A stretch of DNA of 64,000 bases from Bacteroides sp. (GTDB lineage: Bacteria; Bacteroidota; Bacteroidia; Bacteroidales; SM23-62), in the NCBI GenBank assembly GCA_011053095.1, contig DRHS01000191.1, positions 1-64,000 of the forward strand. Direction: 5' to 3'. Position numbers and translations under genes: made by a program. Under the pieces are notes generated by a model. That model was not told where the DNA came from, did not search any database, and was given only the letters and a program-made list of their open reading frames with translations. Shown in pieces: positions 1-64,000 of this stretch (position 1 is its first letter; every line of letters starts with the position of its first letter).

Positions 1-54
1 GAAACCAACAAAACCCTACCCACTTACTGACAACTGTTAATAAGACTTTGCTTT

Positions 55-2571
55 TTGAAAATACAACCGGAAATTTTTGAAATACTATGCAAAAACCAGC
101 TCAAATTGTTAATAACCGCCTTGTTTTTAGACCTGAGTAGTTACAAAGATTTTAATAATATCATTATCAAGTACGTCGATGGAGATTCTATCTATATCAG
201 AGACATTGGTTGGGTCGAGGATGCCGGGGCCATTCAAACCAATGTTGTCCGCATTAATGGTAAAAGACAGGTTTACCTCCCTATCTTCAAGCGCCCCGGT
301 GCAAACACCATCGAAGCAGTTGAAACCATTAAAAATTCACTTGAACTTCTGGGTCAACGGCTCCCTGAAGACGTTCATCTAAATATCATTTTTGACCAAT
401 CAAATTACATACGAAATTCAATCAACAGCACTATCCGGGCCGGACTAAGCGGTCTGATTCTTGTCGTGGTGGTACTTATCCTCTTCCTCGGAAATTTCAG
501 GTCGGCACTAATAGCTGCACTCTCCCTTCCACTTTCAATAATGTTTGCCCTGACAGGTCTTTATTTCACAGGTCAGAGCATTAATACAGTAACATTAGGA
601 GGCCTTGCCCTGGTATTGGGATTAATGGTTGATAATTCAATAGTGGTGCTTGAAACCACAGACCGGCATATTAAAATGGGTAAATCAAATTTAAAGGCAG
701 CAATGGATGCTGCGGCTGAAGTGTCCATGCCAGTCCTTGCCTCCACATTGGCCATTGTTGTGGTATTTGTACCGGTAATATTCCTGAGTGGCATTGCCAG
801 GTATCTTTTCTCTCCCCTGGCAATGGTGGTAACATTTGCCATGGCCGGTTCCTATATTTTTTCACTTACCCTGATCCCTGTTGCAGCTGCTAAGATTCTG
901 AAAATAAAACAGGAAAAACCTGAAAAAGATGCTTTCCGTGGATTATTCGGAATGTTCAATCGTTTCATTGAATGGCTGGTTTTAAAATATCGTATAACCT
1001 TAGGCTGGGTATTGGGTCACCGCTGGCAGGTTTTATCAAGCACTGTTCTGATTTTTATTATCTCCCTGTTTTTTGCAGGGAAGATTGGGTATGAATTATT
1101 TCCCTCAATGGATGTGGGCCAGCTTGTAGTTTACACAAGAATGGAACCAGGGACTCCCCTTGAAGAATCAGAGTTTCAGGTTGAAAAGATGGAAAACCTT
1201 ATTAAGCAGGAGCTTGGTAGTGAACTGGATATGATTGTATCCAATATAGGTGTCTTTTTTGACCTTCCGGCTGCATGGACACCAAATTCAGGGACCCAGG
1301 ATGCTTTTATTAAAATTCAGCTCACCGAAAATCATAAAATCAGGACCAAAGATCTTGAAAAACAGCTGCGAGAGAAATTCCGTAGAGAATTCCCGGGTAT
1401 TGAGTTCAGTTTTAATAAAGGCGGAATGATTACTGCTGCACTGAATGAGGGCATAACCTCTCCCATTGATATACAGGTTCAGGGAAACGATTTGTATGTC
1501 GCAAACAGTATTGCCAGGAGAATTCGTGATACGGTTGTGACAGTCAGGGGGACAAGGGATGTAAGGATCATGCAGCGCCTCTCCCAGCCCTTTATAGATA
1601 TCAGGGTAGACAGGGAGAAAGCGGCCGAACTGGGAGTAGATGCGGTAGATGCGACAAAAAACCTGGTTTCAGCACTTAATTCAAGTACCTCCTTTGCAAA
1701 GGCATTCTGGATAGATGAGAACAATGGGAACCACTATTTTGTGGGAGTAACTTATCCCGAGTATCACATTAATTCAGAGACCAGCCTGATGAATGTAACC
1801 GTAACTGGTGATAAGCACCAACAGCCAGTGCCCCTGAAAAATTTTGCCAGCCTGTCGAATTCCTCGGCTCCTTCGGAGATTAACCATCTGAATCTGACCA
1901 GGGTTACAAATGTATATGTTAATGTTGAGGACAGTGATATAGGCACAGTCTCTTCAGAAATTACGAGACGTCTGGAAGTAATAAAAGCCTCACTACCACC
2001 TGGTTACGAGATCGCTCTCAGGGGAGAGGTACAAAGTATGAAGGAATCATTTTCTGAACTCCGGACTGGCTTTATTCTGGCCATTATTCTTGTGTATTTA
2101 ATAATTGTACCCCTGTTTGGCAGCTGGAAGCAGCCCTTAATAGTAATATTTACAATTCCCCTTGGACTGATTGGTGTAATATGGATGCTCTACCTGACGA
2201 AGACATATATCAGTATCCAATCCATAATGGGGATCATCATGATGACCGGAATATCAGTAGCCTATGGCAATATCCTTATCGATCGAATTAATGCAAGGTT
2301 GAAACAGGGTGAATCGGTAATGTCAGCGATCATCGAGGGTGCGGGCGAAAGATTGAGACCGGTCCTGATGACAATGCTTACCACCGTAATGGGATTATTA
2401 CCACTAGCCATGGGATTCAGGATCGGTAGTGAAGCCAATGTGCCACTGGCACGCACAATTATAGGTGGCATTATCGTTGCCACCGGAATGACATTAATAA
2501 TCATTCCGATACTGTATTCTTTCTTTACAAAAACTGTGAAACAAATTAGCCCGGATGAAATCAATGCTTAA
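55..2571 (+). CDS. RND-family efflux transporter permease (AcrB/CusA-like), N-terminally truncated
   Basis: Typical RND segments (RINGKRQVYLPIFKRPGANTIEAVETI, GGLALVLGLMVDNSIVVLE, GIMMMTGISVAYGNILIDRIN); 838 aa versus about 1000+ expected; TTG start; in-frame TGA at 28-30. Confidence 0.85.
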   Translation: MKIQPEIFEILCKNQLKLLITALFLDLSSYKDFNNIIIKYVDGDSIYIRDIGWVEDAGAIQTNVVRINGKRQVYLPIFKRPGANTIEAVETIKNSLELLGQRLPEDVHLNIIFDQSNYIRNSINSTIRAGLSGLILVVVVLILFLGNFRSALIAALSLPLSIMFALTGLYFTGQSINTVTLGGLALVLGLMVDNSIVVLETTDRHIKMGKSNLKAAMDAAAEVSMPVLASTLAIVVVFVPVIFLSGIARYLFSPLAMVVTFAMAGSYIFSLTLIPVAAAKILKIKQEKPEKDAFRGLFGMFNRFIEWLVLKYRITLGWVLGHRWQVLSSTVLIFIISLFFAGKIGYELFPSMDVGQLVVYTRMEPGTPLEESEFQVEKMENLIKQELGSELDMIVSNIGVFFDLPAAWTPNSGTQDAFIKIQLTENHKIRTKDLEKQLREKFRREFPGIEFSFNKGGMITAALNEGITSPIDIQVQGNDLYVANSIARRIRDTVVTVRGTRDVRIMQRLSQPFIDIRVDREKAAELGVDAVDATKNLVSALNSSTSFAKAFWIDENNGNHYFVGVTYPEYHINSETSLMNVTVTGDKHQQPVPLKNFASLSNSSAPSEINHLNLTRVTNVYVNVEDSDIGTVSSEITRRLEVIKASLPPGYEIALRGEVQSMKESFSELRTGFILAIILVYLIIVPLFGSWKQPLIVIFTIPLGLIGVIWMLYLTKTYISIQSIMGIIMMTGISVAYGNILIDRINARLKQGESVMSAIIEGAGERLRPVLMTMLTTVMGLLPLAMGFRIGSEANVPLARTIIGGIIVATGMTLIIIPILYSFFTKTVKQISPDEINA

Positions 2572-3667
2572 ATATCATCTCCCCTTCATTTTCATTATTG
2601 GACAGGCGATACTGCTTTCCTGCAGTCAGGGAAATGAAGGTGCAGTAAATGTGCAAACTGTTCCTGATGATAAACTTCAAACCGTACAGGTTGTTCATCC
2701 CTCTAAAAGAATTATTACATCAGAGATAGCTTTAACCGGTACATTAAAACCGAACCAGGAAGTTTTGTTATTTGGTATGGAAAGTGGATTTATCAAATCA
2801 ATTCACAAGGATATCGGCGATCATGTAAAAAAGGGGGAGCTCATCGCTGAACTCGAAAATCCTGAATTGAGTAAACAATTTGAAATCCACACTGCTGAAT
2901 TCAACTTGAAAAAATCAGTTTATGACCGTCTGAAAGGGATTTATGAAGCTACTCCTGATATTACTACCATTGAGCAGCTGGAAACAGCCCAAACGGAGTA
3001 TGAATCATCGGCGGCTGTTCTTGAGGCCACCAGGTTACAACTGGAGTTCCTTCGAATAAAGGCTCCATTCAATGGTTTTGTAAGCGAACGGTTCGTTGAT
3101 GTCGGTGCCGTAGTTCAGAGCGGGATTACCTCATCAAATCCACAGCCGATAGTTAATATCATGGAAACAGAAATTTTACGGTTAAACCTTGATATCCCGG
3201 AATCTGATATTCCTTTCATAGAGGCTGGAACCGTCGTCAATATTCTATTCCCGGAACTTCCCGGATTAGAATTTAGTGCAAAAGTATCAAGGCTTGCCGG
3301 TGCTCTGAATCCTCTAACGAAAACCATGGAAGCTGAAGTAGATATCGACAATCAGAACCGGGTATTGTTGCCAGGGATGTATGCCCGGGTGCGGGTAAAT
3401 CTTGCAAACCCGGATCCGGTTCTGACTCTTCCGTATTCTGCACTGCTTGCTATAAAAAATGAAACTCATGTATTCAGGGTGATAAATGCCTCTGTTGTTA
3501 AATCTCCAATTCGTATAGGCATAAGTAATAAGTACTTTTTTGAGGTATTAAATACGGATATCACAGAAAATGATCTTGTGATCATAAGGGGCAAGGAGCT
3601 TGTAAGTGATGGAATGAGGGTGGAAGCAATTGAAAAAAAAGAAACACATCATGATGCTATGGAATAA
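2555..3667 (+). CDS. efflux RND transporter periplasmic adaptor (MFP/HlyD-like) lipoprotein
   Basis: Lipobox-like LLSCSQG; GDHVKKGELIAELENPEL biotinyl-lipoyl-like hairpin; KAPFNGFVSERFVDVGAVV; overlaps RND gene. Confidence 0.9.
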   Translation: MKSMLKYHLPFIFIIGQAILLSCSQGNEGAVNVQTVPDDKLQTVQVVHPSKRIITSEIALTGTLKPNQEVLLFGMESGFIKSIHKDIGDHVKKGELIAELENPELSKQFEIHTAEFNLKKSVYDRLKGIYEATPDITTIEQLETAQTEYESSAAVLEATRLQLEFLRIKAPFNGFVSERFVDVGAVVQSGITSSNPQPIVNIMETEILRLNLDIPESDIPFIEAGTVVNILFPELPGLEFSAKVSRLAGALNPLTKTMEAEVDIDNQNRVLLPGMYARVRVNLANPDPVLTLPYSALLAIKNETHVFRVINASVVKSPIRIGISNKYFFEVLNTDITENDLVIIRGKELVSDGMRVEAIEKKETHHDAME

Positions 3668-4961
3668 AATATTACATGGTTTGTCCATTATTCTTCTTGC
3701 CGGTTTACCTTCAACACTTCCGGGACAAAACAATAAGATAGGATATATTGATCTTGAATCTGTTCTGAGGCTATCGGGTGCTGACAATCTCACCATCGAA
3801 GAATTCAGAAAAAAAAATGTTCTGGCTCATTCTGAATATATTAAAACCAGGGAATGGTGGCTGCCTGAGATTTACGCAGGAGCATCGACACATTATCTTG
3901 CGGGTTCCGCTTTGAATACCGACGGCAGAATATTTACCGGTGTGGAAAGAAATAGCCTGTGGGCAGGTGTTGGACTGGCGGCAGAATGGGATTTTGGAGA
4001 GGGGATTTATAAGGTTCTCTCAGCCAAACATAAGGCTGAAGCCGCCGTTTACATGAGCCAGGCCGAAAAAAACAAGGCAATCCTGGATGTTGTAATGGCC
4101 TACTATGATCTACTGGCTGAGCAGGCCATTTATAATGCACTATCCGGACAGGTTTTAAAATCAGACAGCATAGTTTTTCAGATCGCAGCACAGGTTAACG
4201 CAGGCATGCAATACAAATCAGACCTGCTCCTCGCAAAAAGCAATCACAATCATCTCAGAATCAATCTTCTTCAGATTGACGAGAACATGAAGACAAAATC
4301 TGCTGCTCTTGTGGATCAACTGAATATCGAGGGGGATGTAATATTACTAGGCTCTGCATCGGATATGATTCCAGTCAGAATAATTGAAGATTCTGAATTT
4401 GTTCCCGCTTCGGAGGGCTATCTTAAACGGCCGGAGTACCTTGGCCTGCAAACGGATTTGAAATCCATCGAATATGAAAACAAACTATACTCAACTGCCC
4501 TGGCTCTTCCATCTATCAGAGTAGGAACCTATGGCTCAATGTTCGGTAATGCAATTCCCGATCTTGATCCGACCATGGAATTTAATACATCACTAACCTG
4601 GAGAATACCACTCGGGAGGCTGGTTTATGCAGGAGACAGAAAGGTCGGGGAAACAAAAATCCTCCTGCAAGAGAATCGGATTGAACAATTCAAAAATACC
4701 GCCACAAGGGAAATAACTCTTGCAAGAGTACACATGAAATCTGCTGAAATGCAAATGGATCTTGCGGAAGAGTCGGTAAAATTTTCCCAGGAAGCCCTTA
4801 ATCAAAGTATACTACGACAAAAAGAAGGGATGGCCAGATCTTTTGAGGTATTCCAGGCCCAGGAATATAATCTCAAAGCTGAACAGGACTATATCAGGGC
4901 CATTTGCAATTTCAATAAATCTCAGTACAGCTTATTTGTTGCCCTGGGCAATGATTTGTAA
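3651..4961 (+). CDS. TolC family outer membrane efflux protein
   Basis: Signal peptide, long coiled-coil repeats, third gene of RND/MFP operon; ORF open from 3630, start chosen at ATG 3651. Confidence 0.85.
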   Translation: MMLWNKILHGLSIILLAGLPSTLPGQNNKIGYIDLESVLRLSGADNLTIEEFRKKNVLAHSEYIKTREWWLPEIYAGASTHYLAGSALNTDGRIFTGVERNSLWAGVGLAAEWDFGEGIYKVLSAKHKAEAAVYMSQAEKNKAILDVVMAYYDLLAEQAIYNALSGQVLKSDSIVFQIAAQVNAGMQYKSDLLLAKSNHNHLRINLLQIDENMKTKSAALVDQLNIEGDVILLGSASDMIPVRIIEDSEFVPASEGYLKRPEYLGLQTDLKSIEYENKLYSTALALPSIRVGTYGSMFGNAIPDLDPTMEFNTSLTWRIPLGRLVYAGDRKVGETKILLQENRIEQFKNTATREITLARVHMKSAEMQMDLAEESVKFSQEALNQSILRQKEGMARSFEVFQAQEYNLKAEQDYIRAICNFNKSQYSLFVALGNDL

Positions 4962-4964
4962 AAA

Positions 4965-5136
4965 TGGTGGAATACTCGATACTGAAATAAAACCGATCAA
5001 ACCACTCTTTTACAGCAATCCACGTGAATGGTGTGGCAATCAGTGCCGAAATCAAAATCCATTTTATAATACTTTGTCTCAGATAAAGGATGGGATTCCC
5101 GTCTTTCAAAGATTTTAGCTGCTCCTTATAGTTTAG
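4965..5136 (-). pseudogene. Possible relic of FtsX/MacB-type ABC transporter permease C-terminus
   Basis: Minus-strand open frame LNYKEQLKSLKDGNPILYLRQSIIKWILISALIATPFTWIAVKEWFDRFYFSIEY resembles the last TM segment region of FtsX permeases; no full gene around it. Confidence 0.4.
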
Positions 5137-5185
5137 TTAAGTGCGTATGCTATATTTGCTTTCACAATTCGAAACTCCGGTACAT

Positions 5186-5896
5186 ATGAAAAATCTTAAA
5201 TTCCTTTTATCCCTTTTTTTGATAGGACTATTATCCTGCCAGGAGGTAGCTGAGGATCCAAATACCCTCTCCAAGCGGGAACAAAAAGAAGGATGGACCC
5301 TACTCTTCGATGGAAAAAGTCTGGATCAGTGGAGATCCTACCTCAAGGATGATATTTCGGGATGGATTGTGGAAGATGGGACGATGAAAGCACTTGGACT
5401 TGGTGGAGACGAGGGTGGAGATATAATAACCCGAAAACAGTTCGAAAATTTTGAACTGTCACTGGAATGGAAAATAGGTGATGCTGGCAACAGTGGCATA
5501 CTGTATATGGTCAAAGAAGATACAGGTTTTCATCAGGTTTACTGGACCGGACCGGAGTATCAATTGATTGACGAAATTGGTTTCCCCCAGGAATTGCAGG
5601 ACTGGCAAATGACGGGAGCAAATTATGCGATGCACCCTGCTCAGAATCCCGAGGTTAAGCCAGCGGGTGAGTGGAATACCTCCAAAATTGTAAAATCAGG
5701 GGCTGATGTTCAGCACTGGCTGAATGGGAAAAAAGTAGTTGAATACCAGCTCTGGACTGAGGATTGGGAGGCGAAGGTGTCTGATGGTAAATGGAGTACC
5801 TTCCCCAATTATGGAAGATTTAAGAAAGGTCATATCTCCCTCCAGGATCATGGTTCCCTGGCCTGGTTCCGCAACATTAAGATCCGGGAATTATAG
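5186..5896 (+). CDS. DUF1080 (3-keto-disaccharide hydrolase-like) lipoprotein
   Basis: WTLLFDGKSLDQWRSY...GWIVEDGTMKA...NSGILYMV...EYQLID, N-terminal lipoprotein signal MKNLKFLLSLFLIGLLSCQ; start moved from 5141. Confidence 0.88.
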   Translation: MKNLKFLLSLFLIGLLSCQEVAEDPNTLSKREQKEGWTLLFDGKSLDQWRSYLKDDISGWIVEDGTMKALGLGGDEGGDIITRKQFENFELSLEWKIGDAGNSGILYMVKEDTGFHQVYWTGPEYQLIDEIGFPQELQDWQMTGANYAMHPAQNPEVKPAGEWNTSKIVKSGADVQHWLNGKKVVEYQLWTEDWEAKVSDGKWSTFPNYGRFKKGHISLQDHGSLAWFRNIKIREL

Positions 5897-5916
5897 TATG
5901 GCCCGCTGGCACATAA

Positions 5917-5952
5917 AACAGGGTGCCCGGTATATAATCCGCTCACCCTGTT
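5917..5952. terminator. Candidate bidirectional terminator hairpin
   Basis: AACAGGGTG / CACCCTGTT 9-bp perfect inverted repeat, 18-nt loop, between convergent genes; no clear U-tract. Confidence 0.45.
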
Positions 5953-5979
5953 GTCTGGACATCCAAATATGATAGTGGT

Positions 5980-6267
5980 TTATTTCGGTTTCAGATAAGC
6001 TGAAATAGCCCTGACATAAGCTTCAAATCTCTCTCTACCCAGGTTAGTAATCCTGCAGCTCGTCTGGGGATAATTCCCCTTAAACTTCTTTTTTACCTCA
6101 ATGTATCCTGCTTCTTTAAGCCTTGTGATCTGAACACTCAGGTTGCCTGAGCTTGCTCCTGTCTCCTCCTTGAGGTATGCAAAATCGGCCTTTTCAACAT
6201 TTATAAGGATTGAGACAACAGCCAGCCTGAGTTGTGAATGTAATATGGGATCGAGATCCTTATACAT
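5980..6267 (-). CDS. winged-helix transcriptional regulator (MarR/ArsR-like)
   Basis: LHSQLRLAVVSILINVEKADFAYLKEETGASSGNLSVQITRLKEAGYIEVKKKFKGNYPQTSCRITNLGRERF wHTH pattern. Confidence 0.85.
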   Translation of the reverse strand: MYKDLDPILHSQLRLAVVSILINVEKADFAYLKEETGASSGNLSVQITRLKEAGYIEVKKKFKGNYPQTSCRITNLGRERFEAYVRAISAYLKPK

Positions 6268-6865
6268 TGTTCCCGTTTTTTGAAGCCCTCAGAAGGTAAC
6301 CGGGAATGAGATAACCAAAGGCCATCGCAACCGCGAATACCAGCAACTGCTGTGTTCCCTGAAGGTATATTGCCACAATCGCTGCAATCAGGAACACTAC
6401 CGAACCAAATACGAGGGGATGGAAACGGCACATCAGTCCGGATACAGCTGTGGCCATTGCTGTCACTCCAAGAATAAAAGGTGTAGGATAGGTATTGACT
6501 TTAAGAGACAGGAAAACCATTAAACCCATCAGCATTCCTGCCAGAATCCAGATGATTTTAACATACCGGTCAAGGTGGGTCATTACTCTATCTCTTTTTT
6601 TAGACCTGGAACGAACAATAAATTGAACGACAAGAGCCGCAGCAATAAATATTGACCAGGTAAGCAGGCTCATTATGTTAATTTTCTGATACTGTTCTAT
6701 CTTTATGTAATGCTCAATAACAAAGTAACTCGACAGGCTGGCCAGAATCAGGGCCCAGCCCCAGGTAAGATAATAGAAACTCCCCTCCCGCATGTTATTA
6801 CGTAGGTTCGATATTGATTTCTGAATGATCTGAAGACTTTCTTCAGGAGTTAAAGTCTGTTCCAT
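6260..6865 (-). CDS. multi-pass membrane protein co-transcribed with the regulator
   Basis: MEQTLTPEESLQIIQKSISNLRNNMREGSFYYLTWGWALILASL and several TM segments; overlaps the regulator gene; internal ATG at 6865 preferred over 6895. Confidence 0.75.
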   Translation of the reverse strand: MEQTLTPEESLQIIQKSISNLRNNMREGSFYYLTWGWALILASLSSYFVIEHYIKIEQYQKINIMSLLTWSIFIAAALVVQFIVRSRSKKRDRVMTHLDRYVKIIWILAGMLMGLMVFLSLKVNTYPTPFILGVTAMATAVSGLMCRFHPLVFGSVVFLIAAIVAIYLQGTQQLLVFAVAMAFGYLIPGYLLRASKNGNNV

Positions 6866-6890
6866 GGTAGTATTATTTTTATAAACATAG

Positions 6891-6934
6891 TACAAATATA
6901 AATTAGTTTATGTTATAAACTTTATATTTTTGTA
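6891..6934. promoter_or_regulatory. Dyad-symmetric promoter/operator region upstream of the membrane protein/regulator pair
   Basis: TACAAATATAAATTAGTTTAT-GTT-ATAAACTTTATATTTTTGTA; TATATTTG (minus) matches the Bacteroidetes -7 TAnnTTTG. Confidence 0.45.
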
Positions 6935-7031
6935 ATTATTTTTATAATTGAGCCATGATGCTAATTATCAGACATATCCCCCTCCAGGAAAATTCATTAA
7001 ATCACAAATAAGCAGGTTACTGCCAGCCTGA

Positions 7032-7571
7032 TCAGTCCTTTGGATTCATTCTTTTGAATATTCGTTTCAGTATAAATGATACCGGAACCATAAGCAACCA
7101 GGATATCGTCCTGATATTGGGGCCGAAAACTGCGAACGGGAAGGTAAGTACTGAGGTAATCGGTCCGGGCATTAATTTAAGGTAGGTCTTATCCTTTTCC
7201 AGACCCGTAACTGCCTCAGTGATTAAATCCTGTCTATTCGCATAATGCAATGCCCATACCCCAATACCCCCAGCAATGGCGAGAGATATTGATTCCAGAC
7301 GGAGAACAAGGGTTTGTCCCCAGTAAAGCAGTATCAATATCATCCCGACGGTCATCACCAGATAATTCATGTAGCTCGCCTTCAGGACCGCCACAAGCTC
7401 ATTGGCAGTAAAATGGTCAACATCCGGCCGGGGCATAGCCAGAAAGACCTGAAAGATCATCAGCGCCTAAAGCACATCTATAATTGTCATTACCCGTTTC
7501 AATTGCCTCTCACCTCTATCTACCAAGGCGGGTGTTGCTTCAGGAATAAATCTTTTGAGTGGATTTTTCAT
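7032..7571 (-). pseudogene. Small membrane protein ORF interrupted by an in-frame TAG (7467-7469)
   Basis: Minus-strand frame from ATG 7571: MKNPLKRFIPEATPALVDRGERQLKRVMTIIDVL*ALMIFQVFLAMPRPDVDHFTANEL...; the ORF track lists only the part after the stop (7032..7460). Confidence 0.55.
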
Positions 7572-7589
7572 AGAATAAGTTTTTGACGT

Positions 7590-8504
7590 TTATTTTCCTC
7601 CCCACCTGAACTGATATGCAAGGGAGAGCAATTCATAATCGGAACCTTTATCCTGCCTGGAAGTTGTAAACCCAAATAGTTTGAGAGAATGATGAAGTCC
7701 AATGGGAATGGCAAAAGTCCCCCCTACCCGGAAAGTGGATATATGGGATTCTCTTTCAACACCGTTTACAGATGCAGTCCCCCCATCTGCATATCCTGCA
7801 TTCGCAGCAATCCACATACCTTTAGAAAGGGACCTGATTACATGAACTTTCCCGGTGATAACCGGTTTTTGTTTCATTTCACCTCCCCCATAAAATTCCT
7901 TATTAATTGTAAAAAGCCATATATTGGTATAAGCTTCAAGATACCATTTATCAAACCTGTGAGAAATACCCAGCTGAGGCTTGAAGGTGAACCGGTTGGA
8001 GCCGAGATTAATAAGCCGGTCCGGAAAATACTGTCCAACCGGAAGATAAACCTGCATGTTAAATCCAACAATGGTTCTCTGCCGGTAGGACTTATATTCC
8101 TCCATATTTAACGCCGGTGATCCATACAGGTTAACAGAAAAACGGATCCGCGGATCGCCTAATCCGTGCCGCGAAGTATATTTCTGCTCCTGATTCTGAA
8201 CTCCTGACCAGTTACCGAATGCATATGGCAGAACAGCATCAATCTTTCCGGATTTTCCAAATACATTTATTGATCTGGCATAGACTGCCACAATGCCATG
8301 AACCGTTGCATTCAGGTCTTCAATTGAAAGGGCAGGATCCAGAAGAATATTTCCCTGGGTCCAGGTATATCCGGCCATTACGAAATTCATCCCCACCGGT
8401 ACATTGGTCAGGCTTCTGGGTTCCAGTTCCTGGGCTCTGATTTTGTCCGGAAAAAGTAAACCAGTCAGTAGTAAGGCGAGAAGCAGGTATAGATAAATCC
8501 TCAT
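7590..8504 (-). CDS. outer membrane transporter-like protein (Phenol_MetA_deg-like beta barrel)
   Basis: RSLTNVPVGMNFVMAGYTWTQGNILLDPAL...; signal peptide MRIYLYLLLALLLTGLLFPDKIRAQ at internal start 8504. Confidence 0.75.
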   Translation of the reverse strand: MRIYLYLLLALLLTGLLFPDKIRAQELEPRSLTNVPVGMNFVMAGYTWTQGNILLDPALSIEDLNATVHGIVAVYARSINVFGKSGKIDAVLPYAFGNWSGVQNQEQKYTSRHGLGDPRIRFSVNLYGSPALNMEEYKSYRQRTIVGFNMQVYLPVGQYFPDRLINLGSNRFTFKPQLGISHRFDKWYLEAYTNIWLFTINKEFYGGGEMKQKPVITGKVHVIRSLSKGMWIAANAGYADGGTASVNGVERESHISTFRVGGTFAIPIGLHHSLKLFGFTTSRQDKGSDYELLSLAYQFRWGGK

Positions 8505-8625
8505 GGCAGGAACATGTTGCTTTTTATATCCGAAATTCCCGAATGAAAATTCCAGTTTCATGGTAAAGCTGTCTGTATCGGTTGATTTGAGAATATTCTT
8601 ATGTGATTTTTGAGGTTTGGTCTTT

Positions 8626-8656
8626 AACACCAGCGGGAGGGCTTCCCGCTGGTGTT
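8626..8656. terminator. Perfect 13-bp hairpin between sulfatase and transporter genes
   Basis: AACACCAGCGGGA-gggct-TCCCGCTGGTGTT; no U-tract, so terminator or transcript-stabilising/attenuating hairpin. Confidence 0.6.
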
Positions 8657-8673
8657 CACTGAAATATATCAGA

Positions 8674-11016
8674 TTACTCGGTAATTTTTACAACAACCTT
8701 ATCCAGTTTCCCGGTATAGGGGAAGTGGTTCTTGACCCTGTATTTATTGGATACGGGTGTTCCGGCGTCTATTCCCACGTCAAAGGTTTCAGATAAAGAG
8801 AATGTTGATATGTGCATTTCCTCCATTTTCGTCTCGTCCACTTTGTCGCCATTTACAAAGAGGCTTCCAACACCCCCGGGAATACCACGGATCGGGCTTC
8901 CTTTTTCAACAAAATCAAATTTAATATTTACCTCACCCGTACCAAGTTTCGGAGATTCAAGGGAATAGTACAATCCGTTGTAATAGTTATAATCATAATA
9001 AGCCTTGTTATCCTTGATGAACATGGTATACCCACCTGTAAATCCACCACATGCTACGATGACTCCCTCTTCTTTTCCTGTCAGGTCGAGAGTAACCTCA
9101 ATGGTATGAGATTTGCCCTTAACAGGGGCGGAAGCCTTCTCTGCAATCCTCGTTGCACCGGGATAGTAGTAAACAAATTCTTTCCGGTCACCAAACAGGC
9201 GGTTTTGCTGCTTGGAAATCCGCATGATCATATCATCATAGAGAGGATAAACATTGTTTTCCTCAGCAAGTTCATCGAAACGTATTTTAAGTTCTTCGAG
9301 TTTCTCTGGGTACTCATCCGCCAGGTTATTTGCCTCTGAGAAGTCCTCATTGATATTGTACAACTCCCAGACATCTTCTTCAAATGGAAGTACCTTATTA
9401 AGTTCCCAGGGCATACGGTTGGCATGAATGGTTACAGCCTTCCAGCCGTCCTTATAAACGGCCCTGTTCCCAAAGAGTTCATAATACTGCTCCGGATGGG
9501 TAGTAGGTGCATCGGGTACATCGAAGGAATATGCCATTGACTTGCCATCAAGTGACATTTGTTCTTCCCCGTCGATTTCCTCAAAGAAGGGCGTGTTGGT
9601 GACATCAAGAATAGTAGCACCTATATCGGTGATATGATGATATTGATCGCGGATCTCACCTTTTGATTTGATGCCGTCCGGCCAGTGAATCACAAGAGCA
9701 TCCTGTATCCCTCCACGGTGAACGATCTGCTTAAAATACTGGAAGGGAGTGTTTCCTGCAAGGGCCCATCCGGCATGAAAGTGTGGATAGGTGTTAGGGC
9801 CTCCCCATTCATCGTAATGCTGCATGTTCGACTCAAAGGGTGTCTGTAGTCCGTTTAATACATATGTTTCATTAAAGCTTCCTGTCAGTCCCCCTTCACC
9901 TGAGGATCCGTTATCGGCAGTTACAAAAATTACTGTATTATCAAGTTGCCCGATCTCTTCAAGTTTTTCAACGATACGGCCAATCTGATCATCGACATGA
10001 TCAAGCATGGCGGCAAATACTTCCATCTGCCGGGCATAGAGCTTTTTCTCACCGGGTTCCAGGTCATCCCATGCTGGAATCTCACTTGTCCTCTCGGTTA
10101 GTTTAGTCCCGGGAGGAAGTATGCCCATCTCAAGCTGTTTGGCATGTATGGTCTCCCGTGCCACATCCCATCCCATATCAAATTTCCCCCGATATTTCAT
10201 AATGTAATCCTCCGGTGCCTGGTGTGGGGAATGCATTGCAACCGGGGCCCAGAACATCATAAATGGTTTATCCGGTGCTGTTGATACATGAGAAGTTATA
10301 TTGCGAATAGCCTCGTCCGCCATGGCTTCCATAAAATGGTATTGCTCTTTCCCTTCCCAATCCTCCATCGGGTAATGGTCTCTCCAAACGAGTGATCTGT
10401 AGCAATCAGCATCCGCCGCCATAAATCCATAAAAATGGTCAAATCCTTCTCCGCTGGGCCACCTGTCGAAAGGTCCTGTCTCAGAGACTTCATAAAGCGG
10501 AGTATGGTCCCATTTCCCTATGGCATAGTTTACGAAACCTGCCTTCTGCAAATGCTTGGCTATGGATTTCCCGCTTTCGGGTGGGAAAGCATTATAACCC
10601 GGGAATCCCATAGCTGTAAGGGAGTGTGACCCAAGTCCGATACGGTGGTGATTCCTTCCGGCCATAATGGAAGCCCTTGACGGGGAGCAAAGGGCCGTTG
10701 TGTGAAAATTATTGTAGCGCAGACCGTTTGCAGCAAGCTGGTCGATGTTGGCTGTTTCGGTTAATCCGCCAAAGGAACCAAGGTGTCCAAATCCTGTATC
10801 GTCAAGCAGGAAAAGGATTACGTTGGGAGTTCCTTCGGGTGGTATGGGAGAAGTGGGCCACCATTCTTCAGACTCTTCATAAGACTTGGCGATCTTGCCC
10901 TTAAAAACCTGTCCGTATTTTTCAATGGATTCGTCATGTTCAGATTGATCACCTGCCTGGCAGGCCGCTAATGCAATAATGATTGATAAGACAATTAAAT
11001 TTCTGATGGTTTTCAT
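8674..11016 (-). CDS. arylsulfatase (type I, formylglycine-dependent)
   Basis: NVILFLLDDTGFGHLGSFGG, CSPSRASIMAGRNHHRIG sulfatase signature (CxPSR), lipoprotein signal. Confidence 0.95.
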   Translation of the reverse strand: MKTIRNLIVLSIIIALAACQAGDQSEHDESIEKYGQVFKGKIAKSYEESEEWWPTSPIPPEGTPNVILFLLDDTGFGHLGSFGGLTETANIDQLAANGLRYNNFHTTALCSPSRASIMAGRNHHRIGLGSHSLTAMGFPGYNAFPPESGKSIAKHLQKAGFVNYAIGKWDHTPLYEVSETGPFDRWPSGEGFDHFYGFMAADADCYRSLVWRDHYPMEDWEGKEQYHFMEAMADEAIRNITSHVSTAPDKPFMMFWAPVAMHSPHQAPEDYIMKYRGKFDMGWDVARETIHAKQLEMGILPPGTKLTERTSEIPAWDDLEPGEKKLYARQMEVFAAMLDHVDDQIGRIVEKLEEIGQLDNTVIFVTADNGSSGEGGLTGSFNETYVLNGLQTPFESNMQHYDEWGGPNTYPHFHAGWALAGNTPFQYFKQIVHRGGIQDALVIHWPDGIKSKGEIRDQYHHITDIGATILDVTNTPFFEEIDGEEQMSLDGKSMAYSFDVPDAPTTHPEQYYELFGNRAVYKDGWKAVTIHANRMPWELNKVLPFEEDVWELYNINEDFSEANNLADEYPEKLEELKIRFDELAEENNVYPLYDDMIMRISKQQNRLFGDRKEFVYYYPGATRIAEKASAPVKGKSHTIEVTLDLTGKEEGVIVACGGFTGGYTMFIKDNKAYYDYNYYNGLYYSLESPKLGTGEVNIKFDFVEKGSPIRGIPGGVGSLFVNGDKVDETKMEEMHISTFSLSETFDVGIDAGTPVSNKYRVKNHFPYTGKLDKVVVKITE

Positions 11017-11244
11017 AATGATAGTGGTTTGAATAAAATTTTAGTTTTGATAGAACACCTATGGGAAAAGATCCCCTGCCAAAAAAATTAAAAAAAAGGT
11101 CCCGAATGAAAGTCATTTTCCTGTAGTGTTCCACAGATAAAGATACTTATTTGAGCACAAAAATAAAACCAAACTATATGTTGCTTAAACGGCTTACACT
11201 CGGAATACGGCAGGTGTACGGGCGATGCTCTGAAATTACCGCGG

Positions 11245-12495
11245 TTAAAATGAGATATCCCACTGTAGCCTGAACTGTGTTTCATTTTTTACCCCGGGAT
11301 AAAGCGGTTGAAAGTGATGGATATTTACTTCCGCGGTTAATTTGTTATGGTGTCCCTTAAAGAAATAATTAAGCACTAATGAGAATTCATTGACAAGATC
11401 ATCCTGAAGTGATCTGTCCGGATCGAGTATTGCATGGCGAAAAGCCATTTCGAGCTTTTCCGGAACCCAGCCGATTAACTGATTAAAAAAATACCCCGCC
11501 TGCATATAGTTCCCTGCCATGTCTGTGGTTGAAGTATTTACAAAATCCTCTATCCTTTTAAAATGTAATTCCTGTTGCCATGATAAGCCCCGGTACATAA
11601 ATGCACTTTCAATCAGTAACTGTTTCAGCCCATATTGGTCATTTGTCCCAAGCGGAAAACGCTCCAGACTTCCTCCACCGGCCTGGGAAAAACGTGTATA
11701 CGCGCTGCGGTTTGAAAGGCCCGCCAGCGACAATTCACCGACTGGTTTCTCCCTGCGTTCCAGGTCCGATCCCATGAAAGGAACTGGTTCGCCCAGGAAA
11801 TTCCATTGCAGGCGTCCCATATACATTGCATTGCCTTTCATATTCAAACCGGATCCACGTCCCGTCCCGTTCAATAAGGCTAACCAGTAATTAAAATCTG
11901 CGAGTCCTCCATTGTTCAATCTGCCATAAATCGATATGCCCTGCTGCCGGTCGATTGTGAAGAAATAGGTCAGAATGGACCGGTCCATCATCTGCTGTTT
12001 TCCTGACGAGATGACCCTTTCGCGGTTATAGTGAACCTTCCATTGTCCGATCTTCAAATTCAGCCAGGGATACTTTTCAACCATAATCCTGAAATCGAGA
12101 AGCTTGGAAGAAGCCAGTTCGTACTCCATATAGTATTTCAGCCAGGGGGCAAATCCATGTCCCCCGACCTTAAGCCTGGCCCTGCGGATTCCCATGTAAT
12201 ACTGTTCATTTGTAGCGCCCTGACTCAGATTAGCCCAAACAGGATCTGCCGGAAGTGCAGCCCTGAACTGGAAACGCCATTGAATTTGCATGGTATAATC
12301 ACCATCCCCGCTTGTCATCTCAAATCCTTTGGAGGTGTACGATATCCCGGGTTGCTTCACGGATAGGACCGAGGTATCAGGCGACTCGCCCTCGACAGCC
12401 TGGGCTTGGAGGTGAATGCTTTCGGCAGACAGAAAGGTCAATACGAAGCTTACCAGAAACCTTATGGTTAATATAGCTGAACTTTGTTTAATCAC
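11245..12495 (-). CDS. porin, OprP/OprO-like
   Basis: Signal peptide; GFEMTSGDGDYTMQIQWRFQFRA..., RRARLKVGGHGFAPWLKYYMEYEL typical of phosphate-selective porin family. Confidence 0.8.
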   Translation of the reverse strand: MIKQSSAILTIRFLVSFVLTFLSAESIHLQAQAVEGESPDTSVLSVKQPGISYTSKGFEMTSGDGDYTMQIQWRFQFRAALPADPVWANLSQGATNEQYYMGIRRARLKVGGHGFAPWLKYYMEYELASSKLLDFRIMVEKYPWLNLKIGQWKVHYNRERVISSGKQQMMDRSILTYFFTIDRQQGISIYGRLNNGGLADFNYWLALLNGTGRGSGLNMKGNAMYMGRLQWNFLGEPVPFMGSDLERREKPVGELSLAGLSNRSAYTRFSQAGGGSLERFPLGTNDQYGLKQLLIESAFMYRGLSWQQELHFKRIEDFVNTSTTDMAGNYMQAGYFFNQLIGWVPEKLEMAFRHAILDPDRSLQDDLVNEFSLVLNYFFKGHHNKLTAEVNIHHFQPLYPGVKNETQFRLQWDISF

Positions 12496-12868
12496 TCTTC
12501 AGCTTAAAATCAGGATTGTAGACAAGTCCAACGACATTGTCCCATGGGTCCTTGACTGAGGCGATCATCAGCTCTCCCCCATAATTTGTTGGTTCCTCAT
12601 GCGATTTTGCCCCGATTTCGAGCAGGTTCTGATACACTCCCTGGATGTCATTCACTCCCCAGTAAGTCAGAACACTATCCGGTTTGCTCTGGGGCGGATT
12701 TTCCTGTGGCAGCAGACCCAATTCATATCCCCCTATATTAAATCCCACATAAAATGGTTCATCAAAATAGGGTTCTGTACCAAAGGCGTTGGTGTACCAT
12801 TCTTTTGCTTTTTGCAAGTCAGAAACCAGGTATGCGCAGGTACGAAGTCCGAGAATTTGTGTATGCAT
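12488..12868 (-). CDS. VOC family protein (glyoxalase/bleomycin resistance-like)
   Basis: RTCAYLVSDLQKAKEWYTNAFGTEPYFDEPFYVGFNIGGYELGL... DPWDNVVGLVYNP. Confidence 0.9.
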   Translation of the reverse strand: MHTQILGLRTCAYLVSDLQKAKEWYTNAFGTEPYFDEPFYVGFNIGGYELGLLPQENPPQSKPDSVLTYWGVNDIQGVYQNLLEIGAKSHEEPTNYGGELMIASVKDPWDNVVGLVYNPDFKLKSD

Positions 12869-12889
12869 TGATCCGGTTTTGGGAACAAT

Positions 12890-13345
12890 TTAGGATTTTT
12901 CTCTGAAATATTGGATCTCAATCTTTAGATAAACGTTTTTCTCATCGACCTGGAAAGAGCATTCTTCATAGGGTGGAGACTTGTGCCTCGGTACTATATT
13001 ATTTGAAAACCCATACCCTTCCCTGGGCATTCGTAGCAGATTAAAATTCATCTTATCGTTCTTATCTTCATCATCAAGGATGGATATTGTATAGGTGCCC
13101 GGGGGAATATCATTCAGAATTACCTCCATTGAATCCTCTTCTTTGAGTGTCTTGGGGAATTTATAGGACCTTGAAGGGTCATCGGGGAATTGGTCTTCAT
13201 TATCATAAAGTGCCAGGCATATAATTCCCTTTTCAGATCGTATGTTGGTAATTTCAATTGAGATCCTGCTCCCCTGGCTGAATACCGGCAGAGAATATGC
13301 AGCAATTAGGAATAGCAATATTATCCTGTTGATTGGTTTGCTCAC
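12890..13345 (-). CDS. DUF2141 domain-containing secreted protein
   Basis: RISIEITNIRSEKGIICLALYDNEDQFPDDP...NDIPPGTYTISILDDEDKNDKMNFNLLRMPREGYGFSNN. Confidence 0.88.
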   Translation of the reverse strand: MSKPINRIILLFLIAAYSLPVFSQGSRISIEITNIRSEKGIICLALYDNEDQFPDDPSRSYKFPKTLKEEDSMEVILNDIPPGTYTISILDDEDKNDKMNFNLLRMPREGYGFSNNIVPRHKSPPYEECSFQVDEKNVYLKIEIQYFREKS

Positions 13346-13390
13346 ATTTCTGAATTCAGCTCTTGATTCTGGAGTAATAATGTAGGATCG

Positions 13391-14200
13391 CTAAAGCTTC
13401 TCCAGGTATGTCAGGGTAAAATATTCAGCCTTGACATCCGGATTGTATTGTATCTTGTCAATGGTCATGACCGACCTCCTACCGTTTTCTACATTTACCA
13501 TTTCCATATATAAGGCCATATGTTTCTTTCCGGAAGGATCGATTGCCTTGACATTGGTGGCTGTGAGCCTTTTAAAAAGTTCATCGTCTTCATCGTAGTA
13601 CTCCGCCTTTCGCTGAACCATGTCCCCTTTCCCTATCCAGCTGATCTTCCGGTCGAATCCCATTTCATCCATTATGTCCTCATTGACCGGCACGGATTCA
13701 ATAACCCAGCAATCTGTACCGTCGACGGTTTCTGATCTCAGGAGGGTGTACTCGAAATCAGCAAGGTTGGGTGCCGACATATCCGCATTGCTGAATTCGC
13801 TTCCCATGAAGCTTTTGCTTTTCTCGCTGCTAATTATCCTTCTTGTTTTTCTCAGGGCCGGCATATAGATCCACATATCATCATTCTTCTCACTATAATC
13901 ATAGATTAGCATACTGGTACCTTTGACCTCGGCCGGTGAAAGAAAGCGGATAATTCGTTTTTCTGTTGCCCCGTTATCAAATTCCCTTGAGGCCATCGAT
14001 GTCTGTCGTACTCTCTCTCGGCCTTTTGCATCATATATTTTCAGGGTCGATACAGCTTCGAGTCCGCTGATCCTGGCTGCTTCTCTGGATTTTTCCATTA
14101 TTCCACGAGCCTCCGTGTCATTTGGTTGTGTGAAATTTAGACAAAGAAGTCCAAGGGCAAGCGAAACAATGCCCGGGATGTAATTTTTTGGATTTTTCAT
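13391..14200 (-). CDS. outer membrane lipoprotein-sorting protein (LolA-like)
   Basis: MLIYDYSEKNDDMWIYMPALRKTRRIISSEKSKSFMGSEFSNADM conserved block of MMPL-associated LolA-like proteins. Confidence 0.85.
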   Translation of the reverse strand: MKNPKNYIPGIVSLALGLLCLNFTQPNDTEARGIMEKSREAARISGLEAVSTLKIYDAKGRERVRQTSMASREFDNGATEKRIIRFLSPAEVKGTSMLIYDYSEKNDDMWIYMPALRKTRRIISSEKSKSFMGSEFSNADMSAPNLADFEYTLLRSETVDGTDCWVIESVPVNEDIMDEMGFDRKISWIGKGDMVQRKAEYYDEDDELFKRLTATNVKAIDPSGKKHMALYMEMVNVENGRRSVMTIDKIQYNPDVKAEYFTLTYLEKL

Positions 14201-16527
14201 ATCTGCTGGTTTATGTGAGTAATATTTAATTTGTTGGGACGAATGCGCCAGTTGATCCGGCTCCCGCCCTTTTCCTTCTCAAGAAAGGCAGGTTTAAAGA
14301 TCAGCACAAGGGCAGGTATAATCACAAGGGCTCCAATCAGACAGGTGATTATGGAAACCATCACGAGGAAGCCGAAATATCGTATGGGGGAGAATACCGA
14401 AAATGGCAGGGCACTGAATCCAAATATTACCGAAAGCGCATTGAATGTGATACCCCTTCCGGTGGTGGTCAGTGTCTTCATTATTGCCTTCACAGGCTCC
14501 AGTCCCCCGACCCTCTCAGACCGGTACCTCCATAGAAAATGGATTGTATAATCAACCCCAACCCCAATCATGATGGAAGAGAGCAGGGCAGTTGCGATAT
14601 CCAGTTTAATACCCATGTATCCCATCCATCCAAACAAAATGATCATTGCCATCGAAAGTGGAACTGATCCTATCAGTCCCGCAGAAAATGACCTGAAAAG
14701 AAGGGACAAAAGAAGAAATACCACAATGAGAGCAATTACAAGGGACAGGACCTGACCATTGACAACCAGGTCGGCCAGGTCGGCAGCCACAAGCCCATAA
14801 CCTCCTATCCGGGTAGTATTCTCATCATCACCAGCCAGTGTTTCAATATCGGCCAGCACAGATTTTAAGGCGACATTGCTGCCATCGTTGATCCTTACCA
14901 TAACCTGGGCCCTCTGAAAATCAAAATCAACCAACCTCTCCAGGTCCTCCGGATCACCGCTCATCATGTACAATTCCATGTATTGGGCAATCGCATTTCT
15001 CTCATCAGGAATCCTGTCATACATAGGGTCGCCGGGATCGTTCAGGGCCTTGCCAATCTCACGGATCACACTTGCTATGGACATAACATTCCCCACCGCT
15101 GGATTCTTTTTGAGTTCCGACTCGTAGTTATCGATTTTGTGCAAGACTGCCGGATCGAGTATGTCTCCTTCGACCAGGATGGAAATGTTCTGAGAGCCGC
15201 CGAATGTTTCATTAATAATCTTGGAACTAATCCTGACTGGGTGCTTTTCGGGGAAGAAATTCTCAAGGTTTGTATCTACCTTAAGCATGAATGTCCCCAG
15301 GCCTGATACCAACGCGAATAAGGCTGCGATGAGAACAATTCTCTTTGGATAACGGGATACGAACCTGCCGAAAAATTGCAGTAGCCTGTCCACCGGCCGT
15401 TTTTTTGAGGGATTTTCAGATGTGACCGATTTTGACTTTCCAATAATAGATAAGGCAGCGGGAATAAATATAAGACTCAGAATCAGTGCAAAACCTATAC
15501 CTGCGGCTGCAACCACAGCCAGCTGCTTCGCCGGAAGCATTTTATGCGAAAGAAGGCAGAGAATCCCGGCAATGGTTGTTATACCTGTGAGCAGAATGGG
15601 ACTCCGGAGGCTGGTATAAATCCCCGTGGCCATGGATGTGATTGACAATTTATTTCCCGGAGTGTTGTATTCCTGGTATCTGGCCATCATATGGATTCCA
15701 TAATCATTGGCAATTGCGATCAGCATGATGGGAAGAAGCAGTGTGATGATTGACATCTGCCATCCGATCAGGGGTATTAATCCCATTGCAAAAAGAATGC
15801 TCAGTATAACTACCACAAAGGGCAGCAACACACCACGGATCTCCCTGAAAAAAATATAAAGCATAACAAGCATTATTGCCAGTCCTATGATCATAAGGAG
15901 CTTGAATTCCCTGGCCATTTCCTTTGCAACATAAGCTTTAATGTATGGGAGTCCACCGATATACGTCTTTTCGGGTCCAGGGTTCTCAGCTAGCACCTCT
16001 TCAATGGCCAGGACAATATCATCATCAATGATCCCCGGTTCAATGGTTGCTATGATGCTGGTCATGGTGAAGTCTTCCGAAACCAATACCTCGTAAACAA
16101 TTTTATTCTCCCGGATCTCCCCTCTGAGGATTTCTCTTTTTTCCTCAGTTTTAGGAATCCTTCTCACGGTCGCATCCACGAGCATGGCCCCATCTTCCCC
16201 CTTAATATTCTTAGCATCAAAAATTGACATTGTTTCGTCAATGCCATCCAGCTTCTTAAGCTGCTTGTTGACCTTTTTAATGCGTGTAAGGGTTTCCTTC
16301 TGAAGGATATCATCGGATTCGAACAGGACGAGCACCATTTCATCAGCTCCAAAAATCTCTTCGATCAGATTGGTGTTGATCCGTGAGGCCATTTTTTCAT
16401 AGACATAGCTTTCCATATCCGGATTGATCTCTGCCCGGAATATCTGCAATCCGAAAAATCCGGAAATAAGGATTGAAATTGTGACTATCCACCAGCGGTA
16501 CCGTACTAAAAAACTTCCTGTTCTCAT
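14197..16527 (-). CDS. MMPL/RND family transporter (hydrophobe exporter-type)
   Basis: Two repeats with TM plus periplasmic loop; GVGVDYTIHFLWRYRSER motif; adjacent LolA-like gene. Confidence 0.9.
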   Translation of the reverse strand: MRTGSFLVRYRWWIVTISILISGFFGLQIFRAEINPDMESYVYEKMASRINTNLIEEIFGADEMVLVLFESDDILQKETLTRIKKVNKQLKKLDGIDETMSIFDAKNIKGEDGAMLVDATVRRIPKTEEKREILRGEIRENKIVYEVLVSEDFTMTSIIATIEPGIIDDDIVLAIEEVLAENPGPEKTYIGGLPYIKAYVAKEMAREFKLLMIIGLAIMLVMLYIFFREIRGVLLPFVVVILSILFAMGLIPLIGWQMSIITLLLPIMLIAIANDYGIHMMARYQEYNTPGNKLSITSMATGIYTSLRSPILLTGITTIAGILCLLSHKMLPAKQLAVVAAAGIGFALILSLIFIPAALSIIGKSKSVTSENPSKKRPVDRLLQFFGRFVSRYPKRIVLIAALFALVSGLGTFMLKVDTNLENFFPEKHPVRISSKIINETFGGSQNISILVEGDILDPAVLHKIDNYESELKKNPAVGNVMSIASVIREIGKALNDPGDPMYDRIPDERNAIAQYMELYMMSGDPEDLERLVDFDFQRAQVMVRINDGSNVALKSVLADIETLAGDDENTTRIGGYGLVAADLADLVVNGQVLSLVIALIVVFLLLSLLFRSFSAGLIGSVPLSMAMIILFGWMGYMGIKLDIATALLSSIMIGVGVDYTIHFLWRYRSERVGGLEPVKAIMKTLTTTGRGITFNALSVIFGFSALPFSVFSPIRYFGFLVMVSIITCLIGALVIIPALVLIFKPAFLEKEKGGSRINWRIRPNKLNITHINQQI

Positions 16528-16565
16528 CTGCTAAATCAATATGCCATCCGCGGGATGACTTGTGA

Positions 16566-17948
16566 CTAAAAACTATATCTCAGTTCAAAAAAGCCTCCGT
16601 TAAATGCCGGGGCTATTAAATTGTATGCCGTGTTTTCGGGTCCCTCGAAATACTGTGCCCCAATGCTCAGTTTTAGGTTATCCGTTGCATCCCAGCTCAG
16701 TTTCGGAATCATGTTCCATTCTTCTGTACTGAAATTGTAGGATGTGTAAACTTCCAGGCTGCTCACCCCGTGGACCATTGACAGAGCAGGTCTTAATGCC
16801 AGTAGATGGGAGATTTCTGTGGTCTGATCGAAAATAACGCGGTTAAAGGCTGCTATCTCCTGGTACATCATCGGTGCCAGCATGGCAAATGCTGCGGGAT
16901 CTTGCAGCATCAGTGGATCAATATCAGGGATTCCTCCTGGTGCAGGTCCTTCTGTAAAGTCGAATACATATTGACCCATATACATAATCATCAGGCTGAA
17001 ATCGCCGAAAGACCGGTCAATCTCCAGTACATACCGCAGGTCCCGGTTCGGAGCATATATTTCATCACGGTATTCGGTGGTGGGATCGCGCAGCGCAGCC
17101 TCCCCCCGGACTCCATAAGATCCCAATCCAAATGAAAAATCGAGTCCGAGGGTTTGCTGCCTGAAAGCCCTGGCATACATATCAATAATAAAGTCCTCTC
17201 CCGTGGACTGGGATATCTCCCCTGATTGTATACCTGGCTTTGGGTCATAGCCGTTGAACCATGACAATGACCCGTCAAATCTGTCAAATAAAAAGTCAAG
17301 CTTTGCTCCTACCGAACTGTTTTTTAAGGTTGCCTCAGGCAGAGGGCTCTCCAGGAAATTAACATATTCCGGCATGTCAAAAAGATCAAACCGGTAGACG
17401 GAATATTTATATCTGGGTACCCAGACTGCTTCCAGCCTGAGTTTGTTTGTAATATTATATCTGGCCCTTACCAGGAAATTTCCCAAACGCATGTCATCCG
17501 GTTCGGGTGAGCGTACAAAATAGTCCTGGGGTGTGAGGTTATTTGTCGGATTGAATCCATCCGCCCTTCCCCATGAAACAATTGATTGTCCTGCCCGCAG
17601 TTCAAATGGTCCGAGATAGAGATCTGCGTATGCTTCCCTCAGGGTAAAATCACTGATCCACTCATTATACTCGTAACCTTCACGGAAGCGCAATTCAGAA
17701 AACAACCTGGCTCTGGAACCGGAGTTGGCATTAATCTTTAGTCCAGCCTCCCCGTATCCACTCTTAATTTCAGGGGACGAGCCAGTGGAATATTCCCCCA
17801 GGTAGAGGGCGCCCCTTGCGTACCCGTTAAATTGTACCGGCAATTTGCTCTCCTGTGAATCGGTGCCGGCACTTTCAAATAGTCCCTGGGCAAAAAGCCC
17901 GGCAGGGATGCTAATGGCGATAAGTATTCCAACTATAAAAAATCTCAT
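16566..17948 (-). CDS. DUF1302-like outer membrane beta-barrel protein
   Basis: Signal peptide; LRAGQSIVSWGRADGFNPTNNLTPQDYFVRSPEPDDMRLGNFLVRARYNI typical of this family; operon with LolA-like/MMPL. Confidence 0.75.
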   Translation of the reverse strand: MRFFIVGILIAISIPAGLFAQGLFESAGTDSQESKLPVQFNGYARGALYLGEYSTGSSPEIKSGYGEAGLKINANSGSRARLFSELRFREGYEYNEWISDFTLREAYADLYLGPFELRAGQSIVSWGRADGFNPTNNLTPQDYFVRSPEPDDMRLGNFLVRARYNITNKLRLEAVWVPRYKYSVYRFDLFDMPEYVNFLESPLPEATLKNSSVGAKLDFLFDRFDGSLSWFNGYDPKPGIQSGEISQSTGEDFIIDMYARAFRQQTLGLDFSFGLGSYGVRGEAALRDPTTEYRDEIYAPNRDLRYVLEIDRSFGDFSLMIMYMGQYVFDFTEGPAPGGIPDIDPLMLQDPAAFAMLAPMMYQEIAAFNRVIFDQTTEISHLLALRPALSMVHGVSSLEVYTSYNFSTEEWNMIPKLSWDATDNLKLSIGAQYFEGPENTAYNLIAPAFNGGFFELRYSF

Positions 17949-17977
17949 GCTAAAAATAAAGTGTAAAGTGTCCTTCC

Positions 17978-18007
17978 TTCAGCTGTGGTTAATGTTCAGC
18001 TGTGGTT
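17978..18007. repeat. 13-bp direct repeat (TTCAGCTGTGGTT x2, 17-bp period), candidate operator
   Basis: TTCAGCTGTGGTT-aatg-TTCAGCTGTGGTT lies about 30-60 bp upstream of the 17948 start. Confidence 0.6.
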
Positions 18008-18164
18008 GGGGGTGAGTGCAATATTACGATGAGAGAACCGCATTTGCGTCCAGTCCGCTTGGTATGGAATATGGACCTGTCCGGACTTAGCGGATAGTAC
18101 AGCTAAGGGTCTAAAAATGGGACTGATGAAGTATTATCGGGAAAGGTTGGATAGAAGGCAGGTT

Positions 18165-19349
18165 CTAGTCCGAGCCGATGTTCTTGGACTGTTCCCTAAA
18201 GTAAGCCTCCTTAAACTGTGTTGGTGTCATCCCGGTTGAGGACTTGAAAACACTGTTGAAGGATGATTTGGAATTGAAGCCGGCTTCAAATGCAATCGAG
18301 GTAAGCGTGTATTTAGTAAAATCGTCGTCCACAAGTAACTTTTTTACTTCCTCTATCCGGTACTCGTTAATGAAGGTATAAAAATTCTTGCCCATGAGTC
18401 CATTGATTACCTGGGTGAGGTAATGCCTGGGGATGTTGAGTTCGGATGAGATTTCATTTATGGTCAGGTCAACATCAAGGTAGGGTTTTTTCTCCTGCAT
18501 ATGTTTCAGAAGTTGATCCATATATTCTTTGGCATCCTTTTCCTTAAGTCCTGAGCGTTCATATTTGGGTTCGATTTCCACTTCCGGTAGTGGAGTTTTT
18601 TTAAGCGTTACCGGGTCGACTGCAGGATGACGAGGAGCCAGTATCTCGTTGAAAATCCCGGGCTGTTTGAATCCGTAGAAGCTGAAAGCAAAGGCGAAAA
18701 ATGTAAGACCAAAATAGGAAGGCAGCTTTGGATCATAGGTAGGATCCTTGGCAAATATCACATATGCTCCGAATATAAAAACTCCTACATAGGTGACATA
18801 AAAACTGATTGAAATTACAAGCAACCAGCTCAAAGTGATTTTTCCTGATGTGTAACTTACAAGATTCTGAATATTCCTCTGGTGCCGGTTGATGAGCACG
18901 AAGGCAACAATACTGTAGGTAGTGATGGAAACAAAAAAGGAAAATCCATAGAGAAGGCGAAATAAAAGGAATGGATCAGTATCCCAGAAATCATCCAGCC
19001 GCATAACTGGTTTGCCACGGAAAACTATTGCAGTAATGAAAAATGCAAGAGCCGGAATGAAATGCAGGATATACCTCCAGTTGAACTCAACCCGCTCAGT
19101 GGTCTGGTACTTCGTGTATAAATACAGGAGTGGTCCGTAAGTAAATGGGATGAATAAATATTCAAAGAGTGGAACAATACTGGTGTTAATAATCGCAAAT
19201 CCCATCTCGATAGCGATCAGGAACAGCCATGCAGCAAGTAATCTGTCTGCCACAGTAGGATTCTTTTTTGTTGCGATCATTAGTCCCGCGAAAAATGATT
19301 GGGACAGTCCAACATAGAGAATTTCATTCATTGTTAACAAATTTAACAA
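18165..19349 (-). CDS. AraC family transcriptional regulator with N-terminal multi-TM domain
   Basis: C-terminal LTINEISSELNIPRHYLTQVINGLMGKNFYTFINEYRIEEVKKLL...LTSIAFEAGFNSKSSFNSVFKSSTGMTPTQFKEAY; hydrophobic N-terminus. Confidence 0.92.
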   Translation of the reverse strand: MLNLLTMNEILYVGLSQSFFAGLMIATKKNPTVADRLLAAWLFLIAIEMGFAIINTSIVPLFEYLFIPFTYGPLLYLYTKYQTTERVEFNWRYILHFIPALAFFITAIVFRGKPVMRLDDFWDTDPFLLFRLLYGFSFFVSITTYSIVAFVLINRHQRNIQNLVSYTSGKITLSWLLVISISFYVTYVGVFIFGAYVIFAKDPTYDPKLPSYFGLTFFAFAFSFYGFKQPGIFNEILAPRHPAVDPVTLKKTPLPEVEIEPKYERSGLKEKDAKEYMDQLLKHMQEKKPYLDVDLTINEISSELNIPRHYLTQVINGLMGKNFYTFINEYRIEEVKKLLVDDDFTKYTLTSIAFEAGFNSKSSFNSVFKSSTGMTPTQFKEAYFREQSKNIGSD

Positions 19350-19422
19350 TGATTTTATACAATCTAAGTGTGGACTCTTGTAAAAAATTTCTTATTATTG
19401 AATATTGATCTGATCTGGCAAG

Positions 19423-19707
19423 ATGAAAAAGAAAGTCTTTAAGGATTATAAAAGCCTGCCTGCAGAAATCCGGGAGGACATTCGGGGAAAGTACCCCCAG
19501 GGGTATGTACAGGACGTTATTACCTTTTTCAATAAAGACAAACAGTTGATTTCGGCCCTTCCATATGAAACTGAAGAAATAAGCTACCTGATCAAGATGC
19601 CCTCATCCATGAGCCTTAAGGAAGATGAGGAAACAACAACTGCTCCAGTTGAGACCATTCCGGAAGGAGAAAGGATTGAAAATATTGACGAAGAAGAATC
19701 TGATTGA
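19423..19707 (+). CDS. hypothetical small acidic-tailed protein
   Basis: 94-aa ORF in otherwise open region with good start. Confidence 0.55.
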   Translation: MKKKVFKDYKSLPAEIREDIRGKYPQGYVQDVITFFNKDKQLISALPYETEEISYLIKMPSSMSLKEDEETTTAPVETIPEGERIENIDEEESD

Positions 19708-19843
19708 TGATGTGCCCCGCTTCACCTGCGATGTTTTCCCTGAACGTTGATATGTAATTTTTCTTTTATCCCCTTTATTTTTTAATTTTCATCTGTTAAA
19801 TCACAAGTGAATTGCGATTCCCTGATTGATAAATCCTTAGGAA

Positions 19844-22330
19844 ATGAAAAAACTACTATATCATCTAATCCTGGCAATATTTTTCCTTCCCCTGTCACCT
19901 GCGAAGTCCTTTGCACAGGAACCCGTAGTTAAGGATACGACGGTAGCCATTCTACAGACCATCCCTGTAACAGAAATTATTATCCAGGCCACAGAAGTGA
20001 ACACCCGGCTGCGTGAAAAGAGGACCAACCTGCTGACGGATGAAAAAAGGGAAGAGATCACATCCAGAATGGATATATTACAATTCCGTCTGGGGCTGAT
20101 TCGGGAGGATCCCCGTATACACAATCCGGAAGAGTTGAATCTGCGTAGCCTGGAAAACCTTCAGTCCGAATGGCAATTTCTGGATAAATTATTTGATACA
20201 GAACAGGATTATTTAAATGAGATACTACAGATAAAGGAGGAAAATAAGGCAGAAGTACATAAATTACTGGTACTATGGGAATTAACCTCTGTGACAATTA
20301 ATGAAGAAACGGCTGTCGATCTTGTACTTGAGCAGGTCGAGACAACCCTTAGTGACATCCGGGAGACAGAATCCCAGATTGAAACCGATTCTAAATTCAT
20401 CCAGGAGGAGCTGGTAAAAATCACCTCCGGGGTAATTTTTACCAACGAAGTTCTGGAAGCCATTGCTGAGGCTCATCAGGAAATGGCCAGAAGCCTGCTA
20501 AGCCTTGACAGTCCCCCGATCTGGAAAGAATTCAAGAGCAAAAAAGATTCAACCATAGTATTTGAACAGGAACGCTCCCTGCTGGACGATACAATGATAG
20601 GGTTCAGGGATTTCTATAACCAGTATTCCCATCGGATCTGGTTGCACCTGGTCCTTTCCCTAATTATTATAATATTTATATTTATTCTTTACCATAACCT
20701 CAGTCATACCCTTCCCGAGGAAGAAACTCCGGAAATTATTGCAGTCAAGAACATAACTACCCGTCCTCTGGCATCGGGTTGGCTTATATCAGTCATTCTG
20801 ACTTTTGTCCTGTATAGTAATTTTCCTGACTCGGTGTTATTGCTTGCCTCCTTGTTCCTTTTTCCTCCGATTATCAGCATCCTGAGGTCTGTCATCACCG
20901 GTCCGGCGCGAAAATATATTTACTTTCCGCTTATTGCCACTATCCTGGTCGAACTTCACCGGATCGGTTATTCAGAATCTCTTCTCAGCAGACTCTGGCT
21001 TTTGTTTATTATTCTTTTCGCAATCCTTACAATCTATCTTGTTTTTGGAAGGAAAAGCCAGCGTGAAATAATTCTCAGCGGACGGCTGGGTAAAGTACTT
21101 GTAGCCGGAGGCTTCATAGCATTCGGGATGCTTTTAATTGCATTCTTCGGTAATATCGTAGGTTCCATCAGCCTGTCCGAATTTCTTACACATTCAATCA
21201 TAGAAAGCGCCACTGTTTCTCTGTTCCTGTACGCATTTGTGGCTACCCTGAATAGTATAATTACTACCACTATCTACAGTAACTACTTTAAAAAATCCAG
21301 CATTCTAAGCCAGTACAAGGAACTCATATACAGGCGGATAAAAGGACTAATAAACCTGGTTGCGGTAATTCTCCTGATTAATTTTGTCTTCCGGATCTTT
21401 AATATCTGGAATGCCATGTATCCCTGGTTCAAGAATATCCTTTTACATGATATCGAGGCTGGCTCCATGACATTCTCTTTGTGGAATATTATCCTGTTTT
21501 TCTTTATTGTATGGCTGACGGTCATAATCGGCCGGCTTATCCGCACTATTTTTGAAGGAGAAACCGGTATACGTGACCGGATGCGGAAGGGCGCCCCCGG
21601 AGCAATGTCCCTCCTGTTGAGGATAACTATTTTTACCGTTGGTTTCATGCTTGCCATTGCAGCCCTGGGAGTTGAAATGGATAAGCTTACTATTCTTCTG
21701 GGTGCCTTCGGTGTTGGTATCGGTTTTGGACTCCAGAGTATCTTCAACAACCTTGTTTCAGGAATTATCCTTGCTTTTGAAAGGCCCATCAAGGAGGGTG
21801 ACATTATTGAGGTTGGGACCCTTCTGGGCATCGTAAAGGAAATAGGCATCCGCTCAAGTGTGATCCGAACTTACGACGGTGCAGAAGTGATCACTCCTAA
21901 CGGAAACCTGATCTCCAAGGAGCTGATCAACTGGACACGTACGGATATGAGACGACGGGCAGAAGTTCGCGTAGGTGTTGCTTACGGTACGGACCCGCAA
22001 ATGGTACTCGACCTGCTTCTGGAAATAGCAAAATCCTCTGACAAAATACTTCAAACACCCGAACCCATATCAATTTTCCTTGGATTCGGGGACAGTTCTC
22101 TGGATTTCCGGCTGCTCTTCTGGCTCGGGGATGCTAACCTCAGGCTGGTACTTCAATCCGAGATGGCGGTCAAAGTCAATGACGCCATAGTGGCTGCCGG
22201 TATCACCATACCATTTCCTCAGCGCGATTTGCATGTTAAATCGGTTGATCCGAACCTGATAGACCGTATAAAGGCCCAGGACGATATAGCCAAAAACCAG
22301 AAAAACCTACCCCCATCCCCCTCTAAATAG
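19844..22330 (+). CDS. mechanosensitive ion channel (MscS/MscK-like)
   Basis: LGAFGVGIGFGLQSIFNNLVSGIILAFERPIKEGDIIEVG...VITPNGNLISKELINWT; long periplasmic N-terminus. Confidence 0.95.
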   Translation: MKKLLYHLILAIFFLPLSPAKSFAQEPVVKDTTVAILQTIPVTEIIIQATEVNTRLREKRTNLLTDEKREEITSRMDILQFRLGLIREDPRIHNPEELNLRSLENLQSEWQFLDKLFDTEQDYLNEILQIKEENKAEVHKLLVLWELTSVTINEETAVDLVLEQVETTLSDIRETESQIETDSKFIQEELVKITSGVIFTNEVLEAIAEAHQEMARSLLSLDSPPIWKEFKSKKDSTIVFEQERSLLDDTMIGFRDFYNQYSHRIWLHLVLSLIIIIFIFILYHNLSHTLPEEETPEIIAVKNITTRPLASGWLISVILTFVLYSNFPDSVLLLASLFLFPPIISILRSVITGPARKYIYFPLIATILVELHRIGYSESLLSRLWLLFIILFAILTIYLVFGRKSQREIILSGRLGKVLVAGGFIAFGMLLIAFFGNIVGSISLSEFLTHSIIESATVSLFLYAFVATLNSIITTTIYSNYFKKSSILSQYKELIYRRIKGLINLVAVILLINFVFRIFNIWNAMYPWFKNILLHDIEAGSMTFSLWNIILFFFIVWLTVIIGRLIRTIFEGETGIRDRMRKGAPGAMSLLLRITIFTVGFMLAIAALGVEMDKLTILLGAFGVGIGFGLQSIFNNLVSGIILAFERPIKEGDIIEVGTLLGIVKEIGIRSSVIRTYDGAEVITPNGNLISKELINWTRTDMRRRAEVRVGVAYGTDPQMVLDLLLEIAKSSDKILQTPEPISIFLGFGDSSLDFRLLFWLGDANLRLVLQSEMAVKVNDAIVAAGITIPFPQRDLHVKSVDPNLIDRIKAQDDIAKNQKNLPPSPSK

Positions 22331-22331
22331 C

Positions 22332-22421
22332 AAGGCCAGCATCATTGTTTCTACGGATGAGTGATACTGTCTGAGCGAAGCGAGTTGTATCGCGAAGTAG
22401 TAGAAATTGTGATGTGGCCTT
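22332..22421. repeat. 90-bp intergenic imperfect palindrome (REP-like or structured RNA)
   Basis: Arms AAGGCCAGCATCATTGTTTCTAC / GTAGAAATTGTGATGTGGCCTT with inner GATAC/GTATC and GCGAAGC mini-hairpin. Confidence 0.5.
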
Positions 22422-22546
22422 CAATATGTTCAATGACACTTGACTCGTACCAGTGTTTTCCGTAATTTATATGACTTGTTATCTGATTGGCCGGATTGAC
22501 AAAACAGACCCGTGGCAGGACAATACCTGCTGCTGAAATTTACGAT

Positions 22547-23308
22547 ATGGACTCGAAAACTTTTCATTTTGAATCTCAAAATGGGACGGGGATTATTACG
22601 CTCAGCCGTCCCGAAGTACTAAACGCCCTAAACATTCAGTTCTTCAAGGACTTAAACAAATTGTTGGATGAGCTCGAAAAGGATCCTGTGATTCTGATCA
22701 TAACAGGAACAGGAAAAGGATTCGCTGCTGGTGCCGATATTAAGGAAATGGCAGATATGTCTCCCGATGAAGCTCTCAAACTATCTGTCGGTGGACAAAA
22801 AACCTTTCAGCGCCTGGAGGATTATCCCTTTCCTGTAATCGCTGCTGTAAACGGTTATGCCCTGGGAGGAGGCTGTGAGCTTTGTATGGCCTGCGATATA
22901 AGACTGGCCAGCAAGGAGGCTAAATTTGGACAGCCGGAGGTTAAACTGGGACTTATACCCGGGTATGGTGCAACTCATAAACTGGCAAAGCATGTGGGAC
23001 TCGGAAATGCCCTGTATATGCTTACAACAGCTGTAAACATCGGAGCTGAGGAGGCTCTTCAAATGGGACTCGTGCAGGAAATATGCGAACCGGAAGCATT
23101 ACTCGAGAGGGCAAAGGAAGTCGCTGGCTTAATGGGTAAGGCCGGACCCGATTCCCTTATGGCCGTGAAATCGGTATGCATGGCCTCATCAGATCTCCCG
23201 TATGACGAGGGACTAAAACTCGAGTCCGAGAATTTTATGAGGATGTTCGAGGGACAGGGAAAGGAAGGAATGAAGGCATTTGTTGAGAAACGTAAACCGG
23301 AATGGTAA
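22547..23308 (+). CDS. enoyl-CoA hydratase/isomerase (crotonase)
   Basis: GIITLSRPEVLNALN, GKGFAAGADIKEMADMS, GYALGGGCELCMACDIRLAS; internal start preferred over 22487. Confidence 0.95.
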   Translation: MDSKTFHFESQNGTGIITLSRPEVLNALNIQFFKDLNKLLDELEKDPVILIITGTGKGFAAGADIKEMADMSPDEALKLSVGGQKTFQRLEDYPFPVIAAVNGYALGGGCELCMACDIRLASKEAKFGQPEVKLGLIPGYGATHKLAKHVGLGNALYMLTTAVNIGAEEALQMGLVQEICEPEALLERAKEVAGLMGKAGPDSLMAVKSVCMASSDLPYDEGLKLESENFMRMFEGQGKEGMKAFVEKRKPEW

Positions 23309-23326
23309 GCAATTAAGTCAATTAAC

Positions 23327-24667
23327 ATGAATTACAAAGAGAAATTCAGAAAGGTATCCGTACTTGGTGCAGGCGGCAAAATGGGCAGCGGGATCCTTCT
23401 TCTGACCGCCATGGAAATGTTCCGGCTTGCCCGGGAAAATCCCAAAGACGCACCATTATACCAGCTTAACGCCATAGATGTTTCGGAGGAGAGCCTCAGG
23501 GGGGTTATGGACTACCTTCGTGGACAAATTCGCAAGGCCGGAGAAAAACAGATAGTAAACCTTCGCCAAGTATACAGCAATCAGGCAGACCTTATTGAAA
23601 ATGGGGAGATCATAGACCAGTATATTCTGGATGTGATGAAATTTGTTAAAACGGGAACCTCCCTCGAGCTGGCAAAGGGCTCGACCCTTGTATTCGAAGC
23701 CGTAAGCGAAAACCCGGAACTGAAAGTAAAACTGATCCGGGAGATTGACGGAGACTCAGGAAGCAAAACCTGGTACCTAACCAATACCAGCTCAATCCCC
23801 ATTGGCAAGCTCGACAAGGATGCCGGTCTCGGCGGACGGATAATCGGTTTTCATTTCTACAATCCCCCGGCAGTACAGAGACTGGTAGAACTTATCGCCT
23901 CCCAAAAAACTCTCCCGGAACTGAAAAGTTTCTCTGTTGATTTTGCTAAGGCAATGCAAAAAAAGCTGGTACCGTCAAATGATATCGCAGGCTTCGTAGG
24001 CAACGGTCACTTTATGAGAGACATCCTATTTGCGGCCCGGCAGGTCGAAAAGCTCTCGAAAGACCACAGTCTTCCCCAGTCCATCTGGATCATCAACCGG
24101 GTCACCCAGGATTTCCTCATCCGGCCCATGGGTATTTTCCAGCTGACGGATTATGTGGGTGTCGATGTCTGCCAGTACATTATGCAGGTCATGGATCCCT
24201 ACATGGATGGAGAGAACCTTCGTTGTGACCTGATAGACAGGCTGATGGAGCAGGAAGTCCGGGGTGGACAAAATCCCGACGGATCCCAGAAGAATGGTAT
24301 ACTTTCCTATGAGAAAGGAAGGATAACCGGGATATGGGATATGGACAAGAAGGATTATATTCCGGTGGATACTATTGAAGGGGAAGTCGCCCCTGACCTG
24401 GGATCATTGCCTCCGGGTCACATGCCCTGGAAGGATGTTATCCGGGATCCGGACAAATCCGGGAAGCTTGAATCCTATTTTAAATCCCTCACCGGGGAAC
24501 AGTCCACCGGTGCCAAACTGGCAAAGGAATACGGAAGGAATTCCCGTCAGATAGGTGAACTTCTGGTTGAAAAAAAGGTAGCCGCTTCAACAGATGATGT
24601 GAATATGGTATTACTGACAGGGTTTTTCCACGCATACGGACCTGTGAATAATTATTTTGATAATTAG
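23327..24667 (+). CDS. 3-hydroxyacyl-CoA dehydrogenase family protein
   Basis: VSVLGAGGKMGSGI NAD site; LTNTSSIPIGKL, GRIIGFHFYNPPAVQRLVELI, GFVGNGHFMRD. Confidence 0.9.
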   Translation: MNYKEKFRKVSVLGAGGKMGSGILLLTAMEMFRLARENPKDAPLYQLNAIDVSEESLRGVMDYLRGQIRKAGEKQIVNLRQVYSNQADLIENGEIIDQYILDVMKFVKTGTSLELAKGSTLVFEAVSENPELKVKLIREIDGDSGSKTWYLTNTSSIPIGKLDKDAGLGGRIIGFHFYNPPAVQRLVELIASQKTLPELKSFSVDFAKAMQKKLVPSNDIAGFVGNGHFMRDILFAARQVEKLSKDHSLPQSIWIINRVTQDFLIRPMGIFQLTDYVGVDVCQYIMQVMDPYMDGENLRCDLIDRLMEQEVRGGQNPDGSQKNGILSYEKGRITGIWDMDKKDYIPVDTIEGEVAPDLGSLPPGHMPWKDVIRDPDKSGKLESYFKSLTGEQSTGAKLAKEYGRNSRQIGELLVEKKVAASTDDVNMVLLTGFFHAYGPVNNYFDN

Positions 24668-24675
24668 AAAAAACA

Positions 24676-25917
24676 ATGACAATGAGGCGAAAAGTATATA
24701 TGGCAGCCGGGTATAATACCATCTCCCTTGGGACAGGGAGAAAGGAATTTCATCCCAAGAAACCAAGACCCGGACTGGAACATTATTTTAAGGAAGCTGC
24801 CAGGGGAACACTTGATCAGATTGGTGGAGCAGGTAATGTGGATGAATCCGTGGTAGGGAATTTCATGGCCAGCAGGTTTGTCCGCCAGGCCCATCTTAAC
24901 GCACTTTTCCCTATGGTGGATGCTGCTCTGAGACATAAACCGGCTACCCGTGTTGAGGGGGCCTGTGCCAGTGGGGGACTAGCTCTTCTGTCTGGCATCA
25001 GATCGGTTCTTGCAGAAACCGCTGATGTTGTACTTGCGCTGGGAATCGAGGTGCAGAATTCCGTCAAAGCAGTATATGGTGCGGATTTTCTTGCAATGGC
25101 AGGATGGTTCCCAAACCGTAAGGAGGGACATGCATATTTCTTTCCCGGGCAGTTTTCAGACCGTACCCAGGCTTACTACGATGCATGGGGAAAGGATGAA
25201 ACACGACCCGCACTTGCACGCTGGTATAAAAACGCCATTGAAAATGCACGTCTATGTCCCACTGCCCAGGAATACACCAATAATTCAGAAGACCTTATCT
25301 CGCTCGGAATGACCGAACCGGATGCACAGACTTTTACAGCATGCCTGAATGTTATGGATTGCTCAAAGGTTTCGGACGGGGCTTCGGCTATTGCAATACT
25401 CTCTGAAGAAGGATTAAAACGATGTGGGATCAGTCCCACGGATGCAATAGAAATTACCGGGTTCGGTCACGCTGTGGAAGATATTACACAGCCCCCTGTG
25501 GATCCCCTGGAGCTTTCAACAGTCAAAGCCGCTACCACAAAGGCCATGGAAATGGCCAGGATCACAAAGGACGACCTGGCGACGGTGGAAACACATGATT
25601 GCTTTACTATTGCAGGACTCCTGGGCGTTGAAGCCCTGGGACTGGCCGAAAAAGGCAAAGGCAAGGATTTCGTACTCGAAGGGCATACGGCACGCGGGGG
25701 GAAGATCCCCTTTAATACTACCGGGGGACTCATAGGTTGGGGTCATCCGACAGGTGCAACAGGTGTACATATGGCTGTCACACTCTGGGAACAATTGACA
25801 GGAAAAGCCGGGGATGCCCAGATAGAAATGCCTGCTGACCGCCCTTATGGGCTGAGCATGAATATGGGAGGAGATGATAAAACAGCTGTTTCGCTTATAA
25901 TGACTAAAATCCAATAA
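24676..25917 (+). CDS. acetyl-CoA acetyltransferase (thiolase)
   Basis: RVEGACASGGLALLSGI active-site Cys; VETHDCFTIA; GGLIGWGHPTGATGVHM. Confidence 0.92.
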   Translation: MTMRRKVYMAAGYNTISLGTGRKEFHPKKPRPGLEHYFKEAARGTLDQIGGAGNVDESVVGNFMASRFVRQAHLNALFPMVDAALRHKPATRVEGACASGGLALLSGIRSVLAETADVVLALGIEVQNSVKAVYGADFLAMAGWFPNRKEGHAYFFPGQFSDRTQAYYDAWGKDETRPALARWYKNAIENARLCPTAQEYTNNSEDLISLGMTEPDAQTFTACLNVMDCSKVSDGASAIAILSEEGLKRCGISPTDAIEITGFGHAVEDITQPPVDPLELSTVKAATTKAMEMARITKDDLATVETHDCFTIAGLLGVEALGLAEKGKGKDFVLEGHTARGGKIPFNTTGGLIGWGHPTGATGVHMAVTLWEQLTGKAGDAQIEMPADRPYGLSMNMGGDDKTAVSLIMTKIQ

Positions 25918-25918
25918 A

Positions 25919-27061
25919 ATGAACTTTGATCTTACAGAAGAACACCTGATGATCCGACAGTCCGCCCGTGATTACGCCCGGCGCGAATTAATCCAGGATG
26001 TGATCGAACGCGACGATAAAGGGATCTATCCCGAACAACATGTAAAAAATTTAGCTGAACTCGGATTTTTGGGAATGATGGTCGATCCGAAATACGACGG
26101 TAGCGGGATGGATACTATTTCATATGTCCTGGCCATGGAAGAACTCTGCAAAGTTGACTCCTCGGTGGGAGTAATTGTTACCGTGAATAATTCCCTGGTT
26201 TGCTGGGGACTCGAAAAGTACGGAACCGAAGAGCAGAAGGATAAGTACCTGAAACCCTTGGCCCGGGGAGAAATAACCGGGGCCTTCCTTCTTTCTGAAC
26301 CAGAAGCGGGATCTGATGCTACCATGCAACGAACTACCGCCGAGTTGAAAGGTGACCATTATCTGGTCAACGGAACCAAGAACTGGATTACCAACGGAAG
26401 TACTGCAGCAGTTTACCTTGTCATGGTGCAGACCGACAAGGAGAAAGGACACCGTGGCATCAATGCCCTCATCATCGAGAGGGAAACCCAAGGTGTATCC
26501 ACAGGACCTCACGAAAATAAAATGGGAATGCGAAGCTCAGATACAGTCTCAGTCATGTTCACAGATGTTAAGGTTCCCCTTGAAAACCGGATCGGAGAAG
26601 AGGGTTTCGGATTCAAATTTGCCATGAAAACCCTCGAAGGAGGCCGTCTTGGAATCGCTGCCCAGGCACTTGGAATTGCCTCAGGGGCCTTCGAACTCTC
26701 ATTGAAATATTCCAAGGAACGCAAGGCCTTCGGCACCGAGATCGCGAACCACCAGGTGATAGCATTCAAGCTGGCTGATATGGCAATCAGAATAGAGGCA
26801 GCAAGAAACCTTTGCCTTAAAACCGCATGGCTGCATGACCAGGGAAAACCCATTGGTACTGCGAGTGCAATCGCAAAAGTTTTTGCTTCGGAAACAGCCA
26901 TGTGGGTTACAACCGAGGCAGTTCAGATCCACGGCGGATACGGCTATGTGAAGGAATACCATGTTGAACGATTAATGCGTGATGCAAAACTCACTGAGAT
27001 CTATGAAGGGACCTCTGAGATCCAGCGGGTCGTAATATCCAGGGACCTGCTGAAAGATTAG
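25919..27061 (+). CDS. acyl-CoA dehydrogenase
   Basis: GAFLLSEPEAGSDATMQRTTAE, ERKAFGTEIANHQVIAFKLADM, IHGGYGYVKEYHVERLMRDAKLTEIYEGTSEIQR. Confidence 0.97.
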   Translation: MNFDLTEEHLMIRQSARDYARRELIQDVIERDDKGIYPEQHVKNLAELGFLGMMVDPKYDGSGMDTISYVLAMEELCKVDSSVGVIVTVNNSLVCWGLEKYGTEEQKDKYLKPLARGEITGAFLLSEPEAGSDATMQRTTAELKGDHYLVNGTKNWITNGSTAAVYLVMVQTDKEKGHRGINALIIERETQGVSTGPHENKMGMRSSDTVSVMFTDVKVPLENRIGEEGFGFKFAMKTLEGGRLGIAAQALGIASGAFELSLKYSKERKAFGTEIANHQVIAFKLADMAIRIEAARNLCLKTAWLHDQGKPIGTASAIAKVFASETAMWVTTEAVQIHGGYGYVKEYHVERLMRDAKLTEIYEGTSEIQRVVISRDLLKD

Positions 27062-27098
27062 TTAATAATAACCTGAAACCCCCGGCCACTGCCATGTT

Positions 27099-30000
27099 AT
27101 GAATACTAAAAAAAAATACAGCCCTAAAAACCATATCAGGATAGTTACCGCGACTTCCCTGTTTGACGGACATGATGCGGCTATAAATATCATGCGCCGG
27201 ATCCTGCAGAGTACAGGAGTGGAGGTGATACATCTCGGGCATAACCGTTCGGTTCAGGAAATCGTTGACTGCGCCATACAGGAGGATGTCCAGGGTATTG
27301 CTGTAACCTCTTACCAGGGGGGACATATGGAGTTTTATACATTTATACGTCAGCTGCTGGATGAAAAAGGTGCCTCCAATACAAAGATATTCGGAGGAGG
27401 GGGCGGTGTAATCCTACCGGATGAAATAAAACAACTTGCAAATTCCGGTGCTGCAAGGATATTCTCACCTGACGACGGACGAAAATTGGGATTGCAGGGA
27501 ATGATAAATGAGGTGGTAAAAGCCTGTGATTTCCCAATTAAGGGCTGGGATAAGGTCAATGCCGATCTGGTTCGGAAAAGAGACTCATGGTCAATTGCCA
27601 GACTGATCACAGGAGCCGAGAACAATCCATCCGCGGTAAGCAAACTTCTGAACTCACTCGGCCTGGAATGCAGTTCCAAAACACTTCCGGTTATCGGCAT
27701 CACGGGGACCGGGGGATCCGGAAAATCGTCCCTCATTGATGAGATTATCCGCCGCTACCTTAGCGATTACCCGAAACACAATGTTGGTATCGTCTCGATC
27801 GATCCTACCAAGAAAAAGACAGGCGGTGCACTCCTGGGTGACAGGATCCGTATGAATGCCATACGGGACAAGCGGGTTTATATGCGTTCGATGGCAACCC
27901 GGCGTGAAAACCTGGCCATCTCTGAATATGTACAGGGCGCACTTTGCGTATTAAAGTCTGCAGGTTTTAACCTGATTATACTGGAAACATCTGGCATAGG
28001 ACAGGCGAGCACCGAGGTCGTAGATTACAGCGATTTCTCAATGTATGTGATGACCCCGGAGTACGGGGCTGCAACCCAGCTTGAAAAAATCGACATGCTT
28101 GATTTTGCAGATTTGGTTGTGGTAAATAAATCTGACCGTCCGGGGGCAGAAGATGCACTCAGGGATGTCAGAAAGCAATACCAGCGAAACCACGTACGCT
28201 TCGAGTCTGATCTGGCAGAAATGCCTGTTTTCGGAACCGTTGCATCTGATTTCAATGATCCGGGAGTTGAGAAACTATATACAAGTCTTTTGGGACTTCT
28301 GTCAAAGAAGGCAGGGAAATCAATAAAAATAGCAGACAGCAGGAGAAAGAAATATTTCCATCGCACGGATATTATCCCCGGAAAAAGGATACGATACCTG
28401 TCAGAAATTTCGGAGTCCATCAACAGCATAGGTAATTGGATAAAAGAACAGGTTGAAACTGCCGACCTGATGTATGGTCTCAGTATGAGTATTCATGCAT
28501 TGCAGGAAGGTGAGATTGAGAATTCCACTGCTGCTTCGGAGCTGAAAAATCTGTACCGGAATCATGAGAAAAAACTTGACCGGGAAAACCTTGATATCCT
28601 AAAAGGATGGGAAGCGAAAAAGACCAGGTATAACAAGAAAAAATACAACTACGAGATCCGCGGAAAGAATTTGAGTATTGATACTCATTCCGAAACGATG
28701 TCTCATCTCAGCATTCCGAAAGTGATCCTTCCTCCATACAAGGGATGGGGGGATATTCTTAGATGGATCCTGAAAGAAAATGTTCCAGGCGAATTTCCAT
28801 ACACCGCTGGGGTCTTCCCGTTTAAGCGCGAGGAAGAAGATCCAACCAGGATGTTCGCCGGAGAAGGTGGAGCAGAACGTACTAACCAGCGTTTCCATTA
28901 CCTCTGCCGGGATATGCCAGCAAGGCGGTTGTCAACAGCTTTTGATTCGGTTACCCTGTATGGCTCCGATCCGGACAAGCGTCCCGATATTTATGGGAAG
29001 CTAGGAAATTCGGGAGTATCAATTGCCTGCCTTGATGATGCAAAAAAGCTCTATTCAGGATTCAATCTGCTTGACCCGAACACCTCGGTGTCCATGACCA
29101 TTAACGGTCCCGCTCCCATCCTTGTCGGCTATTTCCTTAATGCAGCCATTGACCAGCAATGCGAGATATATATCCGGCAGAATAGCCTTATGGGAAAGCT
29201 GGACAAAAAACTTAAGACACTTTATGACGATAATGGATTCCCCAGGCCTTGCTATGAAGGAAAACTTCCGCAGGGGAACGATGGACTGGGATTATTATTA
29301 CTTGGAATTACAGGGGATAAGATTCTGCCGCCGGAAATATACCAGAAAATTAAAGCTGAAACCATCTCAGCTGTGAGGGGAACTGTTCAGGCAGATATCC
29401 TGAAAGAAGACCAGGCACAGAATACCTGTATCTTTTCAACTAATTTCTCCCTGAAAATGATGGGAGATGTTCAGCAATATTTTATTGACAACCTGGTAAG
29501 TAATTTCTATTCAGTCTCCATATCCGGGTATCACATTGCCGAAGCCGGAGCAAATCCCATAAGCCAGCTGGCGTTTACTCTGGCTAATGGATTCACTTAC
29601 GTGGAATACTATCTTTCCAGGGGAATGGACATTGATGAATTTGCCCCCAGTCTTTCCTTTTTCTTTTCCAATGGACTCGATCCGGAATACACGGTAATAG
29701 GAAGGGTGGCAAGGCGGATCTGGTCAAGGGCTATGAAATACAAATACGGCGCGAACCAACGGTCACAGAAACTGAAATACCATATCCAGACATCCGGCCG
29801 CTCCCTGCATGCCCAGGAGATCGAATTCAATGATATCCGAACCACCCTCCAGGCACTTCATGCCGTCTACGACAACTGCAACTCCTTACATACCAATGCC
29901 TATGACGAGGCTATAACAACTCCAACTGAAGAGTCTGTCCGCAGGGCCCTGGCCATCCAGCTTATTATCAACCAGGAATTTGGTCTTACCAAAAACCAGA

Positions 30001-30476
30001 ATCCATTCCAGGGATCGTTCATCATTGAAGAACTGACGGACCTTGTTGAAGAGGCCGTTCTGGCAGAATTCGACCGACTTACAGAACGGGGAGGAGTGCT
30101 TGGGGCCATGGAAACCATGTACCAGAGATCCAGGATACAGGAAGAATCCATGTATTATGAGAGTCTGAAAAATACAGGTGAGCTTCCCCTGGTGGGAGTC
30201 AACACCTTCCTTTCCCAGGAAGGGTCACCCACAATGATCCCCGGTGAAGTGATTCGTTCGACGAATAAAGAAAGGGCCGACCAGTTGAGGGTGCTGAAAC
30301 GCCTAAATCATGTCTATGGTGAAGCATCAGCCAGACAGATCATGAAACTCAAGGAGGCTGCCATAGGTAACCGCAACGTATTCGAGGAATTAATGGAAGT
30401 TTCCAAGGTCTGCTCTATTGGCCAGATCACCCAGGCCCTTTTCGAAGTAGGCGGGGAATACCGCCGGAATATGTAA
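27099..30476 (+). CDS. icmF: fused isobutyryl-CoA mutase (B12-binding + G-domain + mutase), IcmF
   Basis: [19 protein letters not shown]12 domain, [17 protein letters not shown] GTPase P-loop, C-terminal mutase domain ([30 protein letters not shown]), 1125 aa. Confidence 0.92.
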
Positions 30477-30642
30477 GCATTTTAATATGAACCGTATCTC
30501 TACCTAATTATCCAGTTCGGAAGGAATAAAGAATCTGGGAATGATTACTTCCATTTTGATCCGCATTTTGGAGTTTGTTATTCCAAAATTAGGTCATCTC
30601 CTAATATAATCAACTGTATTTTAGATTGTTTTACAGGTAGCT

Positions 30643-31122
30643 CTATTTTGCCAGAAATCCTTCCGGGGCTTGGATGCAAAGAACCTCACCAGTTACGCAT
30701 ACTTCATTATTGGCCCTTAGTTCCACATCGACAATAACTTTCCTGCCTTTAACCTCACGGATCTTCCCCCGGATTTCAAGGGGTACCCCGAGGGGAGTAG
30801 GTCTCCGGTAATCAACTTTTAGGGAAGCCGTCAGGAACCGGAGTGCAGGCTGGCTGTCCATTGACCTGTTTTCCTCCCTGTACTTTGCTGCAGCGGCGGT
30901 ACCAGTGCTGTGACAATCGACCAGCGAGGCCAGGAGTCCCCCGTAAACATACCCCGGCACAGCAGTATGATACGGCTCAGGTGTATAATGAGTAACCGTT
31001 TCATCCCCGTCCCAATAGGTTTTAATCTGGTGACCACTTTCATTCAGGTAACCGCAGCCGTAGCAATGTGCCACATCATCGGGATAGTAATCCTGGAAAG
31101 CTTTTGTATCCATACGCTGCAA
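30643..31122 (-). CDS. PaaI-like hotdog-fold thioesterase
   Basis: YCGYLNESGHQIKTYWDGDE...PGYVYGGLLASLVDCHSTGTAAAA...TASLKVDYRRPTPLGVPLEIRGKI. Confidence 0.88.
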   Translation of the reverse strand: MQRMDTKAFQDYYPDDVAHCYGCGYLNESGHQIKTYWDGDETVTHYTPEPYHTAVPGYVYGGLLASLVDCHSTGTAAAAKYREENRSMDSQPALRFLTASLKVDYRRPTPLGVPLEIRGKIREVKGRKVIVDVELRANNEVCVTGEVLCIQAPEGFLAK

Positions 31123-31170
31123 GATTTATTTCTGTTAATAAAAATATTCATGAAAATTCATGTCAGGATC

Positions 31171-31935
31171 TCAGAACCGCAGCGAAAGACAGCTTAGTCC
31201 CCCATCAAGCTTCCGGTACTCGGAGGTGTCAACCTGGAGCACCTTATAACCGGAATCCTGCAGCGTATTAAGCGTCTTCGGATATCCTGCAGGCATTATG
31301 ACTGTTCCATTGACCATTATTGAATTGGCTGCATACTGCTCATCATCATCCACTTCGATCCTTTCATAATTGTGAAATTCTAAAGCCTGCCTTAGCTCAC
31401 CAGTAAGCAGGAGGGTATTATTTCCAAGCCAGGCTACACCGGTTTTCAGGTGCAGGAATTTTTGAAGCCTGACTGTACTCCCCGTTTTTCCATGTTTTTC
31501 AAGGATCCTGATCAGTTGTTCCGCGCCTTCATTGTTTGTTCTTTCAGATATACCGATATAATAATGTGACTCAACTTCCAGTACATCTCCCGCTTCCAGA
31601 GTGCCGGGTAGTATGATCTCCTCCACCGGCATAAAATGATTTTGCAAAACCGGCTTCATGCCAGCAGTCTCACCTTTTCTGGAGTCTGCTCCAGGCCGGG
31701 TAAGGATGGCAGCCGATCCGATCAGCAGGGCCGTATCTTCCACGAAAACAGAATCCGGATAAGCCGGGTCGGCCGGAAGTACAATAACCTTACAGCCGCA
31801 TTCTTCGAGGGCTTCAACATATTTCTTATGCTGCTCCAATGCAAGTCCATAATCCGGGATTCCTAGTCCCCCACTACTTAATCCCCCAACCATTTCAGGA
31901 CATGGTTGCCTCACAATACAGGTTAAAAACTTCAT
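31171..31935 (-). CDS. dimethylarginine dimethylaminohydrolase-like (arginine deiminase superfamily)
   Basis: FVEDTALLIGSAAILTRPGADSRKGE, LKTGVAWLGNNTLLL, C-terminal LDGGLSCLSLRF catalytic Cys. Confidence 0.85.
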   Translation of the reverse strand: MKFLTCIVRQPCPEMVGGLSSGGLGIPDYGLALEQHKKYVEALEECGCKVIVLPADPAYPDSVFVEDTALLIGSAAILTRPGADSRKGETAGMKPVLQNHFMPVEEIILPGTLEAGDVLEVESHYYIGISERTNNEGAEQLIRILEKHGKTGSTVRLQKFLHLKTGVAWLGNNTLLLTGELRQALEFHNYERIEVDDDEQYAANSIMVNGTVIMPAGYPKTLNTLQDSGYKVLQVDTSEYRKLDGGLSCLSLRF

Positions 31936-32009
31936 AGATGAATCATTTACCTTGCAATATAATTATTTAGTATCTTCCGGAACAACTAAATATTCTATTA
32001 TTTAATCTC

Positions 32010-32237
32010 ATGAATCAAGATCGGAAAACTCGGATTTACCGCCTGCTGATATTGTTGGCCATAATCCTAAGCATTATCACCTTTACCCCCCTGGTGATGC
32101 CCTATGGAAAGCATGAACCATCCTTGTTCCATCTGCCATATACATTGTGGACGGGACTGCTCGTTGCACTGTGCTTTGTTATCCTGACATGGTTTTCCAT
32201 ACATAACCACCCCGGAAAAGAGGAGGACGAATCATGA
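32010..32237 (+). CDS. small two-TM protein (DUF3311-like) upstream of symporter
   Basis: 75 aa, two hydrophobic segments, 4-bp overlap with symporter gene. Confidence 0.65.
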   Translation: MNQDRKTRIYRLLILLAIILSIITFTPLVMPYGKHEPSLFHLPYTLWTGLLVALCFVILTWFSIHNHPGKEEDES

Positions 32238-33637
32238 TTACATGGGTTATTATATTAGGAAGCCTTTTTATCCTGGCACTGGTAATCGCTTCGGTAAAGT
32301 CATATAAGAAAGACAGAACGCTGGATGAATACATGCTGGCAGGATTAAATATCGGTCCCACAATAGGAGTACTGACTTTCGCAGCCGCCCTTTTCAGCGC
32401 CTTTATATTTATGGGGATGCCGGACATGTTCAGGACCCATGGGATTGGGGCATGGATTTTCCTTGCCATTTCCGATGGTGCCATGGTATTCTTTATCATC
32501 TGGTTTGGCTACCATATCCGAAAAAAAGTAAAGTCAACAGGATTCAAGGGAGTGTCAGGTTTCCTGAACGATCTTTACGGTAGCAAGCTGCCCGGATATC
32601 TCTTCTTCATCACGGCATTTCTTTTCCTTGTACCCTATGCGGCAATCCAGATCCGCGGAGTTTCAATTTTCTTCGGTGCAACATTCGAGGGCATCCTTCC
32701 GGATTGGTCCTGGGCACTGATTATAGTCAGTATTATGCTTATATACGCTGAGGTTGGAGGCTTCAAGGCTATTATTTACAGCGATGCCATACAGGGCACT
32801 ATTCTTCTCATCGTAATATGGCTGATAGGTATCACCTGTATCAAAGCTTTTGGCAGTGTGGAATCCCTTTTCGCAAAGGTGGAGGAAATAAAACCTGCCC
32901 TGCTGTCGGTTCCCGGTCCCAATGGCCTGTTCACCGTACAATTCCTTATTGCTTCTTTCTTCGCAATAATTCTTATTCCGGTAACACAGCCCCAGCTGAC
33001 ATCCCGGGTTGTTGCCATGAGAGATTTCCGCTCCCTGAGCCGTATGGCTGTGTCCCTTGGGGTCTTTGCCATCCTGATCATTATGTCCACCGCTTTTATT
33101 GGAATGTATGGGGCTGTGAAATACCCGGATGCCAGTTCGGCGGACTATCTGGCCAATGCCCTCTTATTTGACCAGAAAGAGGTTGTCGGAGCACTGGCCA
33201 TGGTGGGACTTTTTGCCGCCTGTCTTTCTACAACGAATGCGCAGATCTTTGCACTGGGTACCGAATTGCGTTCACTGATGAAAGGAAGCGATAAACTGGT
33301 ACTGAGAAATACCAGGATTGGCCTTTTTGTTTTTGCAATCATTGCCCTGGTCTTCTCAACCCTTATGTCAGACGAACTCGCCCTGCTTGCAAGAACAAGT
33401 TTTACGGGGACATCAATGATGGCACCGGTTGTTTTATTTGGTGTATTATCAAGAAAAAAGCCCTCCCGTGGAATTCTGATCCTCTCAGCGACCGGCCTTA
33501 TAATCCTGTTATTATCACTTCTTCATGTTGTACCACAACACATAGGCGGAATGCGACTGGATTTTCTGCTTTATATTTATCTTGCTCTGGGAAGCCTTGG
33601 ATTCATTTTATTTAGGAAGTCCACCGAAAACAATTAG
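32234..33637 (+). CDS. sodium:solute symporter family protein
   Basis: DEYMLAGLNIGPTIGVLTFAAALFSAFIFMGMP, multi-TM, ALAMVGLFAACLSTTNAQIFALGTEL. Confidence 0.9.
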   Translation: MITWVIILGSLFILALVIASVKSYKKDRTLDEYMLAGLNIGPTIGVLTFAAALFSAFIFMGMPDMFRTHGIGAWIFLAISDGAMVFFIIWFGYHIRKKVKSTGFKGVSGFLNDLYGSKLPGYLFFITAFLFLVPYAAIQIRGVSIFFGATFEGILPDWSWALIIVSIMLIYAEVGGFKAIIYSDAIQGTILLIVIWLIGITCIKAFGSVESLFAKVEEIKPALLSVPGPNGLFTVQFLIASFFAIILIPVTQPQLTSRVVAMRDFRSLSRMAVSLGVFAILIIMSTAFIGMYGAVKYPDASSADYLANALLFDQKEVVGALAMVGLFAACLSTTNAQIFALGTELRSLMKGSDKLVLRNTRIGLFVFAIIALVFSTLMSDELALLARTSFTGTSMMAPVVLFGVLSRKKPSRGILILSATGLIILLLSLLHVVPQHIGGMRLDFLLYIYLALGSLGFILFRKSTENN

Positions 33638-33651
33638 AAAATCTACATATT

Positions 33652-35142
33652 ATGAAATCAGCAAACCGGGTTTTTCTGATTCTCATCTCAGCAGCAATAC
33701 TGCTTATTCAGACAGGTTGTAAGAAGGATGCACACATAAGACCAAACATACTTTTCGCCATTGCCGATGACTGGGGGTGGCCGCATGCCGGCGCATACGG
33801 CGACTCTGTCGTTCAGACACCTGCCTTTGACCGGGTAGCACAAGAGGGGATTCTGTTCAACCATGCCTATATTTCATCACCCTCATGTACACCTTCAAGG
33901 AATGCCATCCTGACCGGGCAATACCACTGGAGGCTCGGTCCCGGTGCAAGTCTTTGGAGCACCCTGGATGAAACCACCCCGGTTTACCCTATCCTTCTTG
34001 AGCAAGCCGGATACCATGTCGGATTCTGGAGGAAAAGCTGGGGACCCGGAAAACTGGATAACTGGGAAAGGCATCCTGCCGGGAAGCAATATAAAGAGGG
34101 ATTCGAAGAGTTTCTTGCAGACAGGCCCGAAAACACTCCCTTCTGTTTCTGGCTGGGAGCATCGGACCCGCACCGGGGATATGATGAAGGATCAGGGATT
34201 CGAAGTGGAATAGATTCGGAAAGGATCCGTCTTTTCAAATGTTTCCCGGATGATCCAATTGTCAGAAGTGATGTTGCGGATTATTATTTCGAGGTTCAGC
34301 GGTTTGATTCAGATGTGGCAAAGGCTATAGAGATCCTTGAAGAAAGGGGGGAACTCGAGAACACTATTATCGTAGTAACAGGTGACAACGGCATGCCATT
34401 CCCACGCTGCAAGGCCAACCTCTATGACTCGGGCTCACGTGTTCCATTGGCGGTACGATGGGGATCAGGGATTAAAAATCCGGACAGGATACTCGAAGAT
34501 TTTATCAGTCTTAGCGATCTGGCTCCGACATTCCTTGAGATGGCTGGTGTAACCATCCCAGCTGAGATGACCGGCAAGAGTATGGCCAGCCTTATTTTAA
34601 GCGAAAAAGAAGGATTTGTTGAACCTGAAAATCGGTCTTTTGTCCTGTATGGAAAAGAGCGGCATGTACCCGGACAGGAAGTCACAATGGAAGGCTATCC
34701 CTGCCGGGCTATTCGCAACCATGATTTCCTTTATATCCGGAACTTCAAACCAGAACTCTGGCCAGCCGGCACACCTGATTATAATAAAGCTGCCATAGAG
34801 GATTGCTGGATTGGGGATTGTGACAACGGGCCGACAAAGACCTATATGACCGGAAACAGGTATAAAGATGAACATCATGAGCATTTATGGGATCTTGCAT
34901 TCGGCAAACGGCCGGCAGAAGAATTGTATGATTGCCTAAAGGATCCCGAACAGTTGGTCAACCTGGCAGAAGATCCGGAATATGCAGAGATCCGGGAGTC
35001 ACTTTCCAATCAGCTGATGGAACAACTTGAATTGACAGGTGATCCGAGGGCGACGGGGGACTGGCAAGAAATTGACGGGTATCCTTATTATGGAGGTGGA
35101 CCGAAACATCCTTCAAGCCGCAATAACCCGGATAATAGATAA
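33652..35142 (+). CDS. sulfatase (type I)
   Basis: NILFAIADDWGWPHAGAYGD; SPSCTPSRNAILTGQY CxPSR signature; lipoprotein signal. Confidence 0.95.
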   Translation: MKSANRVFLILISAAILLIQTGCKKDAHIRPNILFAIADDWGWPHAGAYGDSVVQTPAFDRVAQEGILFNHAYISSPSCTPSRNAILTGQYHWRLGPGASLWSTLDETTPVYPILLEQAGYHVGFWRKSWGPGKLDNWERHPAGKQYKEGFEEFLADRPENTPFCFWLGASDPHRGYDEGSGIRSGIDSERIRLFKCFPDDPIVRSDVADYYFEVQRFDSDVAKAIEILEERGELENTIIVVTGDNGMPFPRCKANLYDSGSRVPLAVRWGSGIKNPDRILEDFISLSDLAPTFLEMAGVTIPAEMTGKSMASLILSEKEGFVEPENRSFVLYGKERHVPGQEVTMEGYPCRAIRNHDFLYIRNFKPELWPAGTPDYNKAAIEDCWIGDCDNGPTKTYMTGNRYKDEHHEHLWDLAFGKRPAEELYDCLKDPEQLVNLAEDPEYAEIRESLSNQLMEQLELTGDPRATGDWQEIDGYPYYGGGPKHPSSRNNPDNR

Positions 35143-35191
35143 CATTCCCGATGATCAATAGATCATGAGATCGATGTTGAAACTTACCTGG

Positions 35192-37522
35192 TCAAATCCT
35201 GGAAAATGAATAGGTCTGGCCAGCTTCTGTGGATTGCTCGCGGGTATTATCCCCATATCTGATTTTCAGGTCATTCCCCAGTTTTGACAGCACTTTAAGT
35301 TGGGTCAGTTCACCGTCTTTCCAGGAAATATCCACCTCAAATCCTCCCCTTGCACACAATCCCTTTACATCGCCCTCCGCCCATGCTTCCGGGAGGGCAG
35401 GAAGAATGCTTAGTTCGTTCATGTGTGACTGGAGAAGCATCTCAGCAATCCCTGCTGTTCCCCCGAAATTTCCGTCAATCTGGAAAGGGGGATGGTTGTC
35501 AAACATATTCGGATGGGTTGATTTGGCAAACAATTGCTGTATGTGATGAAGTGCCTCTTCCCCATCCTGAAGGCGGGCAAAGAAATTGATCATCCAGGCA
35601 CGGCTCCATCCTGTATGTCCCCCTCCATGCTCCAGACGGTCTTCAATAACCTTTGCTGCAGCCTCCATATACTCGGGTGTTTCGTTCCAGTTGTATTGGT
35701 TTGATGGGTAAAGTCCATACAGATGGGACATATGACGGTGCCCCGGGTTAAGTTCCCGTAAACCCTCCTCCGACCATTCCAGTATCCGGCCATCCTCTCC
35801 AATATTTACCGGGGCAAGTTGTTCAAGCTGGGACTGGAGTATGGCCCTAAATCCATTATCCCTGTCAAGCACTTCACTGGCAGCAATCACCGATGTAAAC
35901 AAATGCCAGACGATCTGAAGATCCATCGCAGGTCCCATACAGGTTGCTGCTGTGTCACCCGAAGTAGCGACGAACATATTCTCGGGTGATATGGAGGGAC
36001 CCGTCACCAGTTTGCCTGTTTCAGGATGTTCTGTCAGGTAATCCGATAGGAATAGAGCAGCATCACGCATTACAAAGTATCCATCGTCTTCCAAAAATTC
36101 AATGTCTTCAGTAAATAAATAATGCTCCCAGATATGAGTTGAGGCCCATGCAGCACCCATGGGCCAGAGTCCCCATTTAGGAGACCCAAAGGGAGTCGTG
36201 AAGTACCCCAGGTCTGTTGTATGATGCGCTGTAAAGCCGCGGCAGCCATAAGTTTCCATTGCCGTCCTTCTTCCGTTCTCCCTTAATCTCCCAATAAAAT
36301 CAAGCATGGGCAGATGGCATTCCGACAGGTTTGTTACCTCGGCCGGCCAGTAGTTCATCTGGATATTGATGTTGATATGATAATCCGCGTTCCAGGGTGG
36401 TATTAGATGTTCATTCCAGATGCCCTGAAGATTTGCCGGCAGGTTACCGGGACGGGAACTGGAAATAAGCAAATACCGTCCAAATTGAAAATACAAGGCA
36501 GCCAGTTCAGGATCTATATGATTGACGGCCGATTCCAATCTCTCATTCGAAGGCAGATCATAAAAAGAAGCCGTTCCCGGCTCAGAGTTACCGAGTCGAA
36601 TTGAAACCCTGTTAAAATATCCCTGGTATTCCACGATATGATCTGCAAGGATTTGTTCATAAGACCTTTCTTTTGCTTTCATTTCATCTTTCTCACAAAG
36701 TTCAGCCGGATCTTCTCCTGAAAAATTGGTCCCCGCTACAAGCCTCAGTTCCAACTTATCTGCATTTACTATCACCAGTCCATCATCTTCCACATTAATT
36801 GTTCCGCCTGTATTTATAACCTCCAGCCTGGTTTCGTATCTTACTCCCTGGCCATTCTCCACATGCTGTTTCATTATTATTCCATTCTCATGGATGATTA
36901 CTTCTTCGCCTTCACCCGGACGGGTTAACGAGATCTTGCAGCTTATTGCAGCATCCCTGCTTGCTGTCTCCAGGAATAGAATCATATTATCTACCGCAGA
37001 AGAAAAAACCTGCCGCTTGTATATTGTTCCCTTTTTCTGGTATTGTATATGAACCAGGGCGCTGTCTAAATTGAGCGTTCGCTTGTAATTAGTGTACTTG
37101 CCGGGATCAGCATACTGAATTTTCAAGTCGCCAAGTGTTTGATATGACCTGGTTCCCGAGGGCAATCTTTCGTCCAGCAGCTCCTGCCTGGCAAGTAATT
37201 CTCCCTTTTTGTACTCGCCTGCAAATAATAATTCCCTGATCCTGTCCAGCGATTCTGCTCCGGGTTTATTTTTGTATTCATCCTTAAAACACCAGACCGA
37301 TTCTTCATTCAACTGCAGCCTTTCCTCGTCAACCCCTCCGAAAACCATAGCTCCCAGTCTTCCATTACCAACCGGTAAAGCCTGATTCCAATCAGTCGCG
37401 GGTTCATCAAACCAGAGATAATTGGCAGTAAAGTTGGCATCCTCTCCTGGCCCGGAGCATGACACAAGAATAATCCCGGTTAATCCGATCAATAATGAAA
37501 TTGTAAATTTTGCTGATCTCAT
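35192..37522 (-). CDS. glycoside hydrolase family 95 (alpha-L-fucosidase-like)
   Basis: LWFDEPATDWNQALPVGNGRLGAMVFGGVDEERLQLNEESVW; WNADYHININIQMNYWPAE; lipoprotein signal; start at internal Met 37522. Confidence 0.92.
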   Translation of the reverse strand: MRSAKFTISLLIGLTGIILVSCSGPGEDANFTANYLWFDEPATDWNQALPVGNGRLGAMVFGGVDEERLQLNEESVWCFKDEYKNKPGAESLDRIRELLFAGEYKKGELLARQELLDERLPSGTRSYQTLGDLKIQYADPGKYTNYKRTLNLDSALVHIQYQKKGTIYKRQVFSSAVDNMILFLETASRDAAISCKISLTRPGEGEEVIIHENGIIMKQHVENGQGVRYETRLEVINTGGTINVEDDGLVIVNADKLELRLVAGTNFSGEDPAELCEKDEMKAKERSYEQILADHIVEYQGYFNRVSIRLGNSEPGTASFYDLPSNERLESAVNHIDPELAALYFQFGRYLLISSSRPGNLPANLQGIWNEHLIPPWNADYHININIQMNYWPAEVTNLSECHLPMLDFIGRLRENGRRTAMETYGCRGFTAHHTTDLGYFTTPFGSPKWGLWPMGAAWASTHIWEHYLFTEDIEFLEDDGYFVMRDAALFLSDYLTEHPETGKLVTGPSISPENMFVATSGDTAATCMGPAMDLQIVWHLFTSVIAASEVLDRDNGFRAILQSQLEQLAPVNIGEDGRILEWSEEGLRELNPGHRHMSHLYGLYPSNQYNWNETPEYMEAAAKVIEDRLEHGGGHTGWSRAWMINFFARLQDGEEALHHIQQLFAKSTHPNMFDNHPPFQIDGNFGGTAGIAEMLLQSHMNELSILPALPEAWAEGDVKGLCARGGFEVDISWKDGELTQLKVLSKLGNDLKIRYGDNTREQSTEAGQTYSFSRI

Positions 37523-37547
37523 TTTGTTTTGTTTTGGTTTATGATCA

Positions 37548-38144
37548 TTATGATCTGGCAAATGCTATAAGAGATTTCATTTCCATTTGCTCTGCATTGT
37601 GAATATTATCAATATATTTCTTTCTTGATTCACCGGGTTTTACAAGATCCAATCCTCCCCATGTAAATACATCTTCATTAAACACATTTGATATTAGTAT
37701 ATCCGCACATAATCTTGAATGTCTTCCGTTTCCATTTGGGAAAGGATGGATCTTCACAAGCCTGAATTTGAATCGTATTGCAATCTCATCATGGGAATAG
37801 GTCTCATTGTCAATCCAGTATCTGCAATCATCCAACAGAGTTATTAAGCTTGTCGATATTTGCAATTTATCAATCCCTATATTTTTATTTGTATTCCTGA
37901 ATTTACCTGCCCATTCCCAGGTTTTATTAAACATCCTTTTATGAACCTCCATAATGAATTCAATTGTAAGAATCCGGTCCAGACTGAATTTTTTACTTAT
38001 TGTCCACTCAAAAGCAGATTCAATATTATGTTGTTCAAACTCATCCAGTTCTTTCCTGGTGGAGATGGTTTTTATTAAAATTCCGTCTTTTTCCTCTTCA
38101 GAAATTGGTGTTTGACCATAGATATATTCAAGATCTAGTCCCAC
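37548..38144 (-). CDS. mobile mystery protein B (Fic/DOC domain)
   Basis: Fic core HPFPNGNGRHSR; MGLDLEYIYGQTPISEEEKDGI N-terminus; overlaps the A gene. Confidence 0.9.
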   Translation of the reverse strand: MGLDLEYIYGQTPISEEEKDGILIKTISTRKELDEFEQHNIESAFEWTISKKFSLDRILTIEFIMEVHKRMFNKTWEWAGKFRNTNKNIGIDKLQISTSLITLLDDCRYWIDNETYSHDEIAIRFKFRLVKIHPFPNGNGRHSRLCADILISNVFNEDVFTWGGLDLVKPGESRKKYIDNIHNAEQMEMKSLIAFARS

Positions 38145-38593
38145 AAATACTTCGGGATTTTAGCTGATAATTCTTCCTTTTTCTCCTTTACTGCCTGTTT
38201 AAGTCTAACATCCGAAGGCTTTTGATTTTCCAGGCTCATGGTTAGAGACGTTCGTTTTACAATTTCGGCTGCTAATTCTTCAGCTCTTTGTTCAATCATT
38301 TTCTGTAGCGAAAGCTGTTTTGGTATGAAACCGTATACAAATTTCATGTCAAGAGCCCTCGCAACATGCCGTAATACATTTAATGACACAGTACCACTTT
38401 TCTCGCGCTCCTCAGTTTGTTTTAAACCCTGAGGGGTAATATTCATCCTGCTGCTGAGTTGCCTCCGGGACATATTTATTGCTTTCCTGATTGAAAAAAT
38501 CCATCCTTCAGGTGGGATAACAAGATCATTCAAATTTTGGAATTCCCTGATTTTCCTATCCAGCTGATCAACTATTAGTTTTCGCTCTTTCAT
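38135..38593 (-). CDS. mobile mystery protein A (XRE-type HTH)
   Basis: IPPEGWIFSIRKAINMSRRQLSSRMNITPQGLKQTEEREKSGTVSLNVLRHVARALDMKFVYGFIP. Confidence 0.9.
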   Translation of the reverse strand: MKERKLIVDQLDRKIREFQNLNDLVIPPEGWIFSIRKAINMSRRQLSSRMNITPQGLKQTEEREKSGTVSLNVLRHVARALDMKFVYGFIPKQLSLQKMIEQRAEELAAEIVKRTSLTMSLENQKPSDVRLKQAVKEKKEELSAKIPKYLWD

Positions 38594-38601
38594 AAACCTA
38601 T

Positions 38602-38664
38602 AGCTTTATATTCAAATACCAAATATAAAGCTTTAACCTTTATTTTGCAAATAAATTATAAAGC
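38602..38664 (-). promoter_or_regulatory. Promoter with overlapping operator for the A/B (HTH/Fic) pair
   Basis: Minus-strand -33 TTTG (38648-38651), 20-nt spacer, -7 TATATTTG (38620-38627); perfect 11-bp inverted repeat AGCTTTATATT/AATATAAAGCT (38602-38632); third TATAAAGC at 38657-38664. Confidence 0.65.
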
Positions 38665-38708
38665 CAAAGCTTTCAAAAACTAGATTCATTGAATTTGGTC
38701 AGGACATT

Positions 38709-39830
38709 CTACAATCTTCCGTCGTAATCATTGCCTTGTTCCGGTTTCAGGGGCCATTTAACCGGCGTGTTGTCTCGGGTGGACCTGTATATTGCTGTAA
38801 AGATCTCTACGGTAACTCTCCCCTCTTCTCCGGTAATGAGAGGTTTCCGGCCTTCAAGAATGGCCAGCAGGAAATCTTCTATGTTACGCTCATGGAAATA
38901 ATCGAGTGGTTTTTCAAGTGAATTGAAAAAATCTGAATCTTCCTGATTCCAGTTTTCGATCATTTTTTCTTCACCTGGAACGGACCAAACGTCAAGAACA
39001 GGAGGAGCAAGGATTATTGACATCCCGGCTACAAACATAGCACCGGCATCCGTCTGTACCCCTACGGATGCCCCGCTCTTCCCGTGAACGTGGACCTTTC
39101 CGTAGATACCGGGTTTCTGTGCATTTGAAACTATGATATTACCGATGCCCCCGTTCTTGAATTTGATAATAGCATTCGCGGTATCATCAACTTCAATATA
39201 AGGATGATTGATATTTGACCAGTGCCCGTACAACTCATCGATCTCCCCCATATACCATTGAAGAAGGTCAATCTGGTGAGGAGCCTGGTTCACAAGTACT
39301 CCTCCTCCCTCATCAGCCCAGGTTCCCCGCCAGGGATCACTGTCATAGTATTCCTTGTTCCTCCAGCCAAGCATATTAACCGTACCGAAAGCAGGTGTTC
39401 CGATTTTTCCTGCATCAATGGCTTCTTTGACCCGCATTACAGGCCTGAACCATCTGCGCTGGTATATCATCCCAATCTGCCTGCCTGTATTCCGGGAGAC
39501 TTCGAGCATAGCATCGCAGTCCTCCAATGAAGACGCGAGTGGCTTTTCGATCAGGACATGGGCGCCGGCTTTTAGAGCAGCGATTGTAGGTTCCTTATGA
39601 TTTGGATGCGGAGTTAGTATGATAACAACGTCGATTTTTTCCTTTGTTACCATTTCAGTAACATCGGTGTATGCATTTACTCCGTATTTTAAGGCATACT
39701 CCTTTGCCTTTTGCATGTTTCGGCTGCATACGGCAGTGAATTGCGATTCTTTCAGATTTACAAGGGCAGCTGTATGCATGTCGGTTATCTTCCCGATACC
39801 AACAACAGCAGTTTTAAGTTTTTCGCTCAT
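38709..39830 (-). CDS. Gfo/Idh/MocA family oxidoreductase
   Basis: KTAVVGIGKITDMHTAAL..., VVIILTPHPNHKEPTIAALKAGAHVLIEKPLA. Confidence 0.95.
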   Translation of the reverse strand: MSEKLKTAVVGIGKITDMHTAALVNLKESQFTAVCSRNMQKAKEYALKYGVNAYTDVTEMVTKEKIDVVIILTPHPNHKEPTIAALKAGAHVLIEKPLASSLEDCDAMLEVSRNTGRQIGMIYQRRWFRPVMRVKEAIDAGKIGTPAFGTVNMLGWRNKEYYDSDPWRGTWADEGGGVLVNQAPHQIDLLQWYMGEIDELYGHWSNINHPYIEVDDTANAIIKFKNGGIGNIIVSNAQKPGIYGKVHVHGKSGASVGVQTDAGAMFVAGMSIILAPPVLDVWSVPGEEKMIENWNQEDSDFFNSLEKPLDYFHERNIEDFLLAILEGRKPLITGEEGRVTVEIFTAIYRSTRDNTPVKWPLKPEQGNDYDGRL

Positions 39831-39846
39831 GATATTTATTTATGTT

Positions 39847-40893
39847 TTAGGAACCGGGGTTCAATACTACTTTTAGCAATCCCTTTTCCTTGTTGTAAAG
39901 CCTCCTGAACCAATCAGCACCTTCCGATAAGGGCGCCTCTGCACTTAGGATGGCATCAACATTTACCTCCCTGCGTGCTATCATATCCAGGACCATAGGA
40001 TACTCGCCACAAATGGCGCAACTGCCCTGAAGTCTTATCTGCTGGGTGACAACTGTCTGCAAGGGCAGCTCAACTGAGGGTGCCAGGTTCCCGACTAATG
40101 TTACGGTGGCTCCTTTCCTGGCACATTCTATTGCCATTTTTACTGTGTCTGCAATTCCCACAACTTCAAAAACCACATCAGCCCCACGGTTCTCACTCAA
40201 TGAATACACTTCATTCTTAACATCTGTCTTTGAAGCGTTCAGAGTATGATCTGCACCCAGTTTCTTCGCCAGAGCCAGTTTGTCATCTTCAAGATCAACA
40301 ACAATGATTTTACCGCAGCCCTTTGAACGTAAAACCTGTATTACAAAAAGACCGATCATTCCGGCACCAATTACAACAGCAGTATCTTTTCTGTCCAGGG
40401 GAGTAAGATCAACTGCGTGGGCAGCGACAGCTACAGGCTCAACCATGGAGGCCTGGGTGAAACTAACACCCTCGGGTATTCGATAAAGAATGTGCTGAGG
40501 CACATTTACCAGTTCCGCGAATGCACCATGTCTGCGGTAATCACCGGGAGAGACACCAAGTACCATACGATTGTCACTCAGGTTGTAGAGTCCTTTTTTT
40601 GTATACCAGTCATCAAGCCGGTATATGGTTGAATCGAAAGTGACACGATCACCGGGATTCCAACCTTCAACATCTTTCCCCGTTGAGACAATTACACCGG
40701 CTGCTTCATGTCCCATAATAATCGGTGGAATCCTCCTGCCGGTGCTTCCGTCCATGCCATGTACATCGGATCCGCAAATGCCGACAGCTTTTACTTCAAT
40801 CATTACCTCATCATCTGCCATCACCGGATCCGGCCAGTCTTTGTATACTAACTTGTTATACTGCTCAAGCACAAGTGCTTTCATAGAATTCAA
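39847..40893 (-). CDS. zinc-dependent alcohol dehydrogenase (MDR family)
   Basis: VGICGSDVHGMDG, PPIIMGHEAAGVI, AVVIGAGMIGLFVIQVLRSKG. Confidence 0.93.
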   Translation of the reverse strand: MNSMKALVLEQYNKLVYKDWPDPVMADDEVMIEVKAVGICGSDVHGMDGSTGRRIPPIIMGHEAAGVIVSTGKDVEGWNPGDRVTFDSTIYRLDDWYTKKGLYNLSDNRMVLGVSPGDYRRHGAFAELVNVPQHILYRIPEGVSFTQASMVEPVAVAAHAVDLTPLDRKDTAVVIGAGMIGLFVIQVLRSKGCGKIIVVDLEDDKLALAKKLGADHTLNASKTDVKNEVYSLSENRGADVVFEVVGIADTVKMAIECARKGATVTLVGNLAPSVELPLQTVVTQQIRLQGSCAICGEYPMVLDMIARREVNVDAILSAEAPLSEGADWFRRLYNKEKGLLKVVLNPGS

Positions 40894-40904
40894 ATATATA
40901 TTTA

Positions 40905-41447
40905 CTAACGTAGTGTTTTGTCGTCAAATCTTTTCAGAGACGCGTCATCATCGAGTATTCCAATGGTGATGATACAGAATGTGAACACCTCTGTCCCGGG
41001 TTCCAGGTGCCCGCCTATCGCCATATTTTCGTCGCTCAGTGTAACATGGGCATGCACCCTGCCATCAACAACATAACCGGTAATATTGGTCACATCCATC
41101 GGTACTTCCTTTTTGACAAACTCATTCTTCGAGGGAAATGAATTATTGTCCACCACATGTATATGATAGCTGATAACGGAACCAATACCTGTTATGATTA
41201 CCGCGTTATTGATCTTTTCCTCTTTTACGATCTGGTTCAATCCCTCAAGGATATCCGTCTTGTGCTTCATGCGGGAAACGATGAACCTTTCAAAAGATAC
41301 ATCTGTGGAGTAAACATCCGGTACATCATCATTCCCAACGATATGATCCGGGGTCTCTACATTATAAAATGGTTCGTCTTCAATGGTCTGGCTGTATGAT
41401 ATTGCCAGAATTGAGGATAAAAATAAAATCAAAATCAGGTGTTTCAT
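40905..41447 (-). CDS. DUF296/PPC domain protein with N-terminal signal peptide
   Basis: FERFIVSRMKHKTDILEGLNQIVKEEKINNAVIITGIGSV...GRVHAHVTLSDENMAIGGHLEPGTEVFTFCIITIG; MKHLILILFLSSILAISYSQ signal. Confidence 0.85.
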   Translation of the reverse strand: MKHLILILFLSSILAISYSQTIEDEPFYNVETPDHIVGNDDVPDVYSTDVSFERFIVSRMKHKTDILEGLNQIVKEEKINNAVIITGIGSVISYHIHVVDNNSFPSKNEFVKKEVPMDVTNITGYVVDGRVHAHVTLSDENMAIGGHLEPGTEVFTFCIITIGILDDDASLKRFDDKTLR

Positions 41448-41629
41448 ATTCTCGCGTATAAGGCTTAATTGACACAATAAATATAGTCAGCCTTTTTCAG
41501 TATTCTCACAGCAGATGTTCGTTTAAAACAGAAATGCTCCTTTTTCCGACAAAATGAAAGTCATTATTCCCTTTTAATTATAATTTTGCCACTTTTGCAG
41601 ATTCATTACAAGTAATACCACAGAATTTC

Positions 41630-43015
41630 ATGCTTACAGTTGAAAAGATCGGGGGATCCTCGATGAGCAAATTCGGGGATGTACTCCGGAATATCATTAT
41701 CGGATCCCGGAAAAAGGGAGATTATTTTGGACGAATTTTCATTGTCTCTGCTTACGGAGGTGTAACAAATTGGCTACTGGAACACAAAAAGACCGGAGAA
41801 CCGGGGGTTTATGATTTCTTTGTCAGGGGAGAGGACTACCAGGCCGAATTGGGAAAACTGCTAGGCAAATTTATTGAGATCAATAAGACTCTTAAAGACA
41901 TTAAACTGGACCAGAAAATTGCTGACGATTTCATCACCAACAGGATTAAACAGTCGAGGGATTATCTGAACAGCCTTGCCGAAGTAATGGCATCAGGCTA
42001 TGTCAACCACCAGAACATTCTGCTTGCAGCCCGTGAGATACTTGCATCCATAGGGGAGGCACATTCGGCGTTCAACTCCGTAAACATACTCCAGAACAAC
42101 GGGATCAACGCCACCTTCGTTGATCTCTGCGGATTCCATGACACCGAACACCTGACCATTGACAAGCGGATACAGAAGGCTTTTGCGGGACTCGATTGCT
42201 CTTCAACCATTCCCATTGTAACCGGCTATACCAAGGGAACAGAAGGGATTATGAGGGAATTTGACCGGGGATACTCAGAGGTTACCTTCAGTAAAATTGC
42301 TGTTGAAGTGAAGGCCGACGAAGCTGTGATCCACAAGGAGTATCATCTTTCTACAGCAGATCCTATGATCGTGGGAATAGAGAACTCCCGTCCGGTGGGA
42401 CAAACTAATTATAATGTTGCCGACCAGCTTGCTGATATTGGCATGGAGGCAATCCACCCAAAGGCTTCAAAGCCGCTTGAAGTGTCAGGCATAAACATAC
42501 GGATTAAAAATACCTTCGAACCTGATCATCCCGGAACACTAATCACCCGTGAATATATTGGTGAAAAATCAATGGTCGAAATTGTTACCGGTACTGATAA
42601 GGTGGTAGCCATTGAGGTTCATGATCCTTTTATGGTCGGACAGGTAGGTTTTGACCTTAACATGATGAAGCTTATCCAGAAGTACAATGTCTCCTACATA
42701 CTGAAGGCTACAAACGCCAACAGCATCACCACGGTAATCTGGGAAAAGGACCAGGATGAAAAATTACTGGAAGAGTTGCGTAAGGGTTATCACAGGATAA
42801 CGGTAAAAAAAGTTGCGATCGTTTCTGCCCTCGGTACCAACATAGCCATGCCAGGGGCACTCGCCAAAGCCACTGGTGCACTCTATAAAAACAAAATTAA
42901 TATCGAATGCGTCTCCCAGTCACTTATGCAAGTCAATATGCAGTTTGTGATAGACCGCAAAGATTATAAGTCGGCAATCATAGCAATGAACCAGGTGCTC
43001 TGCCTGCAGGATTAG
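41630..43015 (+). CDS. aspartate kinase, similar to the ectoine-type Ask subfamily
   Basis: LTVEKIGGSSMSKFGDVLRNI, IFIVSAYGGVTNWLLEHKKTGEPGVY, C-terminal ACT-like domain. Confidence 0.85.
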   Translation: MLTVEKIGGSSMSKFGDVLRNIIIGSRKKGDYFGRIFIVSAYGGVTNWLLEHKKTGEPGVYDFFVRGEDYQAELGKLLGKFIEINKTLKDIKLDQKIADDFITNRIKQSRDYLNSLAEVMASGYVNHQNILLAAREILASIGEAHSAFNSVNILQNNGINATFVDLCGFHDTEHLTIDKRIQKAFAGLDCSSTIPIVTGYTKGTEGIMREFDRGYSEVTFSKIAVEVKADEAVIHKEYHLSTADPMIVGIENSRPVGQTNYNVADQLADIGMEAIHPKASKPLEVSGINIRIKNTFEPDHPGTLITREYIGEKSMVEIVTGTDKVVAIEVHDPFMVGQVGFDLNMMKLIQKYNVSYILKATNANSITTVIWEKDQDEKLLEELRKGYHRITVKKVAIVSALGTNIAMPGALAKATGALYKNKINIECVSQSLMQVNMQFVIDRKDYKSAIIAMNQVLCLQD

Positions 43016-43017
43016 AA

Positions 43018-43071
43018 CCAGTCCACCCTCCAGGATCATCCAGTGGTCAGGGAGTAATCCGGGTGGACTGG
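43018..43071. terminator. Candidate bidirectional terminator between convergent genes
   Basis: CCAGTCCACCC / GGGTGGACTGG 11-bp perfect arms, 32-nt loop. Confidence 0.5.
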
Positions 43072-43083
43072 CTTGCCAAAGGT

Positions 43084-44103
43084 TCAGGCAATTTTTCTCT
43101 TCAGATTTGCGGATTCAGAACCTGCCGAACGAGCACGGAAATAATCGATCCCTCCTGAGAGTCCAACGATAACATTCCAGGCTGCATCCCTTTTCGCGTA
43201 ATCATTCAGAAGATCGGTATTCACAACTTCTGGTATCCCTGTCATTTTCTTTGGAGGAGATGCATAGAATCTGCCGTTGGTTTCCCCCGGCAATTCAACT
43301 GCTGAAATATATCTTAAGGCACCTGCTGATGTAGGAGAGGACATACCCATAGCCTTACCAATAAAGGAACCCATAAGCGGAATCATAACCCGCCTGAACA
43401 TAAAGCTCTGGTTTCGGCCAAAATTGGTCCCGGGAACACTCCCCGGTGAAATAGCAAAAGCCCGCATACCCTTAGGAATTTTCTCTGAAATAGCAGAGGC
43501 CCACCATGCTACATACAGTTTAGCTATTGAATAGGCCTTCATAACATGATATTTGTCAGGAGCATAGCCTCTGGCAAATGCTTCTAAGGTTTTCTCAATA
43601 TCACTCCCAAATTCAGCATCACTTATGCTGTCAAAATCTGGCAGAGCCATTCCTGACACATCCCCCCTGGCAGCCTCAGAACCAGCAATTACAATGTTCG
43701 CTTCATCCGACAGGAGTCCTTTCTCGAGCAAACTTATTGTCAAAACATGATGACCGACAAGGGTAGAAGCAAATGTCAGGTCAACCCCGTTGCTGTTCCT
43801 GGTAAGGTCAGCAGCGGCGGAACCTGCGTTTAGTATAAGTAGATCAATTTGCCTGCCCATTTCGATCAATTTGCCTGAAGCTTCCTTAGCAGATTTTACC
43901 TCAGTGGTATCCATTGTCAGTGGAATGTAATTGCTTTTAAATCCTTGTTCCCTGAGTCTTGCTGCAGTATTGACGGACTTTTGAATTGTACGTGCCACAA
44001 AAATTATATTTCCATATCCCTTGCCAGCAAGCTGAGCTGCGGTTTCAAAACCGATTCCTGAGTTTGCCCCGGTAACCAGAGCCGTCTTTTCATTGTTTGT
44101 CAT
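43084..44103 (-). CDS. SDR family oxidoreductase
   Basis: KTALVTGANSGIGFETAAQLAGKGYGNIIFVAR, LILNAGSA, YSIAKLYVAWWA. Confidence 0.92.
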   Translation of the reverse strand: MTNNEKTALVTGANSGIGFETAAQLAGKGYGNIIFVARTIQKSVNTAARLREQGFKSNYIPLTMDTTEVKSAKEASGKLIEMGRQIDLLILNAGSAAADLTRNSNGVDLTFASTLVGHHVLTISLLEKGLLSDEANIVIAGSEAARGDVSGMALPDFDSISDAEFGSDIEKTLEAFARGYAPDKYHVMKAYSIAKLYVAWWASAISEKIPKGMRAFAISPGSVPGTNFGRNQSFMFRRVMIPLMGSFIGKAMGMSSPTSAGALRYISAVELPGETNGRFYASPPKKMTGIPEVVNTDLLNDYAKRDAAWNVIVGLSGGIDYFRARSAGSESANLKRKIA

Positions 44104-44128
44104 AATTATATCTATTTTGATTATTGAA

Positions 44129-44138
44129 TGTACTGATC
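44129..44138. promoter_or_regulatory. Partial copy of candidate TetR operator upstream of SDR gene
   Basis: TGTACTGATC, identical to the left 10 nt of the palindrome at 44750-44765. Confidence 0.4.
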
Positions 44139-44160
44139 TATTCAGTTTATTGAGAAAAAA

Positions 44161-44742
44161 TTATTCGCGCAGATATTGTATTACATTATTAATTGAGCTT
44201 TTCATTCCCTCCCCATCCTGTGAGAGCCTGCCAAGGACAAATGCACCATAGAACTGGGCCTGAACCATGCAGGCCATTTCCATTGAATCCTTATCCTTTC
44301 GGATCTCCCCTGTTTCCTGGCCCTGAATTATGCAGTCATTTAAAACCTTCAGCATCTTTTTCATCTGCACCTCTGTTGAATTACGAAGAAAATCATTGAT
44401 GCCTGCACATTCGATCGAGAGCTTCTGGACCAGGCATTCAGATTTGAATTCTCTTCTAATAGCCTCCGCAGTGATGCTGTCGGCAAGATTCTCGATCCGT
44501 TTAAGGGCACTGCCAACAGCCGAATCAGTCAATTTACTCTTATAATAAGCAACGGCACCCTCACCATACTGCTCAATCACCCTTCCGGCAAATCCCTCTT
44601 TGCTTTTGAAATGATAATAGAATGAGCTCCGTGGGTATCCCGATTTCTCAAGTATCTCCTCGGTTCCGGTATTAAAGTAACCTTTAGACTGAAACAATTC
44701 CTGTCCCACTTCAATCACCCTATTTATATCATGTTTTGCCAT
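44161..44742 (-). CDS. TetR/AcrR family transcriptional regulator
   Basis: ELFQSKGYFNTGTEEILEKSGYPRSSFYYHFKSKEGFAGRVIEQY. Confidence 0.95.
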   Translation of the reverse strand: MAKHDINRVIEVGQELFQSKGYFNTGTEEILEKSGYPRSSFYYHFKSKEGFAGRVIEQYGEGAVAYYKSKLTDSAVGSALKRIENLADSITAEAIRREFKSECLVQKLSIECAGINDFLRNSTEVQMKKMLKVLNDCIIQGQETGEIRKDKDSMEMACMVQAQFYGAFVLGRLSQDGEGMKSSINNVIQYLRE

Positions 44743-44749
44743 ATTAGAC

Positions 44750-44765
44750 TGTACTGATCAGTACA
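44750..44765. promoter_or_regulatory. Perfect 16-bp palindrome, candidate TetR operator
   Basis: TGTACTGATCAGTACA directly upstream of the TetR start codon. Confidence 0.65.
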
Positions 44766-44845
44766 AACATACGGAATTTTTGAATTAGTCAACTCCTTTT
44801 AAAAGATTTATTAGAAAATTAACATCTCAGATTACAATGAGCTAT

Positions 44846-46096
44846 TTATCTATATTCTGCCAGAACCTCCAGCATGGCCAATACATTTTCAACGGGAACA
44901 TTGGCCTGTACGTTATGAACTGTATTAAATACGAATCCACCGTCTTTTGAAAGGATCTCGCATTCCCGTCTTACATGATCCTTCACTTCCCCGACGCTAG
45001 CAAACGGAAGTATTTTCTGGGTATCTGCACCACCGCCCCAGAAGATAAGTTTATCACCATATTTCTCTTTCAATAGCACCGGATCCATCCCTGCTGCATT
45101 TATCTGAACGGGATTTATGATATCAAATCCTGAATCGATGAATAATTGCATAAATGATTCAACTGCACCACAGCAGTGTTTAAATGTCTTCCATCCTGTA
45201 TTCTGATGGATCCAGTCATTCCTTTTGCGATAATACGGTGCATAAAGATCATTATAGGTTTCTGCATCGCAGAATGTTGAATTCTGGGTTCCGAAATCAG
45301 TTCCACATATAAAAACCGCGTCGATACTATCCCCGACCGCTTCATTTGCCATTTCAAGATTTTTCAGAGCGATATCGGTCTGTTTTTCAAATACATGATG
45401 CAGATAATCAGGCCGCATCAGGGTGGACATGTACCAATCCGCCACATCCCTTATGCCACGGGGATCTTTAAGGTCCAATCCTGGAACAAGGGCTATATCA
45501 CCAATGGCGGTCCCTCCAAAATTTGCCACCACACCTTTACCAGTCAGTGCCGCGCTTGCTGCAGCTTCCTTCCAATACAACAAATCATCTTCGCTAAAAA
45601 CCTGGAATTCTTCAAGGTTGTCTTCCGGGTCAAGCAATGCCTCATCGATTGGTTTCTGTCGATTGACGGCATCAAAAAAATAACCCCTTTTAGGCATTTT
45701 AGCAGAAGGAGCAATTGAATCATCCCCTTCCGGATACATCAGCAAGTCTCCGTTCCCGTCTATGCTGGTATTGAATTCACCCGGGACCAGTACCTCTTGG
45801 CCCCAAAAGGTCCGAAAGGGCTTCCAGTCCCCTTGAGTATGCCCGAACATATTCTTTTTGGGAGATATGCCTACTACATCTACTCCAAGCTGTTCCAGGA
45901 GGTCATCTTCGATCTCACCTAGCATCTGGTAGGGTTCCGTTACTTTTACCGGCCTGGTTTCAAGTTCGAAGTGCTTCCGCAACTTATCAATCATCAGGAC
46001 ATGTATGCCGGTAACCGGTGTGGCACCGAAATCCACAGGGAATGCCCCGGAACCACGGTGTTCAAGAGCGTCTTTTAATTTTTCCCTTGAACCCAT
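44846..46096 (-). CDS. uroporphyrinogen decarboxylase (URO-D)-like / methyltransferase-like protein
   Basis: NPVQINAAGMDPVLLKEKYGDKLIFWGGGADTQKILPFASVGEVKDHVRRECEIL; paralog of 57788..58936. Confidence 0.88.
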   Translation of the reverse strand: MGSREKLKDALEHRGSGAFPVDFGATPVTGIHVLMIDKLRKHFELETRPVKVTEPYQMLGEIEDDLLEQLGVDVVGISPKKNMFGHTQGDWKPFRTFWGQEVLVPGEFNTSIDGNGDLLMYPEGDDSIAPSAKMPKRGYFFDAVNRQKPIDEALLDPEDNLEEFQVFSEDDLLYWKEAAASAALTGKGVVANFGGTAIGDIALVPGLDLKDPRGIRDVADWYMSTLMRPDYLHHVFEKQTDIALKNLEMANEAVGDSIDAVFICGTDFGTQNSTFCDAETYNDLYAPYYRKRNDWIHQNTGWKTFKHCCGAVESFMQLFIDSGFDIINPVQINAAGMDPVLLKEKYGDKLIFWGGGADTQKILPFASVGEVKDHVRRECEILSKDGGFVFNTVHNVQANVPVENVLAMLEVLAEYR

Positions 46097-46164
46097 AGGT
46101 TATTATTTATTTTAGTCCCTGTTTTACGGCCAGGACTTGACCGAACTGAATCTTTCAGATTAAT

Positions 46165-47130
46165 TCATCCTCCTGTTGAATCAGGATTTGATTTTTCTTT
46201 CCAGTAATCTCTCCATTCGGTTCCCCGAGCTGGCCGTCTATGCGTCTGAACATTAATGTAAATTATTGTATCTGCAGCCCTACCATACGGAGCCTGCAAT
46301 ACCTCTTTGCCTTCTGCATCAATTGCAAGAGAACATCCTATACAATACCAATTTTTCCAGGGTCCTTCGCTAACAAGTCCGACGTTACTTACCCCAACTA
46401 TCCACATCTCGAATTCTTCTGCAACCGGTTGATAATTATCCTTCCATGTCTCTCCGTATGGGTCCGTTGAGTTGTTATGATCGGGAGGAACCGCCCATGC
46501 AGATGGGGAGAGAATTATATCAGCACCCATATATCCGAGAGCACGCTGAAGAGCATGGTTTCTTGCCCCGGCGTCTGCGCAGACCATTAATCCAATCGTC
46601 CCGAGCTCTGTATGACAAACATTCAGGCGGTCACCCTGATCATAAAGGTCGTGTGCAATGTCAAGTTCATTAAGTTTTCGGTGTTTCAACAGGAGTTCCC
46701 CGTTTGGATCAATCAGGACAGCCGTATTATAGGTCCTGTCACCATCTTTTTCAATAATTCCCGCAACCACGAAAATTTTATTTTCCCTGGCTGCTGAAGC
46801 AAGTGATTCGAAGGTTTTTCCTCCGGGAACCGGATATGCTTTTGTCCTCGCTGAGGTATGGGTCCAGCCCAGGTCCATTGCTTCCGGTAAAAGTACGATA
46901 TCAGCCCCGTTTTTGGCAGATTCACTGATTCTTTCGGCGGCCCGTTCCAGGTTCCCATCAAGTTTCCCGCCTTCAACCAGCATCTGAGCCATAGCAAGCT
47001 TAAAGTTCTTTGGACCCTCATCCATTGATTTATCATGTGCTGGATTATCATTTTGCTGCTTTTTATCCATACTGCAAGAGTAATTAATGAAAAGAAGGAG
47101 AACCAGTGAATACAACCAGGCTTTTTTCAT
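46165..47130 (-). CDS. carbon-nitrogen hydrolase (nitrilase superfamily) lipoprotein
   Basis: Triad regions LLPEAMDLG (E), LLKHRKLNE (K), GLMVCADAGARNH (C); lipobox INYSCS. Confidence 0.88.
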   Translation of the reverse strand: MKKAWLYSLVLLLFINYSCSMDKKQQNDNPAHDKSMDEGPKNFKLAMAQMLVEGGKLDGNLERAAERISESAKNGADIVLLPEAMDLGWTHTSARTKAYPVPGGKTFESLASAARENKIFVVAGIIEKDGDRTYNTAVLIDPNGELLLKHRKLNELDIAHDLYDQGDRLNVCHTELGTIGLMVCADAGARNHALQRALGYMGADIILSPSAWAVPPDHNNSTDPYGETWKDNYQPVAEEFEMWIVGVSNVGLVSEGPWKNWYCIGCSLAIDAEGKEVLQAPYGRAADTIIYINVQTHRRPARGTEWRDYWKEKSNPDSTGG

Positions 47131-47215
47131 ACCAATAAGTATATCAGTCCAAAATTAATAATGTTTCCATGTTTTTTCATTCATGTTTCATTTTCAAAAT
47201 TTCCAGACAGGATGA

Positions 47216-48514
47216 TCAGAGAAATTTTTTACGCAGATCCTCTACATCATTGTCTTTGATAGGCACAAGCTCTCCCAGGGGTGCACTCATGACCAATGAT
47301 ATGGCACTGAATTCAGCAACTTCAAGCCGGTCAAAGGTTTGAAGAAGTTTATCTCCGGTTACAAGGATTGCATCGTTCTGAATAATCAAAGCCGGTGTGT
47401 TTTGATTCAGAATGTCTGGAACATCCGAATAATCAGAAAACTGATGGCCAAATTCAACAATTGGAATATCCTGAAGGAATACCCAGCTTTCCGGAATTGT
47501 TCTTACGTCCAGTTTTCTATTGGTAACACCAAATGACATTATATTGGGGGCCTGAGTATTAATTATGGAATTGATATATGGATTCTCCCTGTAGATTCGT
47601 TCGTGTACCTTTATCGCCCTGCTGGGCAGCTTTCCCTTTTCCCGTTTCCCATCCCTTATCTGTACAATATCCGGCAGATCGATTTCCCACCTTGGAACAT
47701 TGGTGGGTGTAATAAGAAAATCATTCCCATGCCAGCGTACAGACACCGTACCATAGGATCCGATCATGAGTCCCTGGTTACAAGCCCTTTTCACAAGTTT
47801 GCATATATTCCTTCGTATGGATAGTTCTTCAGCATCCTGTACTGCATCATCGAACTCCGGAATATGAGTTGAAACCTGGGACTCGAATTCCTTTATCTGA
47901 TCATCGGTCAGGTAAATTGGTTCCCCTATGGTTTTGGCTCCAATAATGGTCCGGCAGGCGAACTCAAAGGTTTCAAAACGTAAATAAGCTTCAAGCAGGT
48001 TCTTGCCGCCAATTACTGCCCCATGGTTTTCCATGATGACAGAATTATGCCCTTTTTCAAACTCCCCGGCAATTGATCTTCCTAGCTCTTCTCCTCCGGG
48101 GATGGCATAGGGTGAGTATCCGATTGCTCCACATACCTGTCTTGCCTGTGGTATAATGTTCATGTTGGGTACCTGCCGTACAATGCTAAAAGATACAAGT
48201 GCAGGGGGATGGGCGTGAATTACCGCCTTAATGTCCGGTCTTGCATCAAAAATTGCCTTGTGAAACGTGAATTCAGATGAGGGTTTGTGGTGGCCTTTTA
48301 TTGATCCGTCCGGTTTCACACAGACAATGTCTTTCCGGGTAAGGGAACCTTTGTCTACCGCCGATGGAGTGACCCAGATATTCCCCTGTTCATCTTTAAT
48401 GGAAATATTCCCACCTGATGTGGTGGTCAATCCGGCCTTGTAAATCCTGCCGATCACATCGGTGATCAGATCACTCGGATGCCTCAGGACGGTATCCAAT
48501 TTTTTAAATTCCAT
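47216..48514 (-). CDS. tandem class II aldolase/adducin-domain protein
   Basis: TTTSGGNISIKDEQGNIWVTPSAVDKGSL, AVIHAHPPALVSF, IMENHGAV in domain 1; second degenerate copy in C-terminal half. Confidence 0.9.
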   Translation of the reverse strand: MEFKKLDTVLRHPSDLITDVIGRIYKAGLTTTSGGNISIKDEQGNIWVTPSAVDKGSLTRKDIVCVKPDGSIKGHHKPSSEFTFHKAIFDARPDIKAVIHAHPPALVSFSIVRQVPNMNIIPQARQVCGAIGYSPYAIPGGEELGRSIAGEFEKGHNSVIMENHGAVIGGKNLLEAYLRFETFEFACRTIIGAKTIGEPIYLTDDQIKEFESQVSTHIPEFDDAVQDAEELSIRRNICKLVKRACNQGLMIGSYGTVSVRWHGNDFLITPTNVPRWEIDLPDIVQIRDGKREKGKLPSRAIKVHERIYRENPYINSIINTQAPNIMSFGVTNRKLDVRTIPESWVFLQDIPIVEFGHQFSDYSDVPDILNQNTPALIIQNDAILVTGDKLLQTFDRLEVAEFSAISLVMSAPLGELVPIKDNDVEDLRKKFL

Positions 48515-48535
48515 TGTACTGTCGATTATATTCTG

Positions 48536-49789
48536 TTAAATGGGTTTAGCGTTTATAAGAAGGTATTTTTCTGCTGCAGGGCTCCATAATCCTTCATTCT
48601 TAGCACAAATCTTGTGCAACTCATTGAAAAGCGGATCCTTCTTCCCCATTTCTTCAAAGTCGTTTATTGCCGTCAGAGGCATACTGATCTGTGTATAAAT
48701 CAGTTTTTTTGCACCCGGCAGTTGTGGAAGCCGGCATGTAGCATACATGACCGAATCAAGTCCCCCAACATGTGATACAAGGTACTGGGGACTAAGACTT
48801 CCCTCGACCATCATTTTGATCGATCTGCGGATGTCATCCGTATTTCCCCCGCTGGTAGCCACAAAATGTGTGAAATTATAATGCTGCTTGTAGAAGTTGA
48901 TCTCAGCTTTAAATCCTATATCTGCGGGACCCGCGAAGAAATTCAGGCAGCCGTCAAAGGCTAGCAGTTCATCGGCCTGTTCAACTACAGGTTTAACCGC
49001 AGCAAATACCAGGATATCGTCATATCCCTTTTCATCCGGTGTAAGTGATCTCAGGAAATTCGTGTCCTTATCGGTAGTATTGACATACAAAAGTTCAATG
49101 CCATTGACAGATGCTTCTTTCTTTGTTATAACACCAGCAAGGTAGTCCAGTCTTTCCTGATCAATGTCTGTTACAACAAGCAGGGAAGGCCTGCGGTCGG
49201 TATGGATGATATAATCAATCGCTGCCACTCCCATGGGACCGGCAGCTCCCAGCATGGCCATGCTACCCCCATTTCGTATCCCCATCTCATGCACATAGGT
49301 ACCGTATTTGGTGTGAAAATGAGCTTCAAAGGTTCCTGCAACACAGGAATATGGTTCTGCGAGTGAGCTCATATAATAGGAATCCGCTTCGAAAGGGATG
49401 ATGCAATCCTGCTCCAGATATATTGAAGGAATTATAACATGTGTTGCATTTCCGCCAAACCACCGGAAGCTGTAACCGGCAGCCTCCATGGTAACCTCCA
49501 TGGCCGGTTGGACGGTAAACTTGTCGCCTGACTTGAATTTATGTTTCCAATTCTTACCTACTTCAAGGATCTTTCCTGCAAATTCATGCCCGATAATCAC
49601 CGGGTTATCAGCCACGTCATCCGGAACCCTTTTGTGACGAGCGCCCTGTGAGGTCGCCTTGTAGGACGACATACAGAGGCTGTCAGATATTACTTCTGCA
49701 AGTATTTCATCCTCTCCCATTTCTGGAAGTTCGAATTCTTCAAGTCTGAGATCATCCTCACCATACAATCGAACTGCTTTTGTTTTCAT
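48536..49789 (-). CDS. zinc-binding dehydrogenase (sorbose-1-phosphate reductase-like MDR)
   Basis: VIIGHEFAGKILEVGKNWKHKFKSGDKFTVQPAM, MAMLGAAGPMGVAAIDYI. Confidence 0.85.
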   Translation of the reverse strand: MKTKAVRLYGEDDLRLEEFELPEMGEDEILAEVISDSLCMSSYKATSQGARHKRVPDDVADNPVIIGHEFAGKILEVGKNWKHKFKSGDKFTVQPAMEVTMEAAGYSFRWFGGNATHVIIPSIYLEQDCIIPFEADSYYMSSLAEPYSCVAGTFEAHFHTKYGTYVHEMGIRNGGSMAMLGAAGPMGVAAIDYIIHTDRRPSLLVVTDIDQERLDYLAGVITKKEASVNGIELLYVNTTDKDTNFLRSLTPDEKGYDDILVFAAVKPVVEQADELLAFDGCLNFFAGPADIGFKAEINFYKQHYNFTHFVATSGGNTDDIRRSIKMMVEGSLSPQYLVSHVGGLDSVMYATCRLPQLPGAKKLIYTQISMPLTAINDFEEMGKKDPLFNELHKICAKNEGLWSPAAEKYLLINAKPI

Positions 49790-49851
49790 TGGATCTTGAA
49801 TTATTTGTAGAGCCTGACAACAATTTATAATAACTGCCGTCCCGGATCATT

Positions 49852-51888
49852 CTAGTTCAACATAATTTGCCCGCCTGTTACCGGAATGGCCTGGCCTGTT
49901 TCATATTCCTGTTCCATGATGTAGCTGACTGCTTTTATCACATCCTCAACACGGCAGCCCCGCCCAAGTGGTACCTGGGATTCATAGTATTGTCTCACTT
50001 CTTCGAGTTTTTTTGCACCCGGCACTTTCCCGGCTTGCAGATATTGTACAAACAATCCTTTCTCCGGATCTGCCCATAGAGGACCCTCGAAGAAATTACC
50101 CGGGCATATTGAATTTACCTTAATATTAAAGGGTGCCAGTTCCAGGGCAAAAGACTGGGTCAGTCCTATTCCACCGAATTTGCCTCCGGCATATGCAAAA
50201 TTCTTCTTGCTGCCACTGAGGCCTGATTTTGAATTGATTTGAATAATGTCAGAGAAGTATCCTGAAGTATCAGAAGCACCTTGACCTGCAGACACATTTC
50301 CGGTTTCATTTCCGGAGCCATCTGCTCTCATGCCAATTACGCTATGCTGAAGCTTCATAATCCTGCTTACGGCCTTTACACCGTAAAAATATGCGTTATA
50401 GTTTATCTTCGTTACGAGGTCAAAACTATCCGCATCCATCTCCTCAAGTCCCCCGGCCTTTAAAATACCGGCATTACTGATATAAACATCAACACCACCA
50501 AAGGCCTTTACCGTTTCATGCATCAGATTTTCCAGGCTTGCAGGATCGGAAACATCTGTGTGAATAAAAATTGCCTGGTTCTTTTTTCCGAGGCCATCAA
50601 ATTCCTGTTTGTTCTTACGCCCCTCTTCTTCATTGATATCTGCAATGACCAGATTGGCACCCATATCAAACAATCCCCTCGCAATCCCTGCTCCGAATCC
50701 CATGGCTGCGCCGGTAACGATAACTGTTCTCTGGTCAACTATTCCCTTGCCGGAGTCCCCGGTTGCCGTCATCCTGCGATAATTTTCAACTTCCCATGTA
50801 TCGATAAACTGTATCTGTTCCGGAGTCATTGGATGGGGTCCCCCGAAGGATTCGCTATGCCAGGCAATCTGCATTTTGTCTTCGTAAATATCGAGTATTA
50901 TATCGGCATCTGCAGCATTCTCGCCAGACCCTATAAGTCCGATACCCCGGATCAGTATGACCTTGGGCAGGTATCCATATGCCACCTTAAAATCATTAAT
51001 CCTTTTTTCCATCTCTACAATCAGCTCCCCGGTAGTTCCCTTGTTTTCGGTGTAGAGATAATTTGATTTACAGTAGGTAATAATATCCGGAGTAAACGGC
51101 TTGCTTATCCGGCTGAAATCTTCCTGTGAAGCGGCAAAATGCTCAATAAGGCCATTATTCCTCACACGCAATGTTTTTAGTCCCCCTTCAGAAAGCATCA
51201 TCCGTATCGCCGGTAATATATTGCTGATCTCAGGATTCACTTCCGTATCACGGGTGGGTGGAATTTCAGATGCATCTTTCCTTAGCTTATCAAAGAGTCC
51301 ATCGTATATTTTCCTTATTTCCTGAGTCGAATCGGCACCGACAAAAATACCGTGGTTCTGGATCAGGATTATGGATGGATCTTTCTCCGATGTTTGACGG
51401 TATTTCTCAAGTTGAGTTTTTATTTCTTTAAATAGGATGTAACCCGGATCGGTATAAGGTAGATATAGCGCGTCCTCTCCAAAGATTCCTGCAATGTGAT
51501 CGGCAACATCATTCCCGCACATAATCCCATTGACCAGTGTAGGATGAAGATGGACCACAAACCTGTACCGGATGAGATCATGCAGGGAGGTTTCAACTGA
51601 TGGCCTGCGCTCCGGGGTAAGGTTTGCGGCAGTAAGGTCAACCTTAATCTCTCTCTCCCGTTCAAACGGGTCCCGGGAATAGTCCCCTGTGGATATCCCC
51701 ATCAGCTTTTCCCTGTCCAGCATGGCAAATCCATCTTCGTCAATGGTTCCCAGGGGAAATCCACTGGCTTTGACCCACAAGCGATCCTTGGTTTTCAGGG
51801 AGGTATTTCCCCCACCTGCAATTACTGCCCTTTTGTTTTTCCCGTAATACCTGGAAATCTCTACCAGGTCTTTCAAATCCTTGTTCAT
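49852..51888 (-). CDS. bifunctional class II aldolase / short-chain dehydrogenase (RhaEW-type: rhamnulose-1-P aldolase/lactaldehyde dehydrogenase)
   Basis: N-terminal aldolase (VVHLHPTLVNGIMCG, LIQNHGIFVGA) plus C-terminal SDR (VIVTGAAMGFGAGIARGLFDMGANLVIADI, YAGGKFGGIGLTQSFALEL). Confidence 0.88.
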   Translation of the reverse strand: MNKDLKDLVEISRYYGKNKRAVIAGGGNTSLKTKDRLWVKASGFPLGTIDEDGFAMLDREKLMGISTGDYSRDPFEREREIKVDLTAANLTPERRPSVETSLHDLIRYRFVVHLHPTLVNGIMCGNDVADHIAGIFGEDALYLPYTDPGYILFKEIKTQLEKYRQTSEKDPSIILIQNHGIFVGADSTQEIRKIYDGLFDKLRKDASEIPPTRDTEVNPEISNILPAIRMMLSEGGLKTLRVRNNGLIEHFAASQEDFSRISKPFTPDIITYCKSNYLYTENKGTTGELIVEMEKRINDFKVAYGYLPKVILIRGIGLIGSGENAADADIILDIYEDKMQIAWHSESFGGPHPMTPEQIQFIDTWEVENYRRMTATGDSGKGIVDQRTVIVTGAAMGFGAGIARGLFDMGANLVIADINEEEGRKNKQEFDGLGKKNQAIFIHTDVSDPASLENLMHETVKAFGGVDVYISNAGILKAGGLEEMDADSFDLVTKINYNAYFYGVKAVSRIMKLQHSVIGMRADGSGNETGNVSAGQGASDTSGYFSDIIQINSKSGLSGSKKNFAYAGGKFGGIGLTQSFALELAPFNIKVNSICPGNFFEGPLWADPEKGLFVQYLQAGKVPGAKKLEEVRQYYESQVPLGRGCRVEDVIKAVSYIMEQEYETGQAIPVTGGQIMLN

Positions 51889-51892
51889 TGTA

Positions 51893-53167
51893 TTAATTTG
51901 ATATTGTGAATTCCCTGATAACGGCATGTCCGAGATCCTGGAAATAATCCTGATTGTCAAGTTTTGCTTTACCTTTCCCATCTATGAAACCTTCTTTCCC
52001 CCTTGCTACAAAGTATTGGTGTGCTGCAATTACACATACTCCCTGGTAGGAAATCTTCTTCAGCTCAGCTGTCAGTTCCCTGTCCTTTTCAACCTTAACG
52101 GAAATCGGGTAGATCCCCGGTGTATTATGCTCGGTACCAAATGAAATCACGTAATTCTTCTTTACAAAGAATTTTACAAATTCATCCAGTTTTTCAAGAG
52201 AATTACGATGGGGAATTAATTCCAAACATGATACACCGAATCCCTGGAATATTGCATGCATTCGTTCCCAGTCTTCCTCAAAAGCTGTAATATTTCCATT
52301 CTTATCATCCAATAGAACAGGGTAGCAGGGAATACCTCCCGCATCAAGTATGAAATCAATGATCTGGCTCAGGTCCGGAAAGGCAGCGCTGTCTTCCGGG
52401 ACGAATGCCTTTCCGCCTATCTTAAGAAGTACTGAGCGGATCTCATTCTCAATTTCGTCTATGCTGTTCAGAGAGGCCTGGATCTTCTTTCCTCCGAAAA
52501 GTTTTTCAAAAAAATCCTTCCGTTTCGGATCGGTATCGAAATACCCGAAAACAGCTTCCCTGATCGCACGCGCAATATGCCTTTCCCTTACCAGCTCCTT
52601 CGCATATTTATCTTTAACCTCCTCATAATCCAATCCAAAGGGAGCCGAAATTTCCTCTAGCCATGCATTTGTTTTTTGACACATTTCCTTTACCTGCTTC
52701 AGGCTGTTTTCCTGAAGATCCCCCAGAAATTTCCGGCTGTTCTCGCCTATGGCCGCTGGATGCTTTAGTCCCTTGCCACTAAAGTAAATGCGGCCCGGGT
52801 TATTTGGGTCATTTACCAGTATATCCTTTGACTGCAGGTCCTGCATCAATCCCATGAATTCAATGTTGAACAGGGGAAATATCCCGGTACGAAAAGCATT
52901 TTCTCCAAAATCGGAATACCCATCAAGTGTGTAAAAATCATTGATTCCAATGGCTTTAATTTTCTCCTGACCGGCCATTTCGAACATCTGGTTAATGTTG
53001 TTGAAAGGGCAAAATGACCAGGGACTGTGAAGGTGGCCGTTTACTTCTGGTACGTTTCCGTCAAACCTGTGTTTTTCAATCAGTTCAGAGGGATCCGGAA
53101 GTTGATTTAAATACTTATTATATTCCACGAGCTGCCCTCCATATTTTTTTCTCGTCTGAAAAATCAT
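51893..53167 (-). CDS. PHP-domain-like metal-dependent hydrolase family protein, function unknown
   Basis: VNGHLHSPWSFCPFNNINQMFEMAGQEKIKAIGINDF; VISFGTEHNTPGIYP; true start may be GTG at 53128. Confidence 0.7.
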   Translation of the reverse strand: MIFQTRKKYGGQLVEYNKYLNQLPDPSELIEKHRFDGNVPEVNGHLHSPWSFCPFNNINQMFEMAGQEKIKAIGINDFYTLDGYSDFGENAFRTGIFPLFNIEFMGLMQDLQSKDILVNDPNNPGRIYFSGKGLKHPAAIGENSRKFLGDLQENSLKQVKEMCQKTNAWLEEISAPFGLDYEEVKDKYAKELVRERHIARAIREAVFGYFDTDPKRKDFFEKLFGGKKIQASLNSIDEIENEIRSVLLKIGGKAFVPEDSAAFPDLSQIIDFILDAGGIPCYPVLLDDKNGNITAFEEDWERMHAIFQGFGVSCLELIPHRNSLEKLDEFVKFFVKKNYVISFGTEHNTPGIYPISVKVEKDRELTAELKKISYQGVCVIAAHQYFVARGKEGFIDGKGKAKLDNQDYFQDLGHAVIREFTISN

Positions 53168-55586
53168 TCGTGACTTTATGTCCCTTTAGAGGAACTATTT
53201 TCTCATGCACCGCATCCAGGACCCATTCGGCCTGGGGGAAATAAAAGTCTTCCAGTTCATGTGCAGGTATTATCCAGTTCCGTGAACCGACGACCACCGG
53301 AGGTGCATCCAGGTCATCAAAACATAATTCCGTTATGTTTTGTGCCAGGTCCTTCAGGTAGGATCCCCTCTCATTGGCATCGGATGTCAACAGTATTCTG
53401 CCAGTCTTTTTCACTGATTCAATGACGGGTTCATAATTAAATGGCACAAGTGTCCTTGCATCGATCAATTCCACCGATATGCCGTACTTTGATTGCAGAA
53501 TATCTGCAGCTTCACGCGCCTTATAGAGTGTTGCGCCAATGCTCAGGATGGTCAGGTCACTTCCTTCCCGCTTAATATCCGGTTCCCCCAGAGGGATTTC
53601 ATAATATTCTTCCGGAACACCTCCTTTTTGAAACTCCTCGCCAATACCATAGATCCGCTGGCTTTCGAAAAAGATCACGGGATCTGTTCCCTGAAGGGCG
53701 GCATTCAGAAGTCCCTTGGCATCATAGGGTGTTGCTGGAAAGACCACCTTTATACCCGGGATATGAGCCACCAGGGAGGACCAGTCCTGCGAGTGCTGGG
53801 CACCGTATTTGGATCCCACGGAAACCCTTACCACTACAGGCATTTTTATGATATTTCCACTCATGGCCTGCCATTTGGGAAGCTGGTTGAAGACCTCATC
53901 GCCCGAACGGCCGAGAAAATCGCAATACATGATCTCCGGAACCACCCGTCCGCCGCACATTCCGTACCCGATAGCCGTTCCGATGATTGCACCTTCCGAG
54001 ATGGGGGAGTTAAACAGGCGGTGATAGGGCAGGGCCTCTGTCAGTCCACGGTAAACGGCAAATGCTCCACCCCAGTCACGGTTTTCTTCACCATATGCAA
54101 TCAGGGTAGGATCCTTATAGAAACGGTCAACCATGGCCTCAAAAAGCCCGTCCCTGTACTGGTACTGCTTCAGGGCGGAAAACGGTTTGCCATCTGCATC
54201 AAAGGCGTAACGCTCTTTTTTGGAGATCTGCTTGACCCGGGAATTTTCTTCCATGGGGTGGTTGACTTCGGGAGTGCGGTCTTCCATTTTATCTACGGAA
54301 CCGTTTGAGAACATCATCTCACCAATGAGTTCGTTCGATTTTACAAGGTCCATTCGGGGTGAAACAGAATCATCCGTAGATAGTTTTGTCGCCCAGAGAA
54401 CAAGGTTTTCGGCATCCTTCTTGATCTTATTCAAATCTGTCCGGCTCGCCAGTTCGGCATTCATGAGTTCTTCACCGTATGTGACTATGGAATCGATCTT
54501 TTGCCATGATTCGACCTCCTCTTTTGAACGGTAGCTTGAAGCATCCGAGGGTGAATGTCCGCTGAAACGGTAGGTCAGCACGTCGAGGAATACGGGTCCA
54601 CGCTTCTGCTGTATAATTTCCATTTTCCGGCGGTAGGCATCGATCACAGCCAGGGGATTATAACCGTCAACCCTCTCAGCGTGCATATTATCACTGTTCA
54701 GGGCAGCTCCGACACGGGCAGCAATATTATAGCCCATTGTCTCTCCGGAAGTTTGTCCCCCCATACCATACTGGTTATTCATTATATTAAAAATGATCGG
54801 GAGCCCCCCTTTCATATCATCCTCCCAGAGGGTATGGAACTGGTCCATTGTAGCAAAGACCATTCCTTCCCAGACGGGACCGCAGCCAAGAGATGCATCT
54901 CCAATGTTTGCTACCACGATACCGGGCTTGCGATTTACCTTTTTATAGAGTGCGGCGCCTACAGATATATCACCTGAACCACCTACAATGGCGTTGTTGG
55001 GATAGATGCCGAAAGGAGTAAAAAAGGCATGCATACTGCCTCCGAGTCCCTTGTTAATCCCAGTCTCCCGCGCAAAAATCTCCGCAAGTGTACCGTAGAT
55101 AAGAAACCGCTGGGCGAGTGATTTTGTATCTCCTTTAAAGTCTTTTTGCACGATCCGGAGTATTTCACCCCCGAAATATTCCTCCATCACCTCCATCAGT
55201 TCTTTATCGTTCATCTTATGGATGGATGAAAGTCCTTTGGCCAGGATCTCACCATGTGACCTGTGTGAACCGAATATATAATCGTCGCTGTCGAGAAGGT
55301 AGGCCATTCCTACGGCCGAAGCCTCCTGTCCGATGCTAAGATGCGCGGGGCCCGGGTGATTGTATGGGTATCCAAGGTACTCTCCGGTGGTTTTTATCAG
55401 GTTCAGCATGGTTTCGAATTCACGAATAATGACCATGTCACGAAAGATCCTTACAAAATCATTCTTCGAAAAGTTTTCCTTTTCTTCTTCGATGGACTTA
55501 TTGTATTGGTTCACCGGGATCGGGGCGATCTCAAGCATTTGCGGTTTCCTTATCTCAACAGGATCTAGTAATTGTTGCTTGGGCAT
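53118..55586 (-). CDS. 2-oxo acid dehydrogenase E1, fused alpha and beta subunits (TPP-dependent)
   Basis: Alpha: NIGDASLGCGPVWEGMVFATMDQFHTLW..IMNNQYGMGGQ; beta: AYGEENRDWGGAFAVYRGLTEALP...NSPISEGAIIGTAIGYGMCGGRVVPEI. Confidence 0.93.
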   Translation of the reverse strand: MPKQQLLDPVEIRKPQMLEIAPIPVNQYNKSIEEEKENFSKNDFVRIFRDMVIIREFETMLNLIKTTGEYLGYPYNHPGPAHLSIGQEASAVGMAYLLDSDDYIFGSHRSHGEILAKGLSSIHKMNDKELMEVMEEYFGGEILRIVQKDFKGDTKSLAQRFLIYGTLAEIFARETGINKGLGGSMHAFFTPFGIYPNNAIVGGSGDISVGAALYKKVNRKPGIVVANIGDASLGCGPVWEGMVFATMDQFHTLWEDDMKGGLPIIFNIMNNQYGMGGQTSGETMGYNIAARVGAALNSDNMHAERVDGYNPLAVIDAYRRKMEIIQQKRGPVFLDVLTYRFSGHSPSDASSYRSKEEVESWQKIDSIVTYGEELMNAELASRTDLNKIKKDAENLVLWATKLSTDDSVSPRMDLVKSNELIGEMMFSNGSVDKMEDRTPEVNHPMEENSRVKQISKKERYAFDADGKPFSALKQYQYRDGLFEAMVDRFYKDPTLIAYGEENRDWGGAFAVYRGLTEALPYHRLFNSPISEGAIIGTAIGYGMCGGRVVPEIMYCDFLGRSGDEVFNQLPKWQAMSGNIIKMPVVVRVSVGSKYGAQHSQDWSSLVAHIPGIKVVFPATPYDAKGLLNAALQGTDPVIFFESQRIYGIGEEFQKGGVPEEYYEIPLGEPDIKREGSDLTILSIGATLYKAREAADILQSKYGISVELIDARTLVPFNYEPVIESVKKTGRILLTSDANERGSYLKDLAQNITELCFDDLDAPPVVVGSRNWIIPAHELEDFYFPQAEWVLDAVHEKIVPLKGHKVTNDFSDEKKIWRAARGI

Positions 55587-55590
55587 TGTA

Positions 55591-56853
55591 TTATTGATTT
55601 ATGATTTCATGATTGAATTGTTCTATTTCTTTCTTAATCTCCGCCAGGAAAACTGTTGCGGGTCCACCGTCAAGTGCCCTGTGGTCATAGGTCAGAGAGA
55701 GGCCGAGAAAAGGGACGAACCCGAAAGTTCCGTCTTCCATGCGGGCGGGTCGTTCCAGGATTGTATTTACTCCAAGAATGGCTGCCTGGGGGAGATTGAT
55801 CACAGGTGTGAACATCTCAACTCCGTAGTTTCCAAGATTTGACACGGTAAAAGTAGCCGCATCCGGCTGCAGCAGGTCCGGGGCAATATTCCCTGCCCGG
55901 CAGGCAGAGGCAAGCTGGGCTATCTGATCGGACAAACCGGCGAGCGATAGGTCATCTGCATTCCGGAGCACCGGTACCATGAGTCCCCTGTCAGTATCCA
56001 CCGCAATTCCAAGATGAACCTTACGGAAGATCCGGATTGATTCACCAATGAAATGAACATTTGCTTCCGGCTTTGATTTCAGTGCCTTGATAACTGCAAA
56101 GCAAATCATGTCGTTCAATGTAATGTTACCGGCTTTTCCTGCCTCCTGTTGTTTCTTTACCTTTTTGCGAAGGGAAAGGATGCTGCGTGCATCAGCGCCA
56201 AGGTGATGTGTAAGCTGGGCAGAATTCTGAAGGGAAGCATGCATTGCCTTTGCAACCAGCTTGCGGAGATTTGATAAGGGCTTGTCTTCAAATTCTCCAG
56301 TTGTAAGAGTTTGCGCAACCGGGGCTGCTTGTATAGTACCTTCAGCCACAGCATCAATGTCACGGACGATTATCCGGCCATTTGGTCCGGTTCCGGGCAG
56401 GTCATCCAGGGTGATCCCTTTCAGTTCTGCCATTTTACGCGCCCGGGGAGAAATTTTCAATTTCAGGTTGCCGTTCACCGCAGCTGTGACTACAGTTGTT
56501 TCAGCGAGTGTTTCAATCCCGACTGACCCATTCTCAGTTAAAGTGTTCTGGCTATTTTCTGCAGGTGCATCGGCTCCGGTTTTTTCTACCTGCTTTTGTG
56601 CCTCTATTTTCTCTCCCTCCTCACCAATTACTGCAACCTCAGAAAGAACGGGTACCTCATCCCCTTCATCAAAGAATATCTCAAGGAGGATACCCTCGAA
56701 CTGGGACTCCTCTTCAAAGGAAGATTTATCTGTTTCATAGGCGAAAAGGAGATCTCCCTTTACCACCCGGTCACCCTTCTTCTTATACCATTCCGTAATG
56801 ATGCAGTTCTCAACCGATTGTCCCTGCTTGGGTAAGATTACTGATGTAGCCAT
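55591..56853 (-). CDS. 2-oxo acid dehydrogenase E2 (dihydrolipoamide acyltransferase)
   Basis: Lipoyl domain FAYETDKSSFEEES; peripheral-subunit motif ARKMAELKGITLDDLPGTGPNGRIIVRDI; catalytic LSLTYDHRALDGGPATVF. Confidence 0.95.
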   Translation of the reverse strand: MATSVILPKQGQSVENCIITEWYKKKGDRVVKGDLLFAYETDKSSFEEESQFEGILLEIFFDEGDEVPVLSEVAVIGEEGEKIEAQKQVEKTGADAPAENSQNTLTENGSVGIETLAETTVVTAAVNGNLKLKISPRARKMAELKGITLDDLPGTGPNGRIIVRDIDAVAEGTIQAAPVAQTLTTGEFEDKPLSNLRKLVAKAMHASLQNSAQLTHHLGADARSILSLRKKVKKQQEAGKAGNITLNDMICFAVIKALKSKPEANVHFIGESIRIFRKVHLGIAVDTDRGLMVPVLRNADDLSLAGLSDQIAQLASACRAGNIAPDLLQPDAATFTVSNLGNYGVEMFTPVINLPQAAILGVNTILERPARMEDGTFGFVPFLGLSLTYDHRALDGGPATVFLAEIKKEIEQFNHEIINQ

Positions 56854-56871
56854 TTTAACTTTTTATTTACT

Positions 56872-56887
56872 ACTTGTATATACAAGT
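56872..56887. promoter_or_regulatory. Perfect 16-bp palindrome, candidate GntR operator
   Basis: ACTTGTATATACAAGT just downstream of a minus-strand promoter. Confidence 0.65.
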
Positions 56888-56888
56888 G

Positions 56889-56918
56889 CAAATTTAATAC
56901 AATATTTAATAATGTCAA
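56889..56918 (-). promoter_or_regulatory. Bacteroidetes-type promoter for the E2/E1 operon
   Basis: Minus-strand TTG (56916-56918), 19-nt spacer, TAAATTTG (56889-56896) matching TTG/TAnnTTTG. Confidence 0.55.
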
Positions 56919-57050
56919 GATATTTGTCATTCTAATCTGAAATATTTCTTATTTGTCTGTTTATCTGCTCTTTAAGAATTTTCTTTACACTCTCTTGTAG
57001 GACAATATATATTTTTAGTTATATTTACACCATCAAATACATGTCATTAC

Positions 57051-57761
57051 ATGTGCGCACAAACACCCAGATACCGGGAACTATATGAAAAACTAAGAAA
57101 ACATATCCTTGAAGGGGTATACAAGCCCGGGGATCTGCTTCCTTCCGAAAATGAATTGTGTGCTGTCAATCAGGTTACCCGGCCAACTGTTCGCCAGGCC
57201 CTGAATCTTCTGGCAAATGAAGGATACATAAAAAAAAGGCAGGGATTGGGATCAGTGGTCCAATCTCCTCCACGGGGTGTTGGTATCCTTTCCTTATCGG
57301 GAACCACATCGGCAATTGGAAGTGATAACCTTAAGACTGAGGCCATTGTGAAACCAAATGTCAGACCATGGCCACCTAATTTTATCTTTGAACTTACGGA
57401 GGTCGAAAGGGAATCAGGATGTATATACTTTGAACGTTTACGTTTTGTTAATGATATCCCGATTTTTTACGATATCTCATACCTCCCCAATATAAACCTC
57501 CCACGTTTTACCTCAAGGAGCCTGAATAATGTTTCTTTGTTTGATATTTTAAGGGAGCACTATCAGATACAGGTTAAGGGAGGAGAGCAGAACATCCTTG
57601 CCATCAAGGCGGATGAAAGGATCCAGGAACATTTCGGAGTGAAGAAAAATCATCCGATTCTCCGGCTTGACCGCAAAATGGAAACCAATCGTGAGGGATT
57701 TTCTTTCTACAGCCAGATATACTGCAATACGGAGGATTACAGACTGACCGGGCGATTTTAG
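57051..57761 (+). CDS. GntR family transcriptional regulator with UTRA domain
   Basis: LYEKLRKHILEGVYKPGDLLPSENELCAVNQVTRPTVRQALNLLANEGYIKKRQGLGSVV; UTRA-like C-terminus. Confidence 0.95.
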   Translation: MCAQTPRYRELYEKLRKHILEGVYKPGDLLPSENELCAVNQVTRPTVRQALNLLANEGYIKKRQGLGSVVQSPPRGVGILSLSGTTSAIGSDNLKTEAIVKPNVRPWPPNFIFELTEVERESGCIYFERLRFVNDIPIFYDISYLPNINLPRFTSRSLNNVSLFDILREHYQIQVKGGEQNILAIKADERIQEHFGVKKNHPILRLDRKMETNREGFSFYSQIYCNTEDYRLTGRF

Positions 57762-57787
57762 CACATTATGTGTAAACAATATTACAA

Positions 57788-58936
57788 ATGACATCACGTG
57801 AAAGAGTTCTTTCAGCCCTCAATTTTCAGACTCCCGACCGTGTCCCAATTGACCTGGGTGGATTTCAGACCGGAATCCATAAAAAGGCCTACCTTGATTT
57901 GCTCGGGTACCTTGACAGGGAGGAAGAGATTCACATGCTTGACCCTGTTCAGCAGTTGGTCAAACCCAGTGAAGAAGTGCTGGAGATGCTCCATGTTGAT
58001 ATTCGTTATGTGACTGCAAAGGGGGCTAAAGATTTTGATGGATCTATTAGAATGAACTTCCGAAATGGGGAACTCTGGCATGACCTCAAAGACGAGTTCG
58101 GGATCGTATGGTCAATGCCGGACAAGCAACAGCTATATATGGACATCAGCCATCACCCTCTGGCAGAAGCCAGCATTGAAGATATTGCAGATTATCCTTT
58201 CCCTGACGGATCCGATCCATCCCGGTTTGAGGGTGTCAGGGAGGAGGTACTCAACCTGCAGAAAAATACCCCATATGCTGTTTCCACGGGGATCGGTGGT
58301 GTGGTTTACGAAATCTGCTGGTATATGAGAGGTTTGGAAAAATGGTATACCGATATGCTGGAGAACCCCTCTTTTTGCGAGGCGTTGCTTGACCGGATCC
58401 TGAATTTCTGGATCGATTACTATACAGGGTTTATGAAGGAGATCGGTGACATTATTGACGTGGTGATGATTGGGGATGACCTTGCGGGACAGGCAGGACC
58501 CCTGTTTTCGCCTGAATTTTACAGGGCTGTGGTCAAACCCAGGCAGAAAAAGCTAGTTCAGCATATCAAGTCCCTCACCGGTTCCAAAATATGGTACCAC
58601 ACCTGCGGAGCGGCCGTGGAATACATACCAGACCTAATTGACAATGGAATTGACATCCTGAATCCTGTACAGATTACAGCTGAAGGCATGGATCCTGAAT
58701 ATCTCAAACAGACCTTTGGCGACAAACTGGTTTTCTGGGGAGGGGGAATGGACTCACAACATATACTTCCTTTCAAGGATCCGGAGGAGGTCAGGTTGAA
58801 TGTAAAGTCTAACATGGAGGCATTCAAACACGGCGGCGGATATGTTTTTAACAACGTACACAACATCCAGGCCGGCGTACCCCCTGCCAATATCATCGCC
58901 ATGCATGAAGCAGCCTATGAGTTTGGGATTTACTAG
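57788..58936 (+). CDS. uroporphyrinogen decarboxylase (URO-D)-like protein
   Basis: NPVQITAEGMDPEYLKQTFGDKLVFWGGGMDSQHILPFKDPEEV...GGGYVFNNVHNIQAGVPPANIIAMHEAAYEFG. Confidence 0.9.
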   Translation: MTSRERVLSALNFQTPDRVPIDLGGFQTGIHKKAYLDLLGYLDREEEIHMLDPVQQLVKPSEEVLEMLHVDIRYVTAKGAKDFDGSIRMNFRNGELWHDLKDEFGIVWSMPDKQQLYMDISHHPLAEASIEDIADYPFPDGSDPSRFEGVREEVLNLQKNTPYAVSTGIGGVVYEICWYMRGLEKWYTDMLENPSFCEALLDRILNFWIDYYTGFMKEIGDIIDVVMIGDDLAGQAGPLFSPEFYRAVVKPRQKKLVQHIKSLTGSKIWYHTCGAAVEYIPDLIDNGIDILNPVQITAEGMDPEYLKQTFGDKLVFWGGGMDSQHILPFKDPEEVRLNVKSNMEAFKHGGGYVFNNVHNIQAGVPPANIIAMHEAAYEFGIY

Positions 58937-59075
58937 CTGTTTTCCGGATTAACCGGATTGACAAGTTGGTGTATTTTTAGGTCCAAAATGTGCAAACATT
59001 GTCCCAAATCCGGTATTGACTCCAAGAAGTGAAAGGAATACATTTACCTTGTTCATTGGATGAAATATTAACTGT

Positions 59076-60137
59076 ATGCAAGCATTATTAGGAATCCTAT
59101 ATCATTCCATCGGCGGAATAGCCTCGGGAAGTTTTTATATGCCATTTAACAAGGTTAAGGGCTGGGCCTGGGAGAGTTACTGGATTGTTGGTGGACTTTT
59201 TTCATGGCTTATTGTGCCACCCCTTGCAGCTTATCTCACAGTACCCGGATTTGCCGAAATAATTGCAGCGGGGTCAAAACAAGTACTTTACTTTACATTT
59301 CTAATGGGTTTGCTCTGGGGGGTCGGCGGATGCTCATACGGCTTAAGTGTCAGGTATCTGGGTATGTCATTGGGGAACTCTGTGGTTCTTGGTTTCACCG
59401 CCGCATTCGGGGCTATCGTTCCTTCCATATATTATAACATAAATCCCACCGAGGGCAAGGTCTCCTTTTCAGATCTCTTAGGCAGCCAGGGTGGACAATT
59501 GGTTCTTCTGGGAGTTGTGGTTTGCCTGGCCGGTATAGCCCTGTCAGGAAAAGCAGGCATGATGAAAGAAAGTGAGCTTTCGAAAGAGGATCAGAGAGCC
59601 AGTGTACCGGAATTCAGTCTTGTAAAGGGCCTGATCATAGCAGTCATATCCGGAATTTTAAGCTCATTTTTTAATTTCGGAATTGAGTCAGGCAAACCAC
59701 TGGCTGAAGCAGCTGTTGCTGCAGGGTACAATCCGCTTTATCAAAATAATGTAACTTTTGTTGTCATTCTCTGGGGCGGGTTAACAACCAACCTGATCTG
59801 GACCACGATCCTAAGTATTAAGAATAAATCTTACAGGGATTTTGCCAATAAAAATTCTCCGATTGCCAAAAACTTAATGTTTTCCGCCATTGCCGGAACC
59901 ACATGGTTTCTTCAATTCTTTTTCTACGGGATGGGAGAAAGTAAACTTGGCAATGGAGCCAGCTCCTGGATACTTCACATGTCCACAATCATTTTAACAG
60001 CAAATATGTGGGGGATCTACCGTAAAGAATGGAAAGGTGTAGCGGCAAAAACTAAATGGACAATAGCTATAGGGATTTTTGTAATAATATTAGCTGTGGC
60101 CCTGGTTGGAATTGGAAACTCACTGCCGATACTGTAG
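59076..60137 (+). CDS. rhaT: L-rhamnose/proton symporter
   Basis: GILYHSIGGIASGSFYMPFNKVKGWAWESYWIVGGLFSWLIVP; multi-TM; next to rhaM/rhaA. Confidence 0.93.
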   Translation: MQALLGILYHSIGGIASGSFYMPFNKVKGWAWESYWIVGGLFSWLIVPPLAAYLTVPGFAEIIAAGSKQVLYFTFLMGLLWGVGGCSYGLSVRYLGMSLGNSVVLGFTAAFGAIVPSIYYNINPTEGKVSFSDLLGSQGGQLVLLGVVVCLAGIALSGKAGMMKESELSKEDQRASVPEFSLVKGLIIAVISGILSSFFNFGIESGKPLAEAAVAAGYNPLYQNNVTFVVILWGGLTTNLIWTTILSIKNKSYRDFANKNSPIAKNLMFSAIAGTTWFLQFFFYGMGESKLGNGASSWILHMSTIILTANMWGIYRKEWKGVAAKTKWTIAIGIFVIILAVALVGIGNSLPIL

Positions 60138-60221
60138 GAGTTTTCAGGCAACACCAGGTGTTACTCTTGTTGGTTATCATAAAATGTATCCTTAAAAGCT
60201 CTAACCCAAACTAATACTGAG

Positions 60222-60539
60222 ATGCATAAAAGAATTGGATTCAAAATGAAGTTAAATCCAGGCTGTGTAGATGAGTACAGGAAAAGGCATGATGAACTCT
60301 GGCCGGAATTACATAAACTCCTGAAAGACAATGGTATATCGGAATACAGCATTTTTTATGACGAGGAGACCAATATCCTGTTCGCATTCCAGAAGCAGGA
60401 GGGCGATCAGAATTCACAGGATCTGGCATCTTCAGAGGTAGTTCAGAAGTGGTGGAAATACATGGCGGATATCATGGAAACCAATCCTGATGACTCACCG
60501 GTTTCTACTATTCTCGATGAAGTTTTTTACATGGAATAA
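60222..60539 (+). CDS. rhaM: L-rhamnose mutarotase
   Basis: RIGFKMKLNPGCVDEYRKRHDELWPELHKLLKDNGISEYSIFYDEETNILFAF. Confidence 0.93.
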   Translation: MHKRIGFKMKLNPGCVDEYRKRHDELWPELHKLLKDNGISEYSIFYDEETNILFAFQKQEGDQNSQDLASSEVVQKWWKYMADIMETNPDDSPVSTILDEVFYME

Positions 60540-60557
60540 TTTATACAATAAATAATC

Positions 60558-61829
60558 ATGACCAAATCAGAAAACATAAGTAAATCTTTTGAAATGGCGA
60601 GGGAACAATACGCCGAAATTGGTGTAAACGTAGACCAGGCAATGGATAAACTTGATTTGTTCCCCATATCGCTTCACTGCTGGCAGGCCGATGATGTAGG
60701 CGGATTTGAAACATCGGATTCAAAACTGTCGGGAGGCGGTATTCAGGCCACCGGAAACTACCCGGGAAAGGCTACAAATATAGAGGAACACCGGATGGAT
60801 ATTGAAAAATCAATGTCCCTTCTGCCGGGGAAGCAGCGTTTGAATCTTCATGCGATCTACGGCGACTTCCAGGGTAAGTATGTGGACCGTGATCAGATAG
60901 AAATTGAACATTTCCAAAGCTGGATAGATTGGGCCCTGGAACTCGGAATCGGAATGGATTTTAACTGCAGTATGTTCTCCCATCCGAAGGCTGCAGACAA
61001 TATGACGCTGTCTCATAAGGACAAAGAGATTCGGGGATTTTGGATTGAACATGCCAAAAAATGTCGTGCCATCACAGCCGAGTTCGGCAAACAGCTGGGA
61101 ACCCCCTCCATTCATAATATCTGGATCCCCGATGGGTCAAAGGATGTCCCGGTTGACAGGTATACCCACCGGGCTATACTTAAGGATTCTCTTGACGATA
61201 TTCTCAGCCTGGACTACCCTGCAGAATACGCAAAGGATGCCATTGAATGCAAATTATTTGGTATTGGACTGGAATCCATGACAGTAGGGAACTCTGAATT
61301 CTACCTGGGCTATGCTATTTCGAACCAGACACTTATCTGCCTGGACAGCGGGCATTTCCACCCGACGGAACAGGTGGGTGACAAAATATCCTCCACCCTG
61401 CTTTTTGTCCCTGAAATCCTTCTCCACGTCACCCGTCCGGTGCGCTGGGATAGTGACCATGTAGTAACCCTGAATGATGATACTTTGCTTATTGCGCAGG
61501 AGATTGTCCGCTGTAAAGCCCTGGATCGGGTTCATATGGGACTCGATTTCTTTGATGCCAGCATAAACCGGATCGGCGCATACGTCGTGGGTACAAGGGC
61601 AGCCCAGCAGGCCATGCTGTTTGCCCTGTTGGAACCAGGTGAGACCCTCCTGAAATACGAAGAAAATGGTCAGTTTTTTGAGCGCCTTGCTCTTCTGGAA
61701 CTTCTTAAAACAAAACCCTTTGGGGCAGTATGGGATTATTATTGCATGAAACATGATGTACCGGTCTCTCAGGATTTTATAAGTGATATCCAGCAATACG
61801 AAAAGGACGTTTTGAGTAAAAGAGCCTGA
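60558..61829 (+). CDS. rhaA: L-rhamnose isomerase
   Basis: LHCWQADDVGGFE, KQRLNLHAIYGDF, LDSGHFHPTEQVGDKISS, RPVRWDSDHVV. Confidence 0.95.
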   Translation: MTKSENISKSFEMAREQYAEIGVNVDQAMDKLDLFPISLHCWQADDVGGFETSDSKLSGGGIQATGNYPGKATNIEEHRMDIEKSMSLLPGKQRLNLHAIYGDFQGKYVDRDQIEIEHFQSWIDWALELGIGMDFNCSMFSHPKAADNMTLSHKDKEIRGFWIEHAKKCRAITAEFGKQLGTPSIHNIWIPDGSKDVPVDRYTHRAILKDSLDDILSLDYPAEYAKDAIECKLFGIGLESMTVGNSEFYLGYAISNQTLICLDSGHFHPTEQVGDKISSTLLFVPEILLHVTRPVRWDSDHVVTLNDDTLLIAQEIVRCKALDRVHMGLDFFDASINRIGAYVVGTRAAQQAMLFALLEPGETLLKYEENGQFFERLALLELLKTKPFGAVWDYYCMKHDVPVSQDFISDIQQYEKDVLSKRA

Positions 61830-61839
61830 ACCTGAGATC

Positions 61840-63228
61840 ATGAGTAAAGAGGTTATCCTGATCTTTGATATTGGTAAAACCAATAAAAAGATCCTTCTGT
61901 TCGACCCCGAGTTGAAGCTTGTCCATGAAGAAGAAGAGATTTTTCCTGAAATCATGGATGATGATGGATTTTTAGGGGATGATATCGAAAGACTTGAGAA
62001 ATGGGTCCTTGCCAGCTGCAAGAAATATATTGAAGATCCGGATTCCCTTGTAAGGGGAATTAATTTTACAACCTATGGAGCAACCCTTATGTACCTTGAC
62101 AGCCAGGGTAACAGGCTTACACCGGTTTACAACTACCTGAAACCCATGTCCGAAGAGATCCCGGAGTCTCTCTATATAAATTATGGAGGCAGAGAGGAGT
62201 TTTGCAGAAACACTGCTTCTCCAGCTCTTGGAATGCTAAACTCGGGACTGCAGATACTCTGGCTTAAAAATCAGAAGAAGAATGTTTTCGAAAAGGTAAG
62301 GCATATCGTACATTTTCCCCAATATCTGTCTTCTCTCCTCACAGGAAGGATCAGTTCCGAACATACTTCCATAGGCTGTCACACGGCATTATGGGATTTC
62401 GACAATATGAAATATCATAATTGGCTTGTAAATGAAGGAATACAACTACCGGATCCCCTGCCTTTAAAAACAACATTTCCAGCTGAGAAGGTCAATTCAG
62501 AAATACCTGTTGGAATTGGTATCCATGACAGCTCAGCTTCACTTGTACCCTATTTCAGATTTTCGAAAAATGCATTCATCCTGGTGTCAACGGGTACCTG
62601 GTGCATCAATATGAATCCTTTTAATCATTCACCTCTAACCAGTGAACAACTAAGTAGTGACTGTTTGGCCTATATGAGTATCCGGCAAAAACCCGTAAAA
62701 TCATCACGCTTTTTTCTGGGACACATTCATGATGTAAATGTGCAAGCTCTGAGTGAATATTTTAATGTGGAAAAAGATGCTTATAAAACAATCAGCCCCG
62801 ATAATGACTTGCTTGTTTCATTTATGAATAAGGACCATCAGTCAGAGCAATTTTTCAGGAATGGTATTCCTAAGGAATATATTGACAGTAGTATCAATCT
62901 TTCAGAGTTTAAAAAATTCAGCGATGCCTATCACAGGCTTTTGGTCGACCTGTCAAAGCTGGCTGCTGATTCAATTAAGCTAATTATGGAGGAGCCTGAT
63001 AATACCGAAGATATCTACATTACCGGTGGTTTCGCCCGAAATCCTATTTTTACTGGCCTAATGGCAACACACTTTTTTAACAAGAATGTGTTTACTTCTG
63101 AAATTGCTAACGCCACATCTCTGGGTGCTGCGCTTGTATTTTGGAAAAACCTGGGAACTGAAAAGGAGCCTGTCATTGACCTGGGGTTAAAACTAATTGA
63201 ACAGCCTGACAATCTCATCAACAGATAA
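61840..63228 (+). CDS. FGGY-family carbohydrate kinase (probable rhamnulokinase)
   Basis: ILIFDIGKTNKKILLFD, GIHDSSASLVPYFR, ILVSTGTWCINMNPF, YITGGFARNPIF; position after rhaA. Confidence 0.85.
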   Translation: MSKEVILIFDIGKTNKKILLFDPELKLVHEEEEIFPEIMDDDGFLGDDIERLEKWVLASCKKYIEDPDSLVRGINFTTYGATLMYLDSQGNRLTPVYNYLKPMSEEIPESLYINYGGREEFCRNTASPALGMLNSGLQILWLKNQKKNVFEKVRHIVHFPQYLSSLLTGRISSEHTSIGCHTALWDFDNMKYHNWLVNEGIQLPDPLPLKTTFPAEKVNSEIPVGIGIHDSSASLVPYFRFSKNAFILVSTGTWCINMNPFNHSPLTSEQLSSDCLAYMSIRQKPVKSSRFFLGHIHDVNVQALSEYFNVEKDAYKTISPDNDLLVSFMNKDHQSEQFFRNGIPKEYIDSSINLSEFKKFSDAYHRLLVDLSKLAADSIKLIMEEPDNTEDIYITGGFARNPIFTGLMATHFFNKNVFTSEIANATSLGAALVFWKNLGTEKEPVIDLGLKLIEQPDNLINR

Positions 63229-63244
63229 ACACTGTCGAAGCATA

Positions 63245-63343
63245 TTAATTTTGGTATTGTATCATAACAGCACTTATGGGATCGATTTCAATCTCTATCC
63301 GGTCACCCTTCTCTTCAATGCCCGTATTATCTGCTGCATAAGC
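63245..63343 (-). pseudogene. Coding-like 32-codon remnant/extension directly 3' of the UxuA-like stop, same frame
   Basis: After TAA (63344-63346): AYAADNTGIEEKGDRIEIEIDPISAVMIQYQN*. Confidence 0.35.
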
Positions 63344-64000
63344 TTAACCTTCAGCAATTACCCGCTCAAGTAGCCCCTTCATGTATCCAATTGTGAAGGC
63401 AGTCCCCGTTTTTGAGCCTACCATGCGCGGAATGTGGTCGGCAATTATCACACCATCGAAATCTACTTCTTTTAGTGATTTCAGGACTTTATATATGTCA
63501 CCGTAGCCATCATCCATAAAGGTTTCCACGAAATGTGGCAGCGGCTGAGAAATATTTCGCAGATGTACTTTGAAGATTTTTTTCCTTTCACCAAAATATT
63601 TAATCGTTTCAAATACGTCTTTACCCATCAGCTTGCCACCTTCAAGCCAACAACCCACACAAAGGCAAATGCCCACATTCGGACTATCAGCTATTTCCAT
63701 AGCGCGCTTGTAGCCATCAAAATTGCTGAAAATGCAACGAGGTACTCCTCCCAACTCTGGAACCGGGGGATCGTCGGGATGAATTCCAATTCGCACGTTT
63801 GCTTCTTCCGCCACAGGGGCAACAGCTTTGATGAAATATTCATAATTATCCCATATTTCTTCCTTGGTGTAAATACGACCATGTGTCAGCGGTGCTTTAT
63901 ATACCTTGCCAGCCCAAAGACCTTCTTCAGCTTCTTCCAGGTTGAATCCACGTGCACTTGCACCTCCACGTGTTGGTTCTCTGTCTGTGCTCCAAATTCC
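63344..64000 (-). CDS. mannonate dehydratase (UxuA-like), 5' end beyond the window
   Basis: NVRIGIHPDDPPVPELGGVPRCIFSNFDGYKRAMEIADSPNVGICLCVGCWLEGG...KVHLRNI; frame open upstream to the window end (GIWSTDREPTRGGASARGFNLEEAEEGLWAGKVYKAPLTHGRIYTKEEIWDNYEYFIKAVAPV). Confidence 0.88.
   Translation of the reverse strand, partial: GIWSTDREPTRGGASARGFNLEEAEEGLWAGKVYKAPLTHGRIYTKEEIWDNYEYFIKAVAPVAEEANVRIGIHPDDPPVPELGGVPRCIFSNFDGYKRAMEIADSPNVGICLCVGCWLEGGKLMGKDVFETIKYFGERKKIFKVHLRNISQPLPHFVETFMDDGYGDIYKVLKSLKEVDFDGVIIADHIPRMVGSKTGTAFTIGYMKGLLERVIAEG

What the first reader, a model, noticed from the sequence alone, without database searches (positions are those of the whole stretch)
37548..38593. HTH + Fic 'mobile mystery' pair with a candidate inhibitory motif in the HTH partner
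The B protein has an apparently complete Fic core (HPFPNGNGRHSR). Its overlapping upstream partner A, an XRE HTH protein, has TMSLEN near its C-terminus, fitting the (S/T)xxxE(G/N) inhibitory motif of Fic antitoxins. This suggests one protein both represses the operon and blocks the Fic active site, a toxin-antitoxin-like design for a family named for unknown function.
Basis: partly seen in the sequence, partly recalled or inferred. Interest (0 to 1): 0.62.

Follow-up and report, generated by a model that had tools for sequence, protein, structure and literature searches.

The report
Fic enzyme with DNA-binding antitoxin partner
Two overlapping bacterial genes form a mobile pair that looks like a toxin and its brake: the partner protein appears both to bind its own promoter and to carry, in its most conserved stretch, the glutamate that known Fic inhibitors push into the enzyme's active site, although the enzyme itself lacks a usual metal-binding residue.

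Summary
A (38135-38593, -) and B (37548-38144, -) are TIGR02612 and TIGR02613 above curated cut-offs. A has exactly one [ST]xxxE[GN] match, TMSLEN (residues 118-123). It is not a chance match: among 68 A proteins with a B next door only six positions are invariant, and four of them are M119, L121, E122 and Q124 (signature MxLExQ). All 22 viral-contig loci fetched with B alone also carry it. B never occurred without A (35 of 35 in 396 Bacteroidota genomes), whereas 7 of 40 A lacked a full B. A perfect 11-bp palindrome overlaps a Bacteroidota-type promoter upstream of A. Two corrections. First, the Fic core is not complete: N137 replaces the Mg-binding D/E, family-wide (74 of 76). Second, the strict canonical motif is met by only 11 of 76 pairs; Glu is constant and the -4 and +1 positions vary. 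Two AlphaFold models of natural A-stop-B readthrough fusions did not settle docking (pTM 0.53 and 0.68). Best reading: an autoregulated, class-I-Fic-like toxin-antitoxin pair whose antitoxin is an XRE repressor with an inhibitory C-terminal segment. One congener keeps a deletion scar of B at the same site. Toxicity, docking and chemistry remain untested.

The parts
38135..38593 (-). gene A: XRE/Cro-type HTH protein, mobile mystery protein A (152 aa), predicted repressor-antitoxin
   Evidence: TIGR02612 140.4 bits, above cut-off; HTH_26 at 7e-4, below Pfam cut-off
38342..38494 (-). HTH region of A (residues 34-84)
   Evidence: HTH_3/HTH_26 matches to residues 34-84
38222..38242 (-). inhibitory-type segment TMSLENQ of A (residues 118-124); signature MxLExQ
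   Evidence: M119, L121, E122 and Q124 invariant in 68 paired A proteins; 22 of 22 viral loci
37548..38144 (-). gene B: Fic-domain protein, mobile mystery protein B (198 aa), GTG start, predicted toxin
   Evidence: TIGR02613 226.1 bits; Pfam Fic 7.7e-11; fold match of a B homologue to VbhT, TM 0.68
37713..37748 (-). Fic motif HPFPNGNGRHSR (B residues 133-144); N137 in place of D/E, R144 = the Arg that pairs with the inhibitory Glu in class I complexes
   Evidence: H133, G138, N139, R141 and R144 invariant in 60 B; N137 in 58 of 60, 74 of 76 pairs with viral loci
38135..38144 (-). 10-nt overlap of A end (..LWD stop) and B start, consistent with translational coupling
   Evidence: sequence; B lies in the same relative frame in 57 of 74 pairs
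38602..38632 (.). candidate operator: perfect 11-bp inverted repeat AGCTTTATATT-9-AATATAAAGCT
   Evidence: 13 of 2000 dinucleotide-preserving shuffles reach 11 bp
38620..38651 (-). candidate promoter of the Bacteroidota type, TTTG-N20-TATATTTG, its -7 box inside the palindrome
   Evidence: sequence match; consensus from general knowledge

Best explanation
A and B form a mobile, autoregulated toxin-antitoxin-like operon. B is a Fic-fold enzyme without an inhibitory helix of its own. A is a two-part protein. Its N-terminal XRE helix-turn-helix binds the palindrome over the promoter and represses the operon. Its C-terminal half carries a class-I-type inhibitory segment, TMSLENQ, whose Glu122 is predicted to pair with the last arginine (R144) of B's Fic motif and hold the nucleotide phosphates out of a productive position. 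Loss or degradation of A would release B and derepress the operon. Shown here: gene identity, overlap, invariance of the MxLExQ segment and of the Fic residues it would touch, absence of an inhibitory motif in B, B never seen without A, palindrome over the promoter, mobility. Inferred: docking, repression, toxicity, and the chemistry of B.
For: MxLExQ is the most conserved element of A, more conserved than the HTH. It is intact in every A that has a B: 68 of 68, plus 22 of 22 viral loci selected by B alone. All 35 B above cut-off in 396 Bacteroidota genomes sit next to an A, while 7 of 40 A above cut-off lack a full B. Fic H133, R141 and R144 are invariant. B has no [ST]xxxE[GN]. B homologue models match the class I toxins VbhT (TM 0.68, 3.5 A), EcFicT (0.69) and Fic-1 (0.66). 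In EcFicTA and Fic-1-AntF the antitoxin Glu salt-bridges the last Fic Arg (PMC5033356; PMC13327609), and the S/T position is dispensable for inhibition (AntF S24A still inhibits), which fits its variation here. Covariation between A108-126 and B24-52, the helix region that known FicA antitoxins bind, ranks in the top 0.8% of same-size blocks (the block was partly chosen). Operator and promoter. Mobility: 236 plasmid records with A and 231 with B, viral contigs, congeners without the cassette and one with a B scar. A Mesorhizobium mobile mystery B gene is among the 50 most heat-induced genes (M 4.02; PMC3989490).
Against: N137 replaces the Mg-coordinating acid; in Fic-1, E139A abolished AMPylation and toxicity (PMC13327609). 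Only 11 of 76 pairs meet the strict motif. AlphaFold fusions gave pTM 0.53 and 0.68, with pLDDT about 65 around the motif. In orphan A proteins whose signature is eroded (L027, L033, L038, L069) the Glu itself persists while M, L and/or Q change, and seven orphans keep the full signature, so loss of B does not quickly free the Glu. Upstream inverted repeats are only moderately enriched across the family (29% of loci at p<=0.05). No sequence relation between A's C-terminal half and FicA antitoxins was found.
Confidence: 0.62

Rival explanations
1. The A-B complex is an obligate two-subunit enzyme rather than a toxin and its brake: A's Glu122 works as catalytic residue in the Fic pocket (deAMPylation or another nucleotide hydrolysis), and B alone is inactive because the metal-binding acid is missing.
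For: B's acid is Asn in 74 of 76 pairs while H133 and A's E122 are invariant in all 76. In Fic-1-AntF, E139A loses AMPylation but the complex still deAMPylates, and AntF E28 and Fic-1 H135 are essential for that (PMC13327609). B is never without A.
Against: R141 and R144 are also invariant, and the authors of the Fic-1 study assign the matching arginines to AMPylation. No partner AMPylase is encoded in the cassette. A mobile cassette and B decay at the site fit a toxin as well.
Confidence: 0.13
2. MxLExQ is conserved for A's own fold, dimerisation or DNA binding, or it binds B at a surface away from the active site (as reported for E. faecalis Phd-Doc, where neutralisation works by toxin dimerisation).
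For: Glu is retained in four orphan A proteins with an eroded signature and the full signature in seven orphans. Docking was not resolved by modelling. Precedent: PMC13034048.
Against: The signature is lost only in proteins without B (0 of 68 paired versus 7 of 14 unpaired, Fisher 9e-7, but only about three independent events, and three of the seven are distant HTH proteins with another C-terminal domain). The match to the class I consensus lies at a helix end, next to a Fic partner that lacks its own inhibitory motif.
Confidence: 0.17
3. The pair is a regulatory switch without toxicity: B modifies A (or is sensed by A) to tune transcription of the operon or neighbours.
For: A is an HTH protein; the operon carries its own promoter and palindrome; M. 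loti B is heat-induced.
Against: Scattered, mobile distribution on plasmids, viral contigs and one cassette site with congener losses suits a selfish or defence module better. B never occurs without A.
Confidence: 0.08

Closest known systems
[quoted passage not shown]
   Same: Both proteins score above the curated cut-offs; same gene order and adjacency.
   Different: Nothing; the window is an ordinary member. The family is named for unknown function, and no paper found here assigns it a mechanism; one survey lists TIGR02613 under Fic/Doc toxin-antitoxin cargo of Tn7-like elements (PMC8649781).
Class I FicTA modules (VbhTA, EcFicTA, Fic-1-AntF)
   Same: Fic enzyme preceded by a small partner that supplies the [S/T]xxxE[G/N]-like Glu; closest class I folds by Foldseek (TM 0.66-0.69).
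   Different: Partner is a 152-aa XRE repressor, not a short helical FicA; -4 and +1 positions vary; adds an invariant MxLExQ; Fic motif has N for D/E.
Phd-Doc
   Same: Fic-fold toxin neutralised by an antitoxin that is also the operon repressor.
   Different: Phd has another DNA-binding fold. Doc has an HxFxxANKR-type motif and phosphorylates EF-Tu (Doc motif from general knowledge), and in E. faecalis neutralisation does not occlude the motif (PMC13034048).
HTH-fused Fic proteins (CbFic2)
   Same: HTH and Fic linked functionally; the inhibitory Glu and the HTH both affect activity (PMC10628234).
   Different: CbFic2 is one chain with a C-terminal winged HTH and its own inhibitory Glu (E66); here two proteins.
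PADLOC candidate PDC-S04
   Same: B matches the profile (4.4e-20).
   Different: Candidate defence models of Fic-like proteins; no defence function tested here.

Membership tests
TIGR02612/TIGR02613 mobile mystery pair | A above 122.6 bits and B above 124.4 bits, adjacent | tested here: met
   140.4 and 226.1 bits; overlap of 10 nt
Class I Fic (FicTA) | Fic fold | tested here: met
   Pfam Fic; homologue model TM 0.68 to VbhT
Class I Fic (FicTA) | canonical HxFx[D/E]GNGRxxR | tested here: not met
   N137 in place of D/E; 74 of 76 pairs
Class I Fic (FicTA) | no inhibitory motif inside the Fic protein | tested here: met
   no [ST]xxxE[GN] anywhere in B
Class I Fic (FicTA) | [S/T]xxxE[G/N] in the separate partner | tested here: inconclusive
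   met in the window (TMSLEN); family: Glu 76/76, S/T at -4 53/76, strict motif 11/76
Class I Fic (FicTA) | inhibitory Glu salt-bridges the last Fic Arg | tested here: inconclusive
   pTM 0.53 and 0.68, no coordinates, no docked match
Class I Fic (FicTA) | AMPylation of a target, growth inhibition without antitoxin | not testable with these tools
   needs expression and assay
Type II toxin-antitoxin module | two-gene operon, antitoxin first | tested here: met
Type II toxin-antitoxin module | toxin not found without antitoxin | tested here: met
   35 of 35 B with A in 396 genomes
Type II toxin-antitoxin module | antitoxin represses its own operon | tested here: inconclusive
   palindrome over promoter, p about 0.0065; 29% of homologous loci significant
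Type II toxin-antitoxin module | toxicity cured by direct binding | not testable with these tools
   needs experiment
Phd-Doc | Phd-type antitoxin fold and Doc-type motif | tested here: not met
   A is XRE HTH, TIGR02612; B is TIGR02613 with HPFPNGNGRHSR

The most novel reading that the evidence does not exclude
Mobile mystery A-B is a natural Fic pair that has lost the AMPylation-specific acid but kept the residues needed for removal of AMP (B His133 plus A Glu122), so that the repressor-antitoxin A is a catalytic subunit and the A-B complex acts as a mobile deAMPylase or a related nucleotide-processing enzyme under A's own transcriptional control.
Probability: 0.12. Interest if true: 0.75.

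Novelty: new variant of a known kind. Interest (0 to 1): 0.5.

Why it matters
The mobile mystery pair is present in about 10% of sampled Bacteroidota genomes, about 4% of the sampled genomes of the phylum of the Rickettsiales-titled genome, and in 231 plasmid records, yet no mechanism has been assigned to it in the papers found. An invariant Glu-bearing segment in the HTH partner turns the question into a one-residue test (A E122G) and would add a repressor-type antitoxin to the class I Fic world, where the structurally studied antitoxins are short helical proteins. The family-wide Asn in the Fic motif asks whether such a Fic enzyme AMPylates at all.

Tried and rejected
Chance match of TMSLEN: 9% by composition, rejected because of invariance across the family. 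Intramolecular (class II/III) inhibition in B: no motif. AlphaFold docking: fusions read through the natural stop between in-frame A and B (L039; truncated L155) gave pTM 0.53 and 0.68; Foldseek found the Fic part (VbhT TM about 0.68), but matches that span A's helix and FICD have 13-25 A rmsd and mean nothing for docking. Earlier alignments (A1, A4) misplaced A segments on B and were not used. A's C-terminal profile against PDB sequences: best hits are unrelated (Mo25, E 0.04). Phage records: no B match. Window B alone found nothing in viral contigs; a B alignment did. 'Fresh insertion' of the cassette at this site: rejected as the only reading, since G800 keeps a B deletion scar. Signature loss in orphans as clean proof: rejected, Glu persists in four of them and few events are independent.

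Full report
What is there. On the minus strand A (38135-38593, 152 aa) is followed, with a 10-nt overlap, by B (37548-38144, 198 aa, GTG start). A is TIGR02612 (140.4 bits, cut-off 122.6) and B is TIGR02613 (226.1 bits, cut-off 124.4); Pfam sees Fic in B and only a sub-threshold HTH in A. There is one copy of each in the genome; the other Fic proteins in it are weaker matches, far below the cut-off.

The motif. It gets it. Homologues were collected by sequence patterns, by profile in Bacteroidota and in the phylum of genome G396, and through B only in viral contigs. In 68 A proteins with a B next door only E64, Y87, M119, L121, E122 and Q124 are invariant. The 22 viral loci in which the region upstream of B is held all have an A with MxLExQ. 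In 76 non-redundant pairs Glu is 76/76; the -4 position is T 28, S 25, N 21, Q 1, H 1; the +1 position is D 33, N 16, A 11 and others; the strict published motif is met by 11. A looser -4 position is tolerable: AntF S24A still inhibits Fic-1, while AntF E28G does not (PMC13327609).

The enzyme. B's motif is HPFPNGNGRHSR. H133, F135, G138, N139, G140, R141 and R144 are invariant or nearly so, but the fifth residue is Asn in 58 of 60 B and 74 of 76 pairs, where AMPylating Fic proteins have D/E that binds the metal (PMC5033356). In Fic-1 the matching E139A lost AMPylation and toxicity but not deAMPylation in complex with AntF. So the core is not complete in the usual sense, and the chemistry of B is open. 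B has no inhibitory motif of its own.

Genetics. In the same 396 Bacteroidota genomes 40 had A above cut-off and 35 had B; every B was next to an A, and 7 A lacked a full B. Among A proteins without B the signature is intact in seven, eroded in four (L027, L033, L038, L069, in which the Glu itself remains while M, L and/or Q change) and absent in three distant HTH proteins with another C-terminal domain. L030 keeps only the first 25 or so residues of B, running into a GNAT-like frame. The asymmetry fits a toxin that cannot be kept without its antitoxin, and also fits an obligate two-subunit enzyme.

Regulation. Upstream of A lies a perfect 11-bp palindrome, AGCTTTATATT-9-AATATAAAGCT (38602-38632), reached in 13 of 2000 shuffles, and a Bacteroidota-type promoter, TTTG-N20-TATATTTG (38620-38651, -), whose -7 box is inside it. 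Across 76 loci, 29% have an upstream inverted repeat at p<=0.05. This supports, but does not show, autorepression.

Mobility. The pair sits between a Gfo/Idh gene (38709-39830) and a GH95 gene (35192-37522), all on the same strand. In three congeners these two genes are adjacent without the pair. One of them, G800, has between them a short frame, GQYALSEHEREGLKIEILPVEFARL-stop, that matches the B N-terminus (0 of 200 shuffles as good) and ends like the B C-terminus. So the pair was once at this site in that lineage and was deleted; the empty sites are not proof of fresh insertion here. Elsewhere the pair is on 231-236 plasmid records, for example beside a recombinase on a Vibrio plasmid, and on viral contigs.

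Structure. In several loci A and B are in one frame with a single stop between them, so reading the stop as Gln gives natural single-chain fusions. AlphaFold gave confident HTH and Fic parts but pTM 0.53 (L039, full length) and 0.68 (L155 without the HTH), with pLDDT about 65 around the motif. Foldseek puts the Fic part close to class I toxins (VbhT TM 0.68, EcFicT 0.69, Fic-1 0.66) and does not show a docked helix. Paired mutual information (76 pairs, about 42 effective) places A108-126 x B24-52 in the top 0.8% of blocks. That B region covers the helix that FicA antitoxins bind (PMC8401265, PMC13327609), but the block was partly chosen after seeing the top pairs, and phylogenetic noise is high.

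Verdict. Strict membership in canonical class I FicTA fails on the Fic motif, so I say it works like a class I FicTA module with a repressor-type antitoxin. Phd-Doc already shows a repressor that neutralises a Fic-fold toxin, so this is a new variant, not a new kind.

Noticed in passing
L014:702-1517 (+) (same protein in L073): Mobile mystery A fused in frame to a nucleotidyltransferase (MNT-like, Pfam NTP_transf_2 2.4e-11) where B would be, with MxLExQ intact; the partner seems swapped.
   Followed up: partly
L093:1162-1791 (-), L094:1453-2064 (+), L096:1171-1827 (-): Mobile-mystery-A-type HTH (91-96 bits, below cut-off) followed by a different C-terminal domain: nucleotidyltransferase-like in L093 and L094 with weak HalB/MntA matches, nothing recognised by Pfam in L096.
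   Followed up: partly
L030:3420-3920 (+): Remnant of B (about 25 N-terminal residues) running into a GNAT-like acetyltransferase frame behind an intact A, in an Arenibacter genome.
   Followed up: no
L129, between the Gfo/Idh and GH95 genes (genome G800): 35-codon scar of a deleted B gene at the window's cassette site in a congener.
   Followed up: yes
L011 and L031: Identical A and B proteins in MAGs titled Margulisbacteria and Delongbacteria: recent transfer or mis-binning.
   Followed up: no
PMC3989490, Mesorhizobium loti mll2066: A mobile mystery B gene is among the 50 most heat-shock-induced genes (M 4.02); the neighbouring A gene was not examined.
   Followed up: no
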